Assembly (NCBI RefSeq): GCF_005543295.1
Contig: NZ_SRSG01000015.1
Coordinates: forward strand, 62,001-126,000
Direction: 5' to 3'
Length of the DNA stretch: 64,000 bases
From: Halalkalirubrum salinum
GTDB lineage: Archaea > Halobacteriota > Halobacteria > Halobacteriales > Haloferacaceae
A program made the position numbers and the translations under genes. Shown piece after piece: positions 1 through 64,000 of this stretch (position 1 is the first letter of the stretch; every line of letters starts with the position of its first letter). The notes below the pieces were generated by a model. The model made no database searches. It had not been told where the DNA came from and worked only from the letters and a program-made list of their open reading frames with translations.

Positions 1-142
1 TCGACCGACGAGATCGTTTCGTCGCCGGTCGACTCGTAGTCAGCAGCCGACTCACAGTCAGGGCCAGCGTCTGTGACAATCCGCGAAACGCAACCTGAAT
101 CAGTTACACGGGTATCCGAAAGTAATCACCGCAGCGCGACCT

Positions 143-1099
143 ATGACAGTACAAATGGTTACGAGCTGGACGAACGGATCGCTCTCCCGGCGTCGGGCGC
201 TCTGTGCGGTCGGCGCATCGGCGCTCGGCGGTCTTGCTGGCTGTCTCGCCGCCGGGAGCGGGGGTTCGGTCGACGTACTGTCGGCCGGGAGTCTCGCCCG
301 AACCGTCGAGGACCACGTCGGCCCAGCGTTCGAGGCCGACACCGGAATCGACATCCACGGCGAGTATTACGGCACGAACGCAGTCATGCGGATGGTGACC
401 GATCGAACCAAACACCCCGACGTGATCGTCAGCGCCGACGCAACACTCCTCCAGGACCGGCTGTATCCCGAGTTCGCCGATTGGGATATCGCGTTCGCCG
501 CCAACAGCCTCGGGATCGGCTACAGTCCCGAGACCGAGTTCGGGCGGCGGCTCGACGGCGGCGAGCCGTGGTACGACCTCGCCCGCGAAACCGACGACGG
601 CGATCTCGCCATCAGCGATCCGGAGCTCGATCCGCTGGGGTATCGGGCCATCCAGGCGTTCGAACTCGCCGAACGCGAACACGACCTCGCTGGCTTTCGG
701 GACGCCATGGTCGACCGAGTCTACCGGGAGCCAGAGGAACCCCAGCTCATGGCGGGCGTCGAAACCGGCTCCCGAGTCGGAGCAGTCACCTACCGTAACA
801 TGGCCGTCGACCACGACCTCTCGTTCGCCGAATTTTCCAACCCCTACAGTTTCGCCGATCCGGCGCTTCGGGACCACTACGCGAGCGTCAGCTACACCTT
901 CGACGACGACGAGACCATCGAGGGGCGACCGATCCTCTACAATCTCACAGTCAACACCAACGCCGACAACCCCGAGGCGGGCCACCGGCTCGTCCAGTAT
1001 ATCGTCGACAATCCTGGATTGCTCCAAGAAGCCGGGTTGACCGTCGGCGAGGATTTGCCCTCGACGACCGGCGAGGTGCCGGAGGCGATCTCGCTGTGA
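143..1099 (+). CDS. Molybdate/tungstate-type ABC transporter substrate-binding lipoprotein
   Basis: A 318-residue exported binding protein that would capture an oxyanion outside the membrane for the permease and ATPase encoded next. The N-terminus has a twin-arginine stretch (SRRRAL, about residues 15-20), a short hydrophobic run and a lipobox (LAGC), so it is probably a Tat-exported lipoprotein. The mature part has the ModA/WtpA pattern: a first strand reading VLSAGSL, then GEYYGTNAVMR, then DVIVSADATLL, and the later DWDIAFAANSLGIGY and DPLGYRA blocks. Its stop overlaps the GTG start of the permease by four bases, so the three genes form one operon. Tungstate, molybdate and sulfate binders of this fold are hard to separate by eye. 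An ATG four codons downstream is an alternative start. Confidence 0.85.
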   Translation: MTVQMVTSWTNGSLSRRRALCAVGASALGGLAGCLAAGSGGSVDVLSAGSLARTVEDHVGPAFEADTGIDIHGEYYGTNAVMRMVTDRTKHPDVIVSADATLLQDRLYPEFADWDIAFAANSLGIGYSPETEFGRRLDGGEPWYDLARETDDGDLAISDPELDPLGYRAIQAFELAEREHDLAGFRDAMVDRVYREPEEPQLMAGVETGSRVGAVTYRNMAVDHDLSFAEFSNPYSFADPALRDHYASVSYTFDDDETIEGRPILYNLTVNTNADNPEAGHRLVQYIVDNPGLLQEAGLTVGEDLPSTTGEVPEAISL

Positions 1100-1911
1100 G
1101 CCTCGCCCGCGGTTGGATCGGCGGCCAGCACCGCCGCCCCGAGTTGCTCGTACCCGCGCTGCTCGGCGGTCTCTTACTGTTGTACTTCGCGCTGCCGTTC
1201 GTCACGTTCCTCGCCCGTGTCGGCTCGACACCGATCCTTGAGCAACTGTCGACGCCGGGCGCACAGGGGGCGATCCGCCACTCGCTCGTGACCGCACCGG
1301 TGTCGACGGCTATTGCGACGGGGTTCGGCGTTCCGCTGGCCTACGTGTTGGCCCGGCGGTCGTTTCCCGGCAAACGGCTCGTCGAGGCGCTGGTCGTGTT
1401 GCCGCTGGTCGTTCCACCCGTCGTCGGTGGGGCGATGCTGCTGACCGCCGTCGGGCGGTTCACGCCGCTGGGGTCGGCTGCCGCGGCAGTCGGGCTTCCA
1501 CTGACCGGGAGCCTGATCGGGGTCGTCCTCGCCCAGACGTTCGTCGCCGCGCCGTTCGTGATTATCACTGCTCGCGCGGGGTTCGGGGCGATCGACGAAC
1601 GGCTCGAACAGGCCTCCCGCTCGCTCGGTTACGGGCCGCTATCGACGTTTCGGAACGTCTCGCTGCCGCTGGCTCGCGGCTCGATCATCGCAGGGATTAT
1701 TCTTACCTTCGCGCGGGCGATGGGGGAGTTCGGTGCGACGATGATGGTCGCCTACAACCCCCGAACGATCCCGACTCAGATCTGGGTCAACTTCATCGGC
1801 GGCGGGATCGATGCCATCCTCCCGCTGGCACTGGCCCTGTTCGGGCTGACGCTACTGGTCGTTGCGGCCCTCCAGCGTGTCGGTCGACTGCCGACGGTGG
1901 TCGAGCGATGA
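1096..1911 (+). CDS. Molybdate/tungstate-type ABC transporter permease
   Basis: A 271-residue membrane protein with about six hydrophobic helices and the inner-membrane-component loop typical of ModB/WtpB/CysT permeases (EQASRSLGYGPLSTFRNVSLPL, about residues 173-194), which docks on the ATPase. It starts with GTG inside the stop of the binding-protein gene (overlap GTGA), and its own stop overlaps the ATPase start by four bases, so translation is probably coupled across all three genes. It forms the transmembrane path for the oxyanion. The family is secure; the exact anion is inferred only from the binding protein. Confidence 0.88.
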   Translation: MSLARGWIGGQHRRPELLVPALLGGLLLLYFALPFVTFLARVGSTPILEQLSTPGAQGAIRHSLVTAPVSTAIATGFGVPLAYVLARRSFPGKRLVEALVVLPLVVPPVVGGAMLLTAVGRFTPLGSAAAAVGLPLTGSLIGVVLAQTFVAAPFVIITARAGFGAIDERLEQASRSLGYGPLSTFRNVSLPLARGSIIAGIILTFARAMGEFGATMMVAYNPRTIPTQIWVNFIGGGIDAILPLALALFGLTLLVVAALQRVGRLPTVVER

Positions 1912-2978
1912 CGCTCGATGTCGAAAGCCTCAGCCACCAGTACGGCACCGAACGGGCACTCAACGACGTGTCGTTCGGCCTCGAATCCGGGGAGTTAGTC
2001 GCGCTCGTTGGCCCAAGCGGCTGCGGGAAGACGACGCTCGTCCAGGCGATCGCCGGCCACATCTCCCCGACCAGCGGGCGGGTCCGGCTTCGTGGCGAGG
2101 ACGTGACCGATCAGCCGCCGGAGGCTCGGAGGGTCGGTCTCGTCTTTCAGCAGTCGACGCTTTACCCCCACATGACCGTCGGCGAAAACGTCGCCTACGG
2201 GCTCACAGCAGGGGATATTGACCCGGACGAGCGAGAGGCGATCGTCGCGGAGTATCTGGATCTGGTCGACCTTGCCGACCAACGCGAGGCGTATCCGGGC
2301 GAACTCAGCGGCGGCCAGGGGCGGCGGGTCGAACTCGCGCGGGCGTTGGCTCCACAGCCGGACGTGCTGTTGCTCGACGAACCCTTGTCGGCGCTCGATC
2401 GGTCGCTGCGGCTCGGACTCCGCGAGGAGATCGCCCGGATCCAGCGCGAGACCGGCGTGACGACCCTGTTTGTCACCCACGACCAAGAAGAAGCAATGAG
2501 TCTTGCCGACCGGCTGGTCGTGATGAACGAGGGGTCGGTTGCGGCGGTCGGTCAGCCGCGCGAGCTCTACGAGTCGCCGCCGACACCCTTCGTCGCCTCG
2601 TTTCTCGGCCGGTCGACCGGGCTGACGGCGACCGTCGTTGACAGTGATCCGCTCCGAATCGTGATCGGCGAACACGAAATACCGATCCAGGACACACTAC
2701 AGACGCCCCCGGCGGGGACGACGCTTCGCGGTCATCTCCGTCCGCAGTCGCTGTCTATCGGCTCGCCCCGCGAGGGGGAGTTCGGTCTCTCGGGGACGGT
2801 GCGCCGGGTCCGCGATCTCGGTCGGCGCTACGACGTGACCGTTCGGACAGAGACCGGCACGGAACTACTCGTCGAACAGCACGCGCGACCGCCTGCGGTC
2901 GACGAGTCGGTGACGGTTGCAGTCCCGAAATCGGCACTCCAACTGTTCGATCAAACGGACGACACAGTGGGCCGGTAG
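1908..2978 (+). CDS. Molybdate/tungstate-type ABC transporter ATP-binding protein
   Basis: A 356-residue ATPase that powers the importer. It shows Walker A (GPSGCGKTT, about residues 35-43), the Q-loop (FQQSTLYPHMT), the signature LSGGQGRR, Walker B LLLDEPLSALD and the switch His in FVTHDQEEA. A C-terminal extension from about residue 240 has the length and beta-rich pattern of the TOBE/MOP-like regulatory domain seen in ModC, WtpC and PotA-type ATPases. The ATG overlaps the permease stop (ATGA). One difference from the common signature is Gly-Arg-Arg where Gln-Arg-Val is usual, as also seen in other haloarchaeal members. Confidence 0.88.
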   Translation: MTLDVESLSHQYGTERALNDVSFGLESGELVALVGPSGCGKTTLVQAIAGHISPTSGRVRLRGEDVTDQPPEARRVGLVFQQSTLYPHMTVGENVAYGLTAGDIDPDEREAIVAEYLDLVDLADQREAYPGELSGGQGRRVELARALAPQPDVLLLDEPLSALDRSLRLGLREEIARIQRETGVTTLFVTHDQEEAMSLADRLVVMNEGSVAAVGQPRELYESPPTPFVASFLGRSTGLTATVVDSDPLRIVIGEHEIPIQDTLQTPPAGTTLRGHLRPQSLSIGSPREGEFGLSGTVRRVRDLGRRYDVTVRTETGTELLVEQHARPPAVDESVTVAVPKSALQLFDQTDDTVGR

Positions 2979-3009
2979 GGGGTCAGTGTGATCGGCGCGA
3001 GTCCAGGAG

Positions 3010-3381
3010 CTACTCGTCGAGGACCTCGGCGATGTCGAGCAGTTGGAGCACGGCCGTATCGCCGATCCGGTAGTAGGTCCACTTGCCCTGGCGGCGTTTC
3101 CTGACGATTCCGGCATCTTTGAGCTCTCGGAGGTGGCTTGCGACGGTCGACTGTGGCGCATCGAGAACGACCTGCAGCTCACAGGCACACATTTCGCCGT
3201 CACGGAGGGCATCCAGGATGCGGACTCTGTGTTCGTTCGCCAACGCTTTAAAAACCGTCAGCTGGGCGTCGACCTGTTCGTCATCTGCGCCGAGTTCGAA
3301 CAGCGAGGTCAGCCGGTCGTCGGGGTTCTCGTAGAGGCGTTCGAGAGTCTGGCGTGTCGATTCCGGTACGGTGTCAGTCAT
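3010..3381 (-). CDS. ArsR/SmtB-family winged-helix regulator
   Basis: A 123-residue metal- or redox-responsive repressor. The winged-helix domain covers about residues 40-115 (LKALANEHRVRILDAL, then STVASHLRELKDAGIV as the recognition helix and RQGKWTYY as the wing). Residues 63-68 read EMCACE, matching the ELCVCD metal-binding box of arsenic/cadmium-sensing ArsR proteins, with Cys65 and Cys67 as likely ligands. It is the last gene of a leftward group after the thioredoxin-like protein and the ArsP-like permease, with 103 bases between it and the permease. The likely role is control of that efflux/redox module; the inducer is inferred from the cysteine box, not shown. Confidence 0.88.
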   Translation of the reverse strand: MTDTVPESTRQTLERLYENPDDRLTSLFELGADDEQVDAQLTVFKALANEHRVRILDALRDGEMCACELQVVLDAPQSTVASHLRELKDAGIVRKRRQGKWTYYRIGDTAVLQLLDIAEVLDE

Positions 3382-3484
3382 GATAGGGATCTGGTGTCGA
3401 CAGCGAGTCGACGCTCGAATCGATATTGTTCGGTTCGGGTCAAAAGGGTTCGGCTACGGTGAACAGCGAGGGTCGAATGTGGCC

Positions 3485-4414
3485 TTAGAGGACGACGTTG
3501 AACAGCAGGCCGATCAGGAGGATTCCGGTGGCCAGCGTCCCCGCGTAGGCCGCGATCAGCTCCTTGTGCATGACCTTCTTGAGGATCATGAACTGCGGGA
3601 GCGAGAGCGCGGCGACCGACATCATAAACGCGAGGCCGGTCCCGATCGGCAGCCCTTTGCCGATCAGCGACTCGACGACCGGGATCACACCGAGGATATC
3701 GGTGTACATCGGCACGCCGACTACGACCGCGCCGAAGACGCCCCACTGGCCCGAGAGGTAGGTCTCGACCAGCTGTTCGGGGAGGTAGCCGTGGATGAGC
3801 GCCCCGACACCGACGCCGATGATCACGTAGGGGATGATTTCGAGGATGATCTCTTTGGCCTCGACGTAGGCCTCTTCGAGCCGTTCGCGTCTGGTCGGTT
3901 CATCGAGGTCGACCCCCGAATCGCCGAACTCGAAGTCATCGACGTAGCGGTCGAAGCCCAATTTGTTGAGCGTGTAGCCGCTTGTCATCCCGATGGTAAC
4001 GCCGCTGACCGCATACAGCGCGGTCAACTCAAGGCCCACGACACTCGGGAGGACGACCAGCGCGGCCTCGTTAATCATCGGCGAGACCGCCAGGAACGTG
4101 ATCGTGATGCCGAAGGGGATGCCAGCGCCGACCATCCCAAGGAAGATCGGGATCGTCGAACACGAACAGAACGGCGAGACGATCCCCAACACCGCGGCCA
4201 GAAAGTAGCCGGTGAAGGCCGTCTTCCCGTCGAGGTAGTCCCGAATTTTCTCCGGCGGGAAGTACGTCCGGAGGTAGGTGACTCCGAAGATCACTGCAGT
4301 GAGGATCGCGAGAATCTTCAGCGTGTCGTACACGAAGAAGTGCGCCGCCGCTCTGAGAGCCCCCTCCAGCCCGAGTGCGTCGACGACATACGTCGCGAAC
4401 TGGTCGAAGACCAT
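3485..4414 (-). CDS. ArsP-like permease (DUF318 family)
   Basis: A 309-residue integral membrane protein with about eight hydrophobic segments. It carries the family hallmark near residue 82, PFCSCSTIPIF, with a Cys-Ser-Cys inside a membrane segment, and a second inverted half with GVPMYTDILGVIPV. These are the features of the ArsP/YraQ permeases, some of which export trivalent organoarsenicals. A hydrophilic loop with many acidic residues (about 165-195) separates the halves. The gene follows the thioredoxin-like gene by six bases and is followed by an ArsR-type regulator, an arrangement common for this family. The substrate is inferred from the family and neighbours. Confidence 0.82.
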   Translation of the reverse strand: MVFDQFATYVVDALGLEGALRAAAHFFVYDTLKILAILTAVIFGVTYLRTYFPPEKIRDYLDGKTAFTGYFLAAVLGIVSPFCSCSTIPIFLGMVGAGIPFGITITFLAVSPMINEAALVVLPSVVGLELTALYAVSGVTIGMTSGYTLNKLGFDRYVDDFEFGDSGVDLDEPTRRERLEEAYVEAKEIILEIIPYVIIGVGVGALIHGYLPEQLVETYLSGQWGVFGAVVVGVPMYTDILGVIPVVESLIGKGLPIGTGLAFMMSVAALSLPQFMILKKVMHKELIAAYAGTLATGILLIGLLFNVVL

Positions 4415-4420
4415 CCCGGC

Positions 4421-4663
4421 TTACAGTCGCTCCGTGATGATCTCCTCGAGTTCGTCAGCCGCCGGGGTCGAACCGCTGAAGACCATCTCGTCGTCGATCT
4501 CGAAGCCTGGCGTCGACATAATCCCCTTGGCGGCCAGTTTCGTCATATCGGTATCTTTCGTTACATCGGCGTCGATGTCGTTGCGGTCGACGACCGCCTC
4601 GGTCGTCTCCTTGAGCTGTGTACAGTTACTGCACCCTGACGGGCCGTAAACGGTGATCTTCAT
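4421..4663 (-). CDS. Small thioredoxin-like redox-active disulfide protein
   Basis: An 80-residue thioredoxin-fold protein of the TM0996/MTH895 type. It begins with a beta strand and the redox site CSNC (Cys11 and Cys14), followed by a helix, and has the cis-Pro loop STPGFEID around residues 50-57. It opens a leftward operon, six bases before the ArsP-like permease, and probably supplies thiol/disulfide exchange or handles bound thiol-reactive metalloid for the permease. The pairing of this small thioredoxin with a DUF318 permease is frequent in prokaryotes; a direct role in arsenic handling is inference. Confidence 0.85.
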   Translation of the reverse strand: MKITVYGPSGCSNCTQLKETTEAVVDRNDIDADVTKDTDMTKLAAKGIMSTPGFEIDDEMVFSGSTPAADELEEIITERL

Positions 4664-5170
4664 CGGGTTCCTCCTATAGTGGCGAATTCGTCAGCAGCGG
4701 TCGTTCGTCGCTCCGTTCCGGTCGTCTCGACTGTCGTCTCCATCATACGTATCGATAAAATACGGTATGGGATAAATACGTTTCGAAGAAATTCGATTCG
4801 TACTGGCGAGCGGGAAGTCATCGTTTCACACTCGACGACGCAGTGTGATTGCAGAAAAACGGTACGATATCGTGTTTGAGCCGCCCATATGACAGTACAC
4901 CCCGACTCTCGTGTGTTCGTTTCCAGTCTCTCCCAGCAGCTCTGTCGACAACATCTGTATCATATTATCGAGATATTTCGATTCAGTGCTGAGCAGGTCT
5001 GCCGAGAGTCGGCGAGCTCGGGGGCGTTGCGGATCGGTGTGCTGTAGTGGGCGATCGTGTCGTGCTGGCTATCCTCCAAGAGAGTCCACAATTACGCCCG
5101 GAAGTGTGACGAGGATCGTCGGGTCCGAACGCGGAGCTACGTTTAAATCCGTCCGCGGGCGACCGCAGGT
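4664..5170. other. Intergenic region, 507 bases, no gene seen
   Basis: This stretch separates the leftward thioredoxin/permease/ArsR group from the rightward CDSGH-type gene and is visibly richer in A+T than its neighbours between 4745 and 4880. It should carry the promoter of the leftward group and that of the CDGSH gene. Short reading frames here have no recognisable protein pattern. Confidence 0.5.
5142..5148 (+). promoter_or_regulatory. TATA box of the CDGSH gene
   Basis: TTTAAAT lies about 25-29 bases before the ATG at 5171. At the usual archaeal spacing transcription would begin at or next to the start codon, giving a leaderless mRNA. Confidence 0.5.
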
Positions 5171-5467
5171 ATGAGCCGCCTTGTCGAACTCGACGGGACA
5201 GAACCGCGAATCCTCGATGAATCGGACCTCGACCCCGAAAAGGGCGATATCGCCGTCTGTCAGTGCGGGCTCTCGGCAGAGTTCCCCTTCTGTGACGGCT
5301 CCCACCGGGCGACACAGGACGAAGCCGACGGCGTCTGTTATCGATATCTCGCCGTCGAGGCTGACGACGACCGCCAGCGTCGACAGGTCGACCGCGTGCA
5401 CTACGACGACGGAAACGACGATGCGGGCGAGAAAGAGATCGGCGAGACGTCCGACGGGGCCCAGTGA
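5171..5467 (+). CDS. CDGSH iron-sulfur domain protein
   Basis: A 98-residue protein with one CDGSH zinc-finger-like 2Fe-2S domain. The ligand pattern is complete: CQCGLSAEFPFCDGSH (about residues 30-45) gives the three cysteines and the single histidine of mitoNEET-type proteins. The C-terminal third is acidic and probably disordered. Members act in electron or cluster transfer and are cytoplasmic in prokaryotes. It is monocistronic, with a TATA-like box at leaderless spacing. No specific partner can be read from the neighbourhood. Confidence 0.9.
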   Translation: MSRLVELDGTEPRILDESDLDPEKGDIAVCQCGLSAEFPFCDGSHRATQDEADGVCYRYLAVEADDDRQRRQVDRVHYDDGNDDAGEKEIGETSDGAQ

Positions 5468-5476
5468 CCGCCGTCT

Positions 5477-5650
5477 TCACTCGACGACGATCGCCCCTTT
5501 CATGCCGAGCGAGAGGTGGGGGTCACAGTAGTAGGCGTAGACGCCTGCTGTCTCGAACGTGCTCGAAAACGTGAACCCGGTGTCCACGATCGGATCATGG
5601 TCCTCCCACTCGGCGTCGCTCGCCGGGTCGACCTTGGAGTACGAGGTACG
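5477..5650 (-). pseudogene. Halocyanin C-terminal remnant
   Basis: In one leftward frame the last 45 or so residues match the end of a halocyanin/plastocyanin copper domain: AGVYAYYCDPHLSLGMKG holds the Cys, His and Met copper ligands in the correct spacing, followed by the terminal strand AIVVE and a stop. The upstream part, which should hold the first His ligand, the rest of the beta barrel and the signal peptide, is missing. Only about 95 bases remain between it and the end of the M20 gene, and they do not read as cupredoxin. This is a truncated, non-functional piece. The right limit given is approximate. Confidence 0.65.
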
Positions 5651-5744
5651 GGCCCGCCGCCGGATCGCTCGGTCTCTACGGGCTTCGGGAGGACGTGAAC
5701 CACAGCCTCGCCAACGGGCGGCTCGTCTGTACCGTCGGGTTCCC

Positions 5745-6986
5745 TCAGGGAGCGACTGCCCACGGGAGCTGGCGGTACCACTCGGCAGTCGCTTCGAGCG
5801 CGTCGAGCGGGACGTACTCGTCGGCCTGATGGGCGGTGTCGCTGCCGACGGCGGCCTCAACGGCGTGGATCCCGGCGGCCCGTAGTTTCTTGACGTCGCC
5901 GCCACCGGTCGCACACCGCCGGAAGACGCGCTGATCGCCGACCTCCTGGCCGACTTCGACGACCCAGTCGACGAACGGTGCGGCGGGATCGGTGTAGCTG
6001 CCCTCCTGGATCGAGACGTCCGTAATCGAGACGTCGGGTTTCGCCCCGAGACAGGCGTCGATCCGCTCGAAGACCGCCCGTGTGGAGGCTCCCGGCGTGA
6101 CACGAACGTCGACCTCGGCGGTCGCCGTGCCGGGGACGCTGTTGACAGTCGAGCCGCCTTCGAGCCGTCCAAGATTAACGGTCGGATAGGCGAAGGCCTC
6201 CTCGGAGGCAAGGGGGCTCCGGTCGCTGGCTGCGTAGTAGTCGATGGTCTCCTCGACGATGCGGTCGACCGTCTCCGGATAGCCGAGCCGACCGGTTGTT
6301 ATCGACTCCCGACAGTCCGAGATCACCTCGTAGAGCCGGTCGACGGCGTTTTCGCCGCACATCGGACGGGAGCCGTGGGCGGCCTCGCCGCTGGCCTCAA
6401 GCGTCAACCAGATCCGACCCTTGTCGGCGACCGCCACCGAGTAGCGATCGGCGGTCGCAGTCGTCTCGCCGACGACGGCGGCGTCGGCACTGATCGCATC
6501 GGCCGCCAGGACGGCGTCGATACCGGCCTCGCCGCCGGTCTCCTCGTCGCTCACGAAGGCGAACTGGAGTGTGGTTGGCGGTCGTTCGTCGGCAGTAGCG
6601 AACCCCCGGAGCGTCTCGATCATCGCGGCGACCGTCCCCTTCATATCGGTCGCTCCCCGGCCATAGAGCCGGTCGTCGATGCGCTGGCCGAGCGGATCGT
6701 ACTCCCATGCATCAGCCTCGTAGGGGACGGTGTCGACGTGGCCCTCGTACAGTAGCGTCCACTCGCTGTCGCCGGGAATCGTCGCTACGAGATTGGGTTT
6801 GCCGTCGACGGTCTCGATCCACTCGGTGTCGACGCCCCACTCCAGGATGACCCCTTCGAGCCACGCCAGTAGCTCGGCGGTCTCGCCGGGCGGGTTCTGC
6901 GTATCGAACGCCAGGAGATCGAGCGTCGACTCGGCGAGTCGCTCGCGGCGGGCAGTATCCGGGTGGGATGGGTGGCTCTGGGTCAT
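5745..6986 (-). CDS. M20-family metallopeptidase (ArgE/DapE-like deacylase)
   Basis: A 413-residue cytoplasmic zinc hydrolase for N-acyl amino acids or dipeptides. The metal-site motifs are present in order: YEGHVDTVP (His and catalytic Asp), GRGATDMKGTVA (bridging Asp), SDEETGG (catalytic Glu and ligand Glu) and, near the C-terminus, SDTAHQADEY (His ligand). The dimerisation-domain insert shows AAHGSRP and STVNSVPG. It stands alone between the halocyanin remnant and the arsDA operon, so the neighbourhood does not indicate a substrate. Acetylornithine deacetylase, succinyl-diaminopimelate desuccinylase and general carboxypeptidases share these motifs. Confidence 0.87.
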   Translation of the reverse strand: MTQSHPSHPDTARRERLAESTLDLLAFDTQNPPGETAELLAWLEGVILEWGVDTEWIETVDGKPNLVATIPGDSEWTLLYEGHVDTVPYEADAWEYDPLGQRIDDRLYGRGATDMKGTVAAMIETLRGFATADERPPTTLQFAFVSDEETGGEAGIDAVLAADAISADAAVVGETTATADRYSVAVADKGRIWLTLEASGEAAHGSRPMCGENAVDRLYEVISDCRESITTGRLGYPETVDRIVEETIDYYAASDRSPLASEEAFAYPTVNLGRLEGGSTVNSVPGTATAEVDVRVTPGASTRAVFERIDACLGAKPDVSITDVSIQEGSYTDPAAPFVDWVVEVGQEVGDQRVFRRCATGGGDVKKLRAAGIHAVEAAVGSDTAHQADEYVPLDALEATAEWYRQLPWAVAP

Positions 6987-7041
6987 GATCGGTGTCTCTG
7001 AGAGGGACGTCGACGGGGAAAACGGAGCGCGGTGTGACTAC

Positions 7042-7230
7042 TTAGCAGCCGCCGCCAGCACCGCAGGCGCTACCGTAGTCGATGCCGATTTCGCGGCCGA
7101 TGGCGTCGTTACACCGCATCAGCAGCGAGTTGAACTGGAAGCGGCTCTGTTCCTGCTGGGCGTTGCGAAGCTCTTCACCGAGTTCCTCGGCGGCCGCCAG
7201 GACTTCTTGCTCAGAAGAGCTCAACAGCAC
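7042..7230 (-). CDS. Small Cys-tailed protein, half-length YlbF-like
   Basis: A 62-residue protein beginning at a GTG that overlaps the end of the previous gene by ten bases. It resembles the C-terminal half of YlbF-type helical proteins (FNSLLMRCNDAIGREIG) and ends in a glycine-cysteine tail, CGAGGGC. With the preceding YlbF-like protein, which ends in GGGCC, it makes a pair with exposed C-terminal cysteines at the end of the arsD-arsA operon. The likely setting is arsenite or thiol chemistry, but no function is established for such a protein that I know of. In-frame TTG codons just downstream are alternative starts. Confidence 0.7.
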   Translation of the reverse strand: MLLSSSEQEVLAAAEELGEELRNAQQEQSRFQFNSLLMRCNDAIGREIGIDYGSACGAGGGC

Positions 7231-7586
7231 CCACCTCCCGTGGACTGGGCGAACTCCATGCCGAGCGGTTCGCTGATCACGTCGTTGGTCTCCTGGAGCA
7301 GCTCGACCAACTCCGTTTGGGCGGCCTTGTGCTGCTGGATGGTCTTGTTTTCGGACATTTCGTTCTGGATCTCCTGGAGGTCTTCCATCAGCGACTGATC
7401 GAAATTCATCTGCATCTGTCGCTGTTTCTGGCGGTACTCATTGAGCAGTTCCATGGCCTCGTCGTCGTTTTCGAGCTGCTGGTTCGCGGCCATGAACTGC
7501 TGGTAGGTTTCGCTGTCCTCGACGGCGTCAATAAACGCCTGGAGCTTCCCTTCGACGGCGTCTTCTGCGGATTGGGTTTCACTCAT
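7221..7586 (-). CDS. YlbF-family helical protein with C-terminal Gly-Gly-Gly-Cys-Cys
   Basis: A 121-residue protein that is almost all alpha helix and rich in Gln and Glu, with the YlbF/YmcA-family pattern (FMAANQQLENDDEAMELLNE, then YRQKQRQMQ). It ends in STGGGCC, a two-cysteine tail that ordinary YlbF proteins lack. Its ATG overlaps the arsA stop by four bases, so it is probably translationally coupled to arsA. Bacterial YlbF proteins act in complexes that tune RNA turnover and development; here the location and the vicinal cysteines suggest a metalloid-binding or redox role. That is inference. Confidence 0.78.
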   Translation of the reverse strand: MSETQSAEDAVEGKLQAFIDAVEDSETYQQFMAANQQLENDDEAMELLNEYRQKQRQMQMNFDQSLMEDLQEIQNEMSENKTIQQHKAAQTELVELLQETNDVISEPLGMEFAQSTGGGCC

Positions 7587-9523
7587 TGTTGTGGCACCTC
7601 TGCGGATTGGTTGTCGGTGAGTTCAGCCAGCCCGGTCACTGCGTCGCCGAACGCGCTGAGTTCGTCAAGGCCGATGGGTTCGTCCTGCCGGAGCGGCGCG
7701 AGCATCATCGGCGTCTCGAAGCGGTCCTGGATCTCGCCGAGATACTGCTGCTGTTGGGCCCGGCGGTTGGCGAAGAAGGCGTTGTCGCCGTACTCCTCGG
7801 GTAGCAGGTAGTTGGCGACGACGAAGGCGGTCTCGATGCCGACCTGGTCCTTCAGGTCCTCGGCCGCCCGATGGGCCTCCATCATCGGCGTGTACTCAGG
7901 GTACATGACGAAGGCGAACGAGCTTTTGTCGGGATTTTGCATCGTCTCGATCACCTTGTCGTACTGGTCGCCCTTGGCGGGAGCCGCACCCTTCGTCAGC
8001 GAGCCGAGATCCATAAAGCCCTTCCAGTCCGAGGGGAGCTCCAGGAGTCGGAGCGTGTGACCGGTCGGCGCGGTATCGAAGACGACGTAGTCGTAGCCAT
8101 CCTCATCGAAGTAGCCCACGAACTTTTCGAGGGCGGCCATCTCTTCGGCACACGGCGATTCGAGTTCTTCCTCAACGTTGGCGATGGCCGCGTCGACGTC
8201 GATCTCGGTGTCGTCTTTGTCCTCGTACATCTCGGTGACGTGAGTGAGGACCTGCTCGCGGTACTCTTCGAGGGCTTTCTCTTGGTCGATGCGGGCTGCA
8301 TCGAGATTTGCTTGGCTCACCGAGGTCGGCTCGTGGCCGACGGGTTCGCCGAAGATGTCTTCGAGGTGGGCTGCCGGGTCAGTCGTGACCACAAGCGTCT
8401 CGTAGCCCGCCTCGGCGAGTTTGGTCGCCGAGGTCGCGGCGATGGTACTCTTGCCGACGCCGCCCTTCCCAGTGAAAAAGAGATAGCGTGTCTCGCCGTC
8501 GACCGGCTGGAGTTTCTCGGCGACCGCGTCGGGATCGGTCAGCGAGTCGAAGTCGACCGCCTCGTCAGTGTCGACGTTGGTTGCCGACCCCACGTCGACA
8601 GTGGCCTCGTTGCCGTCGTAGAGGACACCGCCCACGTCAGCCAGCAGATCGAGACCGGCGATCTCGCCGGGCTGCAGCGGGTAGGTCGCCATCGCGTTGG
8701 CACCGAACTCGCGTTCGGCGCGTTCGATGACTGCCTGTTCGTCCTCTCGTTTTCCCTCGAAGAAGGGGTCCTCACAGACCGACTCGGGCAGATAGCCGTT
8801 GATAATCAGCAGTTGGGACTCGATCCCCAACTCGCCGAGATCCGATGCACTGCGGTTGATTTCGTCGATCGAGGAGTCCTCGGGTTTGCCAACGAAGGCA
8901 AACGAGGTCTTCTCGCTGTCCTGGAGCGTGTCGATGGCGCGCTCGTAGTCCTTCTTTCGTTCCTCCATCGAAGCGGCGGGGCCGATACAGGTCGAACCAC
9001 CTTTTTCGAGTTCGGCCTTCCAGTCGGATGGCAGTTCCATCAGCCGGATGGTGTGGCCCGTCGGCGCAGTGTCGAAGACGACCACGTCATACTCCGGCGA
9101 GTCCATGAAGTCGACGAAGTTGTCGAACGCGGCGATCTCTTCGACACAGGGGCTGTTGAGCTGTTCTTCGACGGCGCTGATCTGCTCGTCGTCGAGCAGT
9201 TCGCGCATTGGCTCGATGGTTTCTTGGCGGTACTCGGCGGCGGCCTGATCCGGATCGATCTCGATGGCCGAGAGGTTCTCGATATTCTCGATTGCGGTTA
9301 CGTCGTGACCGATCTCTTGGCCGAAGATATCCGAGAGGTTCGGCGCGGGGTCGGTCGTGACCAGCAGCGTGTTATAATCGTTGTTGGCGAGCCACGTCGC
9401 CGTTGCACAGCTGACGGTACTCTTGCCGACGCCGCCTTTCCCGCTGAAGAAGACGAACTCGGTGTCGTCGCCGCTCGGTTCTACAATGTCTCGTGCGTCA
9501 GTCGTTGGTTGCGTTGTTGCCAT
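7583..9523 (-). CDS. arsA: ArsA arsenite-translocating ATPase, double-length
   Basis: A 646-residue soluble ATPase with two homologous halves. Each has a deviant Walker A GKGGVGKST (about residues 29-37 and 350-358), a switch DTAPTGHT and the LPSDWK motif. Cysteines expected at the allosteric arsenite site are visible as CVEEIA (first half), STCIGPAA and CAEEMA (second half). Two-half ArsA proteins energise ArsB-type arsenite efflux; the homologous Get3 chaperones are normally single-half. It lies 3' of arsD with no gap and 5' of the Cys-tailed YlbF-like gene. No arsB or acr3 gene is in this window, so the membrane partner must be elsewhere or another protein. Confidence 0.93.
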   Translation of the reverse strand: MATTQPTTDARDIVEPSGDDTEFVFFSGKGGVGKSTVSCATATWLANNDYNTLLVTTDPAPNLSDIFGQEIGHDVTAIENIENLSAIEIDPDQAAAEYRQETIEPMRELLDDEQISAVEEQLNSPCVEEIAAFDNFVDFMDSPEYDVVVFDTAPTGHTIRLMELPSDWKAELEKGGSTCIGPAASMEERKKDYERAIDTLQDSEKTSFAFVGKPEDSSIDEINRSASDLGELGIESQLLIINGYLPESVCEDPFFEGKREDEQAVIERAEREFGANAMATYPLQPGEIAGLDLLADVGGVLYDGNEATVDVGSATNVDTDEAVDFDSLTDPDAVAEKLQPVDGETRYLFFTGKGGVGKSTIAATSATKLAEAGYETLVVTTDPAAHLEDIFGEPVGHEPTSVSQANLDAARIDQEKALEEYREQVLTHVTEMYEDKDDTEIDVDAAIANVEEELESPCAEEMAALEKFVGYFDEDGYDYVVFDTAPTGHTLRLLELPSDWKGFMDLGSLTKGAAPAKGDQYDKVIETMQNPDKSSFAFVMYPEYTPMMEAHRAAEDLKDQVGIETAFVVANYLLPEEYGDNAFFANRRAQQQQYLGEIQDRFETPMMLAPLRQDEPIGLDELSAFGDAVTGLAELTDNQSAEVPQQ

Positions 9524-9859
9524 TTAGTGGGCCTCCTGTGGCTCAGTCTGTTTGTCGCGCAGTTCGGCTGCCAGCTCGTCGTAGGAGAGGTACTCCTCTT
9601 TGGCGACGATCTCGCCGTCGACAGTCGTAATCGGGAGGATCTCAGGGCCGTTCTCCTGGACGAGATCGTAGATCTCCTGGGTGTTGAGGAACTCGTCGAT
9701 GTTGTGCTGCATATTCGCACGCGAGATCTCGGCCTCTTCGAATTCGTCTTCGAATTGGTCGAGTGCGGCGCTCACCTCGACGAGTTCGTCGTCGGGGTCG
9801 GGTCCACAGACACCTGTGGAACAACACATCGCTTCTTCGTAGAGTTTGATTTGGGTCAT
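9524..9859 (-). CDS. arsD: ArsD arsenite metallochaperone
   Basis: A 111-residue thioredoxin-fold protein with cysteines at positions 12, 13 and 18 (MCCSTGVCG), the same three positions used by the classical ArsD to bind arsenite and pass it to ArsA. The rest follows the family: an acidic helix, then FLNTQEIYDLVQENG, the strand PITTVDGEIV, and the closing helix LSYDELAAELR. Its stop is immediately followed by the arsA start. It is the first gene of the leftward arsD-arsA-ylbF-small-protein operon. Confidence 0.93.
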   Translation of the reverse strand: MTQIKLYEEAMCCSTGVCGPDPDDELVEVSAALDQFEDEFEEAEISRANMQHNIDEFLNTQEIYDLVQENGPEILPITTVDGEIVAKEEYLSYDELAAELRDKQTEPQEAH

Positions 9860-10012
9860 TGGTTTGGTTGATCAGTGGTCAAACGAGTCTCGACTGGTCG
9901 GAACCGTCGATCGTAATTTGGAGTCGTCTCGTTTCGTACTCATTTGAGCAAAACGTGAACTGCGTACCTAAACGTTTCGATGAAAACTAAATCGATTGTC
10001 GACCGATTCGAA

Positions 10013-10405
10013 TTAGCCGACGAAGCCGTCTGCGGCCCACGAATCGTCGTCATCGGTCGTTTCAGCCGCGGTGATGCACCGGGAGGCGGGCGCACTCACG
10101 AGGACGAACGCGCTTTCGGTCTCGCCGTTCCTGATCTGACGGGTCGACGCCGGTGGGATGCGGATCGCATCGCCGCTTTCCATCTCGACGGGCTCGTCGT
10201 CGACGATGACGGTTGCACGGCCCTCCATGAGGATGTAAATCTCCTCGTGGTCGCTGTCGGCGTGGTCGTGCAGGCGGTTCCGCCACTCCGGCTCACAGCG
10301 GGCGATCGTCACGCCGACTTCCTTACTGTCGAGTGGATCGCGCAACGTGTGCATCGCCCCCGAGACCGGTTCGATGTCGGTGTAGTTGACGCGCGTGTAC
10401 GACAT
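10013..10405 (-). CDS. Cupin-domain protein
   Basis: A 130-residue single-domain cupin. The first cupin motif is RLHDHADSDHEEIYILMEG, with two His and a Glu as likely metal ligands. The second motif (GDAIRIPPASTRQIRN) has Arg where the third His is usual, so metal binding may be weak or altered. The ATG at 10405 is preferred over a GTG three codons upstream. It lies between the arsD promoter and the second ArsR-type regulator and is transcribed leftward. The function is unknown; it may be a small-molecule sensor or isomerase. Confidence 0.8.
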   Translation of the reverse strand: MSYTRVNYTDIEPVSGAMHTLRDPLDSKEVGVTIARCEPEWRNRLHDHADSDHEEIYILMEGRATVIVDDEPVEMESGDAIRIPPASTRQIRNGETESAFVLVSAPASRCITAAETTDDDDSWAADGFVG

Positions 10406-10519
10406 CAGTTCCACCTCAACTGATCGGCGTGCGCTACCTGCTCTCTCACCACTATTTCTCTCACGGGCGACTGCGTCGTCTCTCGCTGTACAGTACGGAT
10501 GACCATGTGCAGAGTTGTA

Positions 10520-10533
10520 TTAGTAAATACTAA
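10520..10533. promoter_or_regulatory. Inverted repeat, candidate ArsR operator
   Basis: TTAGTA-AA-TACTAA is a perfect 14-base palindrome in the intergenic region between the cupin and ArsR-type genes, which are divergent. It lies about 50 bases upstream of the TATA-like box of the regulator and could be its own binding site. This is read from symmetry only. Confidence 0.35.
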
Positions 10534-10583
10534 ATTGTTCTGTTGTGGGTGTGACTGCGGAATGGACAGTGACTGCAAAAGAG

Positions 10584-10592
10584 TTAATTTAT
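10584..10592 (+). promoter_or_regulatory. TATA box of the second ArsR-type gene
   Basis: TTAATTTAT is centred about 24 bases before the ATG at 10612, the spacing of leaderless haloarchaeal promoters. It supports 10612 as the true start rather than an in-frame ATG at 10591, which would overlap the box. Confidence 0.5.
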
Positions 10593-10611
10593 GCGTTGGT
10601 CAATTATCTGT

Positions 10612-11010
10612 ATGTCCGCGAGCGAGCGACTCCAGCGGTATCTCACTGACGAACGAGGGAGTTGTACGAACGACGCGCTTCAAGAGCGACTCGAAGAACT
10701 CGAGGAGTTGGACGCGACCGTCGGTGGGCCCGATCTCGAATCGGACGTCGATCTGCTGTCAGCGATGGCCAACGAAACGCGGTACAAAATCGTTCGAATC
10801 ATTCATACGGCCGGTGAGGAGCTGTGTGTCTGTGAGTTCGCCCCACTACTTGATGTGAGCGACAGTGCGATTAGCCACGCACTCTCCCAGCTCACTGAGG
10901 CCGGACTCCTCACACGACGAAAGGACGGGAAGTGGCGCAAATACACGGCAACGAACCGAGCCACTGCAATACTAGTCGCGCTCGACGGCTCACGATCTAT
11001 CGTCCCGTAA
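10612..11010 (+). CDS. ArsR-family regulator next to arsenate reductase
   Basis: A 132-residue winged-helix repressor. It has LLSAMANETRYKIVRII, the metal box ELCVCEF (nearly identical to the ELCVCD arsenite box), the recognition helix DSAISHALSQLTEAGLL and the wing RRKDGKWRKY. The start at 10612 is chosen because a TATA-like sequence lies at leaderless distance. It is followed 85 bases later by the arsenate reductase in the same direction. It is the better candidate of the two ArsR proteins for arsenite sensing. Confidence 0.9.
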   Translation: MSASERLQRYLTDERGSCTNDALQERLEELEELDATVGGPDLESDVDLLSAMANETRYKIVRIIHTAGEELCVCEFAPLLDVSDSAISHALSQLTEAGLLTRRKDGKWRKYTATNRATAILVALDGSRSIVP

Positions 11011-11095
11011 GTATTCCCAGTCCCTGTGCCGGGCTATTGAGACATATATATTTCACATACAAGTTCTCAAGTCGGTGGCCTCGAATCTACTGTCT

Positions 11096-11530
11096 ATGAG
11101 TGACGATTCGTCGGTAACCTTCGGATTCGTCTGTGTACAGAACGCTGGTCGCAGTCAGATGTCGACAGCGTTCGCCGAACGCGAGCGTGACCGTCGTGGC
11201 CTCGAAGACAGTGTCGAGATCATTACTGGTGGAACTCACCCCGCCGACAGCGTCCACGACGAGGTCGTGACGGTCATGCAGGATCACGATATCGATCTCT
11301 CGGATCGAGTCCCACGGGAAGTCTCGACCGATGAACTCAAATCGTGTGATGTCGTCGCCACGATGGGCTGTTCAACACTCGAACTCGATGCTGAGGACGT
11401 TGAGGTTCGTGACTGGGCGCTGGATGATCCTGATGGCCAAGGTCTCGATCAGGTCCGTGCGATCCGAGATGATATCGAACAGCGGGTTACAGACCTGTTC
11501 GACGAAGTCGACACAACCGGTTCACAGTAA
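11096..11530 (+). CDS. arsC: ArsC arsenate reductase, low-molecular-weight phosphatase type
   Basis: A 144-residue enzyme that reduces arsenate to arsenite. It has the P-loop CVQNAGR (Cys13 to Arg19, the CX5R motif) followed by SQMSTAF, and two further cysteines at 84 and 92 (SCDVVATMGC), matching the cysteine relay of thioredoxin-coupled ArsC. The downstream DWALDDP supplies the acid Asp. The ATG at 11096 places the P-loop at the usual distance from the N-terminus. It lies behind an ArsR-type gene; arsenite made here would be taken up by ArsD/ArsA encoded on the other strand. Confidence 0.92.
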   Translation: MSDDSSVTFGFVCVQNAGRSQMSTAFAERERDRRGLEDSVEIITGGTHPADSVHDEVVTVMQDHDIDLSDRVPREVSTDELKSCDVVATMGCSTLELDAEDVEVRDWALDDPDGQGLDQVRAIRDDIEQRVTDLFDEVDTTGSQ

Positions 11531-12019
11531 ATACAGGATTTGGTGGAACGGTAATCGAGTGACTGAGCGTTTTTGTCGGTATAACACCGTATTTTAGATC
11601 ATTTCTTTGAGTGAGGAATTAAGGCACACATCAAAACCTATCCTCCGAAGTTGTACGCAGAACGAGGACCGATATTTTGTATAGCGACATACGATATACA
11701 TTTTCTTGTAGTGCGGAATTCCGGCGCTAAGGGACTCCAGATCCTCGAATTCTCCCGATGGGATGAATACAGATAGTGGTTCTGATTACCCTCGTAATCA
11801 CGACCACTTTGAGATGCCTCGCCGCCGTCGGGGAAGCACGAAACGTGGAACCGCACAATGAGGGCGTTGACCCCAGGGAAAAACTGGAGAGCATCACCAT
11901 CCACCGAACCGTGTCGAGAGGCCTGTCGATAAGACCCAATAGCTACTAATCGAACTTAATACTCAAGAAGTCTACCTAGCGAACTTTCCTCACTATTGCC
12001 TGAACGATCTCCCTAACCC
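11531..12019. other. Gene-free region at the edge of the arsenic cluster
   Basis: No reading frame here shows a recognisable protein. The base composition drops to clearly lower GC than in the first 11.5 kb. Together with the transposase remnant that follows, it looks like a decayed insertion zone. Confidence 0.45.
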
Positions 12020-12600
12020 GTGTAGTAGTGATTCACGCGCTAAGGACACGAAATTGTCGCCGTCTTAGAGTTCCTTGCCGTTGATTGATCCCATGGAGCG
12101 GTATGGAACTGGACACACAATCACGGCGATGCTCAGGACAAGCCACTGACAATTGAGCCATCGCGGGTGGCTGCCGATGAAAAGCAGATCATGATTGACG
12201 GCGAAAAAATGGCTATACGCGGCAATTGACACTGAGTCAAATTTCCCTGCTTGAAATCGACGTACATAGTCGCTGCGGGACCGGTTCCACGGCAGTGTTT
12301 TTGCACTATCTCATCGGGAAACATGATGTTTCAGAAGTAGAGCTTCTGGTTGATTCTGGTGGATATCTGACGACCTTGTTTCGACACGATCTGAGCAGCC
12401 GGCTTAATTACAGAGAGTGGAACTACATTGAAAAATCTTCCAGACAGTGTAGATGCGAATCGACCGTTTCACTCATTTTGTCGGGGCAGTCATATGAGCG
12501 CCCGCTGCTTGCTGCGCCGTTTCAGATATCATTACAATCGCGATAGACCGAACCAAGCGCTAGATCGACCAACTACTACTGAGGAAGTGCTCACTATACA
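12020..12600 (+). pseudogene. Degenerate IS6-like transposase
   Basis: Pieces of a DDE transposase are readable in order but in different frames. First comes VAVLEFLAVD, a stop in place of Arg, then SHGAVWNWTH and SRVAADEKQI with the first catalytic Asp. After a frameshift come SLLEIDVHSR, LIGKHDVSEVELLVDSGGYL with the second Asp, and NYREWNYIEK with the catalytic Glu. A further shift gives HYNRDRPNQALDRPTTTEEV at the C-terminus. Several stops and frame changes make it non-functional. The pattern is that of haloarchaeal IS6-family elements. The ends of the original element cannot be located. Confidence 0.75.
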
Positions 12601-13373
12601 GTGGCTAATTACAGAAGTACTATTGTAATGAACAACTAACTAAATGACGAACAGCGGGCAAGTGTGAGTGTACATTTGAGCGTATTATATTCACTTTCAG
12701 AATTTCAGAAGAAGCATTGTGCGTGTAAATACAAGCGTTCACTAGAGCTGAACAATAATTAATAATCTCGGTGACTACGGCAAAATCAGCCATCCTATTC
12801 AAAAAAGCTATTCAACGGTCTATAGGGATGGGTACATCGTGGGCTTCCAGAAGGAGTAAACAATTCATATTCGCAATCTGTAGGACTGGATCAGCAATTG
12901 AAATCCTGATTCGGACTGAAGACGATCTAAGTGGGCCTGACAAAGTACGCGGTTTCGGAGTCGATGTAATATATCAATGACTGCTACTGTATCAACAACC
13001 CACCCTGATTCGTACGGCGTTCCTGTTGGATACATCACTGTCAAGAGGATAAAATTAGTAATTAGTTAGAAAGTGAGTTGTGTAATTCTGATCTCAATGA
13101 CGAGGCATTATGAATATGTTATCCTTTCCCGAAGGAGTTCATCTATCGTGAACGCAACTTGTTCATTGAAGAATGCTCGGTCATCAGTGCTGAGCTACAG
13201 TAACATTTGGAACTCTCTACAACGTCCCCAAAACAGTTGATTCGAGAGGTGTCCCCAAGCGATTGATCCTGTGTAGGAAAAAATAGTGCAAACGCTACTC
13301 AAGTGATTTTCCAATTGTATTCAGTTAGCTATATCAAGATTAGTTATGGGCGACCTTTTGTCACCTTGACCAT
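12601..13373. other. Gene-free, A+T-rich region
   Basis: About 770 bases between the transposase remnant and the first M28-type gene contain no convincing reading frame, no RNA gene and no clear terminal repeat. The A+T-rich composition continues that of the pseudogene zone. Confidence 0.45.
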
Positions 13374-15131
13374 CTATTCATAACGGTCAGGACTGATTTC
13401 GAGGAACGTTTTTGTTTCTTGAATTGACTTCCTAACCCTATGTGCGAGTTTCATTCGACCACGTTGAATTTTCGTCTCGGCAAATCTCCTATCACAGCCT
13501 GTTAATTCTGGGAGACTTTCTGCTACCCTTAGATACGGTAGTTGTCGGAAAGGACGACGAGGCTCGTGCTCATGCTCAGCTGTTTCCATATAGAGTCCGG
13601 GATTGAGGAGATTCCCAAGTGTCACCTGCAAGTGTTCAATATCTGCGATTGCTGCAGGAGGCGTATCTTCGCTGTACTCGTTAACTTCTGCGCGTACACG
13701 TTCAAGTAATTCCTCGAGTTTATCGAGATCATCATGGATGTCATCGAACAATACGAGGTCATCGGCGTTCGACTCAATGTTCACGAGCGTGTTCCGTATA
13801 TCTTGTACAGTCGCGGTGTAATCATGTGGGAGAACGACAGATTCGCATATCCGTGTCGCAAGCGAAACATACAGCTTCGTTTCCTCTACTAATACGTCGA
13901 TATCCACTTTGTCACGAGTGTCCTCAGGCGTATGCCACCACCATCCGCCGCCTACGGGGCCACCCGCTTCCGTTTGGGGGGTTAGTCGGGCTCCAGAGAG
14001 AAGCGAACTCAGCCCAGTCCCCCAGAACGATTGATCAGAGTTTCGTGCAGGTCTACCAGTGCTCCGTAAATAGCTCTCGTCTGATTTTCGAATCGGTATG
14101 TTTGTGGCGGTTTCCATAGCGTGGATGTGTTCATCCTCCAGTTCTGCCATGTGCTGGTACCACAAACCATCAGCTCCTTTCAACCCCGGCAGGTCGATAT
14201 GCAGATACGCGACACCGTTTTTCCGCAAATCGAGCCAGTTGGTATCCGCATACCACGCGCTTCCAGCGTACCGGCCAGTCGAATGACCGGGCCAAAACCC
14301 GAATTTTAGTCCTCTGCGGGGCGGTTCGTTGCGCTCGGCGAAGATGCGAGCGATTTCGATGGTTGTGGCCATCGCAGTCGCGTTGTCAGTGATGCCCTCA
14401 AACCACGAATCGACGTGATTCCCGATGAGAAAATAGCGGTCACTCTTAACGCCATCAATCGTTCCGACCGGACACGGCAGGTTCGTGAGTTCCGTCGTGA
14501 CTTCTGTTTTGAGGGTTGCTTCGACCGACCCGTGTTCCAGGCGGCCTGCTAACCATTCGCCGTCCGGATGGTTGATTTCGACCACTGGAATGTCTGGAAT
14601 CTCCTTTTTTGTGTCAGTACTTGGCGTCCCCCAGACGGGTGTCACGATCCCCTGATATCGGTGTTCGTTGGGAGACTGGCATATGAGGCCGCTTACACCT
14701 GCACGTTCGGCGTATCGAACAATATATGGCTTCGGCATTTCTTGAACGAAGGCAATCTTTCCTTCGAGATATCGAGACTCAGCGACAGACTGATCGAATG
14801 ATTCAACACGAACCACATCTGCGTGCGTTCCGGCAACGGAAGTACTCGCGCTGAATGATACCGTAATCGCGTCGAGTTCGCGCTTCGTTGGTGAGGTAAC
14901 GACCAATTTACCGGATTCGGGCACACTGATGTAGCCTTCGAATTCGTGCAACTCGGCCGTTACCCCGTATTTGTTCAGTACATCTACGATATACTCGCTC
15001 GCTTTCCACTCGTCGGCACTTCCAGAGACGCGAGTAAGACCCGAGAAGGCGTCAAGATGGCGCTCCATCTCTGTTGGATCGATCCGATCAAAAAGTGCAT
15101 TCTCCGTTGAACGGTCGACAGATTTTAACAT
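13374..15131 (-). CDS. M28-like metallopeptidase with altered active site (paralogue 1)
   Basis: A 585-residue soluble protein without signal peptide. Layout: N-terminal cap, a protease-associated-like insert (about 70-215), an M28 zinc-peptidase core (about 230-410) and a helical C-terminal region similar in position to the dimerisation domain of glutamate carboxypeptidase II. Core ligands are visible: GNHVDSW (His239, Asp241), GITDNATAM (Asp249), HIDLPG (Asp313) and WWWHTPEDT (His400). Where M28 enzymes carry the catalytic Glu-Glu pair it has WPGHSTGRYAGS (280-291), so both glutamates are absent. Three paralogues in this window share the change. It may be an unusual hydrolase, a lyase-like enzyme or a non-catalytic binder. 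It is divergent from nothing nearby: the IclR gene upstream runs the same way. Confidence 0.85.
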   Translation of the reverse strand: MLKSVDRSTENALFDRIDPTEMERHLDAFSGLTRVSGSADEWKASEYIVDVLNKYGVTAELHEFEGYISVPESGKLVVTSPTKRELDAITVSFSASTSVAGTHADVVRVESFDQSVAESRYLEGKIAFVQEMPKPYIVRYAERAGVSGLICQSPNEHRYQGIVTPVWGTPSTDTKKEIPDIPVVEINHPDGEWLAGRLEHGSVEATLKTEVTTELTNLPCPVGTIDGVKSDRYFLIGNHVDSWFEGITDNATAMATTIEIARIFAERNEPPRRGLKFGFWPGHSTGRYAGSAWYADTNWLDLRKNGVAYLHIDLPGLKGADGLWYQHMAELEDEHIHAMETATNIPIRKSDESYLRSTGRPARNSDQSFWGTGLSSLLSGARLTPQTEAGGPVGGGWWWHTPEDTRDKVDIDVLVEETKLYVSLATRICESVVLPHDYTATVQDIRNTLVNIESNADDLVLFDDIHDDLDKLEELLERVRAEVNEYSEDTPPAAIADIEHLQVTLGNLLNPGLYMETAEHEHEPRRPFRQLPYLRVAESLPELTGCDRRFAETKIQRGRMKLAHRVRKSIQETKTFLEISPDRYE

Positions 15132-15357
15132 TGGTGTGAATCTTGCTATGTACTAACAAGGCATCCATATCTCATTTTGGATTCCGGCAATTTTCAATCA
15201 ATGAGAATTTATGACAGGGTACATCTATAATTATTACGGAACAGATTCTTAGAAAAATAGGTTTGTCTACAATATAGGTACTCATCAGATCGACATCAGA
15301 TCGTTACAGAGATCACTTCCTCTTATATCTGTAGAAACTTAGAGCAACTTTGGTTCA

Positions 15358-16128
15358 CTACAGTTCGAACTCGATTTTCAACTCGAATTCGTTCGCTTTA
15401 CCGCGTAGAAGGTTTGGAATCTGTTCATGAAGTCGCTCTCCGTTCATTCGGTACGTCGGGCCGGATACACTGAACGCGCCGAAAACATTATTATCTGGAG
15501 CCAAGATTGGTACGCCGACAGTTCGTAGTCCGTCCATTCCCTCCTCTTTATTGAAAGCGTATCCTCGTTCTCGAATTTTTTCGAGCTCCTGATACAGTTC
15601 CTCCCTGTTGGTAATCGTATTTTGTGTTTGAGCAGGAAGTCCGATGGTGTCAAGAATCGACTGAATCCGGTCGGGTGGCAAGTGAGCTAAAATTGCCTTT
15701 CCAGCACCCGTTGAGTGCAAATATATCCGCTTCCCGATGCTCGTGTTAGTATGCACAGCGTTTTGACCGATCTGTCGATGGACGAACACTCCTAAACCAT
15801 ACTCTTCGGTAATGAACTGCGATCGCTCGTTCGTCTCTTCTGCTAACTGTTTCACAATCGGCTTTGCCATCCGATAGGCCTTCTTTTGTTCGCGCGTGTG
15901 TTCACCAAGGCGAAGAAATTTGAAACCGATTTCGTACTTGCTACCTTCTTTCACGATGTACTCCATCTCTTCGAGGGTAGATATATGGCTGTGAACAGTA
16001 CTCTTTGCCATGTCAAGGTGGTTTGCGAGGTCGGTTATGCCTGCACCGTCCAGTTCCCGTAGTGCCTCTATCACTTCGAATGATGTCTTTGTGGCGTTTA
16101 CCGTTCGAGATGAGTTTTGTGAAGGCAT
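15358..16128 (-). CDS. IclR-family transcriptional regulator
   Basis: A 256-residue regulator. The N-terminal winged helix covers about residues 8-70 (SFEVIEALRELDGAGITDLA, then MAKSTVHSHISTLEEMEYIV), and the C-terminal effector domain shows LHSTGAGKAILAHL, RERGYAFNKEEGMDGLRTVGVPI and FGAFSVSGP. The ATG at 16128 is preferred because an A+T-rich TATA-like stretch (16151-16160) lies at leaderless distance; an upstream in-frame ATG would include non-conserved residues. It is divergent from the LLM gene at 16382 and upstream of the M28 paralogue, so it probably controls this set. The effector is unknown. Confidence 0.9.
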   Translation of the reverse strand: MPSQNSSRTVNATKTSFEVIEALRELDGAGITDLANHLDMAKSTVHSHISTLEEMEYIVKEGSKYEIGFKFLRLGEHTREQKKAYRMAKPIVKQLAEETNERSQFITEEYGLGVFVHRQIGQNAVHTNTSIGKRIYLHSTGAGKAILAHLPPDRIQSILDTIGLPAQTQNTITNREELYQELEKIRERGYAFNKEEGMDGLRTVGVPILAPDNNVFGAFSVSGPTYRMNGERLHEQIPNLLRGKANEFELKIEFEL

Positions 16129-16161
16129 GATATAGCCTATTGTTCTCATACCACATATATT

Positions 16162-16178
16162 GTTCGCTTGGTGTGAAC
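16162..16178. promoter_or_regulatory. Imperfect palindrome, candidate IclR site at its own promoter
   Basis: GTTCGCTTGGTGTGAAC is an interrupted palindrome with outer arms GTTC/GAAC, next to the TATA-like stretch of the IclR gene. It shares the half-site GTGTGAAC with the perfect palindrome at 16291. Binding here would block the IclR promoter (autoregulation). Inferred from symmetry and placement. Confidence 0.4.
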
Positions 16179-16290
16179 ACATTGTAGGGTGCAATATCTT
16201 GAATGTACGTGTCTTTCACGGCTGTAGATGCGGATTCTACCAATTAGCTATTTTTCAGCACTAACGTGATTGATAATCATTACTAATGTA

Positions 16291-16305
16291 TTCACACAGT
16301 GTGAA
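16291..16305. promoter_or_regulatory. Perfect palindrome, candidate IclR operator for the LLM gene
   Basis: TTCACAC-A-GTGTGAA is a perfect inverted repeat about 45 bases upstream of the TATA-like box (16351-16358) of the LLM gene. The same GTGTGAA half-site occurs at the other end of this divergent region and just before the M28 start (15134-15140). A position upstream of TATA would suit activation. Confidence 0.45.
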
Positions 16306-16350
16306 CATACTCTTCACCCAAGTCAACAGTGTTGATTTCCTCAGACAGTG

Positions 16351-16358
16351 TATTTAAG
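16351..16358 (+). promoter_or_regulatory. TATA box of the LLM gene
   Basis: TATTTAAG lies about 24-31 bases before the ATG at 16382. A purine-rich AAGGTGG (16371-16377) also sits at Shine-Dalgarno distance, so either leaderless or led translation is possible. Confidence 0.5.
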
Positions 16359-16381
16359 AGAATGCGGCATAAGGTGGATCC

Positions 16382-17422
16382 ATGCAATTTGGATACGGAT
16401 TACTGACAGGCCAACGTATCCCTGGTTCGGACAAATCGTACGAGATGACGTACGAGGAGATGATTAAGTTGGCATCCATGGCCGAAGATTACGGATTCGA
16501 CACGATACATACCTCGGAGCACCATTTCTTTGATGACGGGTATTCGCCATCAGTCTTGCCGCTTTCGGCCGCGCTTGCGAGAGAAACCGAGCACGTTGGA
16601 ATCGCAACGACAATAGCGCTTGCTCCGTTATACGATCCGATTCGTCTCGCGGAAGATGCGGCCACGATTGATATACTCTCAGGCGGACGCTTCATATTAG
16701 GACTTGCAAACGGGTACATGCAAGCTGAATTCGACGCGTTTGACATCCCTCGATCCGAGCGCGCTCGTCGCGTTGTGGAGACCATCGAAATCTGTCGGCG
16801 CGCATGGGTAGATGAGAAACTCTCATTCGACGGGGATATCTTCACCTACGACAATCTCCGAGTCGAACCAAAACCAGTACAAGACGGAGGGCCAGATATC
16901 TATCTGGGAGGTACGTCCAAGCCTGCGATTCGACGCTCAGCACGACGATGTGACGGCCACATTGGTATCGTTTATTATGACAGTGAGATGCAGTACAAAT
17001 CCTCCTTCGAACAGTTCGCCGACAACGTCGAACTCCTCAATGAAGAGAGGACTGTCGCCGCGGACGATTTCACCATCTCGGTGATGCAGTACACGCACGT
17101 CGATTCAAGTTCGAACACCGCTTGGGAAACGCTCGCTCCGTCTTTAATCTATTCGCGTCGTAAGTATGCCGAACACGCAGACGGACGCGACGCATCACGA
17201 TGGGACCGCGAATCGATGACTGACGAACGAATGGCGCAGTTGCGCGCAGGTGCGATGGTAGGCAACCCTGAAGAAGTGATAGAACGGCTTCGAGCGTACG
17301 AAGAGGCTGTTCCTGGGGAGCTCCACTTCTTAGCGCGGATGTGGCATCCTGGGCTTCCGTTTGAAGAACAGGTCGCCGCGCTCAAATTGTTCGGCGAGGA
17401 AGTAATTCCTGCACTATCATAG
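16382..17422 (+). CDS. LLM-class (luciferase-like) flavin-dependent oxidoreductase
   Basis: A 346-residue TIM-barrel oxidoreductase of the luciferase/F420-dependent superfamily. It shows the N-terminal strand MQFGYGLLTGQ, EDYGFDTIHTSEHHF, the GIATTIALAPLYDPIRLAEDAATID stretch in parts, LSGGRFILGLANGY, and IYLGGTSKPAIRRSARR in the cofactor region. Haloarchaea make F420, so F420H2 or FMN are both possible. It is the first gene of a rightward run with the enolase-superfamily and SDR genes and is divergent from IclR. It probably oxygenates or reduces an intermediate of the imported substrate; the reaction is unknown. Confidence 0.87.
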   Translation: MQFGYGLLTGQRIPGSDKSYEMTYEEMIKLASMAEDYGFDTIHTSEHHFFDDGYSPSVLPLSAALARETEHVGIATTIALAPLYDPIRLAEDAATIDILSGGRFILGLANGYMQAEFDAFDIPRSERARRVVETIEICRRAWVDEKLSFDGDIFTYDNLRVEPKPVQDGGPDIYLGGTSKPAIRRSARRCDGHIGIVYYDSEMQYKSSFEQFADNVELLNEERTVAADDFTISVMQYTHVDSSSNTAWETLAPSLIYSRRKYAEHADGRDASRWDRESMTDERMAQLRAGAMVGNPEEVIERLRAYEEAVPGELHFLARMWHPGLPFEEQVAALKLFGEEVIPALS

Positions 17423-17507
17423 CATCGAAGAGGACGTATTCGGTTCATCTCCTAATTGAGGGCACCGAAGAGATTATATCGGAGTATGACAACCGGTAAC
17501 AGGATCG

Positions 17508-18590
17508 ATGGGAATTTCACAAATAGATGCAGTCGGAATGAAAATACCGTTCTCGGAGAATTTTCCACTGAATTACGGTACAGAACAGGCAACACACCAT
17601 ATTTTTGTCCGTGTGAAGACAGACACTGGAGGAGTCGGATACGGGGAAGGGACGGCGCTGCCATGGTTCACCGGAGACGTCGCGCCCGGTTTAGAAGAAA
17701 TCGCACGCGATTGGATTGCGCCGTCAATAATGAATGACTCTCTTGACGATGCGTTCGTGCAACTCCGTCAGTTCCAGGATACGTTCCCCGGAGCGTACGG
17801 TGCGATGGCCGCCGTCGAAATGGCGTTACTAGATTTGAAGGCCAAACGATTCGATGTCCCGGTTCACGAGCTGCTTGGAGCGAAACTCCGAGATTCGATT
17901 CCTATTGTCTCTGTTTTGCCTGCACACGACACTGATACGACCGCGAGGAAAGCAACTGAGGAGGTAGAGAAAGGATATCGGCATCTTAAAATAAAAGCCA
18001 ATGGGAATACAAAAACCGATATAGAACGTATCGAAGCCGTTCTGGAGGTTCTTCCAGAACGGGGAACACTCCGAATCGATGCGAACACAGCCTGGAAGAC
18101 GTACCCGACAGCTGCGAAAGTACTGAGCGAAATTAACGAAGAGGAAAAAATAGAATACGTCGAACAGCCCGTCGCCGTGAACAGAGTTGACCACATGAGA
18201 CGATTGTGGGAAGAGTTTGGAATTCCAATTTATGCCGACGAATCTGTGAACGGCATTGCCGACGTGGAACGCTACGGTAATAACGCACAAATTTCTGGTT
18301 GTCACCTCAAACTAGCAAAATCCGGATCGTTGTTGACATTGGCGACGATGGCCGAGCGCGCAAAAAAATACGACATGACCGTTTCGGTAGTGAGTGCGTT
18401 CGGGACTTCCCTCGAAGCAACGGCGAATCTGCACTTGGCTAGCGTCGTTGAGAACCTTTCGCAAGGCGTCGAGATTTGTACGGATTTGCTTGCGGACTCG
18501 TATGGTTCGCCGGCACTGGAACAGGCTCCAAAACTGTCGGTTCCGACCAAGCCCGGGATTGGCGTCACTATTGACGACACAGTATTCTGA
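17508..18590 (+). CDS. Enolase-superfamily enzyme (mandelate racemase/muconate lactonizing group, dipeptide-epimerase-like)
   Basis: A 360-residue enzyme with the capping domain and (beta/alpha)7-beta barrel of the MLE subgroup. The acid-base KxK motif is seen in HLKIKANGNTKTD, metal ligands in RIDANTAW (Asp), EYVEQPV (Glu) and IYADESVNG (Asp/Glu), and the second lysine in CHLKLAKSGSL. The lysine pair and the LKLAKSG strand are like those of L-Ala-D/L-Glu and other dipeptide epimerases and o-succinylbenzoate synthase. The nearby peptidases and peptide-type ABC importer favour a dipeptide or N-acyl amino acid substrate. A related, broken copy lies at 52067. Confidence 0.87.
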   Translation: MGISQIDAVGMKIPFSENFPLNYGTEQATHHIFVRVKTDTGGVGYGEGTALPWFTGDVAPGLEEIARDWIAPSIMNDSLDDAFVQLRQFQDTFPGAYGAMAAVEMALLDLKAKRFDVPVHELLGAKLRDSIPIVSVLPAHDTDTTARKATEEVEKGYRHLKIKANGNTKTDIERIEAVLEVLPERGTLRIDANTAWKTYPTAAKVLSEINEEEKIEYVEQPVAVNRVDHMRRLWEEFGIPIYADESVNGIADVERYGNNAQISGCHLKLAKSGSLLTLATMAERAKKYDMTVSVVSAFGTSLEATANLHLASVVENLSQGVEICTDLLADSYGSPALEQAPKLSVPTKPGIGVTIDDTVF

Positions 18591-18975
18591 TTTCGGGAGC
18601 TTTGTCGACGATGCCGGTAGACCTATGTCTCGATTAGTATAGATGTCTGATAAAATCGAATACCATGTCATTCTGAACGGTGTCGTTTTAGAACGAGAGT
18701 ACCGACAAACACAAGGCTGACGGCCACCCGAAATCGATCTCGGATCCGTCAAAGCTCGGCTTCTAGGTCGATCGAGGGGAACTGCCGAAATCCGTAGCCT
18801 ATGACTCTAACAACTGAACTCTGTTCACGGTTCAAATCCTCAAGACATTCGAACGGCTCAGCATTTGTGGCAAGAGAGTACCACTGTTGTATGACTTATT
18901 TGGAGAGTATTTGGCTTCGACTCGCCCGTTTCCGGGGCAACGACTATAACCTCTGATTGGTTTGTTGCTACCACA
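18591..18975. other. Intergenic region, 385 bases, no gene seen
   Basis: Separates the enolase-superfamily gene from the SDR gene. No convincing reading frame, RNA gene or repeat was seen. The last 100 bases should hold the SDR promoter. Confidence 0.4.
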
Positions 18976-19713
18976 ATGGTCGAAGAACCCAGTATTGCAG
19001 TAATTACCGGCGGTGCCAGCGGGATCGGTCGAGCCACAGTCACTCGGTTTCTCGAAGACGACGTATACGATCTCGTCGCGTGTCTCGACATCGCCGAAGA
19101 CGTCGAAAAGCGGTTCGAAGATGAGTCTATCCGGGCATTCCGGTGTGACGTGACCGACCACGACCAAGTCAGCGAAACTATCTCCGAACTCGAAGGTGAG
19201 GGACGAATCGATGCGGTGGTAAACAACGCGGGCTTTTCGAAGTACAGTTGGATCGGCGACCTGTCTCCCGATGAGTGGCGCGAAATAATTGACATCAATC
19301 TCACGAGTCAATACAACCTGGCTCATACCGCCGCACCGGCGATGTACGAACGAGAACACGGCTATCTCCTCAATGTATCGAGCGGCGCGGGAAAGCGCGG
19401 AAGCGCCAGCGGTGGCGTCCATTACTCGGCCGCAAAAGCAGGCGTGTTCGGACTCACAAAGGGTTTGGCGAAACAGCTGTCACCCTACGTCCGAGTCAAC
19501 TGCGTCATTCCGGGCTTGGTCGACACCCCTCTTGCAACCGATTCAAATCTCTGGACGGAAACAGAATTAGAAGAACAGGCGGAACGTATTCCGCTTAAAC
19601 GGCTAGCACAGCCAGACGACGTCGCCCGGGTAATTCACTTCCTCTGTGACGAGGGCGCGTCCTATATGACAGGAGAGCTTGTGACGGTTGACGGTGGTTC
19701 GTCGCTTAGTTAA
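18976..19713 (+). CDS. Short-chain dehydrogenase/reductase (SDR)
   Basis: A 245-residue classical SDR that oxidises or reduces an alcohol/carbonyl with NAD(P). It has the nucleotide loop TGGASGIGRA (about residues 11-20), the Asp of CLDIAED favouring NAD, NNAGFS, the catalytic Ser in NVSSGAGKRGSASGG, and YSAAKAG with catalytic Tyr and Lys, then PGLVDTPL and the C-terminal GELVTVDGGSSLS. It is close in sequence to the SDR interrupted by an IS630 element at 61664, including the unusual SSGAG(K/Q)RGS(A/M)SGGVHYSA block. The substrate is unknown. Confidence 0.9.
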   Translation: MVEEPSIAVITGGASGIGRATVTRFLEDDVYDLVACLDIAEDVEKRFEDESIRAFRCDVTDHDQVSETISELEGEGRIDAVVNNAGFSKYSWIGDLSPDEWREIIDINLTSQYNLAHTAAPAMYEREHGYLLNVSSGAGKRGSASGGVHYSAAKAGVFGLTKGLAKQLSPYVRVNCVIPGLVDTPLATDSNLWTETELEEQAERIPLKRLAQPDDVARVIHFLCDEGASYMTGELVTVDGGSSLS

Positions 19714-20348
19714 GCCTGATTCTTTAGTCTTGAGACCGAAGAGTACGATTCTATACCGTTTAAACAAGTTCCCAATTAAGCTGTCTTGGAGCGTCGCGCC
19801 GTGAACCTGCTGGCACCGATTCCCTTGCATAACGGCAGTTATTGTCCACGTTGTCGTGCCGTATCTTGGTGAACGAATCCGATCTGCGGGTGTTTGAGAA
19901 AATCAGCAAGTAGAATCGGTATCCTCGTATTCGGATCGTTTTCGCATCTATTTACCTGTGTACACGGACGAACGACTATGCGTGACCTATTTTCCTACCA
20001 GCTGGCTCGTCGGTTGTAAACCCAACTGGGTCGGGGTGGAAAATCTTTCCCCACTAATTGTCAACGGCAAACCGACAAATGAGCACTCCATGAGGGTCTT
20101 ACCGACTAAGCCTTTGAGCAATTGTTTTAAGAGATCTTCAAAGAATGGCTTACTCTGTACTTTCGAGAATTTTATTTGGTAACACACTCATCTGAAATCA
20201 AGGTCAGAGGCTCGTAATACCACTCTCGAAAACGCACTTTGATTAACCAGCAATCTTCGTCATAAGAGGGTCAGTTATTTATTTACATACTGTATATGCA
20301 GTGAAATTATACGAAGCTTTAATACGTTTGGTATGAGTTCACAATACG
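19714..20348. other. Intergenic region, 635 bases, no gene seen
   Basis: A low-GC gap before the ABC importer operon. No reading frame carries a recognisable pattern. The right end holds a TATA-like TTTAATA at about 20316-20322, near leaderless distance from the ATG at 20349. Confidence 0.4.
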
Positions 20349-22094
20349 ATGTACATAGGAGATCCAGAGTCCGGGGAGTCCCCGGATACATCTAGTACCT
20401 CGAGCGATCGGCGAAAATTCATGAAGGGAATTGGATTAGCTGGTGTGACCGGCATCCTCAGTTCAATTGCTGGATGTTCTTCCGATGATGGCAGTTCAGA
20501 AGAGCGCGGGGAACAAGTTCCCACCCTAGAAGTTATAGGATACCCTGAATCAAACCGCTCGAGTTTCGACACCCTCACCGAGATTGTGGACGAGGTCGAA
20601 AATCTCGGCTTCGACCTCGAATACAACCCAGTTAGCCGTGATCGACATCTCGACCTAGTGTTCTACGAGCATGACTATGAGATTAGCAGTCTCGGCTACA
20701 CTGGCCGACCGGAGCGACTAGACCCAAACGCGCTTCCGTGGGGGAACTATCACTCCTCCGAAATCGAGGGAGGTGCGTACAACTGGACCGGAACCGACTA
20801 TCCGGAAATTGATGAGGCTCTGGAGGCCCAACGCGAATTGTTGGATCCCGATGAGCGCCAGCCCCTCGTCCACGAGATGCAAGAAGTCATTATGAGTATC
20901 CCCGGGGGTGAGATGCCGATCGAACATCCAGACCTCGTCAACGTATACAACTCGGAAAAATTCGACGGCTTCGTCGCCGTGCCCGGGCTGGGTATGAATA
21001 ATTACGACACTTGGCTCAACGTCGAGGCGCTCGGCGACGATCGCGAAATGACCTGTGGGTATCCCCTCGACGTACCTCACATTACGCCGTTGCAAGCGAA
21101 CGAAACGAACCAAATTGTCAACCGTATCTGCCACGATACCCTGACCGTTGTCGGTGATGATGGTCTGCCGACCGAGTGGTTGGCAACAGATTGGGAGATA
21201 TCGGCAGATAACACCCGAATAGACTTCACAATTCGTGAGGGCCACGAATTCAACGACGGCGAACCCTGCACGGCGGAGGATGTCGTATTCACGTACGAAT
21301 ACATTATGGAGTGGGAAGTTCCATTCCTCATCTCCAGCCTTGGCGCGCTAGATGAGGTTTACGCTGACGGAAACATTGTCACCTTCGAACTATCCGAACC
21401 AGACGCGCCAATCTTCAATGATGCCTTCTCTCGCATACAAATCCTTCCCGAACACATCTGGTCGCAAATTCCCGACGCTGATGACGACATCGATGCGCCG
21501 TTCGAATGGTCACCCACGGAAAGTGACCTCACAGATAACGGACTCATCGGTAGCGGTCCATACGAATTCGACGAATGGCGTCGTGGCTCCGGCGTTCGCT
21601 TGACCGTCAGAGACAGCCACCCAGTCGGAACCCCGGATATCGACTCGATATTTATCCAGACTATTGAGAGTCCATCTGCGCTGACAACCGCACTTCGGAA
21701 CGAAGAGATCGACTTTGTCATCGACACCGACGCTGACTCGCAGGTACTGGACGATCTCGCATCCGAGGAAGACCACTTGGAATTTGTCGCAACCGAGTCT
21801 GTCGGCTATGACGAGTGGGCTATGAATACACGTGTCGAGCCGCTTGGTCGAGAATCGGTTCGCCAGGCAATGTCTGCGATGATTCCAAAGGAACGTATCG
21901 CCCAAGAGGTATGGCGTGGCTATGCGCAACCCGCGATCTCGCCAATCAGTCCAGCATTGGAATTCTGGCACAACCCCGACGTAGAGAAGTGGCACGAATA
22001 CTCGATGGAAGACGCTGTCGAATGGCTCGAAGAGGATGGATTTGTCGTCGAAGAAGACGGTATCTACTACCCAGTTGACGGCTTCGAGGACTGA
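20349..22094 (+). CDS. Peptide-type ABC substrate-binding protein with swapped lobe order
   Basis: A 581-residue exported lipoprotein of the SBP family 5 (DppA/OppA) group. Signal: DRRKFMKGIG (Tat), hydrophobic stretch, lipobox IAGC (about residue 43). The order of parts is odd. Residues about 60-225 look like the C-terminal lobe of DppA-type proteins: GYTGRPERLDPN, YPEIDEALEAQ, LDPDERQPLVHEMQEVI, then a VYNSEKFDGF-type strand. Residues about 235-580 look like the N-terminal lobe: ITPLQANETNQIVNRICHDTL, then WEISADNTRIDFTIREGHEF, then DVVFTYEYI, ending in AVEWLEEDGFVVEEDGIYYP, where normal proteins continue into the C-lobe. This is the pattern of a circular permutation. It begins the importer operon. 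Confidence 0.85.
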   Translation: MYIGDPESGESPDTSSTSSDRRKFMKGIGLAGVTGILSSIAGCSSDDGSSEERGEQVPTLEVIGYPESNRSSFDTLTEIVDEVENLGFDLEYNPVSRDRHLDLVFYEHDYEISSLGYTGRPERLDPNALPWGNYHSSEIEGGAYNWTGTDYPEIDEALEAQRELLDPDERQPLVHEMQEVIMSIPGGEMPIEHPDLVNVYNSEKFDGFVAVPGLGMNNYDTWLNVEALGDDREMTCGYPLDVPHITPLQANETNQIVNRICHDTLTVVGDDGLPTEWLATDWEISADNTRIDFTIREGHEFNDGEPCTAEDVVFTYEYIMEWEVPFLISSLGALDEVYADGNIVTFELSEPDAPIFNDAFSRIQILPEHIWSQIPDADDDIDAPFEWSPTESDLTDNGLIGSGPYEFDEWRRGSGVRLTVRDSHPVGTPDIDSIFIQTIESPSALTTALRNEEIDFVIDTDADSQVLDDLASEEDHLEFVATESVGYDEWAMNTRVEPLGRESVRQAMSAMIPKERIAQEVWRGYAQPAISPISPALEFWHNPDVEKWHEYSMEDAVEWLEEDGFVVEEDGIYYPVDGFED

Positions 22095-22119
22095 AGCGCC
22101 TCTCTCTGTACAGCGTATT

Positions 22120-23094
22120 ATGAACACAAAAAAGTACATATTAAAACGCATTGTCAGTACAGTAGCAACGTTCTTTGCAATAGCTACGATCATCTTCTTT
22201 TTGTTCCGGATGGTTGGTGACCCGGCATCACTGTTTATGTCACCTGGAATGGGTGGTGAGCAATTAGAACGAATTCGATCGAGTTTCGGTCTCAATGACC
22301 CACTTTATGTTCAGTACTACCGATACATGGTAAACATTGTCACACTTGACTTCGGCGTGAGTTTCTACTATCAATCTTCGACAGGTCCGATTGTGATTGA
22401 GCGGATGATAAACAGCCTGTTTCTCACTATGCCGGCCATCCTACTCGCGTATGTATTCGGCTCTATCGGAGGCGTCGTCATGGCTTGGAGACGTGGAGAA
22501 CCACTCGAGCGTGTCGGCTTGCTCGGCGCAATTATCTTCCGATCGACGCCCCGCTTTTGGCTAGGCATCATCCTGCTGTTTGTGTTCGCAGGAATACTCG
22601 GTTGGTTCCCCAGTTTCGGGATGCTTTCTCAGGACATCGAGTTCCGAGGACATCTAGCCCTCCTCCTCGAACCAGACTTCTATCACCATATCATCCTTCC
22701 AATCGCCTCAATGACCTTCTACCTGATGGGCCTCCCATTGCTTTTGATGCGTACGAGCATGCTGGAAGTCATAAACGAGGACTTCGTTGATGTCTGTATA
22801 GCAAAAGGACTCACACAGCGGGAAGTTATGTTCAAACACGTCGCGCGGAACGCGTTACTTCCCGTAGTCACCGCATTCGCGGTCGGCATTGCATTCTCGT
22901 TCGGCGGGAATGTTCTCGTTGAAACCGTATTCTCGTACCCCGGAGTCGGGCGACTCATGGTTGACTCCGTGTTCCGGAGCGACTACCCTGTTGCGCAGAT
23001 GTCGTTCCTAATGATGGCTGCGGTGGTATTGACGATGAACTTTCTCGCAGACCTCACGTACTTTTATCTTGATCCGAGAGTGAAAGCCGAATGA
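22120..23094 (+). CDS. Peptide-type ABC permease (DppB-like)
   Basis: A 324-residue membrane protein with six hydrophobic helices. It has the DppB/OppB hallmarks: an N-terminal helix with a long periplasmic-type loop (FLFRMVGDPASL, then FGLNDPLYVQYY), and the ATPase-contact loop EVINEDFVDVCIAKGLTQREVMFKHVARNAL in part at about residues 217-247. The ATG at 22120 is preferred over an in-frame ATG at 22036, which would lie within the binding-protein gene. It is 25 bases behind that gene. It forms the translocation channel with the next permease. Confidence 0.9.
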   Translation: MNTKKYILKRIVSTVATFFAIATIIFFLFRMVGDPASLFMSPGMGGEQLERIRSSFGLNDPLYVQYYRYMVNIVTLDFGVSFYYQSSTGPIVIERMINSLFLTMPAILLAYVFGSIGGVVMAWRRGEPLERVGLLGAIIFRSTPRFWLGIILLFVFAGILGWFPSFGMLSQDIEFRGHLALLLEPDFYHHIILPIASMTFYLMGLPLLLMRTSMLEVINEDFVDVCIAKGLTQREVMFKHVARNALLPVVTAFAVGIAFSFGGNVLVETVFSYPGVGRLMVDSVFRSDYPVAQMSFLMMAAVVLTMNFLADLTYFYLDPRVKAE

Positions 23095-23113
23095 CAATGA
23101 AGCAGCGTTCACA

Positions 23114-24076
23114 ATGGAGAGTACGATGATCGGAACTAAAACTATCAATGGATATATCAAGCGGCTTCGTTCACTCGATCGAGAGAGTTTACAACAAGAC
23201 ATAGAACTTCGAGTAGAGAAAGCCCGTGATGTGTTCGAAATCATCGTTGCCAATGATCTCGCGAAGATCGGAATGGTTCTGCTCGCGATATTTCTCATTG
23301 TCGGGTTATTTGCACCGGTTATTGCACCTCACGAACCAAACGAGCGGCAGACGAACGATCAAGGTGATTGGCTCCGCGGCGAAGACCCATCAATCACGTA
23401 TCCGATGGGGACTACCGACAACGCACACGACATCTTCTCCCAAGTCGTGTTCGGAACGCGGGTCGCGTTGATGGCGGGTATGCTCACCGCACTGATGGTT
23501 GGTGGGCTCGGAACCTTTGCTGGTATCATTGCAGGCTACTCCGGTGGTTACACTGAGACTGCAATTATGCGAATCGTTGACCTCGCGTACGGAGTTCCGT
23601 TCCTCCCGTTTGCGATCGTCTTGGTGATCGTACTCGGAGCGAACCTCTGGAATATCGTCCTCGCAATCTCGCTGATACTCTGGCGTGAGACGGCTCGTGT
23701 CGTTCGGTCGGAGGTGCTCTCGATACGCGAACTTGCGGACATCGAATCCGCAAAAGCGAGCGGCGCCAGCGATACGCGTATCATTCTCTACCATATCTTC
23801 CCGAAAGTGCTTCCCACAGCTGTTCTTTATTCCGTATTCGCAATCGGATGGGCAATCCTTGCTGAGGCGGGTCTATCGTTCTTAGGATTCAGTGACCACG
23901 AGATGGTCAGCTGGGGCTCAATGCTTCAAGCTGCCTACAACGGACAGGCACTTGACCAGAGCATGTGGTGGTGGATTTTCCCGCCGGGAATCTGTATTAG
24001 CCTGCTCGTGATCTCAGTGTATCTTATAAGTCAAGGTATCGAAGAAGTTGTTAACCCTCACCTGAGGGAGGTGTAA
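23114..24076 (+). CDS. Peptide-type ABC permease (DppC-like)
   Basis: A 320-residue membrane protein of the DppC/OppC type. It has a cytoplasmic N-terminal stretch of about 50 residues, then GMVLLAIFLIVGLFAPVIAPHEP, typical of this subunit, the post-helix motif YPMGTTDNAHDIFSQVVFGTR in part, and the EAA loop ELADIESAKASGASDTRIILYHIFPKVLP in part. An ATG at 23126 is an alternative start. It ends two bases before the first ATPase. It pairs with the DppB-like subunit. Confidence 0.9.
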   Translation: MESTMIGTKTINGYIKRLRSLDRESLQQDIELRVEKARDVFEIIVANDLAKIGMVLLAIFLIVGLFAPVIAPHEPNERQTNDQGDWLRGEDPSITYPMGTTDNAHDIFSQVVFGTRVALMAGMLTALMVGGLGTFAGIIAGYSGGYTETAIMRIVDLAYGVPFLPFAIVLVIVLGANLWNIVLAISLILWRETARVVRSEVLSIRELADIESAKASGASDTRIILYHIFPKVLPTAVLYSVFAIGWAILAEAGLSFLGFSDHEMVSWGSMLQAAYNGQALDQSMWWWIFPPGICISLLVISVYLISQGIEEVVNPHLREV

Positions 24077-24077
24077 A

Positions 24078-25094
24078 ATGTCGCTACTCGAAGTAAAGAA
24101 TCTAGATATCGAATACCAGACTAAGAAAGGTAGTATCAAAGCTGCAAACGACGTTTCGTTCTCAATCGATCAAAATGAGAAGTTTGGACTGGTTGGAGAG
24201 AGCGGGTGCGGGAAATCGACAATAGCCAAAAGTCTACTTCGATTACTCCCCGACAACGGTGCTGTGACAAACGGCTCGATTATGTTCGACGGGACAGACC
24301 TCGTCTCCACAGACGAAAAGACGCTCCGGGATATCCGATGGGATGAGATCTCGTTCATCACACAGAGTGCAATGAACGCACTCGATCCGGTGTACACAAT
24401 CGGTAATCAAATCGTCGAGGCGATTCAGACCCACGAGAATGTCTCTAAAAAGAATGCTCGGAATCGTGCGGGAGATTTAGTCGAACTGGTGGGTCTGGAG
24501 CGTGAAAGAATTGATTCGTACCCGCATCAACTGTCGGGTGGAATGCGCCAGCGTGCGATGATCGCAATGGCATTGGCGCTAAATCCCAGGCTCATAATCG
24601 CAGACGAGCCGACGACGGCGTTGGATGTTATTACCCAGGACCACATCCTTGAGGAAATTAACACGCTGACCGACACCATCAACAGCTCCCTGTTCATCAT
24701 CACCCACGACATCAGCGTCGTCGCTGAGACGTGTGATAAGGTCGGTGTGATGTATGGCGGTGAGCTCGTCGAAGTCGGACCCATAGAAGAGGTCTTTGTC
24801 AACCCGCAACATCCCTACACACTGGGACTGCTGAATGCGTTCCCGACGATAGAGGGGGGCGAGGACGAACTAATCACGATGCCGGGACAGCCGCCAGATT
24901 TGCAAGACCCACCTCAAAACTGTAGTTTCTACGAGCGGTGTCCCTACCGGGAGGAGAGATGCGCTCATGCAGACCCTGAGCTTACTCGACGGAGCGATTC
25001 TCAGTACGCTGCGTGCTTCGTGAGTGAGGAACGAGATATCGGAGCGGAGTACGAATCCGTCGTCGACAAGGAGGAAGTATGGTTGAAACTATAA
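24078..25094 (+). CDS. Peptide-type ABC ATP-binding protein (DppD-like)
   Basis: A 338-residue ATPase. Walker A GESGCGKST, Q-loop FITQSAMNALDPVY, signature LSGGMRQRAMIAMAL, Walker B LIIADEPTTALD and switch His IITHD are all present. The C-terminal part carries the oligopeptide-transporter extension with four cysteines (CSFYERCPYREERCAH and a later Cys), which in DppD/OppD can hold an iron-sulfur cluster. It overlaps the second ATPase gene by 16 bases. It energises the importer. Confidence 0.92.
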   Translation: MSLLEVKNLDIEYQTKKGSIKAANDVSFSIDQNEKFGLVGESGCGKSTIAKSLLRLLPDNGAVTNGSIMFDGTDLVSTDEKTLRDIRWDEISFITQSAMNALDPVYTIGNQIVEAIQTHENVSKKNARNRAGDLVELVGLERERIDSYPHQLSGGMRQRAMIAMALALNPRLIIADEPTTALDVITQDHILEEINTLTDTINSSLFIITHDISVVAETCDKVGVMYGGELVEVGPIEEVFVNPQHPYTLGLLNAFPTIEGGEDELITMPGQPPDLQDPPQNCSFYERCPYREERCAHADPELTRRSDSQYAACFVSEERDIGAEYESVVDKEEVWLKL

Positions 25095-26155
25095 TGCAAG
25101 TCCACGGACTGAAGAAGCACTATCCGGTCAATACCGGATTACTTGCTCAACTTCGTGGCAATCAGCGCTATGTCCACGCAGTCGATGGGGTAGATTTTGA
25201 CATCCGCAAGGGAGAAATTCTCGGATTAGCAGGCGAATCTGGGTGCGGTAAAACAACGACCGGGAAGTGTCTGACTCGACTCACTGATCTGACCGATGGA
25301 GAGGTACTATTCGGTCCGGATAATACCGATATCTCCAAACTCGAAAACGACGAACTCAAACAATATCGGCGTGAAGCGCAGCTCATCTTTCAGGATCCAT
25401 TCGAATCTATCAACGATCGATTTACGGTGAAAAAGTGGGTCGGCGAGCCGCTCAAAATCCACCACATGGTTCCTGCAGACGGTATCGAAGGACCAGTTTT
25501 GGAGGCGCTCGAAAACAGCGGCTTGGAACCTGCCGAAGAGTATCTCAACCGCTATCCACACGAATTGAGCGGTGGGCAGCGCCAGCGGGTTGCCATCGCT
25601 CGTGCATTAGTGTTGAATCCGTCGTTCATTGTCGCAGACGAGCCGACGTCGATGCTAGACGTTTCGGTTCGAGCGGGAGTGCTCCGAGTGATTCGAAATC
25701 TGGTCAAAGAAAACAACGTGACTGTGTTGTATATCTCTCATGACCTCTCGCTCCTTCGGTACGTTTGTGACCGAATCGGGATCATGTATCAGGGGGAACT
25801 CGCGGAAATCGGCGACGCGGACATAGTGCTTAACGATCCAAAGCACCCGTACACACAGGCGCTCGTCTCCGCAGTACCTCGGTCCGACCCGAGACAGAAG
25901 CGCGAGCGGATCCGGATACCCGACGAAGTTATCGACAGGTACGGTGGAATCGAGGGGTGCTCGTTTAAAAATCGCTGTCCGTACCGCTTCGAAAAGTGCG
26001 AAGAGAAGCCACGATTGCTTCAGACCGAGGAGGGAACGGGGCCGGATCGACACGTATCGTGTCACCTACACGACGACACCATCGACACGACGATTGACGA
26101 TATCGACCCCGACTTCGAGCGCAAAAAAGAGTTCACCGACCACGACATTCTATAA
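25079..26155 (+). CDS. Peptide-type ABC ATP-binding protein (DppF-like)
   Basis: A 358-residue ATPase, partner of the preceding one. It has GESGCGKTTTGK (Walker A), FQDPFESINDRF (Q-loop, typical of DppF), LSGGQRQRVAIARAL (signature), FIVADEPTSMLD (Walker B) and YISHDLSLLRYV. The C-terminal cysteine motif CSFKNRCPYRFEKC is present. The start overlaps the previous gene by 16 bases; a second ATG five codons later is possible. It is followed two bases after its stop by a small membrane protein gene, so the operon has at least six genes. Confidence 0.92.
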   Translation: MVETIMQVHGLKKHYPVNTGLLAQLRGNQRYVHAVDGVDFDIRKGEILGLAGESGCGKTTTGKCLTRLTDLTDGEVLFGPDNTDISKLENDELKQYRREAQLIFQDPFESINDRFTVKKWVGEPLKIHHMVPADGIEGPVLEALENSGLEPAEEYLNRYPHELSGGQRQRVAIARALVLNPSFIVADEPTSMLDVSVRAGVLRVIRNLVKENNVTVLYISHDLSLLRYVCDRIGIMYQGELAEIGDADIVLNDPKHPYTQALVSAVPRSDPRQKRERIRIPDEVIDRYGGIEGCSFKNRCPYRFEKCEEKPRLLQTEEGTGPDRHVSCHLHDDTIDTTIDDIDPDFERKKEFTDHDIL

Positions 26156-26157
26156 CA

Positions 26158-26664
26158 ATGGCAAATCTTACAACGTGGCTAGCAGTCGGTGGGCTACTTA
26201 GCATCGCCGGAAGCCTCGCATTCGCGGTATACTGGCTGTATCGGTACGCTCCGTCAGTTGTACATGAGCGAGACCGACAGCAGTTGGTAATTCAGAAGCG
26301 GCTTGAAGTGTATCACGACATCATGAATCACATCGTTGCTTTCAACCGTGTTTGTGTCGGACTGAGTGAACGACACTTTGAGGACCAGATGCAACGGTTG
26401 GCGTTTGGAAACGAGTCGGAGCTACAAGAGCCCTCTGAGGAACTAACGGCAACATATCAAGCATACTATTATATCCTAGATCCAACTGTTCGAGAGGAAA
26501 TAAGTGATTATCTGGATTACGTAAAAACGTATCACGACGAAGGCGCGCAGGTGGGAAAAGTACTCGCCAAGAGCGGAAACGTCGTTGTTGCAATGCGTGA
26601 GGATCTGGAGTTGGAATCTATCTACCCGACTGGACCGGCGGAGCCGAAAGACAATTCTGCGTAA
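26158..26664 (+). CDS. Membrane-anchored helical protein of unknown function in the ABC operon
   Basis: A 168-residue protein not recognised as any family. The N-terminus has one membrane segment (about residues 5-28, TWLAVGGLLSIAGSLAFAVY), followed by basic and then mixed-charge helices (ERDRQQLVIQKRLEVYHDIM, then LTATYQAYYYILDPTVREEI). The C-terminus is acidic. Its ATG lies two bases after the stop of the second ATPase, so it is co-transcribed and probably co-translated. A helical domain on the inner face could touch the transporter or a cytoplasmic enzyme. This is inference from position. Confidence 0.7.
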   Translation: MANLTTWLAVGGLLSIAGSLAFAVYWLYRYAPSVVHERDRQQLVIQKRLEVYHDIMNHIVAFNRVCVGLSERHFEDQMQRLAFGNESELQEPSEELTATYQAYYYILDPTVREEISDYLDYVKTYHDEGAQVGKVLAKSGNVVVAMREDLELESIYPTGPAEPKDNSA

Positions 26665-26832
26665 GATGCGGCACCGAGAGGTCAGTCTCGAAGGTATGTT
26701 TTCTCACCTCTTGTCGTGAAAATCGAACGACAGTGGACGAAGTAGTATGTATTTATTCCTGATTATCCCGGAATCTGACCGCCACATCTAAGCACATGGA
26801 ATACCCCTTGACAAGTAGTTTTCAGAGTAGCT

Positions 26833-27978
26833 ATGACAACACCGACAAAATTCGATACTATCGTGATCGGCGGCGGAATTATCGGTGCCAGTTGTGCGTG
26901 GCACCTTCTAGAAGCTGGAGTTGACAATGTACTTCTCCTCGAAAAAGATACACCCGCGAGCAAAGCGAGCGGTCGGGCGGCAGGCCATTTGAGTACCTAC
27001 ACGTCACGAAAGTTCGAGGAATCGATCCGACGCTACTGTATCGAATTTCACGAATCGATAGCAGCGAGACACGACAACGTATCGCTCCGCGAGGACGTTG
27101 ATCACGTACTTGCATACACGGAACGCGGGGTAGAGAAGCTTGAGGAGCTTTTGAAGCTAGACTCTGAAAAACTCACACTCGTGGATCGGTGCGAGCTTGC
27201 AAATCGAGAGCCAGTGTTCAATACCGAAGAGATTCTGGCAGCGTTATTGTACGAGGAGGCAGTACACACCGATCCGTATTCGCTCACGATGGCCGTACTT
27301 TCGGAAGCCAAAGAGTCTGGTGCGACACTTCGGACGGAAGAAGTAACCGATATCGAGTGTGGCGAGGATGAATTCACCGTCACTACCGAAGACGCCTCCT
27401 ACGAGACATCGACTGTCGTGAATGCCGCAGGTGCGTGGAGCGGAGATCTCGCGTCGATGGTTGGTATATCGTTGCCGGTTAAGCCTCGAACAAGCCAAAT
27501 CGTGGTATTAGAGCCCAGAGATTCTATTAACATCCCAATGTTCCACTGTCCCGACATTGGGTTGTACGGTCGCCAAGAACTAAATGGGGATGTGCTCGTT
27601 GGCGGCGGAACTAGTACCGTAATCCCAGATCCAGACAACTTTTCGACGAATGCTCGCGAGGAATTTCTCCAGTACGTCTCCGAACAGGTGTGGAAAATTG
27701 CCGACGTTCTAGACGATACCCGCCTCGTGAACCACTGGGCAGGTCGATGTACGGCGACACCCGACCGCCGGCCCATTATTGGTCCGACAGACGTTTCGGG
27801 ATTTTATCTATGTACGGGATTCAACGGAGGCGGTGTTGCCCGATCGCCGTTCGCTGGGAAGTTGATTGCTGACTACGTGGCCGAGCGCTCTCTTTCGTTC
27901 ACAGCGGAACCGTATCATCCGAATCGGTTTAACGGTAGAGAGCGATTCGATGTGAAAAGCGCGAGTACCGACTGGTGA
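26833..27978 (+). CDS. FAD-dependent oxidoreductase of the DAO family
   Basis: A 381-residue flavoprotein of the glycine/D-amino acid oxidase, sarcosine oxidase beta group. The N-terminal dinucleotide fold reads VIGGGIIGASCAWHLLEAG with a following Glu (LLEKD). VNAAGAWSGDLA and the C-terminal FAD motif GFYLCTGFNGGGVARSPFAGKLIADY fit the family, and PDRRPIIGPT precedes it. It probably oxidises an amine or secondary amino acid released from the imported compound. It is the next rightward gene after the importer, 168 bases away, and before the MFS carrier. Confidence 0.88.
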   Translation: MTTPTKFDTIVIGGGIIGASCAWHLLEAGVDNVLLLEKDTPASKASGRAAGHLSTYTSRKFEESIRRYCIEFHESIAARHDNVSLREDVDHVLAYTERGVEKLEELLKLDSEKLTLVDRCELANREPVFNTEEILAALLYEEAVHTDPYSLTMAVLSEAKESGATLRTEEVTDIECGEDEFTVTTEDASYETSTVVNAAGAWSGDLASMVGISLPVKPRTSQIVVLEPRDSINIPMFHCPDIGLYGRQELNGDVLVGGGTSTVIPDPDNFSTNAREEFLQYVSEQVWKIADVLDDTRLVNHWAGRCTATPDRRPIIGPTDVSGFYLCTGFNGGGVARSPFAGKLIADYVAERSLSFTAEPYHPNRFNGRERFDVKSASTDW

Positions 27979-28113
27979 TGGGGGCGGAAAGAAGAGATAG
28001 ACTTTTGTAACGAATTGTCCGATTATAAAACATATTTATTAGAATGTTGTCTCTCATGAGTATGGCGTCTGATATCGGGCGACAGTCTAGGAGGGGACTG
28101 TTCAACGGCGCTT

Positions 28114-29334
28114 ATGCGTAACGGTATGGTTTCTGGTGTTGGCCAGACGATCGCGGGGCTACGCGGCGAAGGCCGAGGATGGATGATCCTCACAATTGCC
28201 TTCGGGTGGTTTTTAATCACCGGTACGATGCTCGCTCTTCCGGCGCTCCTCCCACGAATCATCTCCGAATTTTCAGTTTCCAATGCGACGGCTGGAACGG
28301 CAATCACGCTCCTCTGGCTCGTTTACGGAATTGCACAGTTCCCCGCCGGACTTCTCACTGACCGTCTCGGGGAACGGAAGATGCTTTTCTGGAGTATGAC
28401 GATTGGTGTGCTGGTCGCAATGTGGTTCACGTTTTCCTCGTCTTTCACTGTGTTCCTCGTCGCTTGCGGACTCCTCGGAATCGTCGGAGGCCTGTTCGCC
28501 ACACCAAGAATCACCTTGCTTTCGCAGTTGTACCCCGATCGGATCGGTACTGCAATCGGTGCGGTCATGGCTGCTGGAAATATCGGGTCGGCGGTTCTCC
28601 CAATTGTCGTCGGCTTTGTCGCAACTGTATTGGGGTGGCGGTTAGGATTCGGTACGATTATTCCGTTGTTCCTCATAGCTGTTATCGCAGTGTGGTTCGT
28701 CATACCCGGCAAAACGGACGCGGGCGACGCTGCACCGGACACGCCGATACGGGAAGTCATCACACCGTTACTACAAGAAGTAACTAGCCGGGAAGTCGTG
28801 TTAGTCACTGCCGGAATAACGCTGACGTTTTTCACGTTTCAAGGGCTGACCGCCTTCCTAACGACATATCTCATATCGATGAAAGGTTTAGACGGTGGGA
28901 CGGCAGCGTTGTTGTACGGTATGATGTTCGCGGTTGCGGCTATTGCTCAGCCGATCGCAGGTAGCATCGCAGATTATCTGGGAAAACGATTGATTCTCAC
29001 ACTCATCACCGGTTCATATGCCGTTCTTTTGGTCGTTTTGGTCGTCACCAACTCATTTGTCGTCGTTGTGCCAATGGTCCTGTTATTAGGGACCCAACGC
29101 GGTGCGACACCAGTCGCAACTGCGTACCTTATCGCCACTCTCCCCGAGGACATCCAGGGAACGGGCTATGGGTTACTTCGGTCAGTGTTCACGAGTGTCT
29201 CGTCCTCGGCAGCTGTGATCGTCGGAATATTCGCCGACGCTGATCTGTTTGACGCGGCGTTTCTGTTCCTTGCGGGAATATCTGTCATCGCGACGCTCTG
29301 TTATTTTCTGCTGCCAGAATCTGAATTATATTAA
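28114..29334 (+). CDS. Major facilitator superfamily transporter
   Basis: A 406-residue membrane protein with about twelve hydrophobic segments in two halves. The loop motif between helices 2 and 3 is GLLTDRLGERKM, the standard MFS signature (GxLaDrxGrkxx), and a weaker second copy (GSIADYLGKRLI) occurs in the other half. The central loop (about 195-215) is acidic. It may import or export a small organic acid or amide belonging to this set. It ends convergently against the SDR gene with a hairpin between the two. Confidence 0.9.
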   Translation: MRNGMVSGVGQTIAGLRGEGRGWMILTIAFGWFLITGTMLALPALLPRIISEFSVSNATAGTAITLLWLVYGIAQFPAGLLTDRLGERKMLFWSMTIGVLVAMWFTFSSSFTVFLVACGLLGIVGGLFATPRITLLSQLYPDRIGTAIGAVMAAGNIGSAVLPIVVGFVATVLGWRLGFGTIIPLFLIAVIAVWFVIPGKTDAGDAAPDTPIREVITPLLQEVTSREVVLVTAGITLTFFTFQGLTAFLTTYLISMKGLDGGTAALLYGMMFAVAAIAQPIAGSIADYLGKRLILTLITGSYAVLLVVLVVTNSFVVVVPMVLLLGTQRGATPVATAYLIATLPEDIQGTGYGLLRSVFTSVSSSAAVIVGIFADADLFDAAFLFLAGISVIATLCYFLLPESELY

Positions 29335-29335
29335 A

Positions 29336-29352
29336 AACAGTCTTGGACTGTT
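29336..29352. terminator. Hairpin between convergent genes
   Basis: AACAGTC-TTG-GACTGTT forms a seven-pair perfect stem with a three-base loop. It begins two bases after the MFS stop and overlaps the stop codon of the opposing SDR gene, with an A run before it, so it could end transcription from both sides. Confidence 0.5.
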
Positions 29353-30121
29353 AGATTGACCAGCCGCCATCGACGGGAAGCGTCTGTGCCGTAATGAACC
29401 GTGCGGCGTCACTGCACAGGAAGGCAACTGCTTCTGCGACGTCTTCGGGTTTGCCGATATAAGGAAGCAGTGTTCGGTTGGTCGCACTCACAAGGCGGGC
29501 TTGTTCGCCAAGTTCTTCGGCACTCTTTCCTTCCAAATCCGCTTTTTCCAAGTCTGGTCGGATGATTCCAGGTGCGACAGCATTGACGCGAATACCGTGC
29601 TCCGAGTAATCACCGGCCAACTGACGAGTCATACTGATAAGTGCACCCTTCGCCGATGCGTAATCCGCAGATTCACGATAAGGGACAAGTGCACCAACCG
29701 ACGCCATGTTGACGATGCGACCATCTCCACGATCGGTCATTTTCGGAATTGCGCGTCGGCAAACGTGATACGCTCCTTCAACGTGAATGCTGTACATTTT
29801 ACGCCACATCTTTAGATCGATTTCCTCAATGGTACCACGACTCCCGATACCTGCGTTATTGACGACGATAGATGGGTCATCGTACTCTCGACAGATATCG
29901 AATAGTTCGTCTACGCTATCAGGATCCGACACATCGCCGACGACGAGTTCTCCTGATTCGACGAGATCATCAAAATGTGGGCCGCCGTCGTGTGGTTCCG
30001 AATTGATATCCAGTCCGACGACTGTCGCGCCTCGGTCGGAAAACAGGCTTGCAGTTGCTCGGCCGATGCCAGCACCGGCACCGGTCACAATAGCTGTATG
30101 TCCATCAAGTGCTGTCTGCAT
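29351..30121 (-). CDS. Short-chain dehydrogenase/reductase (SDR)
   Basis: A 256-residue SDR. It shows TGAGAGIGRA (nucleotide loop), VVGLDIN, NNAGIG, NMASVGALVPYRESADYASAKGA in parts with the catalytic Ser, Tyr and Lys, then PGIIRPDL and the C-terminal ITAQTLPVDGGWSI. The ATG at 30121 puts the loop near the N-terminus as usual; an upstream in-frame ATG adds 17 Cys-rich residues without family pattern. It is divergent from the phosphotriesterase-like gene. It is less like the other two SDRs of the window than they are like each other. Confidence 0.9.
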   Translation of the reverse strand: MQTALDGHTAIVTGAGAGIGRATASLFSDRGATVVGLDINSEPHDGGPHFDDLVESGELVVGDVSDPDSVDELFDICREYDDPSIVVNNAGIGSRGTIEEIDLKMWRKMYSIHVEGAYHVCRRAIPKMTDRGDGRIVNMASVGALVPYRESADYASAKGALISMTRQLAGDYSEHGIRVNAVAPGIIRPDLEKADLEGKSAEELGEQARLVSATNRTLLPYIGKPEDVAEAVAFLCSDAARFITAQTLPVDGGWSI

Positions 30122-30260
30122 ACAAACTATGTCGCAGGAACAGAGTATAAATCTCTGGGTATGGGTAGTCACAGGGTATTTCGAATCTTGATCACAAAAC
30201 GATGCTCACTGTAGTATGTTAACCAATAAAACAATATAGATGCCATTCTTCTTGTTTATT

Positions 30261-31334
30261 ATGGGAACCGTCGTAACCGTCACTGGCGAGAAGTCCGCCG
30301 ATGAACTCGGAGTCACTCTCCCCCATGAGCATCTTTTTATCGACACGTCGGTGTGGATTCCGACCGGCCTAGAACTAACGGCGGTTCAACGGCAAAAACT
30401 CCACGAAAGCGTCGACAAAAATAATCTGTGGTGGCTCTCTACGTACGGCCGTGTTCCCGAATGGAACGCGCTGGACAACCGCCGCCTGGACGATGAGGAG
30501 ACCGCAAAAACCGAGGCGATGCGGTTCGTACAAGAAGGCGGTGGTACTATTGTCGATGTCACGCCGATGACCGCCGGACTAGGCAGAGACCCGAAAGCAC
30601 TCAAAAGAGTCGCAAATTACACCGGGCTCAATGTTATTGCTGGAACCGGACACTACGTTCGTTTCTCTCATCCGCCCGATATGGACGAACAAACCGAAGA
30701 CGATATTGCTGACGAGATAATTTCTGACGTGTCGGAGGGTATCGAAGAGACGCCTATCCGGGCCGGTGTTATTGGGGAAATTGGCGCGACAAAAGGGTTC
30801 GAGAACCATGAGAACGAGCGCAAAGTGTTTCGTGCGGCGGCCCGCGCACAGCGGGAAACCGGGGCGCCGATTACGATTCACCCGCCAGTTCATCACATGG
30901 AAGGCCACGATCTACTTGACGTTCTTGAAAATGCCGGTGCTAACCTCTCGAACGTTATTCTCGGCCATCTTGACGGTGTATTAGAACTCAAAGGCGCTTC
31001 AGAGTACTACGATTCACTAGCTAAACGGGGTGTCTATCTCGAGTTCGATCTTTTTGGACGCATTGGCTATCTCTCATCGCAGGATATCTGCTTCCCACTT
31101 GATGAAACCCGTATTCGGGAACTTAGGCGCTTGTTCGACGAGGGATACCGAAATCAATTGCTAATCTCGCAGGACATCTGCAAAAAAAACCAACTCACAA
31201 AATACGCTGGGCATGGATACGATTACATCCTCCGCGACATCGTCCCACGGTTCCGACGGCGCGGGTTTTCTGAATCCGAAATAACCACATTACTCTCTGA
31301 AAACCCCGCCCGAGCGCTCACCCACGACCAGTAG
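30261..31334 (+). CDS. Phosphotriesterase-family metallohydrolase
   Basis: A 357-residue amidohydrolase-superfamily protein. The metal motifs are PHEHLFID (HxH on strand 1), GEIGATKGF (strand 4 region), TIHPPVHHMEGHD and LGHLDG (His ligands), and ISQDICKK with the strand-8 Asp. The C-terminal ITTLLSENPARAL is the usual PTE-family ending. Members hydrolyse phosphotriesters, lactones or N-acyl bonds, so lactonase or amidase activity is more likely than organophosphate hydrolysis. The ATG at 30261 starts the conserved GTVVTVTGE region; one at 30240 adds seven hydrophobic residues. Confidence 0.87.
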   Translation: MGTVVTVTGEKSADELGVTLPHEHLFIDTSVWIPTGLELTAVQRQKLHESVDKNNLWWLSTYGRVPEWNALDNRRLDDEETAKTEAMRFVQEGGGTIVDVTPMTAGLGRDPKALKRVANYTGLNVIAGTGHYVRFSHPPDMDEQTEDDIADEIISDVSEGIEETPIRAGVIGEIGATKGFENHENERKVFRAAARAQRETGAPITIHPPVHHMEGHDLLDVLENAGANLSNVILGHLDGVLELKGASEYYDSLAKRGVYLEFDLFGRIGYLSSQDICFPLDETRIRELRRLFDEGYRNQLLISQDICKKNQLTKYAGHGYDYILRDIVPRFRRRGFSESEITTLLSENPARALTHDQ

Positions 31335-31434
31335 CTTACAAGAAGTGGCAAATTACCGTTCAGAAAGGCCCCCAGTCCTGACTGCTCTTCTCAGAGTCCC
31401 TCATGTTTATGCTTTCGCCCTACACGTATAAGAT

Positions 31435-33171
31435 ATGTTCACACCTATCGACAGAACTACCGAAATTAATCTCCAAGACGAAATTGATCCGGCGAATCTC
31501 GAAGCACACGTAACGCGGTTTTCAGGGCTTCACCGATACCCAGCGACCGATGATCAATGGGAGGCCGCAGAGTACATTGTGGATGAACTGTCCGCTTCGG
31601 GGGTCGAAGTTGAAATGCAAACTGTTGAGGCGTACACGAGTGTACCTGAATCTGCCTGTGTGACTGTCACGAGTCCGGTTACAAAAGATTTCGACGACGC
31701 AATAACCACCGCATTCAGTGTGAGTACTCCAACAGGTGGTGTGAGCGGAAAAGTAGTTTTTGTGGATTCTATCGACCATAACCCCATCGATTTGGCACAT
31801 GTCGAGAATAAGATTGTCTTTACTCGCGGTCTCCCCACGCCAGCGCCCGTCCAGACGCTCGAAGAGGCGGGGGCGAAAGCAGTCATCTTCCAGTCACCCG
31901 GCGAGCACACTGTCCACGATATGATCGTCTCGCCGGTCTGGGGAAATCCATCGGTAGACGATGTGGCTGAACTCCCGAATATTCCGATCGCAGAGATCCA
32001 CCACGAAGACGGAGAGTGGCTCGCAGAGCAAATCTTCGGAGACGCTGTTGAGGTGACCGTTGAAGCACAGACGCGGACAAAACAGCGAGAACTGCCGTGT
32101 CCGATTGCGCGCGTGGAGGGTACAGAGAGCGACCGGTATGTCGTTGTTGGAAATCACATTGATTCGTGGTACGAAGGCGTTACCGACAACGGGACGGCTA
32201 TCGCCGCGTCGATGGAACTCGCGCGCATCTTCGCAGAAAATCCGCCGAAACGAGGCCTGGTCGTAGGTTTCTGGCCGGGGCACTCGATGGGTCGATACGC
32301 TGGAAGCGCCCGGTACGCCGATGAGAACTGGCTTGACCTCCGAAATAACGGCGTTGCCTATCTTCATCTGGATTTGAACGGGCTCGACGGCGCTGACCAA
32401 TTATGGTTCCAGCACATGGCTGAAGTCGAAGATGAGCATTTCGACATATTGGAGGATGCATCGCTCCCGCTCGGAACCGAGGGGGGTGACGGTGACCTCA
32501 TTGGAACTACCGATCGACCGGGTCGGAACTCTGATCAGTCGTTCTGGGGAACGGGACTTTCATCGTTACTCTCGGGTGCTCGATTCGGAGCTGATAACGA
32601 AGCAGGGGGTCCAATAGGCGGCGGCTGGTGGTGGCACACGCCCGAGGACACGCTCGACAAGGTCGATTTTGAGGTTCTCTCCGAGGAGATGGAGTTGTAC
32701 ACCGCGATCATCTCTCGGTTCTGTAACTCCGTGGTGCTCCCACACGACTTTCGAAAGACGGCAGCAGAGATCCGCAGCGTGGTGGAAGAACTTGATGCCG
32801 CCGCTGAGGGTAGAGCCGACTTCACCCCAGTTTACACACGCCTCGATTCGCTTGAATCGTCTCTCGACGAGTTTACGGCTATCGTAAATGATGTCGAACA
32901 AGACGAAATCGTCGATCGAATCGAAGACGTACAGGTCGAACTGGGAAATAAGCTCATCCCGGCGCTGTACATGGAAGCCCCAGAGTACGAACACGATCCG
33001 GCGCTACCTCACAAATTATTACCGTATCTCCGTCTTGCGGCGACGCTTCCCGATCGGAGCGGCCCGCGAAGAGGCTTCGCACAGACGAAAGTTACCCGAA
33101 GTATTTCGAAACTCGCTCATCGAATTGAGGAAGCGACTACTGTCGTTCAGTCTTTCGTGATCTCTCAGTAA
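31435..33171 (+). CDS. M28-like metallopeptidase with altered active site (paralogue 2)
   Basis: A 578-residue protein with the same layout as the copy at 13374. Metal ligands: GNHIDSW (His241, Asp243), GVTDNGTAI (Asp251), HLDLNGL and WWWHTPEDT. The usual Glu-Glu is replaced by WPGHSMGRYAGS (280-291). The shared SDQSFWGTGLSSLLSGAR block is also present. It has no signal peptide. It follows the phosphotriesterase-like gene by 100 bases in the same direction and ends 16 bases before the convergent LLM gene. Confidence 0.85.
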   Translation: MFTPIDRTTEINLQDEIDPANLEAHVTRFSGLHRYPATDDQWEAAEYIVDELSASGVEVEMQTVEAYTSVPESACVTVTSPVTKDFDDAITTAFSVSTPTGGVSGKVVFVDSIDHNPIDLAHVENKIVFTRGLPTPAPVQTLEEAGAKAVIFQSPGEHTVHDMIVSPVWGNPSVDDVAELPNIPIAEIHHEDGEWLAEQIFGDAVEVTVEAQTRTKQRELPCPIARVEGTESDRYVVVGNHIDSWYEGVTDNGTAIAASMELARIFAENPPKRGLVVGFWPGHSMGRYAGSARYADENWLDLRNNGVAYLHLDLNGLDGADQLWFQHMAEVEDEHFDILEDASLPLGTEGGDGDLIGTTDRPGRNSDQSFWGTGLSSLLSGARFGADNEAGGPIGGGWWWHTPEDTLDKVDFEVLSEEMELYTAIISRFCNSVVLPHDFRKTAAEIRSVVEELDAAAEGRADFTPVYTRLDSLESSLDEFTAIVNDVEQDEIVDRIEDVQVELGNKLIPALYMEAPEYEHDPALPHKLLPYLRLAATLPDRSGPRRGFAQTKVTRSISKLAHRIEEATTVVQSFVISQ

Positions 33172-33187
33172 AGGACGAGGCGTGAGG

Positions 33188-34147
33188 CTACCGAAATTCA
33201 GGAACAACCGTTTCGGCGAACAATTCCACACCAGTCGGGTCAGGGAAGTCTACGAACTCGAGGTCGACTTCGTCGACACCAATAGCTTCGAAGCGTTTGA
33301 GATCATTTATCAACTGCTCCGGTGTCCCGATTAGGTTGTGGTACGACGCGAGCGGATCGTCGGGTTCGGGGTCACGGAATCTCGGTGCCTGGTCAAGAAT
33401 TTCTTCGACTTCTGTTTCGGTTTCACGGACGATGCACCGTGCGAACCAGGAAATATCGATACTGTCGAAATCGGTGCCATAGGTCTCACAGTGGCTTCGA
33501 AGTACGTCGAGTTTGTGCTCGATGAGATCTGTTGACCCCCAGTAGTTCCATTCGTCAGCATGCTTCGCAGCGATACGGAGTGTGAACTCCTCACCACCGC
33601 CTCCAACCATGATCGGTGGATGTGGATCTTGTTTCGGGTGAGGCCTGCAGACAGCGTCTTTCAAAGTGTAATACTCTCCCTCAAAGCTAACCTCGTCTTC
33701 CGTCCAGAGCTTTTTTGTCAACTCTATGGTTTCTTCCATTGCGCGAAGACGCGTCGGTGCGTTCGGCCATTCGTATCCGTAAGCGACCGCCTCATCTTCT
33801 TTCCACCCGGCACCCATACCGAGTTTCATTCGACCATCGCTTACGTTGTCGAGGGTTGCTCCGATTTTCGCCAACAATGGCCCATGTCGAAGTTCGTTAT
33901 TGACGGTTTTGGGGAAGAGCGTCACCGTTTCTGTTTCGCGTGCGAGCGCAGCGAGCGTTGTAAAACATTCTGTCGTGGCGCCGTCGCCGGTCATTAGATG
34001 GTCAGGAACCGCAATTCCGTCAAATCCCGCGGCTTCGACTGCCCGCGCGTAGTCTCGCTGTTTTTTCCATGTGATACCGTCACAGAACACCAATGTGGAA
34101 TACTCCGAATCGCCGGCGCTTGTCGGAATATTTGCTGCGAATCGCAT
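33188..34147 (-). CDS. LLM-class F420/flavin-dependent oxidoreductase
   Basis: A 319-residue member of the luciferase-like superfamily, closer to the F420-dependent group than the copy at 16382. It has RFAANIPTSAGDSEYSTLVF in part, AGFDGIAVPDHLM, the GPLLAKIGATLDNVSDGRMKLGMGAGW region in parts, and HPPIMVGGGGEEFTLRIAAK. The ATG at 34147 (MRFAAN) is preferred over an upstream one. It matches the partial gene at the right edge of the window in the same C-terminal blocks. It runs convergent to the M28 gene and is divergent from the old-yellow-enzyme gene. Confidence 0.87.
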   Translation of the reverse strand: MRFAANIPTSAGDSEYSTLVFCDGITWKKQRDYARAVEAAGFDGIAVPDHLMTGDGATTECFTTLAALARETETVTLFPKTVNNELRHGPLLAKIGATLDNVSDGRMKLGMGAGWKEDEAVAYGYEWPNAPTRLRAMEETIELTKKLWTEDEVSFEGEYYTLKDAVCRPHPKQDPHPPIMVGGGGEEFTLRIAAKHADEWNYWGSTDLIEHKLDVLRSHCETYGTDFDSIDISWFARCIVRETETEVEEILDQAPRFRDPEPDDPLASYHNLIGTPEQLINDLKRFEAIGVDEVDLEFVDFPDPTGVELFAETVVPEFR

Positions 34148-34346
34148 ACCTTTACGATGTTCGAGTGGTGTTATAATCGTTCCGTACAATCACTGAACAG
34201 GCCGGTCAACAATAATGAGAATTTCGCTTGAATAAGCTGGAGATATCTTTTAGATAAGATCTCACCCCTCTGTCTTAGCGTTTTAGAAGGAGGAATCACG
34301 TTCCCATATAGGCTCTATTTATTTGTTCTTACACGTACAGAGAGTA

Positions 34347-35441
34347 ATGGTAAGTAGCCTCTTTAGCAGCCTCCGTCTCGCCGAGCTAACGATACCAAAC
34401 CGCATCTTCGTATCACCGATGTGTCAGTACTCCTGCGAGGACCGCGACGGCCTCGCTACCAATTGGCATCTCGTTCATTTGGGAAGTCGAGCGACCGGCG
34501 GGTCGGGGATAGTTCTTGCAGAAGCAACAGCCGTCGCGCCGGACGGTCGCATCACCCCCGAAGATTTGGGACTCTGGAGCAACGAACATGCTGAGGCGCT
34601 TCGACCAACGGTTGAGTTCATCAAATCACAAGGAAGTATTCCAGGTATTCAGCTATCACACGCCGGTCGCAAAGCTTCGAAAACTCGCCCGTGGGAAGGC
34701 GGTGTCCCACTTCAGCCTTCTGGAGGCGGCTGGTCCGTTATCGCGCCAAGCGAGGTTCCGTGGCCATACGACGAGGAACCACCGAAAATGCGGGTGATGA
34801 CAGAGACAGATATTGACCGGACAGTCGAGCAGTTTCGAGACGCCGCGGAGTATGCACTCGAAGCTGGATTTCAAATAATCGAACTACACGCCGCTCACGG
34901 CTACTTACTTCACGAATTCCTCTCACCGTACACGAACCGTCGGGATGACAAATATGGCGGGAGCTTCGAAAACCGAATTCGGTTCCCCATGAAGGTCATC
35001 AAAGCAGTTTCCGAGGTATGGCCGGCAGAGAACCCCCTAATGGTTCGTATCTCCGCGACAGACTGGATTGAGGAGGGAGAATCATGGACGCTCGAACAAT
35101 CTGTGCGGCTCGTGCAGCGCTTCGCCGATGCTGGTGTCGACCTCATCGACGTGAGTACGGGGGCGCTGGACCCAGTTGCTCAAAATATACCGCAGACTGG
35201 TCCCAACTATCAAGTCCCGTTCGGTGAAACGATACGCAAGCAGGCCGACGTTGCGGTGGGTACCGTCGGCGGTATTACTTCTCCGCAGCAAGCGGATGCG
35301 ATCGTGCGAAATGAACGAGCGGACGCAGTTATCATCGGTCGTGAGCATCTTCGTGATCCTTACTTCGCGCTCCACGCCGCGGAAGAACTCGGAGTCGAAG
35401 ACGAAATTGAGTGGCCCGATCCATACGCCTACGCGGTATAA
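34347..35441 (+). CDS. Old-yellow-enzyme family NADH:flavin oxidoreductase (YqjM-like)
   Basis: A 364-residue FMN-dependent ene-reductase. It has SPMCQYSCEDRDGLATNWHL in full family form, where the Cys modulates FMN as in YqjM, then EATAVAPDGRITPEDLGLW, HAGRKAS, the substrate-binding IELHAAHGYLLHEFLSPYTN with its His pair, RDDKYGGSFENR, and the phosphate-binding VGTVGGI and IGREHLRDPYFA. The ATG at 34347 begins the conserved part. It would reduce an activated C=C bond of an intermediate. It is convergent with the creatininase gene. Confidence 0.92.
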   Translation: MVSSLFSSLRLAELTIPNRIFVSPMCQYSCEDRDGLATNWHLVHLGSRATGGSGIVLAEATAVAPDGRITPEDLGLWSNEHAEALRPTVEFIKSQGSIPGIQLSHAGRKASKTRPWEGGVPLQPSGGGWSVIAPSEVPWPYDEEPPKMRVMTETDIDRTVEQFRDAAEYALEAGFQIIELHAAHGYLLHEFLSPYTNRRDDKYGGSFENRIRFPMKVIKAVSEVWPAENPLMVRISATDWIEEGESWTLEQSVRLVQRFADAGVDLIDVSTGALDPVAQNIPQTGPNYQVPFGETIRKQADVAVGTVGGITSPQQADAIVRNERADAVIIGREHLRDPYFALHAAEELGVEDEIEWPDPYAYAV

Positions 35442-35513
35442 TATGAACGGCCAGGCTATTGCAGTACTTTTGCATCGGAAGAATCGAAAGGTTGGCCGTC
35501 TACCACTCGCCTA

Positions 35514-36275
35514 TTAGCTCTCAGCGACTTCTTCCATATCGGATTTCAGACCTTGCAGGATGCGTTCGGTCGTATCGGAGACAACCTTCTCAAGAAATTC
35601 TGGGTCCGAGTTGGTTGGATCTCCGAGCCCACCTTGCTCGGTGATGTCGTCGAAGTACGCGTACTGGCGCGTCTCAAAATCGGCTTTTCGGGTCTGTGGC
35701 TCCTTTTTTTCCTCGCGGACAAGGTTAGGGTGGAACAATTCTATAACGCTCGTTTCGTAGTCGCCGGCGTGACCCCATCCTTCCCCGAATTTTTCTTGCA
35801 GTTGGTCACGCGCGTAGTCGGTCCAGTGAATCAAGAAGGTCGGCAAACCATAGTCGCGCTGGATCCGGTCTGCGGCGAGCTTTAGCGGTTCAATATTGCC
35901 TCCGTGAAAATTGAGTAGTGCCAACCGTTTCGCCCCGTGGGCCACTATCGACTGACCGATCTCCTTGATGACCATCTGATACGTCTCTGCAGATAATGTT
36001 ACCGTCCCTGCATAGTTCATGTGGTGCTCGGAGTAGCCGTACGGAAGCGTTGGAAGTCGGATTAACGAAATGCCGTGCTCAGGCGCTTTTTCGGCGAGAT
36101 CGCGTGTGAGGTCCTCGGCTCGAAGAGTATCGACGGTCAAAGGGAGATGGAGCGAGTGTTGCTCGACGCTTCCGCATGGAAGGACCACGAAATCTGCGTC
36201 TACGAGGGCATCCTCTGCATCTGTCCACGTCATACTCCCCAGGTCGTACTCGTCGTAATCCAGTGATACTGGCAT
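35514..36275 (-). CDS. Creatininase-family amidohydrolase
   Basis: A 253-residue metal-dependent amidohydrolase. The family motifs are complete: LPCGSVEQHSLHLPLTVDT (Glu, His and Asp ligands), PYGYSEHHMNYAGTVTLS, LLNFHGGN and WGHAGDYETS with the late His and Glu. The family opens cyclic amides such as creatinine and also includes formamide hydrolases and MftE-type peptidases. In this setting a cyclic-amide or dipeptide-like substrate is plausible. It is a single leftward gene between the old-yellow-enzyme and HyuA genes. Confidence 0.9.
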   Translation of the reverse strand: MPVSLDYDEYDLGSMTWTDAEDALVDADFVVLPCGSVEQHSLHLPLTVDTLRAEDLTRDLAEKAPEHGISLIRLPTLPYGYSEHHMNYAGTVTLSAETYQMVIKEIGQSIVAHGAKRLALLNFHGGNIEPLKLAADRIQRDYGLPTFLIHWTDYARDQLQEKFGEGWGHAGDYETSVIELFHPNLVREEKKEPQTRKADFETRQYAYFDDITEQGGLGDPTNSDPEFLEKVVSDTTERILQGLKSDMEEVAES

Positions 36276-36479
36276 GAGTGTTGTTACCGTATCAATAAAT
36301 TAACTCTGTCGGACGGTCGTCCCTTCTCGGCTGGAATGCTAAAAAATTGCTGCGTGAGAAATATCACCTCTCTGGTAAATTATCTCCGTACACAAAATCT
36401 ACACAAGCTTATTCCTTATACACAGCAACAGCGCCGGCTCAAACAGGCCCGGGTTCAGAAAGAGTAGTTGAGCGGCTTT

Positions 36480-38555
36480 TTAACGGTCTATCTCGGTGGC
36501 ACCAGTATCAATAATCAGGTTTAGCGCTTTGTCAGTCCGGCAGCTGTGACCGGGGTAGATGACTGTAGTCGTGTCGCTTTGCTCAACGATCGCAGGGCCC
36601 TCGAAGGACTCACCAACAGGGAGCTGCTCCCGATCGTAAACGGGCGCCTCATAAGTTCGATCGTCGCCGACAAAGTGTGCCTCACGGGTGGTTTTTCGTG
36701 CGTCGGCGAGTGAATTACCACCAACCGATGAAGGTGTGTCGAGCTGCTCGGGTGAGAAGGAGTTGATTACTCGCAGGTTCACGAACTCGACTGGATCGTC
36801 CACGTTCTTGTGCCCATACACCTCTTCGTGGCGATCATGGAACTGTTCACGAATCTCATTGATGATCGCCTCGTTGTACTCCTTGGCGATCGGTACCTCA
36901 TGTTCGATCTCAAACGACTGGCCTTCGTACCGCATGTCGGCCTGGTAGGTCGTCTCGACCGCATCGAAGTCAATCCCCTCTCGTGCCATGGCCTCTTTGC
37001 CTCGCTCAGTCAACCGAGCGTACCGTGTGGCCAGTTCGCCTGGCTTGAGATTTCCAAGCGAGCGGAGGAACGTGAGTTCGTGATCGTGTTCGACATCTGC
37101 AGAGAGGAGTCCAGCTGCGGACAAAACGCCGGGCGACCGTGGGATAATCACCTCGGGGATTGCCAATTCTTCGGCGAGTTTGCCGGCGTGGATCGGTCCT
37201 GCACCGCCCATGGCGAACAGGCTGAAGTTCCGGGGATCGAATCCGCGCTGGACAGTTGTCAGGCGGAGCTGTTGTGCCATTTTGGTATTCATAATCTGAT
37301 GAATTCCCTTAGCAGCCCGCACCAGATCGTACCCGAGCGGCTCTGCAACCATCTCAGCTATTGATTCTCGAGCCGCGTCAGGATCGAGTTCGAAGGCACC
37401 GTCAGCGAAGTTGTTCGGATTCAGATAGCCGAGGACGAGCGATCCGTCGGTGACGGTCGGCTCCGTTCCCCCTTGCCCGTAGCACGCAGGACCGGGATCT
37501 GCCCCGGCACTCTCCGGTCCCACGCGTAGACTGTCTGCGTCGTCAAGCCACGCGACTGACCCGCCGCCGGAACCGATCGTGCTGATATCGACCATCTGCA
37601 TGCGGAGAGGATAATCCTGGATGTTGCCTTCGCTCGTGATCTGAGGCTTTCCGTCCTCGATAAGCGAGACATCACTCGAGGTTCCCCCGATATCGATGGT
37701 GATCATGTCCTCGCGGTCGATCTGTCTCCCGACGTCATTCGCACCTGCGACCGCGGCAGCTGGTCCGGAGAGCACCGACCCAACCGGCTTTTCTTGCATA
37801 AGTTCCGCGCCGGCGATGCCGCCGCGTGACTGCATGATCTGGAGTTCGCAGCGGATACCCTCTGCGTCGAGCATTTCATTCATGCGGGTAACGTACGACT
37901 CGATCACCGGTCGAAGGTACGCGTCGAAGGCAGTAACGACCAATCGCTCATACTCACGGAAGCGGGGGTTGATCGTTGAGGAGAGAGAGACATCCACATC
38001 CGGGAATACTTCTTTAATCAGTTCGGCCGTTCGCTCCTCATGGTCGCTGTTAGTGAATGAAAAGAGGTAACAGACTGCGACCGAGTCGACGTCGTGCTCT
38101 TCGACGAGATAGTGGATTCCCTCGATGACATCCTCCTCGTCAAGTTCGGAGAGAACCTCCCCGTCCGGACCGATCCGCTCGTCAATCTCAAGTCGGCGTT
38201 CGCGTGGCGCGAGGAAGGTTGGCGTCTGCTCGTCAAGGAACAGGTCGTACATATCCTCACGTTTCTGTCGGCCGATCGCCAAGGTGTCCCTGAAACCCTT
38301 AGTCATCAATATGCCGACTGTTCCGCCGTTTCTTTCGATTACCGCGTTGGTTCCCGCGGTTGTCCCATGAACGAACCTCTCGACCTTCCCTCGGTCGCCT
38401 TTGGTTTCCACGATAATCTCATCGATACCTCGTTGAACACCCTGGATCAGGTTCTCCGGCGTCGTGGGTACCTTCGTCGAATACACCGCCCCGTCTTCCC
38501 GTGCGATGACATCGGTGAAGGTACCGCCGATATCGATCGCTATCTGAACGGTCAT
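36480..38555 (-). CDS. hyuA: Hydantoinase/oxoprolinase subunit A (HyuA)
   Basis: A 691-residue ATP-dependent amidohydrolase subunit with an actin-like ATPase fold. It has the phosphate loops AIDIGGTFTDV (residues 5-15) and TIDIGGTSSDV (about 290), FVHGTTAGTNAVIERNGG, GSGGGSVAW, GPESAGADPGPACYG and FAMGGAGPIHAGKLA. The subunit opens hydantoins or 5-oxoproline with ATP, together with HyuB. Only one full HyuA is in this window, but there are two HyuB genes. It is transcribed leftward and follows the PrpD-like gene by 234 bases. Confidence 0.92.
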   Translation of the reverse strand: MTVQIAIDIGGTFTDVIAREDGAVYSTKVPTTPENLIQGVQRGIDEIIVETKGDRGKVERFVHGTTAGTNAVIERNGGTVGILMTKGFRDTLAIGRQKREDMYDLFLDEQTPTFLAPRERRLEIDERIGPDGEVLSELDEEDVIEGIHYLVEEHDVDSVAVCYLFSFTNSDHEERTAELIKEVFPDVDVSLSSTINPRFREYERLVVTAFDAYLRPVIESYVTRMNEMLDAEGIRCELQIMQSRGGIAGAELMQEKPVGSVLSGPAAAVAGANDVGRQIDREDMITIDIGGTSSDVSLIEDGKPQITSEGNIQDYPLRMQMVDISTIGSGGGSVAWLDDADSLRVGPESAGADPGPACYGQGGTEPTVTDGSLVLGYLNPNNFADGAFELDPDAARESIAEMVAEPLGYDLVRAAKGIHQIMNTKMAQQLRLTTVQRGFDPRNFSLFAMGGAGPIHAGKLAEELAIPEVIIPRSPGVLSAAGLLSADVEHDHELTFLRSLGNLKPGELATRYARLTERGKEAMAREGIDFDAVETTYQADMRYEGQSFEIEHEVPIAKEYNEAIINEIREQFHDRHEEVYGHKNVDDPVEFVNLRVINSFSPEQLDTPSSVGGNSLADARKTTREAHFVGDDRTYEAPVYDREQLPVGESFEGPAIVEQSDTTTVIYPGHSCRTDKALNLIIDTGATEIDR

Positions 38556-38789
38556 ATAGTCCTATGAGGATGGTTCTCTCACATAACGATTTGCATAGCA
38601 GAGAAAGAATATCAATCTAAGCTACAATAGCCCGTTGCACGTCTTCAAAATTAGTGCGAATCTACCCCCTATTTCGCTGCTTTTGCAGTACAAACCCCGA
38701 CATTAGAGTACATATATGTCCGCTGGGGCCCAGCTAATAATGAAGATGCAATAGGCTATACAAGTAAACGACGATTGTTTCAAACTCAA

Positions 38790-40199
38790 TCAGCTACCGT
38801 TTGTAGCCCCGAGCAGCGAGGCGATCTCGCCAACTGGTTCACTGCCCGGCATCGCCCGAATGCGACTCTCTAACTCCTGGCTCGCGTTCGCTCCAAGTAG
38901 TGGTTCAGCGAGTTGGCGATACTTATTACGGACCTCAGCGTAAGGAAGCGGTCGCTCTGGTTCACCGCGGGGGTGATCGACGCTCGCAGTGCACTCGGTA
39001 CCGTCTCGCAGTCGCACGGTCACATCCGCAGCCATCTGTCCGGTCGACTCATACCAGCTGGACATAGTCTCGTCTGGCTTGATGTCGACCCGTTTCATCA
39101 GTGCCCAGACATCAGGGTCTGACAGCCGCTCCTCAGCAAGCCATTCGAACCCGGGATCGTAGCCCAACAGTGCGACTGCGACGACGAACGGCATGCTGAA
39201 CTGAGCGTCCAGCACCGTATCGGGGATCGAATCGAGGTTCGCACCCTCGTGAAATGTCGATACCTCAACGCGCTCGACCGCGTCGGGGTCAAGCCCTTCT
39301 GCACGGAGTTCGCGGACGCAGTCGAGTGTTGCGTGTGTCCAGCGACACGAGGAGTACGGTTTAAATGAAACATCGGTGATCGCACACCAGTTGTCGAGAT
39401 CTGCATGGAGGACCGACTCCTCGAAAGAGTCGGAGGCAGCCATCCGCCAGAACCCCGACGGACCGTCGAAGATGTCGCGGCTCCCGCGGAATCCGCGTGA
39501 GGCAAGCTCGCCGGCAATCACACCGCCGAGACAGGCCCACCCATAGTTGTTCTTCAGCCACTGGAACCGGTCGGTGTTGATACCAACCTTCCGTACCAGT
39601 GGAACCGGTGCATTCATCCCGGCGATCCCGAGAGCATCGGCGACTGCCTCCGGCGAACAGTCGAGCAGCTTAGCAGTGGCGACCGCAGGGCCAAAGATCT
39701 GCCAAGTGCCCGTGCCGACAACCTCTTGTGACCGTTCTGGACTGGGCATGATTGCGTCGCCGATACGGATCGAGACCTCATATCCGATGATCACCGCCTC
39801 GAGGAACGATCGAGTGTCGGCGCCGTACGCCTCAGCGACGGCGAGTGTGGGCGGGATAACGGTAGCACCGGGATGACCGATCGCCCGCCCGCTGTAGGTG
39901 TCGTCGTAATCGAGGAGGTTCGCGAGGTAACCGTTCAGGTACGCTGCCGTGGTGACGGGCAGCCGAGTATCGGTGCTAGGGACCGTCGCCTCCGCCGCTC
40001 CGCCGCGCTCACTCCAAAAAGACGTCACGATGTTGGCTTGCCGGAGTTGGCTTCCGCCGAGCATAACACCAACAGAATCAAGCACAAGGTGAGTGGCGTG
40101 CTCAATCGCATCTTCAGGGAGGTCCTTCAGAGAGAAGTCGGTGACGACCTTCCCAATCTCTAGTGCATGTGTCGACGCTGGTGGTGGCTGACCCGTCAT
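38790..40199 (-). CDS. MmgE/PrpD-family protein
   Basis: A 469-residue protein of the 2-methylcitrate dehydratase/iminodisuccinate epimerase superfamily. It shows VLDSVGVMLGGSQ, an AAYLNGYLANLLDYDDTY segment, GRAIGHPGATVIPPTLAVAEAYG, LGIAGMNAPV and ITDVSFKPYSSCRWTHATLD. These match the all-helical N-terminal domain and catalytic loop of the family. Members act as dehydratases, epimerases or decarboxylases on carboxylic acids. It is divergent from the first HyuB gene and upstream of HyuA, so it probably works on a product of the ring-opening step. The reaction is unknown. Confidence 0.88.
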   Translation of the reverse strand: MTGQPPPASTHALEIGKVVTDFSLKDLPEDAIEHATHLVLDSVGVMLGGSQLRQANIVTSFWSERGGAAEATVPSTDTRLPVTTAAYLNGYLANLLDYDDTYSGRAIGHPGATVIPPTLAVAEAYGADTRSFLEAVIIGYEVSIRIGDAIMPSPERSQEVVGTGTWQIFGPAVATAKLLDCSPEAVADALGIAGMNAPVPLVRKVGINTDRFQWLKNNYGWACLGGVIAGELASRGFRGSRDIFDGPSGFWRMAASDSFEESVLHADLDNWCAITDVSFKPYSSCRWTHATLDCVRELRAEGLDPDAVERVEVSTFHEGANLDSIPDTVLDAQFSMPFVVAVALLGYDPGFEWLAEERLSDPDVWALMKRVDIKPDETMSSWYESTGQMAADVTVRLRDGTECTASVDHPRGEPERPLPYAEVRNKYRQLAEPLLGANASQELESRIRAMPGSEPVGEIASLLGATNGS

Positions 40200-40358
40200 G
40201 ATACGCCCTTCTATGCGGAACAGAATAAATCTCTGGTCACTAACGTTAAGAAGCCAAGTGGAGGTGACAGTACCGGTAGATCGCAGGTAATAGTGAACGG
40301 ATTTTCGACAGAGGATATAAATATCTCCTCGTCACTTCTTTCCATGTTATAACATCTC

Positions 40359-42131
40359 ATGACCCACGACGACATTACTCAGACAGTGTTGCGTCATAAG
40401 TTCGACTCGATTGCTGACGAAATGGAGGCAACATTGATCCGGAGCGCGTACTCGAGCATTGTGAAGGAAGCACAGGATGCCTCAGCAGCTATTTTTGACG
40501 CGGAGGGGCGGACGATCGCGCAGGCAATGGCTATCCCGGCACATCTTGGGATGATGGTTCCAGCGGTCGATCGTATCCTTGAGAAGTTTCCAACCGAAGG
40601 TATGGAGCCCAATGACGTCTATCTAATGAACGATCCATACGACGGTGGGACGCACATCCCCGACATCACCGTCCTGAAGCCAATCTTCAGCGAAGACGAA
40701 GTGATTGCCCTCGGTGCGACAATGGCTCATCATCAAGAGATGGGTGGACTGACGCCAGGGAGCCTCCCACCGAGCGCAACTGAAATTTACCAAGAGGGGC
40801 TCCGGCTCCCGCCGCTGCAGTACCACGACCGTGGCAAGGTCAACGAGACAATCGTCTCGCTCATCGAAAAGAACGTCAGGACTCCGTACACAACGCTTGG
40901 CGACCTGCGCGCACAGGTTTCGTCGGTGTCGATCGCAGAGCGCCGAATTGAGGCCGTCACCGAAGAGTACGGCAACGAGACATTCCGGGCGGTCGTCGAT
41001 CAGATCATCAATCACTCAGAGAAACTAACCAGATCGAAGATCGCAGAAATCCCCGACGGGGCGTACACATTCCACGACTACATTGACGACGACGGGGTGG
41101 ACATCCACAAACCGATCCGGATCGAGGCGACAGTCACCATCGACGGCACCGACATGCATGTCGACTTCACCGGCACGGGCGAGCAGGCCCGTGGCCCAGT
41201 GAATGCCGTCCCATCAGCGACACTATCGGGCGTCTATTACGTTGTCAGAGCGGTTACAGACCCAACAATTCCGAATAATGCCGGCTGCTTCGCACCTGTC
41301 GAGGTGAAGATGCCGAAGGGAACGGTGATCAATCCAGAACCCCCGGCGGCGGTTAACGCCCGGAGCTTGACCGTCAAGCGGATCGTAGACGTACTGTTTG
41401 GTGCGCTCGCAGAATCGATCCCAGAGAAGGTCACTGCAGCGGGGAATGGTCAACTGCTCTCTCACCGTTTCAGCGGCATGCAGGATGGCGAGCAGTGGAT
41501 TTACGGCGAGGTCGGTGCCGGCGGGAGTGGCGCTCGCCCTACGAAGGACGGGATCGACTGCATCGATACTGATATCACCAACTGCATGAACACGCCCGTC
41601 GAGGCAACCGAGATGACTGCGCCGATTCGGATCCGCCGGTATGATCTCTGGCAGGACTCCGGCGGCCCTGGGCAGTACCGAGGCGGGCTCGGATACCGTA
41701 AACAGTTTGAGATTCTCGTAGATGACGTGACGTTCACGCACCGTCGGGACAGGCACGACTTCCAGCCATGGGGGCTCCTTGGCGGCCGACCCGCACCAAC
41801 CTGTAAGACACTGATCCAGCGGGCTGACGGCGCCACGGAACAGCTTCCCTCGCAGGCGACAGTACATCTCGACACTGGCGACGTGGTTGACATCTTCACG
41901 ACCGGAGGTGGGGGCTACGGGCCGTCGATTGAGCGGCCGATAGGTGCGGTCAAGCGCGATCTCGATGGGGAACGGATCTCCGAGACAGCGGCCGAAACCG
42001 AGTACTGCGTGGTCATCGAGGACGGTGAGATCGATTATAAGGCCACCCAGCGCCGGCGCGAACGACTGCGCAAGGACCGTTCACCTGGAGAGAAGCTGTT
42101 CGACCGCGGTAATGTGCCTGTTTCGGACTGA
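40359..42131 (+). CDS. hyuB: Hydantoinase/oxoprolinase subunit B (HyuB), copy 1
   Basis: A 590-residue subunit of ATP-dependent hydantoinase/oxoprolinase. Hallmarks: LRHKFDSIADEMEATLIRSA, SSIVKEAQDASAAIFD, IPAHLGMM, MNDPYDGGTHIPDITV, THHQEMGG-type AHHQEMGGLTPGS, DFTGTGEQA, VPSATLSGVYYVV, and GGPGQYRGGLGYRKQFE. A TATA-like sequence (about 40314-40325) lies upstream. It is divergent from the PrpD-like gene and separated from its probable partner HyuA, which is on the other strand. It is a close paralogue of the copy at 43688. Confidence 0.92.
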   Translation: MTHDDITQTVLRHKFDSIADEMEATLIRSAYSSIVKEAQDASAAIFDAEGRTIAQAMAIPAHLGMMVPAVDRILEKFPTEGMEPNDVYLMNDPYDGGTHIPDITVLKPIFSEDEVIALGATMAHHQEMGGLTPGSLPPSATEIYQEGLRLPPLQYHDRGKVNETIVSLIEKNVRTPYTTLGDLRAQVSSVSIAERRIEAVTEEYGNETFRAVVDQIINHSEKLTRSKIAEIPDGAYTFHDYIDDDGVDIHKPIRIEATVTIDGTDMHVDFTGTGEQARGPVNAVPSATLSGVYYVVRAVTDPTIPNNAGCFAPVEVKMPKGTVINPEPPAAVNARSLTVKRIVDVLFGALAESIPEKVTAAGNGQLLSHRFSGMQDGEQWIYGEVGAGGSGARPTKDGIDCIDTDITNCMNTPVEATEMTAPIRIRRYDLWQDSGGPGQYRGGLGYRKQFEILVDDVTFTHRRDRHDFQPWGLLGGRPAPTCKTLIQRADGATEQLPSQATVHLDTGDVVDIFTTGGGGYGPSIERPIGAVKRDLDGERISETAAETEYCVVIEDGEIDYKATQRRRERLRKDRSPGEKLFDRGNVPVSD

Positions 42132-42219
42132 GCCGAATCCGTCACTTTTCTGCGTTCTGATTGTCCCGTTGTCGACGTTCGTCCCGATGATTGAATAGCT
42201 CCCGCCCGAAGGGGGGGCC

Positions 42220-43578
42220 ATGCGCAATAGAGACACGTTCACATTGGCCGCGGCGGGCGATGCGATCTTGAACCGGCGGCTGCGAGTCTACGAAGATGAA
42301 GAATTCCGCGGAGTCGTCGATCGGGTTCGCGGGGCAGATCTATCGATTGTTAACCTCGAGACGCTCCTCCACGAGTACGAGGAGGGGTACCCGTGGGCGA
42401 ACGCACCCGGAACGTACATGCAGTCGCCGCCGTGGGTCGCTGACGAACTCACATGGGCCGGTTTCGACGCGTTCGCGACCGCAACGAACCACGCGCTTGA
42501 CTACTCTCACGGCGGGATCGAGACGACTATATACGAGCTTGAAAAGCGGGATATCCCGTATGCGGGGCTCGGACATAACCTTGCTCAGGCGCGAGCGCCG
42601 ACATACGTCGAAACGCCTGCTGGCCGAGGAGTGCTAATTTCGGTCTGCTCGACGATCACGCCTGGCAGCATCGCCGGCGAGCAGCGCCCAGAAGTCGGCG
42701 GACGGCCGGGCATCGCGCCGCTCAGGCTTGAGACCCGGCACCGGGTGTCCGCGGATGCGATGGAGTCGCTTCTGAGCATCAGCGAGGCGCTCGGCCTAGA
42801 GACGCTAAAGAAGCAGCAGGCGGAACTTGGCTTCCCGATCGCCGGCCACGACGATGAGACGTTTCGGTTGTTCAACTTAGCGGACGGCGACCACCCCGCG
42901 TTTGAGGTCGCTGACGAGTTCGGTATCAAGCAGCGCGCAAAATCTTCGGATGTCGAGGCTGTCCGAAAGCGAATCCTCGACGCAAAGCGCCAGGCGGACT
43001 GGGTTGTCGTCTCCCTTCACGCACATGAGGGAGCTGAAGGGCGGAGTAACGACCACTCCGTTCCCTCTTTTATTGAATCGTTCGCCAAGACGTGCATTGA
43101 GGAGGGCGCGGACGCCTTTATTGGTCACGGCCCGCACGTCCTCCGTGGGATCGAGATCCATGAAGGAGCACCGATTTTCTACAGCCTCGGGAACTTCATA
43201 ATGCAAAACGAGACGGTGGAGTTCCTCCCGACTGAGATGTACGAACGCTACGGACTCGACAAATCGGCATCGCCCGCAGACGCATTCGACGCGCGTGTCT
43301 TCGACGAGGAGGGTAACCGCACAGGATTCCTCGGTGATAGTGCTTTCTGGGAGAGCGTCTTGCCGGTGTGTGAATTCGACACCGAGACGGGCGATCTCGA
43401 GAGCATAGAGCTGCACCCAATCGAACTGGGTCACGAACTCCCACGCCCGCAACGCGGGCGACCGCTGATAGCTGAGGGCGAGACGGCGGCAAAGATCCTT
43501 GAGGATCTTATTGAGTTCTCAGCGCCGTACGGCACGAAAATTAGCGTCGAGGGCAATCGCGGGCGGATCAATATATAA
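42220..43578 (+). CDS. CapA-family protein (PGA-synthesis-type metallophosphatase fold)
   Basis: A 452-residue protein with the CapA/PgsA pattern: AAAGDAILNRRL (first metal Asp), ADLSIVNLETLL (Asn and Glu), DAFATATNHALDYSHGGI (Asn-His), VVVSLHAHEGAEG (His pair), and GADAFIGHGPHVLRGIEIHEGAPIFYSLGN in parts (Gly-His and closing motif). There is no signal peptide or membrane anchor, unlike capsule-associated CapA, so it is probably a cytoplasmic hydrolase. It sits between two HyuB genes in the same direction. CapA relatives are known beside poly-gamma-glutamate genes; here a glutamyl-type substrate is only a suggestion. Confidence 0.85.
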   Translation: MRNRDTFTLAAAGDAILNRRLRVYEDEEFRGVVDRVRGADLSIVNLETLLHEYEEGYPWANAPGTYMQSPPWVADELTWAGFDAFATATNHALDYSHGGIETTIYELEKRDIPYAGLGHNLAQARAPTYVETPAGRGVLISVCSTITPGSIAGEQRPEVGGRPGIAPLRLETRHRVSADAMESLLSISEALGLETLKKQQAELGFPIAGHDDETFRLFNLADGDHPAFEVADEFGIKQRAKSSDVEAVRKRILDAKRQADWVVVSLHAHEGAEGRSNDHSVPSFIESFAKTCIEEGADAFIGHGPHVLRGIEIHEGAPIFYSLGNFIMQNETVEFLPTEMYERYGLDKSASPADAFDARVFDEEGNRTGFLGDSAFWESVLPVCEFDTETGDLESIELHPIELGHELPRPQRGRPLIAEGETAAKILEDLIEFSAPYGTKISVEGNRGRINI

Positions 43579-43687
43579 AACAACATAGTCTATCGGGCTT
43601 GGGCGGTAATCCTCTTGAAGATTATCAGGTCTGTGCCGCTCGATTCGTACACGAGGTTTATATTGATACGGGAAGAGGAGTCGACAC

Positions 43688-45505
43688 ATGAGTCAACAAC
43701 ACACAGACGCTGAACAACAAGTGGACACTGTCACCCGCACCGTGTTACGTCACAAATTTGATTCGATCGCCGACGAGATGGAGTCGACACTGTTACGGAG
43801 CGCGTATTCGAGTATCGTAAAGGAGGCACAGGACGCCTCCGCAGCAATCTTCGACCCACAGGGGCGGACGATCGCACAGGCGGTCGCAATTCCGGCACAC
43901 CTTGGGATGATGGTCCCTGCTGTCGAGAGTGTCCTCCAGGAGTTCCCACCGGCGGAGATGTCACCCGACGATATCTACATGATGAACGATCCCTACGACG
44001 GCGGAACGCACCTTCCCGACATCACCGTCGTTAAGCCCGTTTTTAACGATGACAAGGTGATTGCCCTTGGTGTGACGATGGCGCACCATCAAGAGATGGG
44101 CGGGAAAACACCGGGGAGCATTCCAACAGACGCAACCGAGATTTATCAAGAGGGCATCCGATTTCCCCCGCTGAAGTACCACGACCGCGGCGAGGTCAAC
44201 GAGACAGCCCGCGATGTATTGACGAAGAATGTCCGGATTCCGGACGTCGTTATTGGGGATCTGAACGCGCAGATCTCCGCGGTGACGACCGCTGAGCGAC
44301 GCCTCGCGGCCGTCGTTGAGGAGTATGGCAATGACACGTTTATTACCGCGGTTAAAAATATCATGGGCCACGCGGAGGAGCTCACTCGCTCGAAGATTGC
44401 GGACATCCCTGACGGGGAGTACGATTTCTACGATTACATAGACGACGATGGAGTCAACATTCGAGTGCCGATCCGAATTAAAGCGACAGTCACCGTTGAT
44501 GGTACCGACATGCACGTCGACTTCACCGGTACCGACGAGCAAGCCGACGGCCCAGTGAATGCGGTTCCGGCGGCGACACTGTCGGCGGTATACTATGTCG
44601 TTCGTGCGATCACGGATCCCGATATCCCAAACAACGCTGGCTGTTTCATGCCGGTATCGGTAACTATGCCCAAAGGAACGCTCGTCAACCCGCTTCCGCC
44701 TGCGCCGGTCAACGCCCGCACGGTAACGTTCAAGCGAATCGCCGACGTGCTGCTCGGGGCACTTGCACGCGCAGTTAAAGACCGGGTCTCGGCACCCGGT
44801 AGTGGCCAACTCGCGGCACTCACCTTCGGTGGGATGGAGGACGGCGAGCAGTGGATTTACGGCGAAGTTGGCGCCGGCGGGAGTGGCGCTCGCCCTACCA
44901 AGGACGGGATCGATTGCATCGAAACTGACGTGACCAACTGTATGAATACGACTGCGGAGGCGACGGAAATCGAGTATCCGATTCGTGTACATCGCTACGA
45001 TCTGTGGGAGGATTCAGGCGGACCAGGGCGGTACAGGGGAGGCCTCGGTTATCGTAAACAGTTCGAGATTCTCGTGGACGATGTAACCTTTACACACCGT
45101 CGCGACAGGCACGACTTCCAGCCGTGGGGACTCCTTGGCGGTCGACCCTCGCCCCGGTGTCGGACAGAGATTCATAGACCCAACGGAAAAACCGAAGATA
45201 TCCCTTCAAAATGGATTACCAGCCTTGAGAAAGGGACAATTATCGATGTTTATACGACTGGAGGTGGCGGTTACGGCCCTCCGGTGGACCGTTCCCTCAG
45301 GGACGTTGAGCGCGACCTTCAAGAGGAGAAAATCTCCGTAACGACTGCAGAGGAGGAGTACATCGTCGTTGTAAACGAGGGAGAGATTGATCGTAAGGCC
45401 ACTCGTGATCGGCGCAGTCAGCTGGAATCTGGCTCAGGTGACGAATTTCGGGTTGACCGTGGCGAGCTGCCAGAGACGATCGAAGAGGGGCGGACCGATG
45501 ACTGA
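43688..45505 (+). CDS. hyuB: Hydantoinase/oxoprolinase subunit B (HyuB), copy 2
   Basis: A 605-residue paralogue of the HyuB at 40359 with the same blocks (RHKFDSIADEMESTLLRSA, PAHLGMMVPAVES, MNDPYDGGTHLPDITV, GGPGRYRGGLGYRKQFE). The bases 41487-41566 and 44843-44922 of the two genes match at 75 of 80 positions, and all five differences are third-codon changes, so the copies are recent or under strong constraint. A TATA-like TTTATATT and a purine-rich GAAGAGGAG precede the ATG. Its C-terminal 20 residues differ from copy 1. It may replace copy 1 for another substrate, sharing HyuA. Confidence 0.92.
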   Translation: MSQQHTDAEQQVDTVTRTVLRHKFDSIADEMESTLLRSAYSSIVKEAQDASAAIFDPQGRTIAQAVAIPAHLGMMVPAVESVLQEFPPAEMSPDDIYMMNDPYDGGTHLPDITVVKPVFNDDKVIALGVTMAHHQEMGGKTPGSIPTDATEIYQEGIRFPPLKYHDRGEVNETARDVLTKNVRIPDVVIGDLNAQISAVTTAERRLAAVVEEYGNDTFITAVKNIMGHAEELTRSKIADIPDGEYDFYDYIDDDGVNIRVPIRIKATVTVDGTDMHVDFTGTDEQADGPVNAVPAATLSAVYYVVRAITDPDIPNNAGCFMPVSVTMPKGTLVNPLPPAPVNARTVTFKRIADVLLGALARAVKDRVSAPGSGQLAALTFGGMEDGEQWIYGEVGAGGSGARPTKDGIDCIETDVTNCMNTTAEATEIEYPIRVHRYDLWEDSGGPGRYRGGLGYRKQFEILVDDVTFTHRRDRHDFQPWGLLGGRPSPRCRTEIHRPNGKTEDIPSKWITSLEKGTIIDVYTTGGGGYGPPVDRSLRDVERDLQEEKISVTTAEEEYIVVVNEGEIDRKATRDRRSQLESGSGDEFRVDRGELPETIEEGRTDD

Positions 45506-45736
45506 CAGTGTAGGTGGCGACCATAGAACGCATCTGCAAGGTAGTGGGATCGATCGTGATCAACATCATCTACGAGCCCACCTACTACACACAGGATGCG
45601 TACCCACTACTCTCTTAGCTGTATCCGTCGATGAAATTACCAAGAGTTCGCTCAAAACTGACTCCTGAGTATTGAAAATTGATCCAGTCATCATTAAACG
45701 ATGATAGCGATCGAACTATTCTGATCCCGGCATTTT

Positions 45737-46999
45737 TTACGCAGCGAACTGGAGAATCGCCTCTGCGACGAGATCGATTCCGAGTTCAATCGCATCTTCA
45801 TCGATGTCGAACTCGGACGTGTGGTGGCCCGAGGGGTTGCTGGCGCCGATCCCGATGTAGGTTGCCGTTCCACCCGTCTCTTGGACGCGCCGGATCAGGA
45901 ATGATGCATCCTCACTTCCGGCGATGGGTTCCCGCAGGATCACGTGATCAATGTCGGGAACCGCATTGGCAGCATCCGAGACAATCCCGACCATTTCTCC
46001 GTCAGGTTCGAAGGTTGTCGTTTGGCCGTACACCGAGCGGGCAACGTCCACATCGTGCATCTCTGCGGCGGCCTCGACAATCCGGACGGCTTCGTCGGTC
46101 ATGTAGTTTTCGAGCTCCGGCGTTTCTCCTCTGAGTTCAACTCGCATCATTGCTTGATCGGCGATAACGTTCTGCTGATTCGGGGCAGATACTTCCCCGA
46201 TGTTGACCCGAGTCCCCCCGTCACCGTGCCGGGGGATCGCGTAGAGGTTTTGAATCGCCGCGGACATCGCTTGGAGCGCATTTCTCCCCTCGTTCGGAGC
46301 ATGTCCCGCGTGGCTAGGGGCACCCTCATAACGGACATCGTACTTCGTGTTCGGCAGCGGCGTCTCACGACCGGCGATAATCGTCCCGGTCTCGTGACCG
46401 AGGCCGAGGTGGACTGTCATGAAGTGATCGACTGCCTCAAGATGATCTGTCTCACTCATCGGCTTTCCGCCGCGGCCGCCCTCCTCAGCAGGTTGAAAAA
46501 ACAACTTGAGCGTTCCATCGAATTCGCTTCGATTGATCGCGCGGGCGACGCCGACGCCAATCGCCGTATGGCCGTCGTGTCCACAGGCGTGCATCAGACC
46601 CCTGTGTCGACTTATGAATTCTTCGCGTGCAGGCGCGTGATCTGGGATAGTTGATTCTGTGATTTTAAGAGCGTCCATGTCAATCCGGATACCGACAGTG
46701 GGACCATCGCCGTAGCGTTTCGTCGCGACGAGACCTGTAACATCACCCATTTGCTCGAGGTATTCTTCGGGGGCGCCGTGGTCAAGTGCCCGTTGGCGAG
46801 CAGCGGCAATCTCTTCGGAGGACGGTACACCAAGTCGGGATGCCTCGTTGACAGCGTTCGCACCAAGCGCCAGTTCGAATCCCAGTTCGTCGAGAATCGC
46901 AGCCACGATTGCGGTCGTTCGAAACTCGGTCCACCCTACTTCGGGGTGGCAGTGAAGGTCCCGACGCAATTCGATCACGGAGAGGTCACTGTACTCCAT
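45737..46999 (-). CDS. M20D-type amidohydrolase (hippurate/IAA-amino acid/aminobenzoyl-glutamate hydrolase group)
   Basis: A 420-residue zinc amidohydrolase. It begins with IELRRDLHCHPEVGWTEFRT, has GIRIDMDALKI, MHACGHDGHTAIGVGVARAI (Cys and His ligands), FFQPAEEGGRGGKPM (catalytic Glu pair), the VHLGLGHETG strand and the C-terminal HHTSEFDIDEDA with the last His. These are the M20D features of enzymes that split N-acyl or N-aroyl amino acids such as aminobenzoyl-glutamate. A stretch of about 35 residues after the first helix (NEASRLGVPSSEEI) is like AbgA/AbgB-type members. It lies leftward downstream of the second HyuB gene. Confidence 0.9.
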   Translation of the reverse strand: MEYSDLSVIELRRDLHCHPEVGWTEFRTTAIVAAILDELGFELALGANAVNEASRLGVPSSEEIAAARQRALDHGAPEEYLEQMGDVTGLVATKRYGDGPTVGIRIDMDALKITESTIPDHAPAREEFISRHRGLMHACGHDGHTAIGVGVARAINRSEFDGTLKLFFQPAEEGGRGGKPMSETDHLEAVDHFMTVHLGLGHETGTIIAGRETPLPNTKYDVRYEGAPSHAGHAPNEGRNALQAMSAAIQNLYAIPRHGDGGTRVNIGEVSAPNQQNVIADQAMMRVELRGETPELENYMTDEAVRIVEAAAEMHDVDVARSVYGQTTTFEPDGEMVGIVSDAANAVPDIDHVILREPIAGSEDASFLIRRVQETGGTATYIGIGASNPSGHHTSEFDIDEDAIELGIDLVAEAILQFAA

Positions 47000-47241
47000 T
47001 AAAATGAATTCGGTGGGTAGAACGCAAAAAGCTGCCTGTAGCTTTCATCGTCTTGTCAAATGATCTTGGAGTGTCGAGCTAACAGTCGATCCAGACCAGT
47101 GGCTTTCGTCGAAGATCTCATTTGTATTAATCGTTACATCATGACTTCTCCACATAAACGACAACTGCAGGCCGATTCCGGTCTGGCACACCCGGCGCAC
47201 GTCTGAGGCGATTATTTAATAACACGAGTGCTACACTCACC

Positions 47242-47805
47242 ATGCGCCGGCGCACACTCCTCGTAACCGTCGCAGCAATTACCAGCGGGGGGTGTACATC
47301 ACTGATCGATGACAACCGATCAACTGAGAATTCGGATGGTGGCAACGAGGTCGCAGAGAACGAGACGGCGTCGGGCGAGACAGTGCTGGCTCGACTCCCC
47401 AATCCAGAGGCGTTCGACGCAGACTACGAGGTCGTAGATAGCGAGTTTTCGCCTCGTCGAGAGGATAGTACAGGTCGGACGTACCAGTACAGCGGCCCCC
47501 GTGAGGACCGTCCCCAGAGGCTCCGTATCGGTTTAGTGGAGTTTCCGTCCAACGCCGAAGCTGCAGCCCATTTTCATGATGTTCTCGAACATATTCAGGA
47601 GTTGTATTCTGATGCGAGCGAACACGTATACACCGCTGGGAACGTTCGTTCGGTTCGGGAGTTCCGGACGTGGACTTCCGAAGAAACGTATCTTGCGATA
47701 GTGATCGCTCATGCCGGCCACACTGTCGTTCTGGGCAGATCTGAGGATCGCACGCAGTACGATCACTCGGTGCTTCGCAACGCTGTTCATGCGATCGAGT
47801 TCTAA
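47242..47805 (+). CDS. Predicted lipoprotein of unknown function
   Basis: A 187-residue protein. The N-terminus RRRTLLVTVAAI plus TSGGC looks like a short Tat or Sec signal with a lipobox Cys at about residue 18, followed by an acidic Asn/Glu/Ser-rich linker to about residue 45. The mature domain (YEVVDSEFSPRRED, later FPSNAEAAAHFHDVLEHIQE) is a small alpha/beta fold I do not recognise. It is monocistronic and surrounded by island genes. It may be a cell-surface protein unrelated to the catabolic genes. Confidence 0.7.
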   Translation: MRRRTLLVTVAAITSGGCTSLIDDNRSTENSDGGNEVAENETASGETVLARLPNPEAFDADYEVVDSEFSPRREDSTGRTYQYSGPREDRPQRLRIGLVEFPSNAEAAAHFHDVLEHIQELYSDASEHVYTAGNVRSVREFRTWTSEETYLAIVIAHAGHTVVLGRSEDRTQYDHSVLRNAVHAIEF

Positions 47806-47956
47806 TAATTTTTGACAGATTATAAACTGGTATTGTGACTTTCGAAGATAGTCTTCACATAAGAATACAGCGGGAACATATATTTTTGCGTACTCTCAAC
47901 GGCAGTACTAACTTTGCCTAAGAGATGGAAAATCAGGCTATATTGGAGCCGATCAA

Positions 47957-48385
47957 ATGAGTCTTTCCGAACTTACAGAAGTTTTGGACGAGATTGACTC
48001 TTTTGAGCGTGAGAGAACGTATCTCTAGGTCATTGAGCTGGCGATCTTGTTGTATAATTCTGGAAAGCTTTTATGAAGATCGCGCGCACGTACTCGGGTG
48101 GCTTCGAGTGGTCAGATGTTGAGGTGTAGAACTGGGTCCAAAGGTTTGGTACACGCTTGCGTGAGACCGGTCGGCGGCGCTGCGCCGACCTGCCATCGAT
48201 GCTGCTGATGAATGAGATCACGATCAAACAGCACGGCGAAGAGTTCGTATTGTTTGTAGCTGCTAATTTTGAGACACGCCATCTCATCCACGCCTCAGTT
48301 GTACCATCGGGGAACTACCTCACAACCCGGCAATTTCTGACGAAAATCGTGCCGAATTATATGGCCGAATCCTCGCCTTTTTTCA
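47957..48385 (+). pseudogene. Degenerate IS6-like transposase fragment
   Basis: A broken DDE transposase of haloarchaeal type. Readable pieces in order: SELTEVLDEIDSFERERTYL, an in-frame stop at 48026, IELAILLYNSGK, GWLRV, a stop before NWVQRFGTRLRETGRR, and LPSMLLMNEITIKQHGEEFV, where the first catalytic Asp of V-D-E-T is replaced by Asn. ETRHLIHASV and NYLTTRQFLTKI follow. The rest of the catalytic domain is missing where the zinc dehydrogenase begins. It cannot be functional. Confidence 0.7.
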
Positions 48386-48406
48386 CTTGTCTCTCTATCA
48401 GCACAT

Positions 48407-49435
48407 ATGCGAGCCGCGCACATCACGCAGTACGGCGACCCCGAAGAGACACTCAAACTCGTCGACATGGAGGCCCCCGAACCCGGTCCAAACGAGGTTC
48501 GTATAGCGGTAGAGGCTGTCGCGCTCAACCATCTGGATGTGTTCGCGCGAAAGGGACATCCGGCGGATGAGGGCAAGTTCCCAAAACAGACAGGCAGTGA
48601 CATCGCGGGCGTTGTGGACGCAGTTGGCGACAACGCCGACGACGCGTGGGTCGGGGAAGAGGTTGTCGTTTACCCAGGCGTCTCCTGTGGGGAGTGCGAG
48701 TTCTGCATGGCCGGCGAGCACACAATGTGTCATGAGTACGAGATTATCGGCGAAGACCGATCCGGTGGGCTCGCAGAGGACGTCGTCGTCCCCGAGTGGA
48801 ATCTCGAACCCAAGCCTGAATCGATAGACTTCGTCACAGCGGCGGCGGTCCCTGTGACATTCACTACCGCATGGCGGATGATCGTCACCGCGGGCAAGCT
48901 CCGACCCGCCGAGCGCGCGCTGATCCTCGGCGCCAGCGGCGGCGTCGGCAACGCCGCACTCAAGATTGCCGAGCGATTGGGCGCAACCGTCTACGCGACC
49001 ACCTCCACGGAAAAAAAAGCCGCCGTCGTGCGCGAGCACGCTGACGAGGTCATCGACCACACTGCGGTTGAGTTCGACGAGGCGGTGATGACACTGACCG
49101 ACGGTCGCGGCGTCGATCTCGTCGCAGAACACGTCGGACAGACGACGTGGCAGCAGTCGATTAACGCGATGGCAATGGGTGGACGGATGGTGGTCTGTGG
49201 CGCGACCTCCGGTCCAGAGCCAAATATCGACATCCGATCGCTCTACCAGCACCACCGCCAGATCCGTGGCGCGCCGATGGGGAATCGTCAGGACTTCGGT
49301 GATGTGCTCTCACTGGTCGCCAACGGTGAACTTGAACCGCGAATCGACCGCATTCTTCCGCTCCACCGGATCGCCGAGGGTCACGCCGCCATCGATAATC
49401 GCGACGTGATTGGGAAAGTTGTGATCCGTCCGTAA
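48407..49435 (+). CDS. Zinc-dependent medium-chain alcohol dehydrogenase
   Basis: A 342-residue MDR-superfamily enzyme. It has the GroES-like domain with GSDIAGVVDAVG, the structural zinc site CGECEFCMAGEHTMC (four Cys), and a Rossmann domain with LILGASGGVGNAALKIAERLGA, plus VAEHVGQTTW and GRMVVCGATSG. The Cys expected as first catalytic-zinc ligand is not evident in NHLDVFARKG, so it may belong to a quinone-reductase-like or single-zinc subgroup. The start lies only about 20 bases behind the transposase remnant, so its promoter is probably within transposon-derived sequence. Confidence 0.9.
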   Translation: MRAAHITQYGDPEETLKLVDMEAPEPGPNEVRIAVEAVALNHLDVFARKGHPADEGKFPKQTGSDIAGVVDAVGDNADDAWVGEEVVVYPGVSCGECEFCMAGEHTMCHEYEIIGEDRSGGLAEDVVVPEWNLEPKPESIDFVTAAAVPVTFTTAWRMIVTAGKLRPAERALILGASGGVGNAALKIAERLGATVYATTSTEKKAAVVREHADEVIDHTAVEFDEAVMTLTDGRGVDLVAEHVGQTTWQQSINAMAMGGRMVVCGATSGPEPNIDIRSLYQHHRQIRGAPMGNRQDFGDVLSLVANGELEPRIDRILPLHRIAEGHAAIDNRDVIGKVVIRP

Positions 49436-49704
49436 CCGGGCATTCACAGTGACGATCTGCGGAAAACGTATTAGATTCCTATGGAGGGCTGAAACTTATA
49501 GATCATTTGTTCGATATTTATGAAGAGACTTCAGTTCGGACGTCCTACTGATTATTCTATTAAAAGAATTAGAATGCTATCTATAATATTAACATAACTT
49601 TTTTACCACCTCAGTAAAATGAGGTAGTGTATCACATAGCATCCAAAGATGATCCACACAACCTACATATGAATATTCGAACTATCACCGGCATAGTACC
49701 AAGA

Positions 49705-50394
49705 ATGAAGCTCCTAGCGGCGATTCTCGTCGTTGGCCTGTTGCTCGGGCCAGGTACTGTCGCCGCACAGGACGCGCAACCGTCGGCCGACCTCGCAGGC
49801 GCGTCGATCACTGTTGACGTCGGCGAGACCAACACCGTTACCGCAGAATACCAGTTTAATGTATCTGAGGCTGGGAGCGGCGACAGCGAGATCAGCTCGA
49901 TCAGCGGCACGATTTGGAAGCTTCCAGATCGAGACATTAGCGACATCTCTGCAACTGTTGACGGTGAAAGCGTCGACCCATCCGTGAGCGAGGGAGATCG
50001 TCATCTCGACGTCTCGTTCCCCGTTGGGGGGGTTGAGGACGGCGACACCGTGACGGTCACCTTAGAGTACGAAGTCGCCGGACCGGCCGGCAAGATCCGG
50101 GCCCCACTCTGGGTTCCGGAGTACTCGACGCCCGGACAGGCCAACGTTATCGACATGACATTGAACTTCCCCGAGGAGACAACGGTGTCCGGGAGCACCT
50201 TCCCGAGCCCCGATGGCGTTGACGGCAACGTCGCGAGCTACGACCTGCTCCACACTCCAGGGTTCGTCGCAGCAGAGTATGATGATACCGGACCGGGAAT
50301 CCTCACCACAGACACGCTCTACTCCATCCTTGGCGTGGTTGTGATGGTGGGATTCATTGTCGGGGGACTAGCAATTGACCGCAAGACAGCGTGA
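49705..50394 (+). CDS. Exported protein with C-terminal membrane anchor, upstream of sodium symporter
   Basis: A 229-residue protein of no recognised family. The ATG at 49705 (MKLLAAILVVGLLLGPG) begins a Sec-type signal peptide ending near VAAQDAQ; an in-frame upstream ATG would bury it. A beta-rich extracellular domain follows (about 25-190, with repeated VTVTLEYEV-type strands), then one membrane helix (about 203-223, YSILGVVVMVGFIVGGLAID) and a short basic tail. It is five bases upstream of a 49-residue membrane protein and then the symporter, so it may be an extracytoplasmic partner of that carrier. The function is inferred only from this order. Confidence 0.7.
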   Translation: MKLLAAILVVGLLLGPGTVAAQDAQPSADLAGASITVDVGETNTVTAEYQFNVSEAGSGDSEISSISGTIWKLPDRDISDISATVDGESVDPSVSEGDRHLDVSFPVGGVEDGDTVTVTLEYEVAGPAGKIRAPLWVPEYSTPGQANVIDMTLNFPEETTVSGSTFPSPDGVDGNVASYDLLHTPGFVAAEYDDTGPGILTTDTLYSILGVVVMVGFIVGGLAIDRKTA

Positions 50395-50399
50395 AAAAA

Positions 50400-50549
50400 A
50401 TGTCTGTACTAATCGCAATGCTCACACCGTTCGTTCTCGTCGGATTCCTGTTTGTGACGGCGGCGCTGCTGTGGGCACGACACAAGGGCGGCGAGGTATC
50501 GGAGCAAGAGATTGGCAGCGAGGAACTCGAACGCGGGGGTGATAACTGA
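50400..50549 (+). CDS. 49-residue single-helix membrane protein overlapping the symporter gene
   Basis: A very short gene that would be missed by a length cut-off. It encodes MSVLIAMLTPFVLVGFLFVT, a continuing helix AALLWARHKGG and an acidic tail EVSEQEIGSEELERGGDN. Its TGA stop overlaps the ATG of the sodium symporter (TGATG), the arrangement of translational coupling, and it starts five bases after the previous stop. Small helical partners encoded next to sodium:solute symporters are known (for example YhdT beside PanF and DUF3311-type proteins); this one is similar in position but I cannot assign it to a family. Confidence 0.75.
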   Translation: MSVLIAMLTPFVLVGFLFVTAALLWARHKGGEVSEQEIGSEELERGGDN

Positions 50550-52027
50550 TGGCAGTGATCGGCACCGTCGGTTGGGTATTCATTATTACCATCGCGCTGT
50601 ACTTCCTCGTGATCTTCGGGATCGGAGTGTACGGCTACCTCACGACCAAAGATGAGGATGATTTCCTTGTCGCGAACCGAGAGATTGGCCCCGCGGTCGG
50701 GGCGGCGACACTCTCGGCGACGCAGATGAGTGCTGGGACGTTTGTCGGCACGCTCGGGGTCCACTACCTCACAGGTGTGAGCTTTGTCTACATTTGGGTC
50801 GGACTCTGGCTGGGGTGGATGGTCTCGCTGGTGTTCGTCGCACCACAGATGCGACGGTTCGGCAAAATAACTGTCCCTGACTTCATCGCGGTACGGTTCG
50901 GTGACGACGGCGCCGGCGGCGACCGAATGAGGGCGTTCTCGGCAACCCTGATTGTCGTCGCCTACACAGTGTACATCAGCGCCCAGTACACCGGCGCTGG
51001 ACTGATCTTCCAGTCCATCTTCGGTGTCTCGAATACGGTGGGGATGGCAATCATGGTCGCCATCATCATCGCCTACACGGCGTTCGGCGGGATGCGTGCG
51101 AGCGCGCTGACGGACTTCGTGCAAATAATTATCATGACCGTTGGTGCCATCATAGCGATCCCGATCTTACTCGGGAACATCGGTGGGGTCATCGAACTGG
51201 AACTGATGCTGACCTCAATCAACCCAGCGCTACTGGGCTGGGCGAATACCCCTCTGCAGGTGGGCACAATCGCGCTCGCGTTCGGCTTCGGGATGCTCGG
51301 CGCACCCTACGAGATCGTCCGTATCTACTCGATGCGTGACGAGCAGACGGTGCGCTACGCAATCGGGACGACGTTGATCTTCCAAATCCTGATTGGCGCC
51401 GGCGTCGCCGTAGTCGGGATGAGTATGCGTGTGCTCTACCCGCAGCTCACCACTCCCGACCTCGCGAGCGTCATCATGAGCATCGACGTACTGGGGCCGA
51501 TCCTTGGTGCGCTCGTCATCGGCGCGATACTCTCGGCAATGTTGAGTACCGTCGACTCGATCATGATCGTCTCGGCGGGCGCCATCGCCCACGATATCTA
51601 CGCCGAACTGCTCAATCCCGAAGCGAGCGAGAAGCGAAAGCTCTGGGCCAACCGGCTTGCAGTGATCGCTGTGGGAATCATCCCGTTCTTCCTCGCGCTG
51701 TACGGTGAGGTGTTGGGCGGATTGGTCCAGTTCATCGTGCTGCTTCAGGCGGCGATCATCGGGGCGACATTCTCGATGCCGCTGCTGCTGGGATTACATT
51801 GGGATCGCATCAACACCCCCGGGACGTTCATCGGGATGTTGATCGGATTCATCACGGTACTCGTCTGGCACTTCTCGGTCGACGGCGGCGTCGTCACGGG
51901 TGTCCTCGCCCAGATCGATCCTGTCGTTCCGGGCGTGTTGATGTGCCTGATCGGGATGATCGGCGGCTCCTACCTCACTTCAAAGCCGACGAAGGAGGCG
52001 CTCGCGCCGTTCTTCGACGTGCAGTAA
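50549..52027 (+). CDS. Sodium:solute symporter (SSS family)
   Basis: A 492-residue membrane protein with about thirteen hydrophobic helices. Family pattern: an N-terminal extracytoplasmic helix, then the DFLVANREIGPAVGAATLSATQMSAGTFVGT region in parts (SSS motif with conserved Ala/Ser/Thr in the first core helix), GWMVSLVFVAPQMRRFGKITVPDFIAVRFG in parts, YTAFGGMRASALTDFVQ (core helix signature) and GAILSAMLSTVDSIMIVSAGAIAHDIY in parts with the sodium-site Ser/Thr-Asp. It would import an organic solute such as an amino acid, pantothenate or a small acid with sodium. It is the third gene of a compact three-gene operon. Confidence 0.93.
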   Translation: MAVIGTVGWVFIITIALYFLVIFGIGVYGYLTTKDEDDFLVANREIGPAVGAATLSATQMSAGTFVGTLGVHYLTGVSFVYIWVGLWLGWMVSLVFVAPQMRRFGKITVPDFIAVRFGDDGAGGDRMRAFSATLIVVAYTVYISAQYTGAGLIFQSIFGVSNTVGMAIMVAIIIAYTAFGGMRASALTDFVQIIIMTVGAIIAIPILLGNIGGVIELELMLTSINPALLGWANTPLQVGTIALAFGFGMLGAPYEIVRIYSMRDEQTVRYAIGTTLIFQILIGAGVAVVGMSMRVLYPQLTTPDLASVIMSIDVLGPILGALVIGAILSAMLSTVDSIMIVSAGAIAHDIYAELLNPEASEKRKLWANRLAVIAVGIIPFFLALYGEVLGGLVQFIVLLQAAIIGATFSMPLLLGLHWDRINTPGTFIGMLIGFITVLVWHFSVDGGVVTGVLAQIDPVVPGVLMCLIGMIGGSYLTSKPTKEALAPFFDVQ

Positions 52028-52066
52028 CCACCTTCCACGTGGGAGGCTTCACGACCACTCTTAACC

Positions 52067-52458
52067 CATGCAGCCAATCACGACCGTCGACATCGAGACA
52101 CGCACTATTCCACTCGCGGACTCATTCCCAACCAGCTACGGCAATCTGCCAACGACCACTGCTACGTTCGGGTGAGTGACGGCGAAACCGTCGGCTATGG
52201 CGATGGTGTCGCACTGCAGATGTTCACTGTGGAGGCCGCCGAGCGCACGCTCCGGGCGATCTCACCCATCGAGCGCCCCGAGTACGTTGAGTACATTGAA
52301 CAGCTGGTCGCACCCGAAGCAACCATAGACCTCCAGCATCTGCGCTGCCACAGTGGCTTGCCGATTTTCGCTGACGAGTCGATCCACGGTCTCGGAGACG
52401 TTCGCATATGGCTGGCTGAGCCGGCGGCAGTCTCGGGCGTCTGTCTGAAGCTGAGGGT
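52067..52458 (+). pseudogene. Enolase-superfamily gene broken by frameshift, internal deletion and an insertion element
   Basis: Comparison with the intact gene at 17508 shows the damage. The start (TTVDIETRTIPLADSFPTSY) is in one frame and meets a stop at 52173; the next frame continues as CYVRVSDGETVGYGDGVAL. One base lost at about 52157 would explain this. After QMFT the text jumps to VEAAERTLRAISPIERPEYV, so about 130 residues with the KxK motif and first metal Asp are gone. ADESIHG and VSGVCLKL follow, and there the terminal repeat of the adjacent IS begins. The C-terminal quarter is absent on the other side of the IS. Confidence 0.8.
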
Positions 52459-53520
52459 GTCATAGAACTCTTGTCACACCGTGATGATCGTGCTTCCCGG
52501 ATTGTCTCCTCGTTCGTAGTTGGTGATCGCAGTGACGAGACGTAGACACAGCGACAGGAACACCTGTGCTCGTGCATGGACGCGGCCTCGGGCGCGGACG
52601 TGCCCGAGGCCGCAGTCCTTCACTGCGTTGTTAGTTCGTTCGACACCTGTCCGGCGGTTGTACGTCTCATCTAACGTCGATTGCTTCAGCTTCACATCCT
52701 CGCTGTGTTCTTTGATACGATCTTCGACCCTGTACTCAATGTATTTCGGATCGTTGGTGTTTCGCGGGTTGTATGGGGCAATTGGCACGACTCCTGCGGC
52801 CAGCAGGTAGTCGTGCCACTTGAGTGTATCGTACGCGCTGTCACCCACCATCCACATCGGTTTCCCGACGGCGAGCGCGTCACGTGTGACGCGCATCGCC
52901 GTCTCTTCTGGTGCTTGTTTGCTTTCAGTGAACTCCGCCGCAATCGGGATTTTTGACCCGGTCGAAACAATCGTGCAGCCATAGCCATAGTAGTACTCTT
53001 CAGCCGTCGGATCGTAACACTTCGACGCATCTTGATCGGCGGCATCGTCCTCACGTCTGTCGAATCAATGGAGTAGGTCAACTCGAGCAGGCCGCGGATG
53101 GCGGCCTGCTCGACGAGATGGTCGAAGACCTCGTCTACGACGTGTTCAAGATCGGTGAGGAACCGATCGACCGCGTCTCTCGACGGCGGTCGATCGAAGT
53201 CACAACTAAGCCAGACCAGAGGATTGTTCAGTTCCCGTACAACCGGGCGAATCCCGTAGATGTCCTTGTAATAGCAATGGAGAAAGCCACGCATCATTTC
53301 GGGGGGTTTTAGATCTCGTGTTCGCCCCGTCTGCGCCGGGGCGAACACGTCGAACTCTTTGAGAAACTCGAAAGAGAGATACTCAAACAGCGCTATTGTC
53401 TCTGTTTCCACGACATTGAAAAACGTCTCTACCGAAGGATCATCTTGCAGGGTCGCTGGGCTCATTCCACCTCAGCGTTCACCCTGCTCTTTGGTATGGT
53501 AACTGTTCTATGACACCCTC
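52453..53520. mobile_element. Haloarchaeal IS4/IS5-type insertion sequence
   Basis: An element of about 1068 bases. It has perfect 16-base terminal inverted repeats: GAGGGTGTCATAGAAC at 52453-52468 and its complement at 53505-53520. It carries one leftward transposase gene with a frameshift. I see no matching target duplication in the flanks (AAGCT on the left, GATGC on the right), and the gene it interrupts does not continue on the right, so a deletion has probably accompanied or followed insertion. Confidence 0.8.
52474..53465 (-). pseudogene. DDE transposase of the IS element, frameshifted
   Basis: The N-terminal half (SPATLQDDPSVETFFNVVET, then FDVFAPAQTGRTRDLKPPEMM) reads up to LTYSIDSTDVRTMP, which holds the first catalytic Asp. 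Just after this, near 53040, the frame changes. The other frame continues with EETAMRVTRDALAVGKPMWM, VGDSAYDTLKWHDYLLAAGV (second Asp) and NRRTGVERTNNAVKDCGLGH (Glu). One missing G in the run at about 53038-53043 would restore a single protein of about 330 residues. No slippery heptamer is visible, so this is probably a real mutation or a sequencing error rather than programmed frameshifting. Confidence 0.8.
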
Positions 53521-53655
53521 GATGCCACCTATCGCGGCGAACCAGACTTGCTATAGCTTCTACACTGGGGTAAGCTAGACATGCTGTAGCGACCACAAGA
53601 AGGGCGCTTTGTACGCTCTCGAGTCGTCTCACAATAGGATGTAACTGCGTGCCAA

Positions 53656-53667
53656 TATTTATATTAA
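53656..53667 (+). promoter_or_regulatory. TATA box of M28 paralogue 3
   Basis: An A+T-only block (TATTTATATTAA) lies about 30-40 bases before the ATG at 53697. It falls inside a longer in-frame extension beginning at 53649, which argues that 53697 is the real start. Confidence 0.45.
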
Positions 53668-53696
53668 CTCACGCCCATGCCCGAACGCAACCTACA

Positions 53697-55490
53697 ATGA
53701 GCCAACCGACCACAAACAGGGACTCCCTTGATCAGTTCGAACGACGTCTCTTTGACGAAGTATCTCTCGATGAGCCGTGGGACCTTTTGGAGAAGTTCTC
53801 CACGCTGAACCGCGTCTCCGGGACTGCCGACGAGGCCGCGGCCGCCGACTACATTTGTGACCGACTCGACGCCAACGGGGTCACCTACGAGCGCTACGAA
53901 CCCGAATTGTACATTAGCCAGCCACACGAGGCAACGATCGAAACACCCAACAGGGAGTTCGAGCCCGGACCGGTCAAGACAGTCTCCTTTTCGGCATCGA
54001 CGACCGTCTCCGGTCCCGTCGAGTACGTCGGCGCTGCCGGCGGCGACCTACTGGCGGACGACGACGACGTCCAGGAGCCGTATCACGACGTGGGTGACCT
54101 GACCGGCAAGATCGCACTCACGAGAGCTGGAAACCTCTCGATTCGCGCGATCAGCGAGCTCTCGGGGAAGGGTGCGATGGGCGTGATTGTGATCCACGAA
54201 CACGACCGGGAGCCACACAGCGGGATCGCCACGCCGATCTGGGGCGGGGCACCCCGATACGATGAACTGGAAAAGATCCCAGATGTGCCAATCGCGAACG
54301 TCAATAACCCCGATGGGGAGACGCTCAAGGGGTGGGCAGAGAGTGACGAAGGGCTCAAACTGGAGCTCTCAACCGACCTGACGACCGACTGGATGGCCTG
54401 TCCTGTCGTCGTCGCCGAGATCAAGGGCAAGGCCGCTCCCGAGAACGACGACTTTGTGTTGCTCCACGGCCACTACGACTCTTGGTACGTCGGCATCACA
54501 GACAACGCGACCGGTGACGCCGGTCTACTTGAAGCCGCTCGGGCGTTTGAGGCCCATCGTGAGGACCTCGACAGGAACCTCCGGGTTGCGTGGTGGCCGG
54601 GGCACTCCACGGGTCGCTACGCCGGGTCGACGTGGTACGCTGATCAATTCGCTCGGGAACTGGCCGAGCACTGTGTCGCACAGGTCAACATGGACAGCCC
54701 AGGCGCAAAGGACGCGACCGAGTACACAGACATGTCCTGTTGGTGCCCCGAGGCCCACGACCTCGTCGGGGAGGCTATCGACGACGTGACCGGCGCACCC
54801 TACGCGGAACACTTCCCGTTCCGTGCGGGCGACTACTCTTTCGACAATCTTGGCATCACCGGCTTTCTTATGCTCTCCTCGAATATCCCTGCGGAGATTC
54901 GCGAGCAGCAGGGTTACCACGGCGTCGGCGGTTGCGGCGGAAACTCTGACGCCTGGCACGTCTCAACAGATACGATGGACAAGGCAGGTGAGAAGGAGCT
55001 TTTGCGGGATATCCGAATGTACGTGGTCTCGATCGCTCGCGTTCTGAACGCAGACGTGCTCCCGTTCGATCACGCCCGGAGCACCGCGAAGCTCCGGCAG
55101 GCCGTCGAGCGCTACGACGAGATCGCCGGCAGTCGCTTCGACTTCTCACCTACACTCGATCGACTCGACTCATTGGAGATTGAGATTGAATCGTTCCAGC
55201 AGGCAGCGAAGGCTGGCGAGATCGACACCACGACCGCAAACAATGTGATAACGTCGCTTTCCCGCGTACTGACGCGCCTCTATCTGGTAGAGCGCGGGCA
55301 GTTTCAGCAGGATCCGGCGACCAGCCGACAGCCGTTCCCGCGGTACTCGATCGCCCGGAAGTTTGAGGTTGTTGACGGTGACAAAGCGCGGTTTATCGAT
55401 ATTCAGCTCACTCGCGAGCAGAACGCTGTCGTGGGCGAACTGGAGCAGGCGCGTGATATCGTTGCGGACGCCGTGGGAGGTGATATCTGA
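53697..55490 (+). CDS. M28-like metallopeptidase with altered active site (paralogue 3)
   Basis: A 597-residue protein, the most diverged of the four. It keeps GHYDSWYVGITDNATGDAG (His, Asp and bridging Asp), QVNMDSPGA (the later Asp, in N-M-D form) and GGNSDAWHVSTDTMD with the late His. It too has no Glu-Glu; the site reads WWPGHSTGRYAGSTWYAD. The insert before the core has the protease-associated-like pattern (GAMGVIVIHEHDREP). The ATG at 53697 is chosen from the TATA-like box. Its TGA overlaps the ATG of the racemase gene, so the two proteins are translationally coupled and probably act on the same compound. Confidence 0.85.
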   Translation: MSQPTTNRDSLDQFERRLFDEVSLDEPWDLLEKFSTLNRVSGTADEAAAADYICDRLDANGVTYERYEPELYISQPHEATIETPNREFEPGPVKTVSFSASTTVSGPVEYVGAAGGDLLADDDDVQEPYHDVGDLTGKIALTRAGNLSIRAISELSGKGAMGVIVIHEHDREPHSGIATPIWGGAPRYDELEKIPDVPIANVNNPDGETLKGWAESDEGLKLELSTDLTTDWMACPVVVAEIKGKAAPENDDFVLLHGHYDSWYVGITDNATGDAGLLEAARAFEAHREDLDRNLRVAWWPGHSTGRYAGSTWYADQFARELAEHCVAQVNMDSPGAKDATEYTDMSCWCPEAHDLVGEAIDDVTGAPYAEHFPFRAGDYSFDNLGITGFLMLSSNIPAEIREQQGYHGVGGCGGNSDAWHVSTDTMDKAGEKELLRDIRMYVVSIARVLNADVLPFDHARSTAKLRQAVERYDEIAGSRFDFSPTLDRLDSLEIEIESFQQAAKAGEIDTTTANNVITSLSRVLTRLYLVERGQFQQDPATSRQPFPRYSIARKFEVVDGDKARFIDIQLTREQNAVVGELEQARDIVADAVGGDI

Positions 55491-56251
55491 TGGTTGACGT
55501 CTGCTATCTCGTTCCCGGTGTTGGCCTGCCCGACAGAGAGAAGGAACGCCGCGAGCGTGTCGCCAACGAACTCACGCCCGGCCACGTCGAGGTAACCGTG
55601 ATTGAGGCCGATGGTCCCGGTCCAACAAGCATCGAAAGCGCCGTTGAGGAGCTTTGGTGTACGGTTGGATCGATGCAGACTGCCCACCGTGTCGAGTCGA
55701 AATTCGACGCGCTTGTGATCGGTTGCTTTGGCGACCCAGGGATACGCGGGCTGCGTGAGCTCCTGTCAATCCCGGTAATTGGCCCGGCAGAGACCACAAT
55801 TCACACCGCCGCGATGGTCGCCGACCGATTCACTTGGCTCACGATCCTCAATGAAACAATCCCGATGAGCCACGAGCAGGCCCACGAGCACCACCTCTCG
55901 GAGCGCTGCGTGAGCGTGCGCTCCGTCGATGCACCCGTGGAGTCGATCGACCACGGTGACGATGACCTCGTCGAGCGCATGGTTCGGGAGGGAAAGGCGG
56001 CGGTCGAAGAAGATGGCGCCGAAGCGCTGTTCCCCGGTTGCATGAGCCTCTCATTTGCCCAGCGCCACGACGAGATTGCAGAGCGTGTCGGGGTGCCGTT
56101 TCTCGACCCTGCGAGTCTCGCGCTTGAGCAGGCGGCCACGTGGGCGCGCCACGGCGTCGCCCAGAGTCCGAAGACCTACCCCGAGCCGAAGTTTGACAAA
56201 CTCGGAGATCTGTTGAGTGAGACCCCCACAACCGCCGCAGACGACGACTGA
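55490..56251 (+). CDS. Asp/Glu/hydantoin racemase-family protein
   Basis: A 253-residue cofactor-independent racemase of the hydantoin racemase branch. Both catalytic cysteines are present in proper context: VIGCFGDPGIRGLRE (about residue 78) and LFPGCMSLSFAQ (about residue 184). IPVIGPAET and the LTWLTIL-like strand between them fit the two-domain fold. The start overlaps the M28 stop by one base. The nearby HyuA/HyuB genes strengthen the idea of hydantoin or related cyclic-amide chemistry. The last 20 residues are acidic and probably disordered. Confidence 0.88.
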   Translation: MVDVCYLVPGVGLPDREKERRERVANELTPGHVEVTVIEADGPGPTSIESAVEELWCTVGSMQTAHRVESKFDALVIGCFGDPGIRGLRELLSIPVIGPAETTIHTAAMVADRFTWLTILNETIPMSHEQAHEHHLSERCVSVRSVDAPVESIDHGDDDLVERMVREGKAAVEEDGAEALFPGCMSLSFAQRHDEIAERVGVPFLDPASLALEQAATWARHGVAQSPKTYPEPKFDKLGDLLSETPTTAADDD

Positions 56252-56330
56252 GGCGGGAGACAACAGTCATACCCCTTCGAGGTGTCTATTCCAGGGAGTG
56301 GTACATCATGCCGGCTTGATATCCGCCCAC

Positions 56331-56594
56331 AGCTGAAGCCCTGTCTCTTACCCATAAGTTCACGAAGTACCGAACGGACGTTTCAGCCGCTGTCGTACCC
56401 GATCTACCATCGCCCGATCGAGGCGAGGAGAGATTCAGGCAGTGATCTCGGCGGTGAGGATCACATAATGTGGGTGAACAAAATCACCAAAATCGTTCCA
56501 CAGGGCTGTGTTACGTGTAGGTATCGGGAGTTTTAGTCAGGTTCCTCGATCTCGGATTCGACTCAATTTGTGGGTAAGAGACAGAGCTGAAGCC
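56331..56594. repeat. Ten-base target-site duplication flanking the MITE
   Basis: AGCTGAAGCC occurs at 56331-56340 and again at 56585-56594, directly outside the two inverted termini. A perfect 10-base duplication is the mark of transposition and is in the range used by IS4-family elements. Confidence 0.85.
56341..56584. mobile_element. Miniature inverted-repeat transposable element (MITE), 244 bases
   Basis: The left end CTGTCTCTTACCCATAAGTT (56341-56360) matches the complement of the right end, which reads CTGTCTCTTACCCACAAATT, at 18 of 20 positions including the first 14. There is no room for a transposase, and the inside has no convincing gene. Perfect 10-base direct repeats flank it. 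The termini differ from those of both insertion sequences in this window, so the helper transposase must be elsewhere. It lies between the convergent racemase and M19 genes. Nothing else was seen in 56252-56735. Confidence 0.82.
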
Positions 56595-56735
56595 GTGGGT
56601 CTCTCCTCGATTTGCTGTAGTTCGGGACGACGGAACGATCGCGCCTGCAAACAGGCAACGCTTGTCGGCTGCCCAGAGGCTACTGGCATCAAGCGACCCG
56701 CTGACAGTGTGAGACCCGCTACGCTCAGGTGGCGC

Positions 56736-57911
56736 TCACCACGACTCCTCAAGCGCGTGGAGGATATTCTCGCCGAGCACCTTTTTTATCTCCCCGTCGG
56801 TGTAGTCACTCTTGACGAGCCATCGGATTATATTGTTCCACGCCTCAGTGGGATTCTCCAGGCCCTTCACGTAAGGATTCTGGAGCGTCGTCTCGGGAAG
56901 TTCGATGCCATGGAAGTCCGCAAGCACTTCCAGAAGCGCCGTGTGGTCGCCGTAGAGAACGTCGGGACCGAACGCAACGTTGTCGATCCCGACAAGATCG
57001 ACGATGTACTCGAAATGCGCCATGTAGGTATCGATGTCGGGCAGGTGCGTCGACGAGAGGATACCGATGACGCCGCCGGTGTCGGCGATCGCTTCCAGTT
57101 CCTCGTCGGACGCACCGCGTTTTCCCACGCCGGCCCTTCGAGCGAGGGCATGAGTGTCGAAGACGGGCTTTTCGCTCGCTTCGCAAACGTCGAGAGTCGT
57201 CTGGGGGCTTGAGTGGCTCGTGCTGATCGCCATACCCACCTTGTTCATCCGCTCGACAGCCGCGACACCGAACGAGGTCAAGCCGCCATCGCGCTTGTAG
57301 ATGCCGCCTTCGCCTGTTCCAAGGGCATTCGACGCGGTGTAGGTGATACCCATTGACCGGACACCCATGCCGTAGAGCTGTTCGATGCGATCGAGTTCGT
57401 TCTCGATCATTGCAGCGGATTCGAGCGCCGGTACGACTGCGAGTTTTCCCTCGTCGTAGGCTCGCCGGATGTCGTTGACGCCGTCACAGCGGATGGCGTA
57501 CTCTGAGTGGGCGATATCACAGGCGCGCATGCTAACGTCGTGGACAATGTCGTCCCACTTCCAACCATGCTGGGAGTGGATACTCGCAAGTCCGTCGAAG
57601 TGCATATCGAAGACGCCGTCCAGCGCGGTCTCAGCCAGGTGCTCGTAGGCGGTGACCGCTCGACCCTCACGGATGTAGTCCCAGAGATCCTCATCGAGAT
57701 CGTCGGGGAAATAAAACGGGTGTTCGTGGAACGACACCACGTAGTTGTCCGCGGCAACCTCCCGGGCACGTTCTGTCTCCTCATCGGTGAGCGGGATTTC
57801 GTACGGGTCGAAGCCGGAGTGTCGCTCGGGGAGCGTGAACGCCCGGTAGTCGTCGCCGACCGCCAGGTAGTCATACGACTTGTAACCATCGTACTGTTTG
57901 TTTGATCCCAT
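56736..57911 (-). CDS. M19-family (membrane/renal dipeptidase-like) dipeptidase
   Basis: A 391-residue amidohydrolase-fold dipeptidase. Family landmarks: VVSFHEHPFYF in place of the usual HxD on strand 1, DMHFDGL, VVPALESAAMIENELDRIEQ with the bridging Glu, LYGMGVRSMGITYTASNALG, AISTSHSSPQTTLDVCEASE (His ligand), PVFDTHAL (second His) and VAFGPDVLYGD near the end. The His-Glu-His at strand 1 is a departure from the standard His-x-Asp, so the metal site is altered or differently arranged. No signal peptide is present. Enzymes of this family accept dipeptides, including those with a D-residue. Confidence 0.82.
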   Translation of the reverse strand: MGSNKQYDGYKSYDYLAVGDDYRAFTLPERHSGFDPYEIPLTDEETERAREVAADNYVVSFHEHPFYFPDDLDEDLWDYIREGRAVTAYEHLAETALDGVFDMHFDGLASIHSQHGWKWDDIVHDVSMRACDIAHSEYAIRCDGVNDIRRAYDEGKLAVVPALESAAMIENELDRIEQLYGMGVRSMGITYTASNALGTGEGGIYKRDGGLTSFGVAAVERMNKVGMAISTSHSSPQTTLDVCEASEKPVFDTHALARRAGVGKRGASDEELEAIADTGGVIGILSSTHLPDIDTYMAHFEYIVDLVGIDNVAFGPDVLYGDHTALLEVLADFHGIELPETTLQNPYVKGLENPTEAWNNIIRWLVKSDYTDGEIKKVLGENILHALEESW

Positions 57912-58212
57912 TGTATGTTGAAGCGTGTGAGTAGCAGGTTAATCGTTCGGAAAGCGGTGAACCAGCGAACAGAGTAAGAGCGGTCGCTCGCACCCGATTT
58001 CAGCGCGTGAGACGCCGGGTGAATAATAAATGGGAGGAAGGAACAAACCACCATTCGGAGTGTACAGCCGACGACGGACAGATGCTCACCGCGAGGGGCA
58101 GATCGTCGAATCGGTCCCACGGGTTCTGGCGGCTGCCAACGGCGTCGCCGGATCCAAAAGGGAGGGGGAGAGGCGGTGACGCACTTGAGCACTGCGTCCG
58201 ATCGTCGAAGGT
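57912..58212. other. Intergenic region, about 300 bases, no gene seen
   Basis: Lies between two leftward peptidase genes. No convincing reading frame, repeat or RNA gene was recognised; the left part should carry the M19 promoter. Confidence 0.4.
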
Positions 58213-59598
58213 CTATCCGTCGTAATCGACGAGTCTGTCGAGGAGGCTCGCGGTTGTCCGGATGCCATTATCGAAACACTCGAGGGCGAGATTCTCGTCG
58301 GGTGAGTGGTTGTTCTCGTCGCTATTGGCGTATGGAACGACGACGACAGGCGTCTCCAGATAGCGGGCGAACGCCGCGGTCGGGAGCGATCCGCCGAGCG
58401 TCGGCTTGAGAATGGGGTCGGTGTCCCATCCATCGGCGACTGCATCAAGAATTGGATCCCTGACGGGGTGGTCGAGGGGCGTCCGCTGGGGCCACATCGT
58501 TCCGAACTTCGACACCTCAAGGTCGACAGTCCCACTGGCGTGGTCCGCGACGTGGCTGCTGAATTTTTTGTAGATGTCGTCGGGGTCCTGATTAGCGACC
58601 AGTCGCATGTCCATCTTCAGCTTCGCGGTCGACGGGATGATCGTCTTTGTCCCCTCACCGCCGTAGCCGCTCGCGAATCCTGCGATATTAAGCGTCGGGT
58701 AGTACAGCAGTTTTTCGAGGTAGGTATCGCCGGGACCGTCGGCGAAGCCGCCGATGTCGAGATCCGCTTTCACAGCTTCGACGTCGAAGGGCATCGCGTC
58801 GAGTGCCTCGCGATCGAGGTCAGCGATCGGTCGGACGTCGTCGTAGAAGCCCTCGATAGTGACTCGACCGTCCGCGTCCTTCATCGACGAGAGGATGCGG
58901 GTGAGTTCCCACGCGGGATTCGGCACCGGGCCACCGTAGTTGCCCGAGTGGAGGTCACGGTTCGGGCCGGTTGCATCGATCTGGACATAAAGCATTCCAC
59001 GAGCGCCCATCAAAACGTGTGGGCGGCCCGAGGCGTCGATGGGGCCGTCGGCCACGTACGTCAGGTCGGCGGCGAGTTCGTCGGCACGATCTTCGACGAT
59101 CTGTTCGAGGTGGGGGCTCCCGCTTTCTTCCTCGCCTTCGAGGAGGAGGAGCACATTCACGGGAAGCCCAGTCGACTCGCGGAGCGCCCGAACCGCACAG
59201 AGATGTGCGAACCACTGACCCTTGTTGTCGCCCGCACCTCGGGCGTAGATTCGGTCGCGACCGTCCGGGCCTTCCCGAATGGTTGGTTCGAACGGCGGCG
59301 AGGTCCACTGGTCGGGGTCCACAGGCTGGACATCGTAGTGGCCGTAGAGCAGGATGGTCGGCCGTTCGTCGGACGACTCATCGGCCTCGGCGTGCGCGAT
59401 GACCGCAGGTTGGCCGTCAGTCTCGATCGTCTCAGTCTCGTCGAAGCCGTACTCGCGACAGAGTTGCTCCGCAAGATCCTTGCACTCTGAAACACCCTCG
59501 CCGGTCGCGCTGATAGAGGGCTGTTCAAGAAGTCCGAGGAGGTCCTCAATGAAGTTGTCGAACCGTTTATCAATATAATTTGCAGGATTTCCAGCCAT
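58213..59598 (-). CDS. M20-family dipeptidase (carnosinase/CNDP-like)
   Basis: A 461-residue metallopeptidase. Motifs: YGHYDVQPVDPDQW (His and catalytic Asp), IYARGAGDNKGQW (bridging Asp), LLLLEGEEESGSPHLE (Glu pair), the MGARGMLYVQIDATGPNRDLHSGNYGG dimerisation-domain segment in parts, PTLNIAGFASGYGGEGTKTI and SDENNHSPDENLAL with the late His. The NLHSGxxGG-type block is characteristic of the M20A/carnosinase dipeptidases. It precedes the M19 gene on the same strand and is divergent from the fourth M28 gene. Confidence 0.9.
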   Translation of the reverse strand: MAGNPANYIDKRFDNFIEDLLGLLEQPSISATGEGVSECKDLAEQLCREYGFDETETIETDGQPAVIAHAEADESSDERPTILLYGHYDVQPVDPDQWTSPPFEPTIREGPDGRDRIYARGAGDNKGQWFAHLCAVRALRESTGLPVNVLLLLEGEEESGSPHLEQIVEDRADELAADLTYVADGPIDASGRPHVLMGARGMLYVQIDATGPNRDLHSGNYGGPVPNPAWELTRILSSMKDADGRVTIEGFYDDVRPIADLDREALDAMPFDVEAVKADLDIGGFADGPGDTYLEKLLYYPTLNIAGFASGYGGEGTKTIIPSTAKLKMDMRLVANQDPDDIYKKFSSHVADHASGTVDLEVSKFGTMWPQRTPLDHPVRDPILDAVADGWDTDPILKPTLGGSLPTAAFARYLETPVVVVPYANSDENNHSPDENLALECFDNGIRTTASLLDRLVDYDG

Positions 59599-59698
59599 GT
59601 GAATTTATCTCACTACCATCGAAAAGAACGAGGGAGGATATCAAAGTTTCTTGATCGACGGCGCAAAGAATGGGAAACGATGGGTGGCATCCAAACCG

Positions 59699-59705
59699 TT
59701 TTAAT
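59699..59705 (+). promoter_or_regulatory. TATA box of M28 paralogue 4
   Basis: TTTTAAT lies 23-29 bases before the ATG at 59728, the spacing of a leaderless promoter. Confidence 0.45.
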
Positions 59706-59727
59706 CCTCTTGAGCATCTGATGAGCT

Positions 59728-61470
59728 ATGTTAGACCCTATCAACCGAGACGTAGAGACGGGGATCCAGTCTCTGATCGACGTCGACGAGATGGACGCTC
59801 ACCTAGACGTGTTTGACAACCTCGCTCGCGTTTCGGGGACCGAAGACGAGTGGGAGGCAAGCGAGTACGTTGTTGAGAAGCTCGAAGCATACGGGGTCGA
59901 CGCCGAGATACTTGAGTTTGAGGCGCTCATCAGTACGCCCGAAGAGGCGGGGATAACGGTTACCTCGCCCGAAAAGCGCAATATCGATGAGGCGATCACC
60001 ACGTCATTCGGGGCGAGCACACCGCCGTCTGGGGTCGACGGCGAAGTCGTCCATGTCCCGGAGCTCACCGAGGAATCGCTGGCCGCCGAGGACGTTGAGG
60101 GCAAACTCGTGTTCACACGCGGCCTGCCGACACCCGAACCCATCACAAATCTCGAAGCGGCAGGCGCCGCTGGTGTGGTGTTTGAGTCCCTCGGGGGCGA
60201 GCACCTTCACGAGATGATCGTCACCCCGATTTGGGGGACGCCATCCCACGAGGATGCCGATCAAATTCCGGATCTCCCGGTGGTTGAGGTCACGAGCGCA
60301 GACGGCGAATGGCTCCGCGAGAAGGTCACAGAAGGACCGGTCGAGGCGACTATTCGGACGCAGGTGACGATCGGGCTGACCACGCTTCCGTGTCCCGTGG
60401 GGCGTATCGAGGGGACTAAGAGCGATCGCTACATGCTTATGGGCAACCATGTTGACTCGTGGTACGAGGGCGTCACCGACAACGCCACTGCGATGGCAAC
60501 TACGATGGAGGTGGCACGGGTCATCGCTGAGGCCGACGAGGACCCCCACCGCGGACTGGTGTTCGGCTTCTGGCCCGCTCACTCAACAGGACGGTATGCG
60601 GGCAGCGCGTGGTACGCCGACGAGGAGTGGCTGGACCTCAACGAGAACGGTGTGTGCTACCTCCACGTCGATCTCAACGGTCTGAAGGGGGCCGACAGTA
60701 TCTGGTTTCAGCACATGGCTGAACTCGCGGACGAGCACCTCGACGCCATCGAATCAGCGACTGACCTCCCACTCCGAGACGACGACGAGAGCTGGCTCGG
60801 GAGTTCCGGACGGCCTGCGCGCAACTCCGACCAGTCGTTCTGGGGTGCTGGGCTGAGTTCGCTCCTCTCAGGCGCGAGACTCGACCCTGCGACCGACGAA
60901 GGTGGCCCCATCGGCGGCGGATGGTGGTGGCATACTCCCGAAGATACCCGGGACAAAGTCGATATGGACGTGTTGGTCGAAGAGACACAATTATACGTCG
61001 CATTGGCCGCGCGTTTTGGCTACTCACCAGTCCTCCCCCACGACTACACAGCAACTGTCAAAGACATTCGAACCGTACTCTCGGACATCGAGTCCTTTGC
61101 TGGGCAGGAGTTCGAGGAGATCCACAGCATACTCAACGAACTAGAGGCAGTGATTATAGATGCAAATGAGCTGATCAATAATCACGCGGAGTCGGACCCA
61201 AATCTGGCGGCCGACGCGGAGGACCTGCAGGTGCAACTGGGCAATCTCCTTGTTCCGACACTGTACATGGAGACCGAAGAATATGGACATGACCCTGCAC
61301 TACCTCACCAACGACTCCCGTATCTGCGACTGGCCGAAGAGCTACCCGAGCTCTCTGGTCGCGAGCGACGTTTCGCCGAAACATCGGTTCGACGAGGTCG
61401 TAACCGGGTTGTCCACCGGGTCGGAAAAGCGGTCAAAGCCGCTCGGCGGTTCGTCGACAAATACGCCTAA
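59728..61470 (+). CDS. M28-like metallopeptidase with altered active site (paralogue 4)
   Basis: A 580-residue protein very similar in layout to the copies at 13374 and 31435. Ligands: GNHVDSW (His241, Asp243), GVTDNATAM (Asp251), HVDLNG and WWWHTPEDTRDKVD. The Glu-Glu position reads WPAHSTGRYAGS (about 282-293), with Ala replacing the Gly of the other three. SDQSFWGAGLSSLLSGARLD is shared. The helical C-terminus (ELSGRERRFAETSVRRGRNR) is basic. It is followed by the SDR gene that was split by an IS630 element. Confidence 0.85.
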   Translation: MLDPINRDVETGIQSLIDVDEMDAHLDVFDNLARVSGTEDEWEASEYVVEKLEAYGVDAEILEFEALISTPEEAGITVTSPEKRNIDEAITTSFGASTPPSGVDGEVVHVPELTEESLAAEDVEGKLVFTRGLPTPEPITNLEAAGAAGVVFESLGGEHLHEMIVTPIWGTPSHEDADQIPDLPVVEVTSADGEWLREKVTEGPVEATIRTQVTIGLTTLPCPVGRIEGTKSDRYMLMGNHVDSWYEGVTDNATAMATTMEVARVIAEADEDPHRGLVFGFWPAHSTGRYAGSAWYADEEWLDLNENGVCYLHVDLNGLKGADSIWFQHMAELADEHLDAIESATDLPLRDDDESWLGSSGRPARNSDQSFWGAGLSSLLSGARLDPATDEGGPIGGGWWWHTPEDTRDKVDMDVLVEETQLYVALAARFGYSPVLPHDYTATVKDIRTVLSDIESFAGQEFEEIHSILNELEAVIIDANELINNHAESDPNLAADAEDLQVQLGNLLVPTLYMETEEYGHDPALPHQRLPYLRLAEELPELSGRERRFAETSVRRGRNRVVHRVGKAVKAARRFVDKYA

Positions 61471-61742
61471 GCGTTCACGTACGCCTGTATTTCGGTTTAG
61501 TTTAACGATGGAAATACATCACTAGCGGTCATAAAGAAGTTTGGGGCTGGTCAGATACGAACGCATGAAGCTTTCTCGGAAGCATTTCTGATTAAATAAA
61601 TTGCCAAAGCGAATTCTAGCGATTTCGCACAGAACTATACCGTTGGCTCGTGAGTACAGCGGTGTGTCACAAGAAAAAACTGCTGTCGTTACTGGTGCAG
61701 CTATAATAACCGTTAGAACTTTTTGCTCGGCGATTGTTGTAA

Positions 61743-62273
61743 GTGGTAGTGGATCATCTCGACGAGATCTCCGTCGAGGAATTGCAAGACGCTCTCGACA
61801 ACGTGAACGAAAAGAAGCCGACACAACGGCTTTTAGCGGCAATTGCGTACAAGAGTGGTGTAACGCAGACCGAGCTAGCTGAGTGGTACGACGTTCAGCG
61901 ACGGACCATCTACAGCTGGCTCAAGCGACTCGACACCGACGAGTCGCTTGAGCAAGCCGTTTCTGATGATAAACGAACTGGAAGAAAACGTAAACTCTCA
62001 GAATTACAGCAGGAAGAATTCGAAGAAACCGTTCACTATCCACCTGAAGAGGTCGGGATCGACGCGTCGACGTGGACGCCGGCGCTTGCCCAAGAGTATC
62101 TCGAAGAAACGTATGGCGTTGAGTATTCAATCCCGAGTTGTCGGCGGTTGCTGAAAGAAGCGGGATTGAGCTATCAAAAACCACGCCGTTCAGCCGCCGA
62201 AGCTGACAAAGACGAGCCAGAAGCGTTCCACGACGAGCTCAAAAAAAGCGGCGGGAAATGGACGCCACCGTAG
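61743..62273 (+). CDS. IS630-type transposase, N-terminal part (OrfA)
   Basis: A 176-residue reading frame, GTG start, with the helix-turn-helix DNA-binding region of IS630 transposases (VTQTELAEWYDVQRRTIYSW in part) and a second one near GVEYSIPSCRRLLKEAGLSY. It ends shortly after a run of seven A (62241-62247). The next frame begins inside its 3' end at -1, so a full transposase would need a -1 ribosomal shift, which gives the junction DELKK-KRREMDATV. Confidence 0.85.
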   Translation: MVVDHLDEISVEELQDALDNVNEKKPTQRLLAAIAYKSGVTQTELAEWYDVQRRTIYSWLKRLDTDESLEQAVSDDKRTGRKRKLSELQQEEFEETVHYPPEEVGIDASTWTPALAQEYLEETYGVEYSIPSCRRLLKEAGLSYQKPRRSAAEADKDEPEAFHDELKKSGGKWTPP

Positions 62274-62749
62274 TCTGTATTGACCAAACCAAGAAATCCG
62301 TGCAAGTTGAGCCGCTTGCCGCGTTGTTTCCGCGCGGCACGCGGCCTTCGGTCGAGCTTTCAGGCCAACGTGATTGGACGTGTCTGCTGGGCGCGATCAC
62401 CGAGGACGGTGATCGCTTCTTCTCTCGATTTACCGAGTACATCACGGCCGAACACGCAAAGCATTTCATTTTAGCATTATGTGAAGAATTCGAAGATGAC
62501 TTGATCATCGTGTTGGACGGAGCGCCGTATTTTCAGGCGTCGGCCGTCACGGACCTAGCGGCCCGTGACGACCTCGCCTTCGTGACGTTACCCTCGTATT
62601 CACCGGAGTTGAATCCGGTCGAAGAATGCTGGAGACAACTGCAAAAGGCTCTTAGCAACCGCTTCTTTGACTCACTCGATGAGCTAACAACAGCGATCGA
62701 CACCGCTCTCGACAAACTCTCTGTTCCTAAAATGAGTAACTACTTCTAG
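62258..62749 (+). CDS. IS630-type transposase, catalytic part (OrfB)
   Basis: The -1 frame relative to the preceding one, 163 residues from its own ATG. It holds the whole DDE catalytic core: VVCIDQTKKS (first Asp), IIVLDGAPYFQA (second Asp) and SPELNPVEECWRQLQ (Glu). In the -1 frame the codons upstream of this ATG stay open to the A run and read KKRRE, which is the natural continuation of OrfA. The protein is probably made as a fusion, or separately from the internal ATG. Confidence 0.85.
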   Translation: MDATVVCIDQTKKSVQVEPLAALFPRGTRPSVELSGQRDWTCLLGAITEDGDRFFSRFTEYITAEHAKHFILALCEEFEDDLIIVLDGAPYFQASAVTDLAARDDLAFVTLPSYSPELNPVEECWRQLQKALSNRFFDSLDELTTAIDTALDKLSVPKMSNYF

Positions 62750-63548
62750 TGCCTACTATAGCGGAATAGGAGCTGCAACAGTCGAATCGCTCCGCTCAAA
62801 TTCACGGTACGATCGAATTCTGGCACTTGATATTGATCCTACTCTCATGGACACATATGACGATGAATACCCGAATCCGGTAACATCACACGTTGTAGAT
62901 ATCAGCCAGTACAACGCTGTTGAATCTGCGATCGAGGCTGCTGAAGAGGTAGGTGATATTTGTGCGGTCGCAAACTGTGCTGGCACACCAGAGCCAGGAT
63001 GGATTGATGAGATAACTCCTGCTCGCTGGCAACGAATTCTTGACGTGAATATTACCGGTGCGTACAATGTTGCCCGTGCAACATGTATACCGATGTACGA
63101 TCGAGGTTATACTACGTTCGTCACCGTTTCGAGTGGTGCCGGACAACGAGGAAGTATGAGCGGTGGAGTCCACTATTCAGCCGCAAAAGCTGGTCAATTC
63201 GGACTTGTTCGCGGCCTTGCCAAGCAGCTCGCTCCCCACTTACGAGTCAATTGTGTTGTCCCCGGGTTGATTGAGACGCCGCTGACGATGGAATCTGGAC
63301 TTTGGACCGAACAAGAAATACGCTCGTTTGAAGCACAGCTTCCAGCCAAGCGAATGGGACGCGCAAACGAGGTTGCAAACGCGATTTCGTTTCTTCTCGA
63401 TCCACAAAGCAGCTACATTACTGGCGAGCTTCTTACCGTTGATGGTGGCGCACAGCTTTCATAATTGACGAAGTGTGCCGGAGAATCCACTCTGATACCA
63501 GTTTGGATGATTATGATGATCTCGCCGTCGTTCCTGGCGGTAAGGTAA

Positions 63549-64000
63549 TTACGACTGAATGTTTTTCAATACTGTTTCGGCGAACAGCGATATCCCATCT
63601 GTCTCTGGAAAATCGACGAATTCGAGCACTATTTCGGAGATTCCAAGTGAGAGGAACGAACGAAGCTGTGATTCAACCTGCGTCGGCGTTCCAACGAGTG
63701 CAAATTCGGTCTCACTGATTGAGTCGGGATGGAATCGCGGCACATCTTTGAGAAGCGATTTGACTTCTGCTTCAGTCTCTCGGATGAGGCAGCGAGCAAA
63801 CCATGATTTTGTGATCTGATTATATTCACGATCGTACGTCTCGCAGTGGCGTTTCAGAACCGAAAGCTTGTGCTCCATAACAGCAGTTGGTCCCCAAAAA
63901 TTCCAGATATCAGCATGCTTGGCGGCAATTCTCAATGTAAACTCTTCACCACCACCACCAACCATAATCGGTGGATGGGGTGTCTGGATTGGATGAGGGA
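63549..64000 (-). CDS. LLM-class oxidoreductase, partial (cut by window edge)
   Basis: The C-terminal part of a luciferase-like oxidoreductase, running off the right end. Visible blocks: PPIMVGGGGEEFTLRIAAKH, WNFWGPTAVMEHKLSVLKRH, KSWFARCLIRETEAEV and EIVLEFVDFPETDGISLFAE. All have counterparts in the LLM at 33188 (for example MVGGGGEEFTLRIAAKHADE and LEFVDFPDPTGVELFAE), so the two are close paralogues. It is convergent with the split SDR gene. Its start and cofactor-binding N-terminus lie outside the window. Confidence 0.85.
   Translation of the reverse strand, partial: PHPIQTPHPPIMVGGGGEEFTLRIAAKHADIWNFWGPTAVMEHKLSVLKRHCETYDREYNQITKSWFARCLIRETEAEVKSLLKDVPRFHPDSISETEFALVGTPTQVESQLRSFLSLGISEIVLEFVDFPETDGISLFAETVLKNIQS

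Follow-up and report, generated by a model that had tools for sequence, protein, structure and literature searches.

The gene at 20349–22094 (forward strand) of the window, a 64,000-nucleotide stretch of a 3.4-Mb assembly, encodes a substrate-binding protein in which the two parts of a normal family-5 protein stand in swapped order. The open reading frame is intact, and its 581-residue product, assigned by Pfam, pairwise alignment and hhalign and carrying a predicted lipoprotein signal, is confirmed as a circular permutant of the family-5 (SBP_bac_5, "cluster C") binding proteins: both parts are present, their order is swapped, the old ends are joined and new ends lie elsewhere. The initial annotation had proposed a circular permutation, and this proposal is upheld by profile comparisons in both directions, more than 100 homologs, trees of each half and a confident full-length model. 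Taken as a whole, the evidence is very probably best explained by a working lipid-anchored receptor of the Dpp/Opp type that was permuted once and has been kept as a receptor-permease lineage.

The two parts of a family-5 protein occur in swapped order

The Pfam profile SBP_bac_5 (PF00496) matches the protein with 180.7 bits (cut-off 32.4) in two stretches. The better stretch aligns residues 275–570 with positions 3–283 of the 368-position profile, so the profile breaks off at the end of the protein. In the genome of the window, the match stops at profile position 287 in both permuted paralogs, and reaches 340–367 in the other full-length family members. Pairwise alignment with phmmer to a normal-order paralog of the same genome, L004, places residues 275–566 on L004 115–406 and residues 79–224 on L004 425–564.

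Profile-profile comparison by hhalign, in which alignments of each half were compared with 31 normal-order proteins, defines the two parts over their full lengths. Specifically, the first block (residues 57–229; 20517–21035, forward strand), also delimited by HMM mapping in homologs, corresponds to the end part of a normal family-5 protein (DppA 374–523; 99.8% probability, E = 2.9e-30), while the second block (residues 230–581; 21036–22091, forward strand), also recognized by Pfam, corresponds to the start part (DppA 28–380; 100% probability, E = 6.2e-74). Each half therefore matches the swapped part of its normal relatives, in the pairwise alignment to L004 as well as on DppA, and joining the end of the protein to its start gives the complete normal family-5 order, both as had been predicted. 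Consistent with this assignment, a profile built with 21 permuted relatives and searched against the PDB aligns its positions 230–554 with chain residues 23–348 of AppA (1xoc), and its positions 55–197 with chain residues 358–495. For the 60 chains listed in that search, it is the N-lobe part that gives the best stretch, and it lies in the early portion of the chain, where the normal order has it.

The motifs on which the proposal was built lie where they had been placed: YPEIDEALEAQ at residues 151–161, LDPDERQPLVHEMQ at residues 165–178, VYNSEKFDGF at residues 199–208 and AVEWLEEDGFVVEEDGIYYP at residues 556–575. Pairwise, HMM and hhalign comparisons all returned swapped parts, and none gave a match to the whole protein in the normal N-to-C order. 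Since the homology is clear despite the swapped order, the protein represents a permuted subfamily of SBP_bac_5 and not a standard member.

The permuted form is a distinct lineage of haloarchaea and several bacterial phyla

Scoring of part order by HMMs under one and the same rule identified 102 distinct homologs as permuted and 39 as normal-order, with none in between; two further gathered family proteins are a fragment or a spurious frame. The swapped order is thus not a product of chance. A scan of a genome collection yielded 80 loci, and the phyla represented besides haloarchaea are Pseudomonadota, Spirochaetota, Deinococcota, Chloroflexota, Bacillota and Actinomycetota. Labels are firmer for isolates (among them Martelella, Mesorhizobium and Halomonadaceae) than for the many bacterial records that come from metagenome bins. 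At strict cut-offs, the permuted form is present in 42 of 97 sampled Halobacteria, answering the suggestion that the same order be sought in other haloarchaea, and in 6 of 199 sampled Bacillota (seed genome included), 1 of 249 Pseudomonadota and 1 of 151 Chloroflexota (the seed genome only in both cases). The permuted lineage is thus found through the haloarchaea and sporadically in several bacterial phyla.

The genome of the window carries a second, divergent permuted paralog, L002 (L221:9366–11159, G000:C5), with no permease adjoining; the gene that follows it reads as a PAP2-like membrane protein. Several haloarchaeal matches (G092:C31:20794, G083:C4:332042, G051:C29:7153 and similar ones) are open frames of ~636–678 residues, which match the permuted profile from position 37–56 on and therefore possibly have long N-terminal extensions.

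Quick, unrooted trees without bootstraps, calculated after un-permuting the sequences, group the permuted proteins into one clade, with SH-aLRT values of 87 in the first tree and 99 in the final whole-protein tree, which has more relatives and leaves the long branches out, among them the divergent paralog L002. Trees of the separate halves likewise give one permuted clade each (SH-aLRT 95 for the N-lobe part and 97 for the C-terminal part). The DppB permeases encoded beside permuted receptors also form one clade (SH-aLRT 100), and the DppB adjoining the normal-order protein L153 is among its nearest relatives. The agreement of the receptor clade with the DppB clade indicates that receptor and permease travelled together. 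To judge from these phylogenies, the permutation apparently arose once.

The nearest normal-order relatives in the tree are L153, L192 and L199, all from Bacillota. Unlike the window protein, they combine normal order with a C-terminal membrane anchor, and L153 has a signal-like N-terminus without a lipobox. L153 was considered as an intermediate of the permutation and rejected, as its order is plainly normal, its anchor is C-terminal and none of its parts is duplicated. Nor did the gathered family proteins include a tandem-duplicate intermediate.

These trees bear on a different origin of the swapped order, in which the N-lobe of one family-5 gene acquired in front of it a C-terminal fragment of a different family-5 gene. 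An origin of this kind has been raised for the permuted part of treponemal Tp0684 (PMC4990184), and it would fit the lower conservation of the first block, whose top identity to another row of the alignment is 30% as against 42% for the second block. Such a chimera is nevertheless improbable, because the trees of both halves contain a single permuted clade and have L153 and L192 in common among the nearest normal-order proteins by path.

The permuted chain is predicted to form one compact family-5 fold

The AlphaFold2 model of the full-length protein, based on an alignment of 36 sequences, is one compact fold (pLDDT 86.5, pTM 0.83) that is confident across the seam between the two blocks. The matches listed by Foldseek are family-5 proteins throughout, mostly with ~360 aligned columns and query-normalised TM-scores of 0.3–0.5, values obtained for a predicted model and in line with what a sequential aligner should give on a permuted chain. 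When modelled by itself, the first block reaches a pLDDT of 67, and its matches, again to the family-5 class at a TM-score of ~0.3, carry little weight because the block alone folds poorly.

That low confidence, together with the failure of Pfam to recognize the first block by itself, could be read to mean that residues 57–229 are an extra front domain on a protein that has lost its normal C-terminal part and is truncated, perhaps non-functional. We rejected this reading, which is now highly improbable, on the strength of the hhalign mapping and the full-length model: residues 57–229 are homologous to the C-terminal part of DppA and are not an unrelated added domain, 102 homologs keep the block, and the full-length model is confident across it. 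We found no supporting points for an error of assembly or annotation, or for an isolated rearrangement, and rejected this reading as having a negligible chance, because the same order occurs in many independent archaeal and bacterial genomes and at a second locus of the same genome.

The new ends probably lie within the second lobe

The permuted protein is cut after approximately DppA residue 373, before the strand aligned with DppA FSIDLWAMP. At this boundary the window protein reads ..AVEWLEEDGFVVEEDGIYYP, whereas L153 reads ..ANQVLEEAGYMDLNGDGIREASDGTPLDFLL and DppA reads ..AKALLKEAGLEKGFSIDL, an alignment that places the new ends in the loop before the strand FSIDL. The new C-terminal end (residues 556–575; 22014–22073, forward strand), modelled as a helix and a small hairpin, is the point where normal family-5 proteins run on into the other block. 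The old C-terminus (..TWLNVEA) is connected to the old N-terminus (REMTCGY..) by a seam at 21009–21056 (forward strand), which hardly varies in length among the archaeal and bacterial homologs and has block means of pLDDT of 88–95 in the AlphaFold2 model.

Domain III of DppA, the second lobe, is presumably formed by mature residues 260–479. By these limits the cut falls inside the second lobe and not at the lobe boundary, so the description of the protein as having permuted lobes, right as to the swapped order, is slightly inexact, and the lipid anchor would leave from the second lobe instead of the first. The new N-terminus would thereby move the anchor to another side of the protein.

The N-terminus itself carries a Tat-type lipoprotein signal (20349–20477, forward strand), recognized by sequence. 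By inspection, the twin arginines are residues 21–22 (20409–20414), and the lipobox, ...IAGC, ends at Cys43. The twin arginines and a lipobox-like cysteine are invariant in the haloarchaeal homologs, and these features mark the protein as a predicted Tat-exported lipoprotein. A short acidic tether (residues 44–56; 20478–20516, forward strand) leads from the lipid anchor to the fold; in the AlphaFold2 model the pLDDT is below 50 through residue 47.

The permuted receptor heads a Dpp/Opp-type transporter operon

The binding-protein gene is followed on the same strand by genes for a cognate DppB-type permease (22120–23094; BPD_transp_1 and BPD_transp_1_N), a cognate DppC-type permease (23114–24076; BPD_transp_1 and OppC_N), a DppD-type ATPase (24078–25094) and a DppF-type ATPase (25079–26155), both ATPases with ABC_tran and oligo_HPY. 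The DppB gene starts ~25 bases past the stop of the binding protein, and there is an in-frame ATG upstream at 22036 too. Co-encoding with Dpp/Opp-type permeases and ATPases (22120–26155) is conserved in homologs, and in almost every complete locus the permuted gene stands at the head of its own permease-ATPase operon.

Pfam and locus comparison further identify an M28-family metallopeptidase (13374–15131, reverse strand) and an IclR-type regulator (15358–16194, reverse strand). Relatives of the former occur near permuted systems of Martelella, Mesorhizobium, Trueperaceae, Chloroflexi and Halolamina, and relatives of the latter near several bacterial permuted systems. The interval 16382–19713 encodes a luciferase-like monooxygenase, an enolase-superfamily enzyme and a short-chain dehydrogenase, a catabolic-looking set, and a putative oxidoreductase that reads as FAD-dependent lies beyond the transporter (26833–27978). 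The catabolic-looking neighbours of the transporter may hint at the fate of the solute. The GC content is ~0.51–0.52 at window positions 8000–32000, compared with 0.64 over the initial 8 kb and 0.60 in a separate 20-kb region of the genome; positions 8000–32000 are possibly an acquired segment.

In 30 bacterial permuted-receptor operons (L085:10661–12394, L048:10620–12323, L070:10702–12387 and 27 further loci), the DppC-type permease has 510–580 residues compared with the usual ~300. The added ~260–290 residues are inserted past the first membrane helix and look like a β-propeller, judging by weak, mostly sub-threshold Pfam matches of the YCF48/BNR type. Some of these loci adjoin normal-order operons with a short DppC. 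Many bacterial permuted operons (L065, L085, L093, L098, L106 and others) encode the two ATPases apparently fused into a single protein of ~700–800 residues. In the scoop region of DppB, permuted systems have only scattered clade-specific residues, and no obvious indel unique to them was seen.

DISCUSSION

The conserved operon and the intact predicted fold argue that the window protein most likely serves a Dpp/Opp-type importer as its receptor and works in the ordinary Venus-flytrap manner. In the proposed mechanism, the receptor would be the lipid-anchored binding protein of such an importer, with a permuted family-5 fold in which the near-constant seam would join the old C-terminus to the old N-terminus and new ends would have been created within a second-lobe loop. 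The permuted chain is predicted to close up as one ordinary two-lobed protein, which would capture its solute by lobe closure and pass it to the permeases whose genes follow immediately. A single permutation event would have taken place in an ancestor that had a permease lineage of its own, and the unit of receptor and permease now occurs through haloarchaea and, sporadically, in bacteria; duplication followed by trimming is our guess as to the route.

The solute may be a peptide or a peptide-like compound. The nearby M28 peptidase and IclR regulator weakly suggest a peptide or an amide-type solute. A ligand pair of DppA, Arg383 and Asp436, is reported in PMC12136057, whose numbering is used here. 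An acidic residue, Glu or Asp, occupies the Asp436 column in 27 of the 32 permuted proteins, while none of the 32 has a residue aligned with Arg383, as also holds for most normal-order ones, so the pair appears to be kept by half at best in the permuted proteins.

A further possibility, which we regard as rather unlikely, is that this is an ancient lineage with a re-threaded receptor, its termini and anchor on the second lobe, to which the permeases have adapted, in one bacterial branch through a propeller-like extracytoplasmic domain of DppC; docking or the movement of the lobes would then depart from that of standard Dpp/Opp systems.

DppA, OppA, AppA and NikA (family-5/cluster C, PF00496) are homologous to the window protein over both parts and share its type of permease and ATPase operon and its predicted fold; the window protein differs from them in the swapped order of its parts and the fusion of the old ends by a short seam. 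Among ABC binding proteins, a naturally occurring circular permutation has been described for Tp0684 (MglB-2) of Treponema pallidum ("Type Ic/cluster Bc"), where it moves three N-lobe strands and is shared by relatives, most of the proteins being tethered; Tp0684 was shown to bind ligand and to change conformation (PMC4990184). Tp0684 is, unlike the window protein, a glucose-binding protein of cluster B, a different fold class, and no family-5 member is involved. The glycine-betaine-binding and molybdate-binding proteins, which CPSARST identified as a permutation family (PMC2395249), are likewise binding proteins related by circular permutation, but they are distant families linked by structure, whereas the present case falls within a close family that has normal-order sisters. 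Our search of the open-access literature found no paper or solved structure of a permuted family-5 protein. Permuted ABC binding proteins are thus already known in another class.

Topology is the basis on which binding proteins are classified, and family 5 ranks among the largest groups. A permutant that occurs naturally, has close sisters in normal order and belongs to an intact transporter is a clear example of a permutation that was fixed a single time and then retained, and it permits a direct test of whether the position of the termini and of the lipid anchor matters for docking. Standard profiles call such proteins truncated because they are permuted, and the Pfam match that ends at about position 287 is a signature by which many genomes could be re-annotated.
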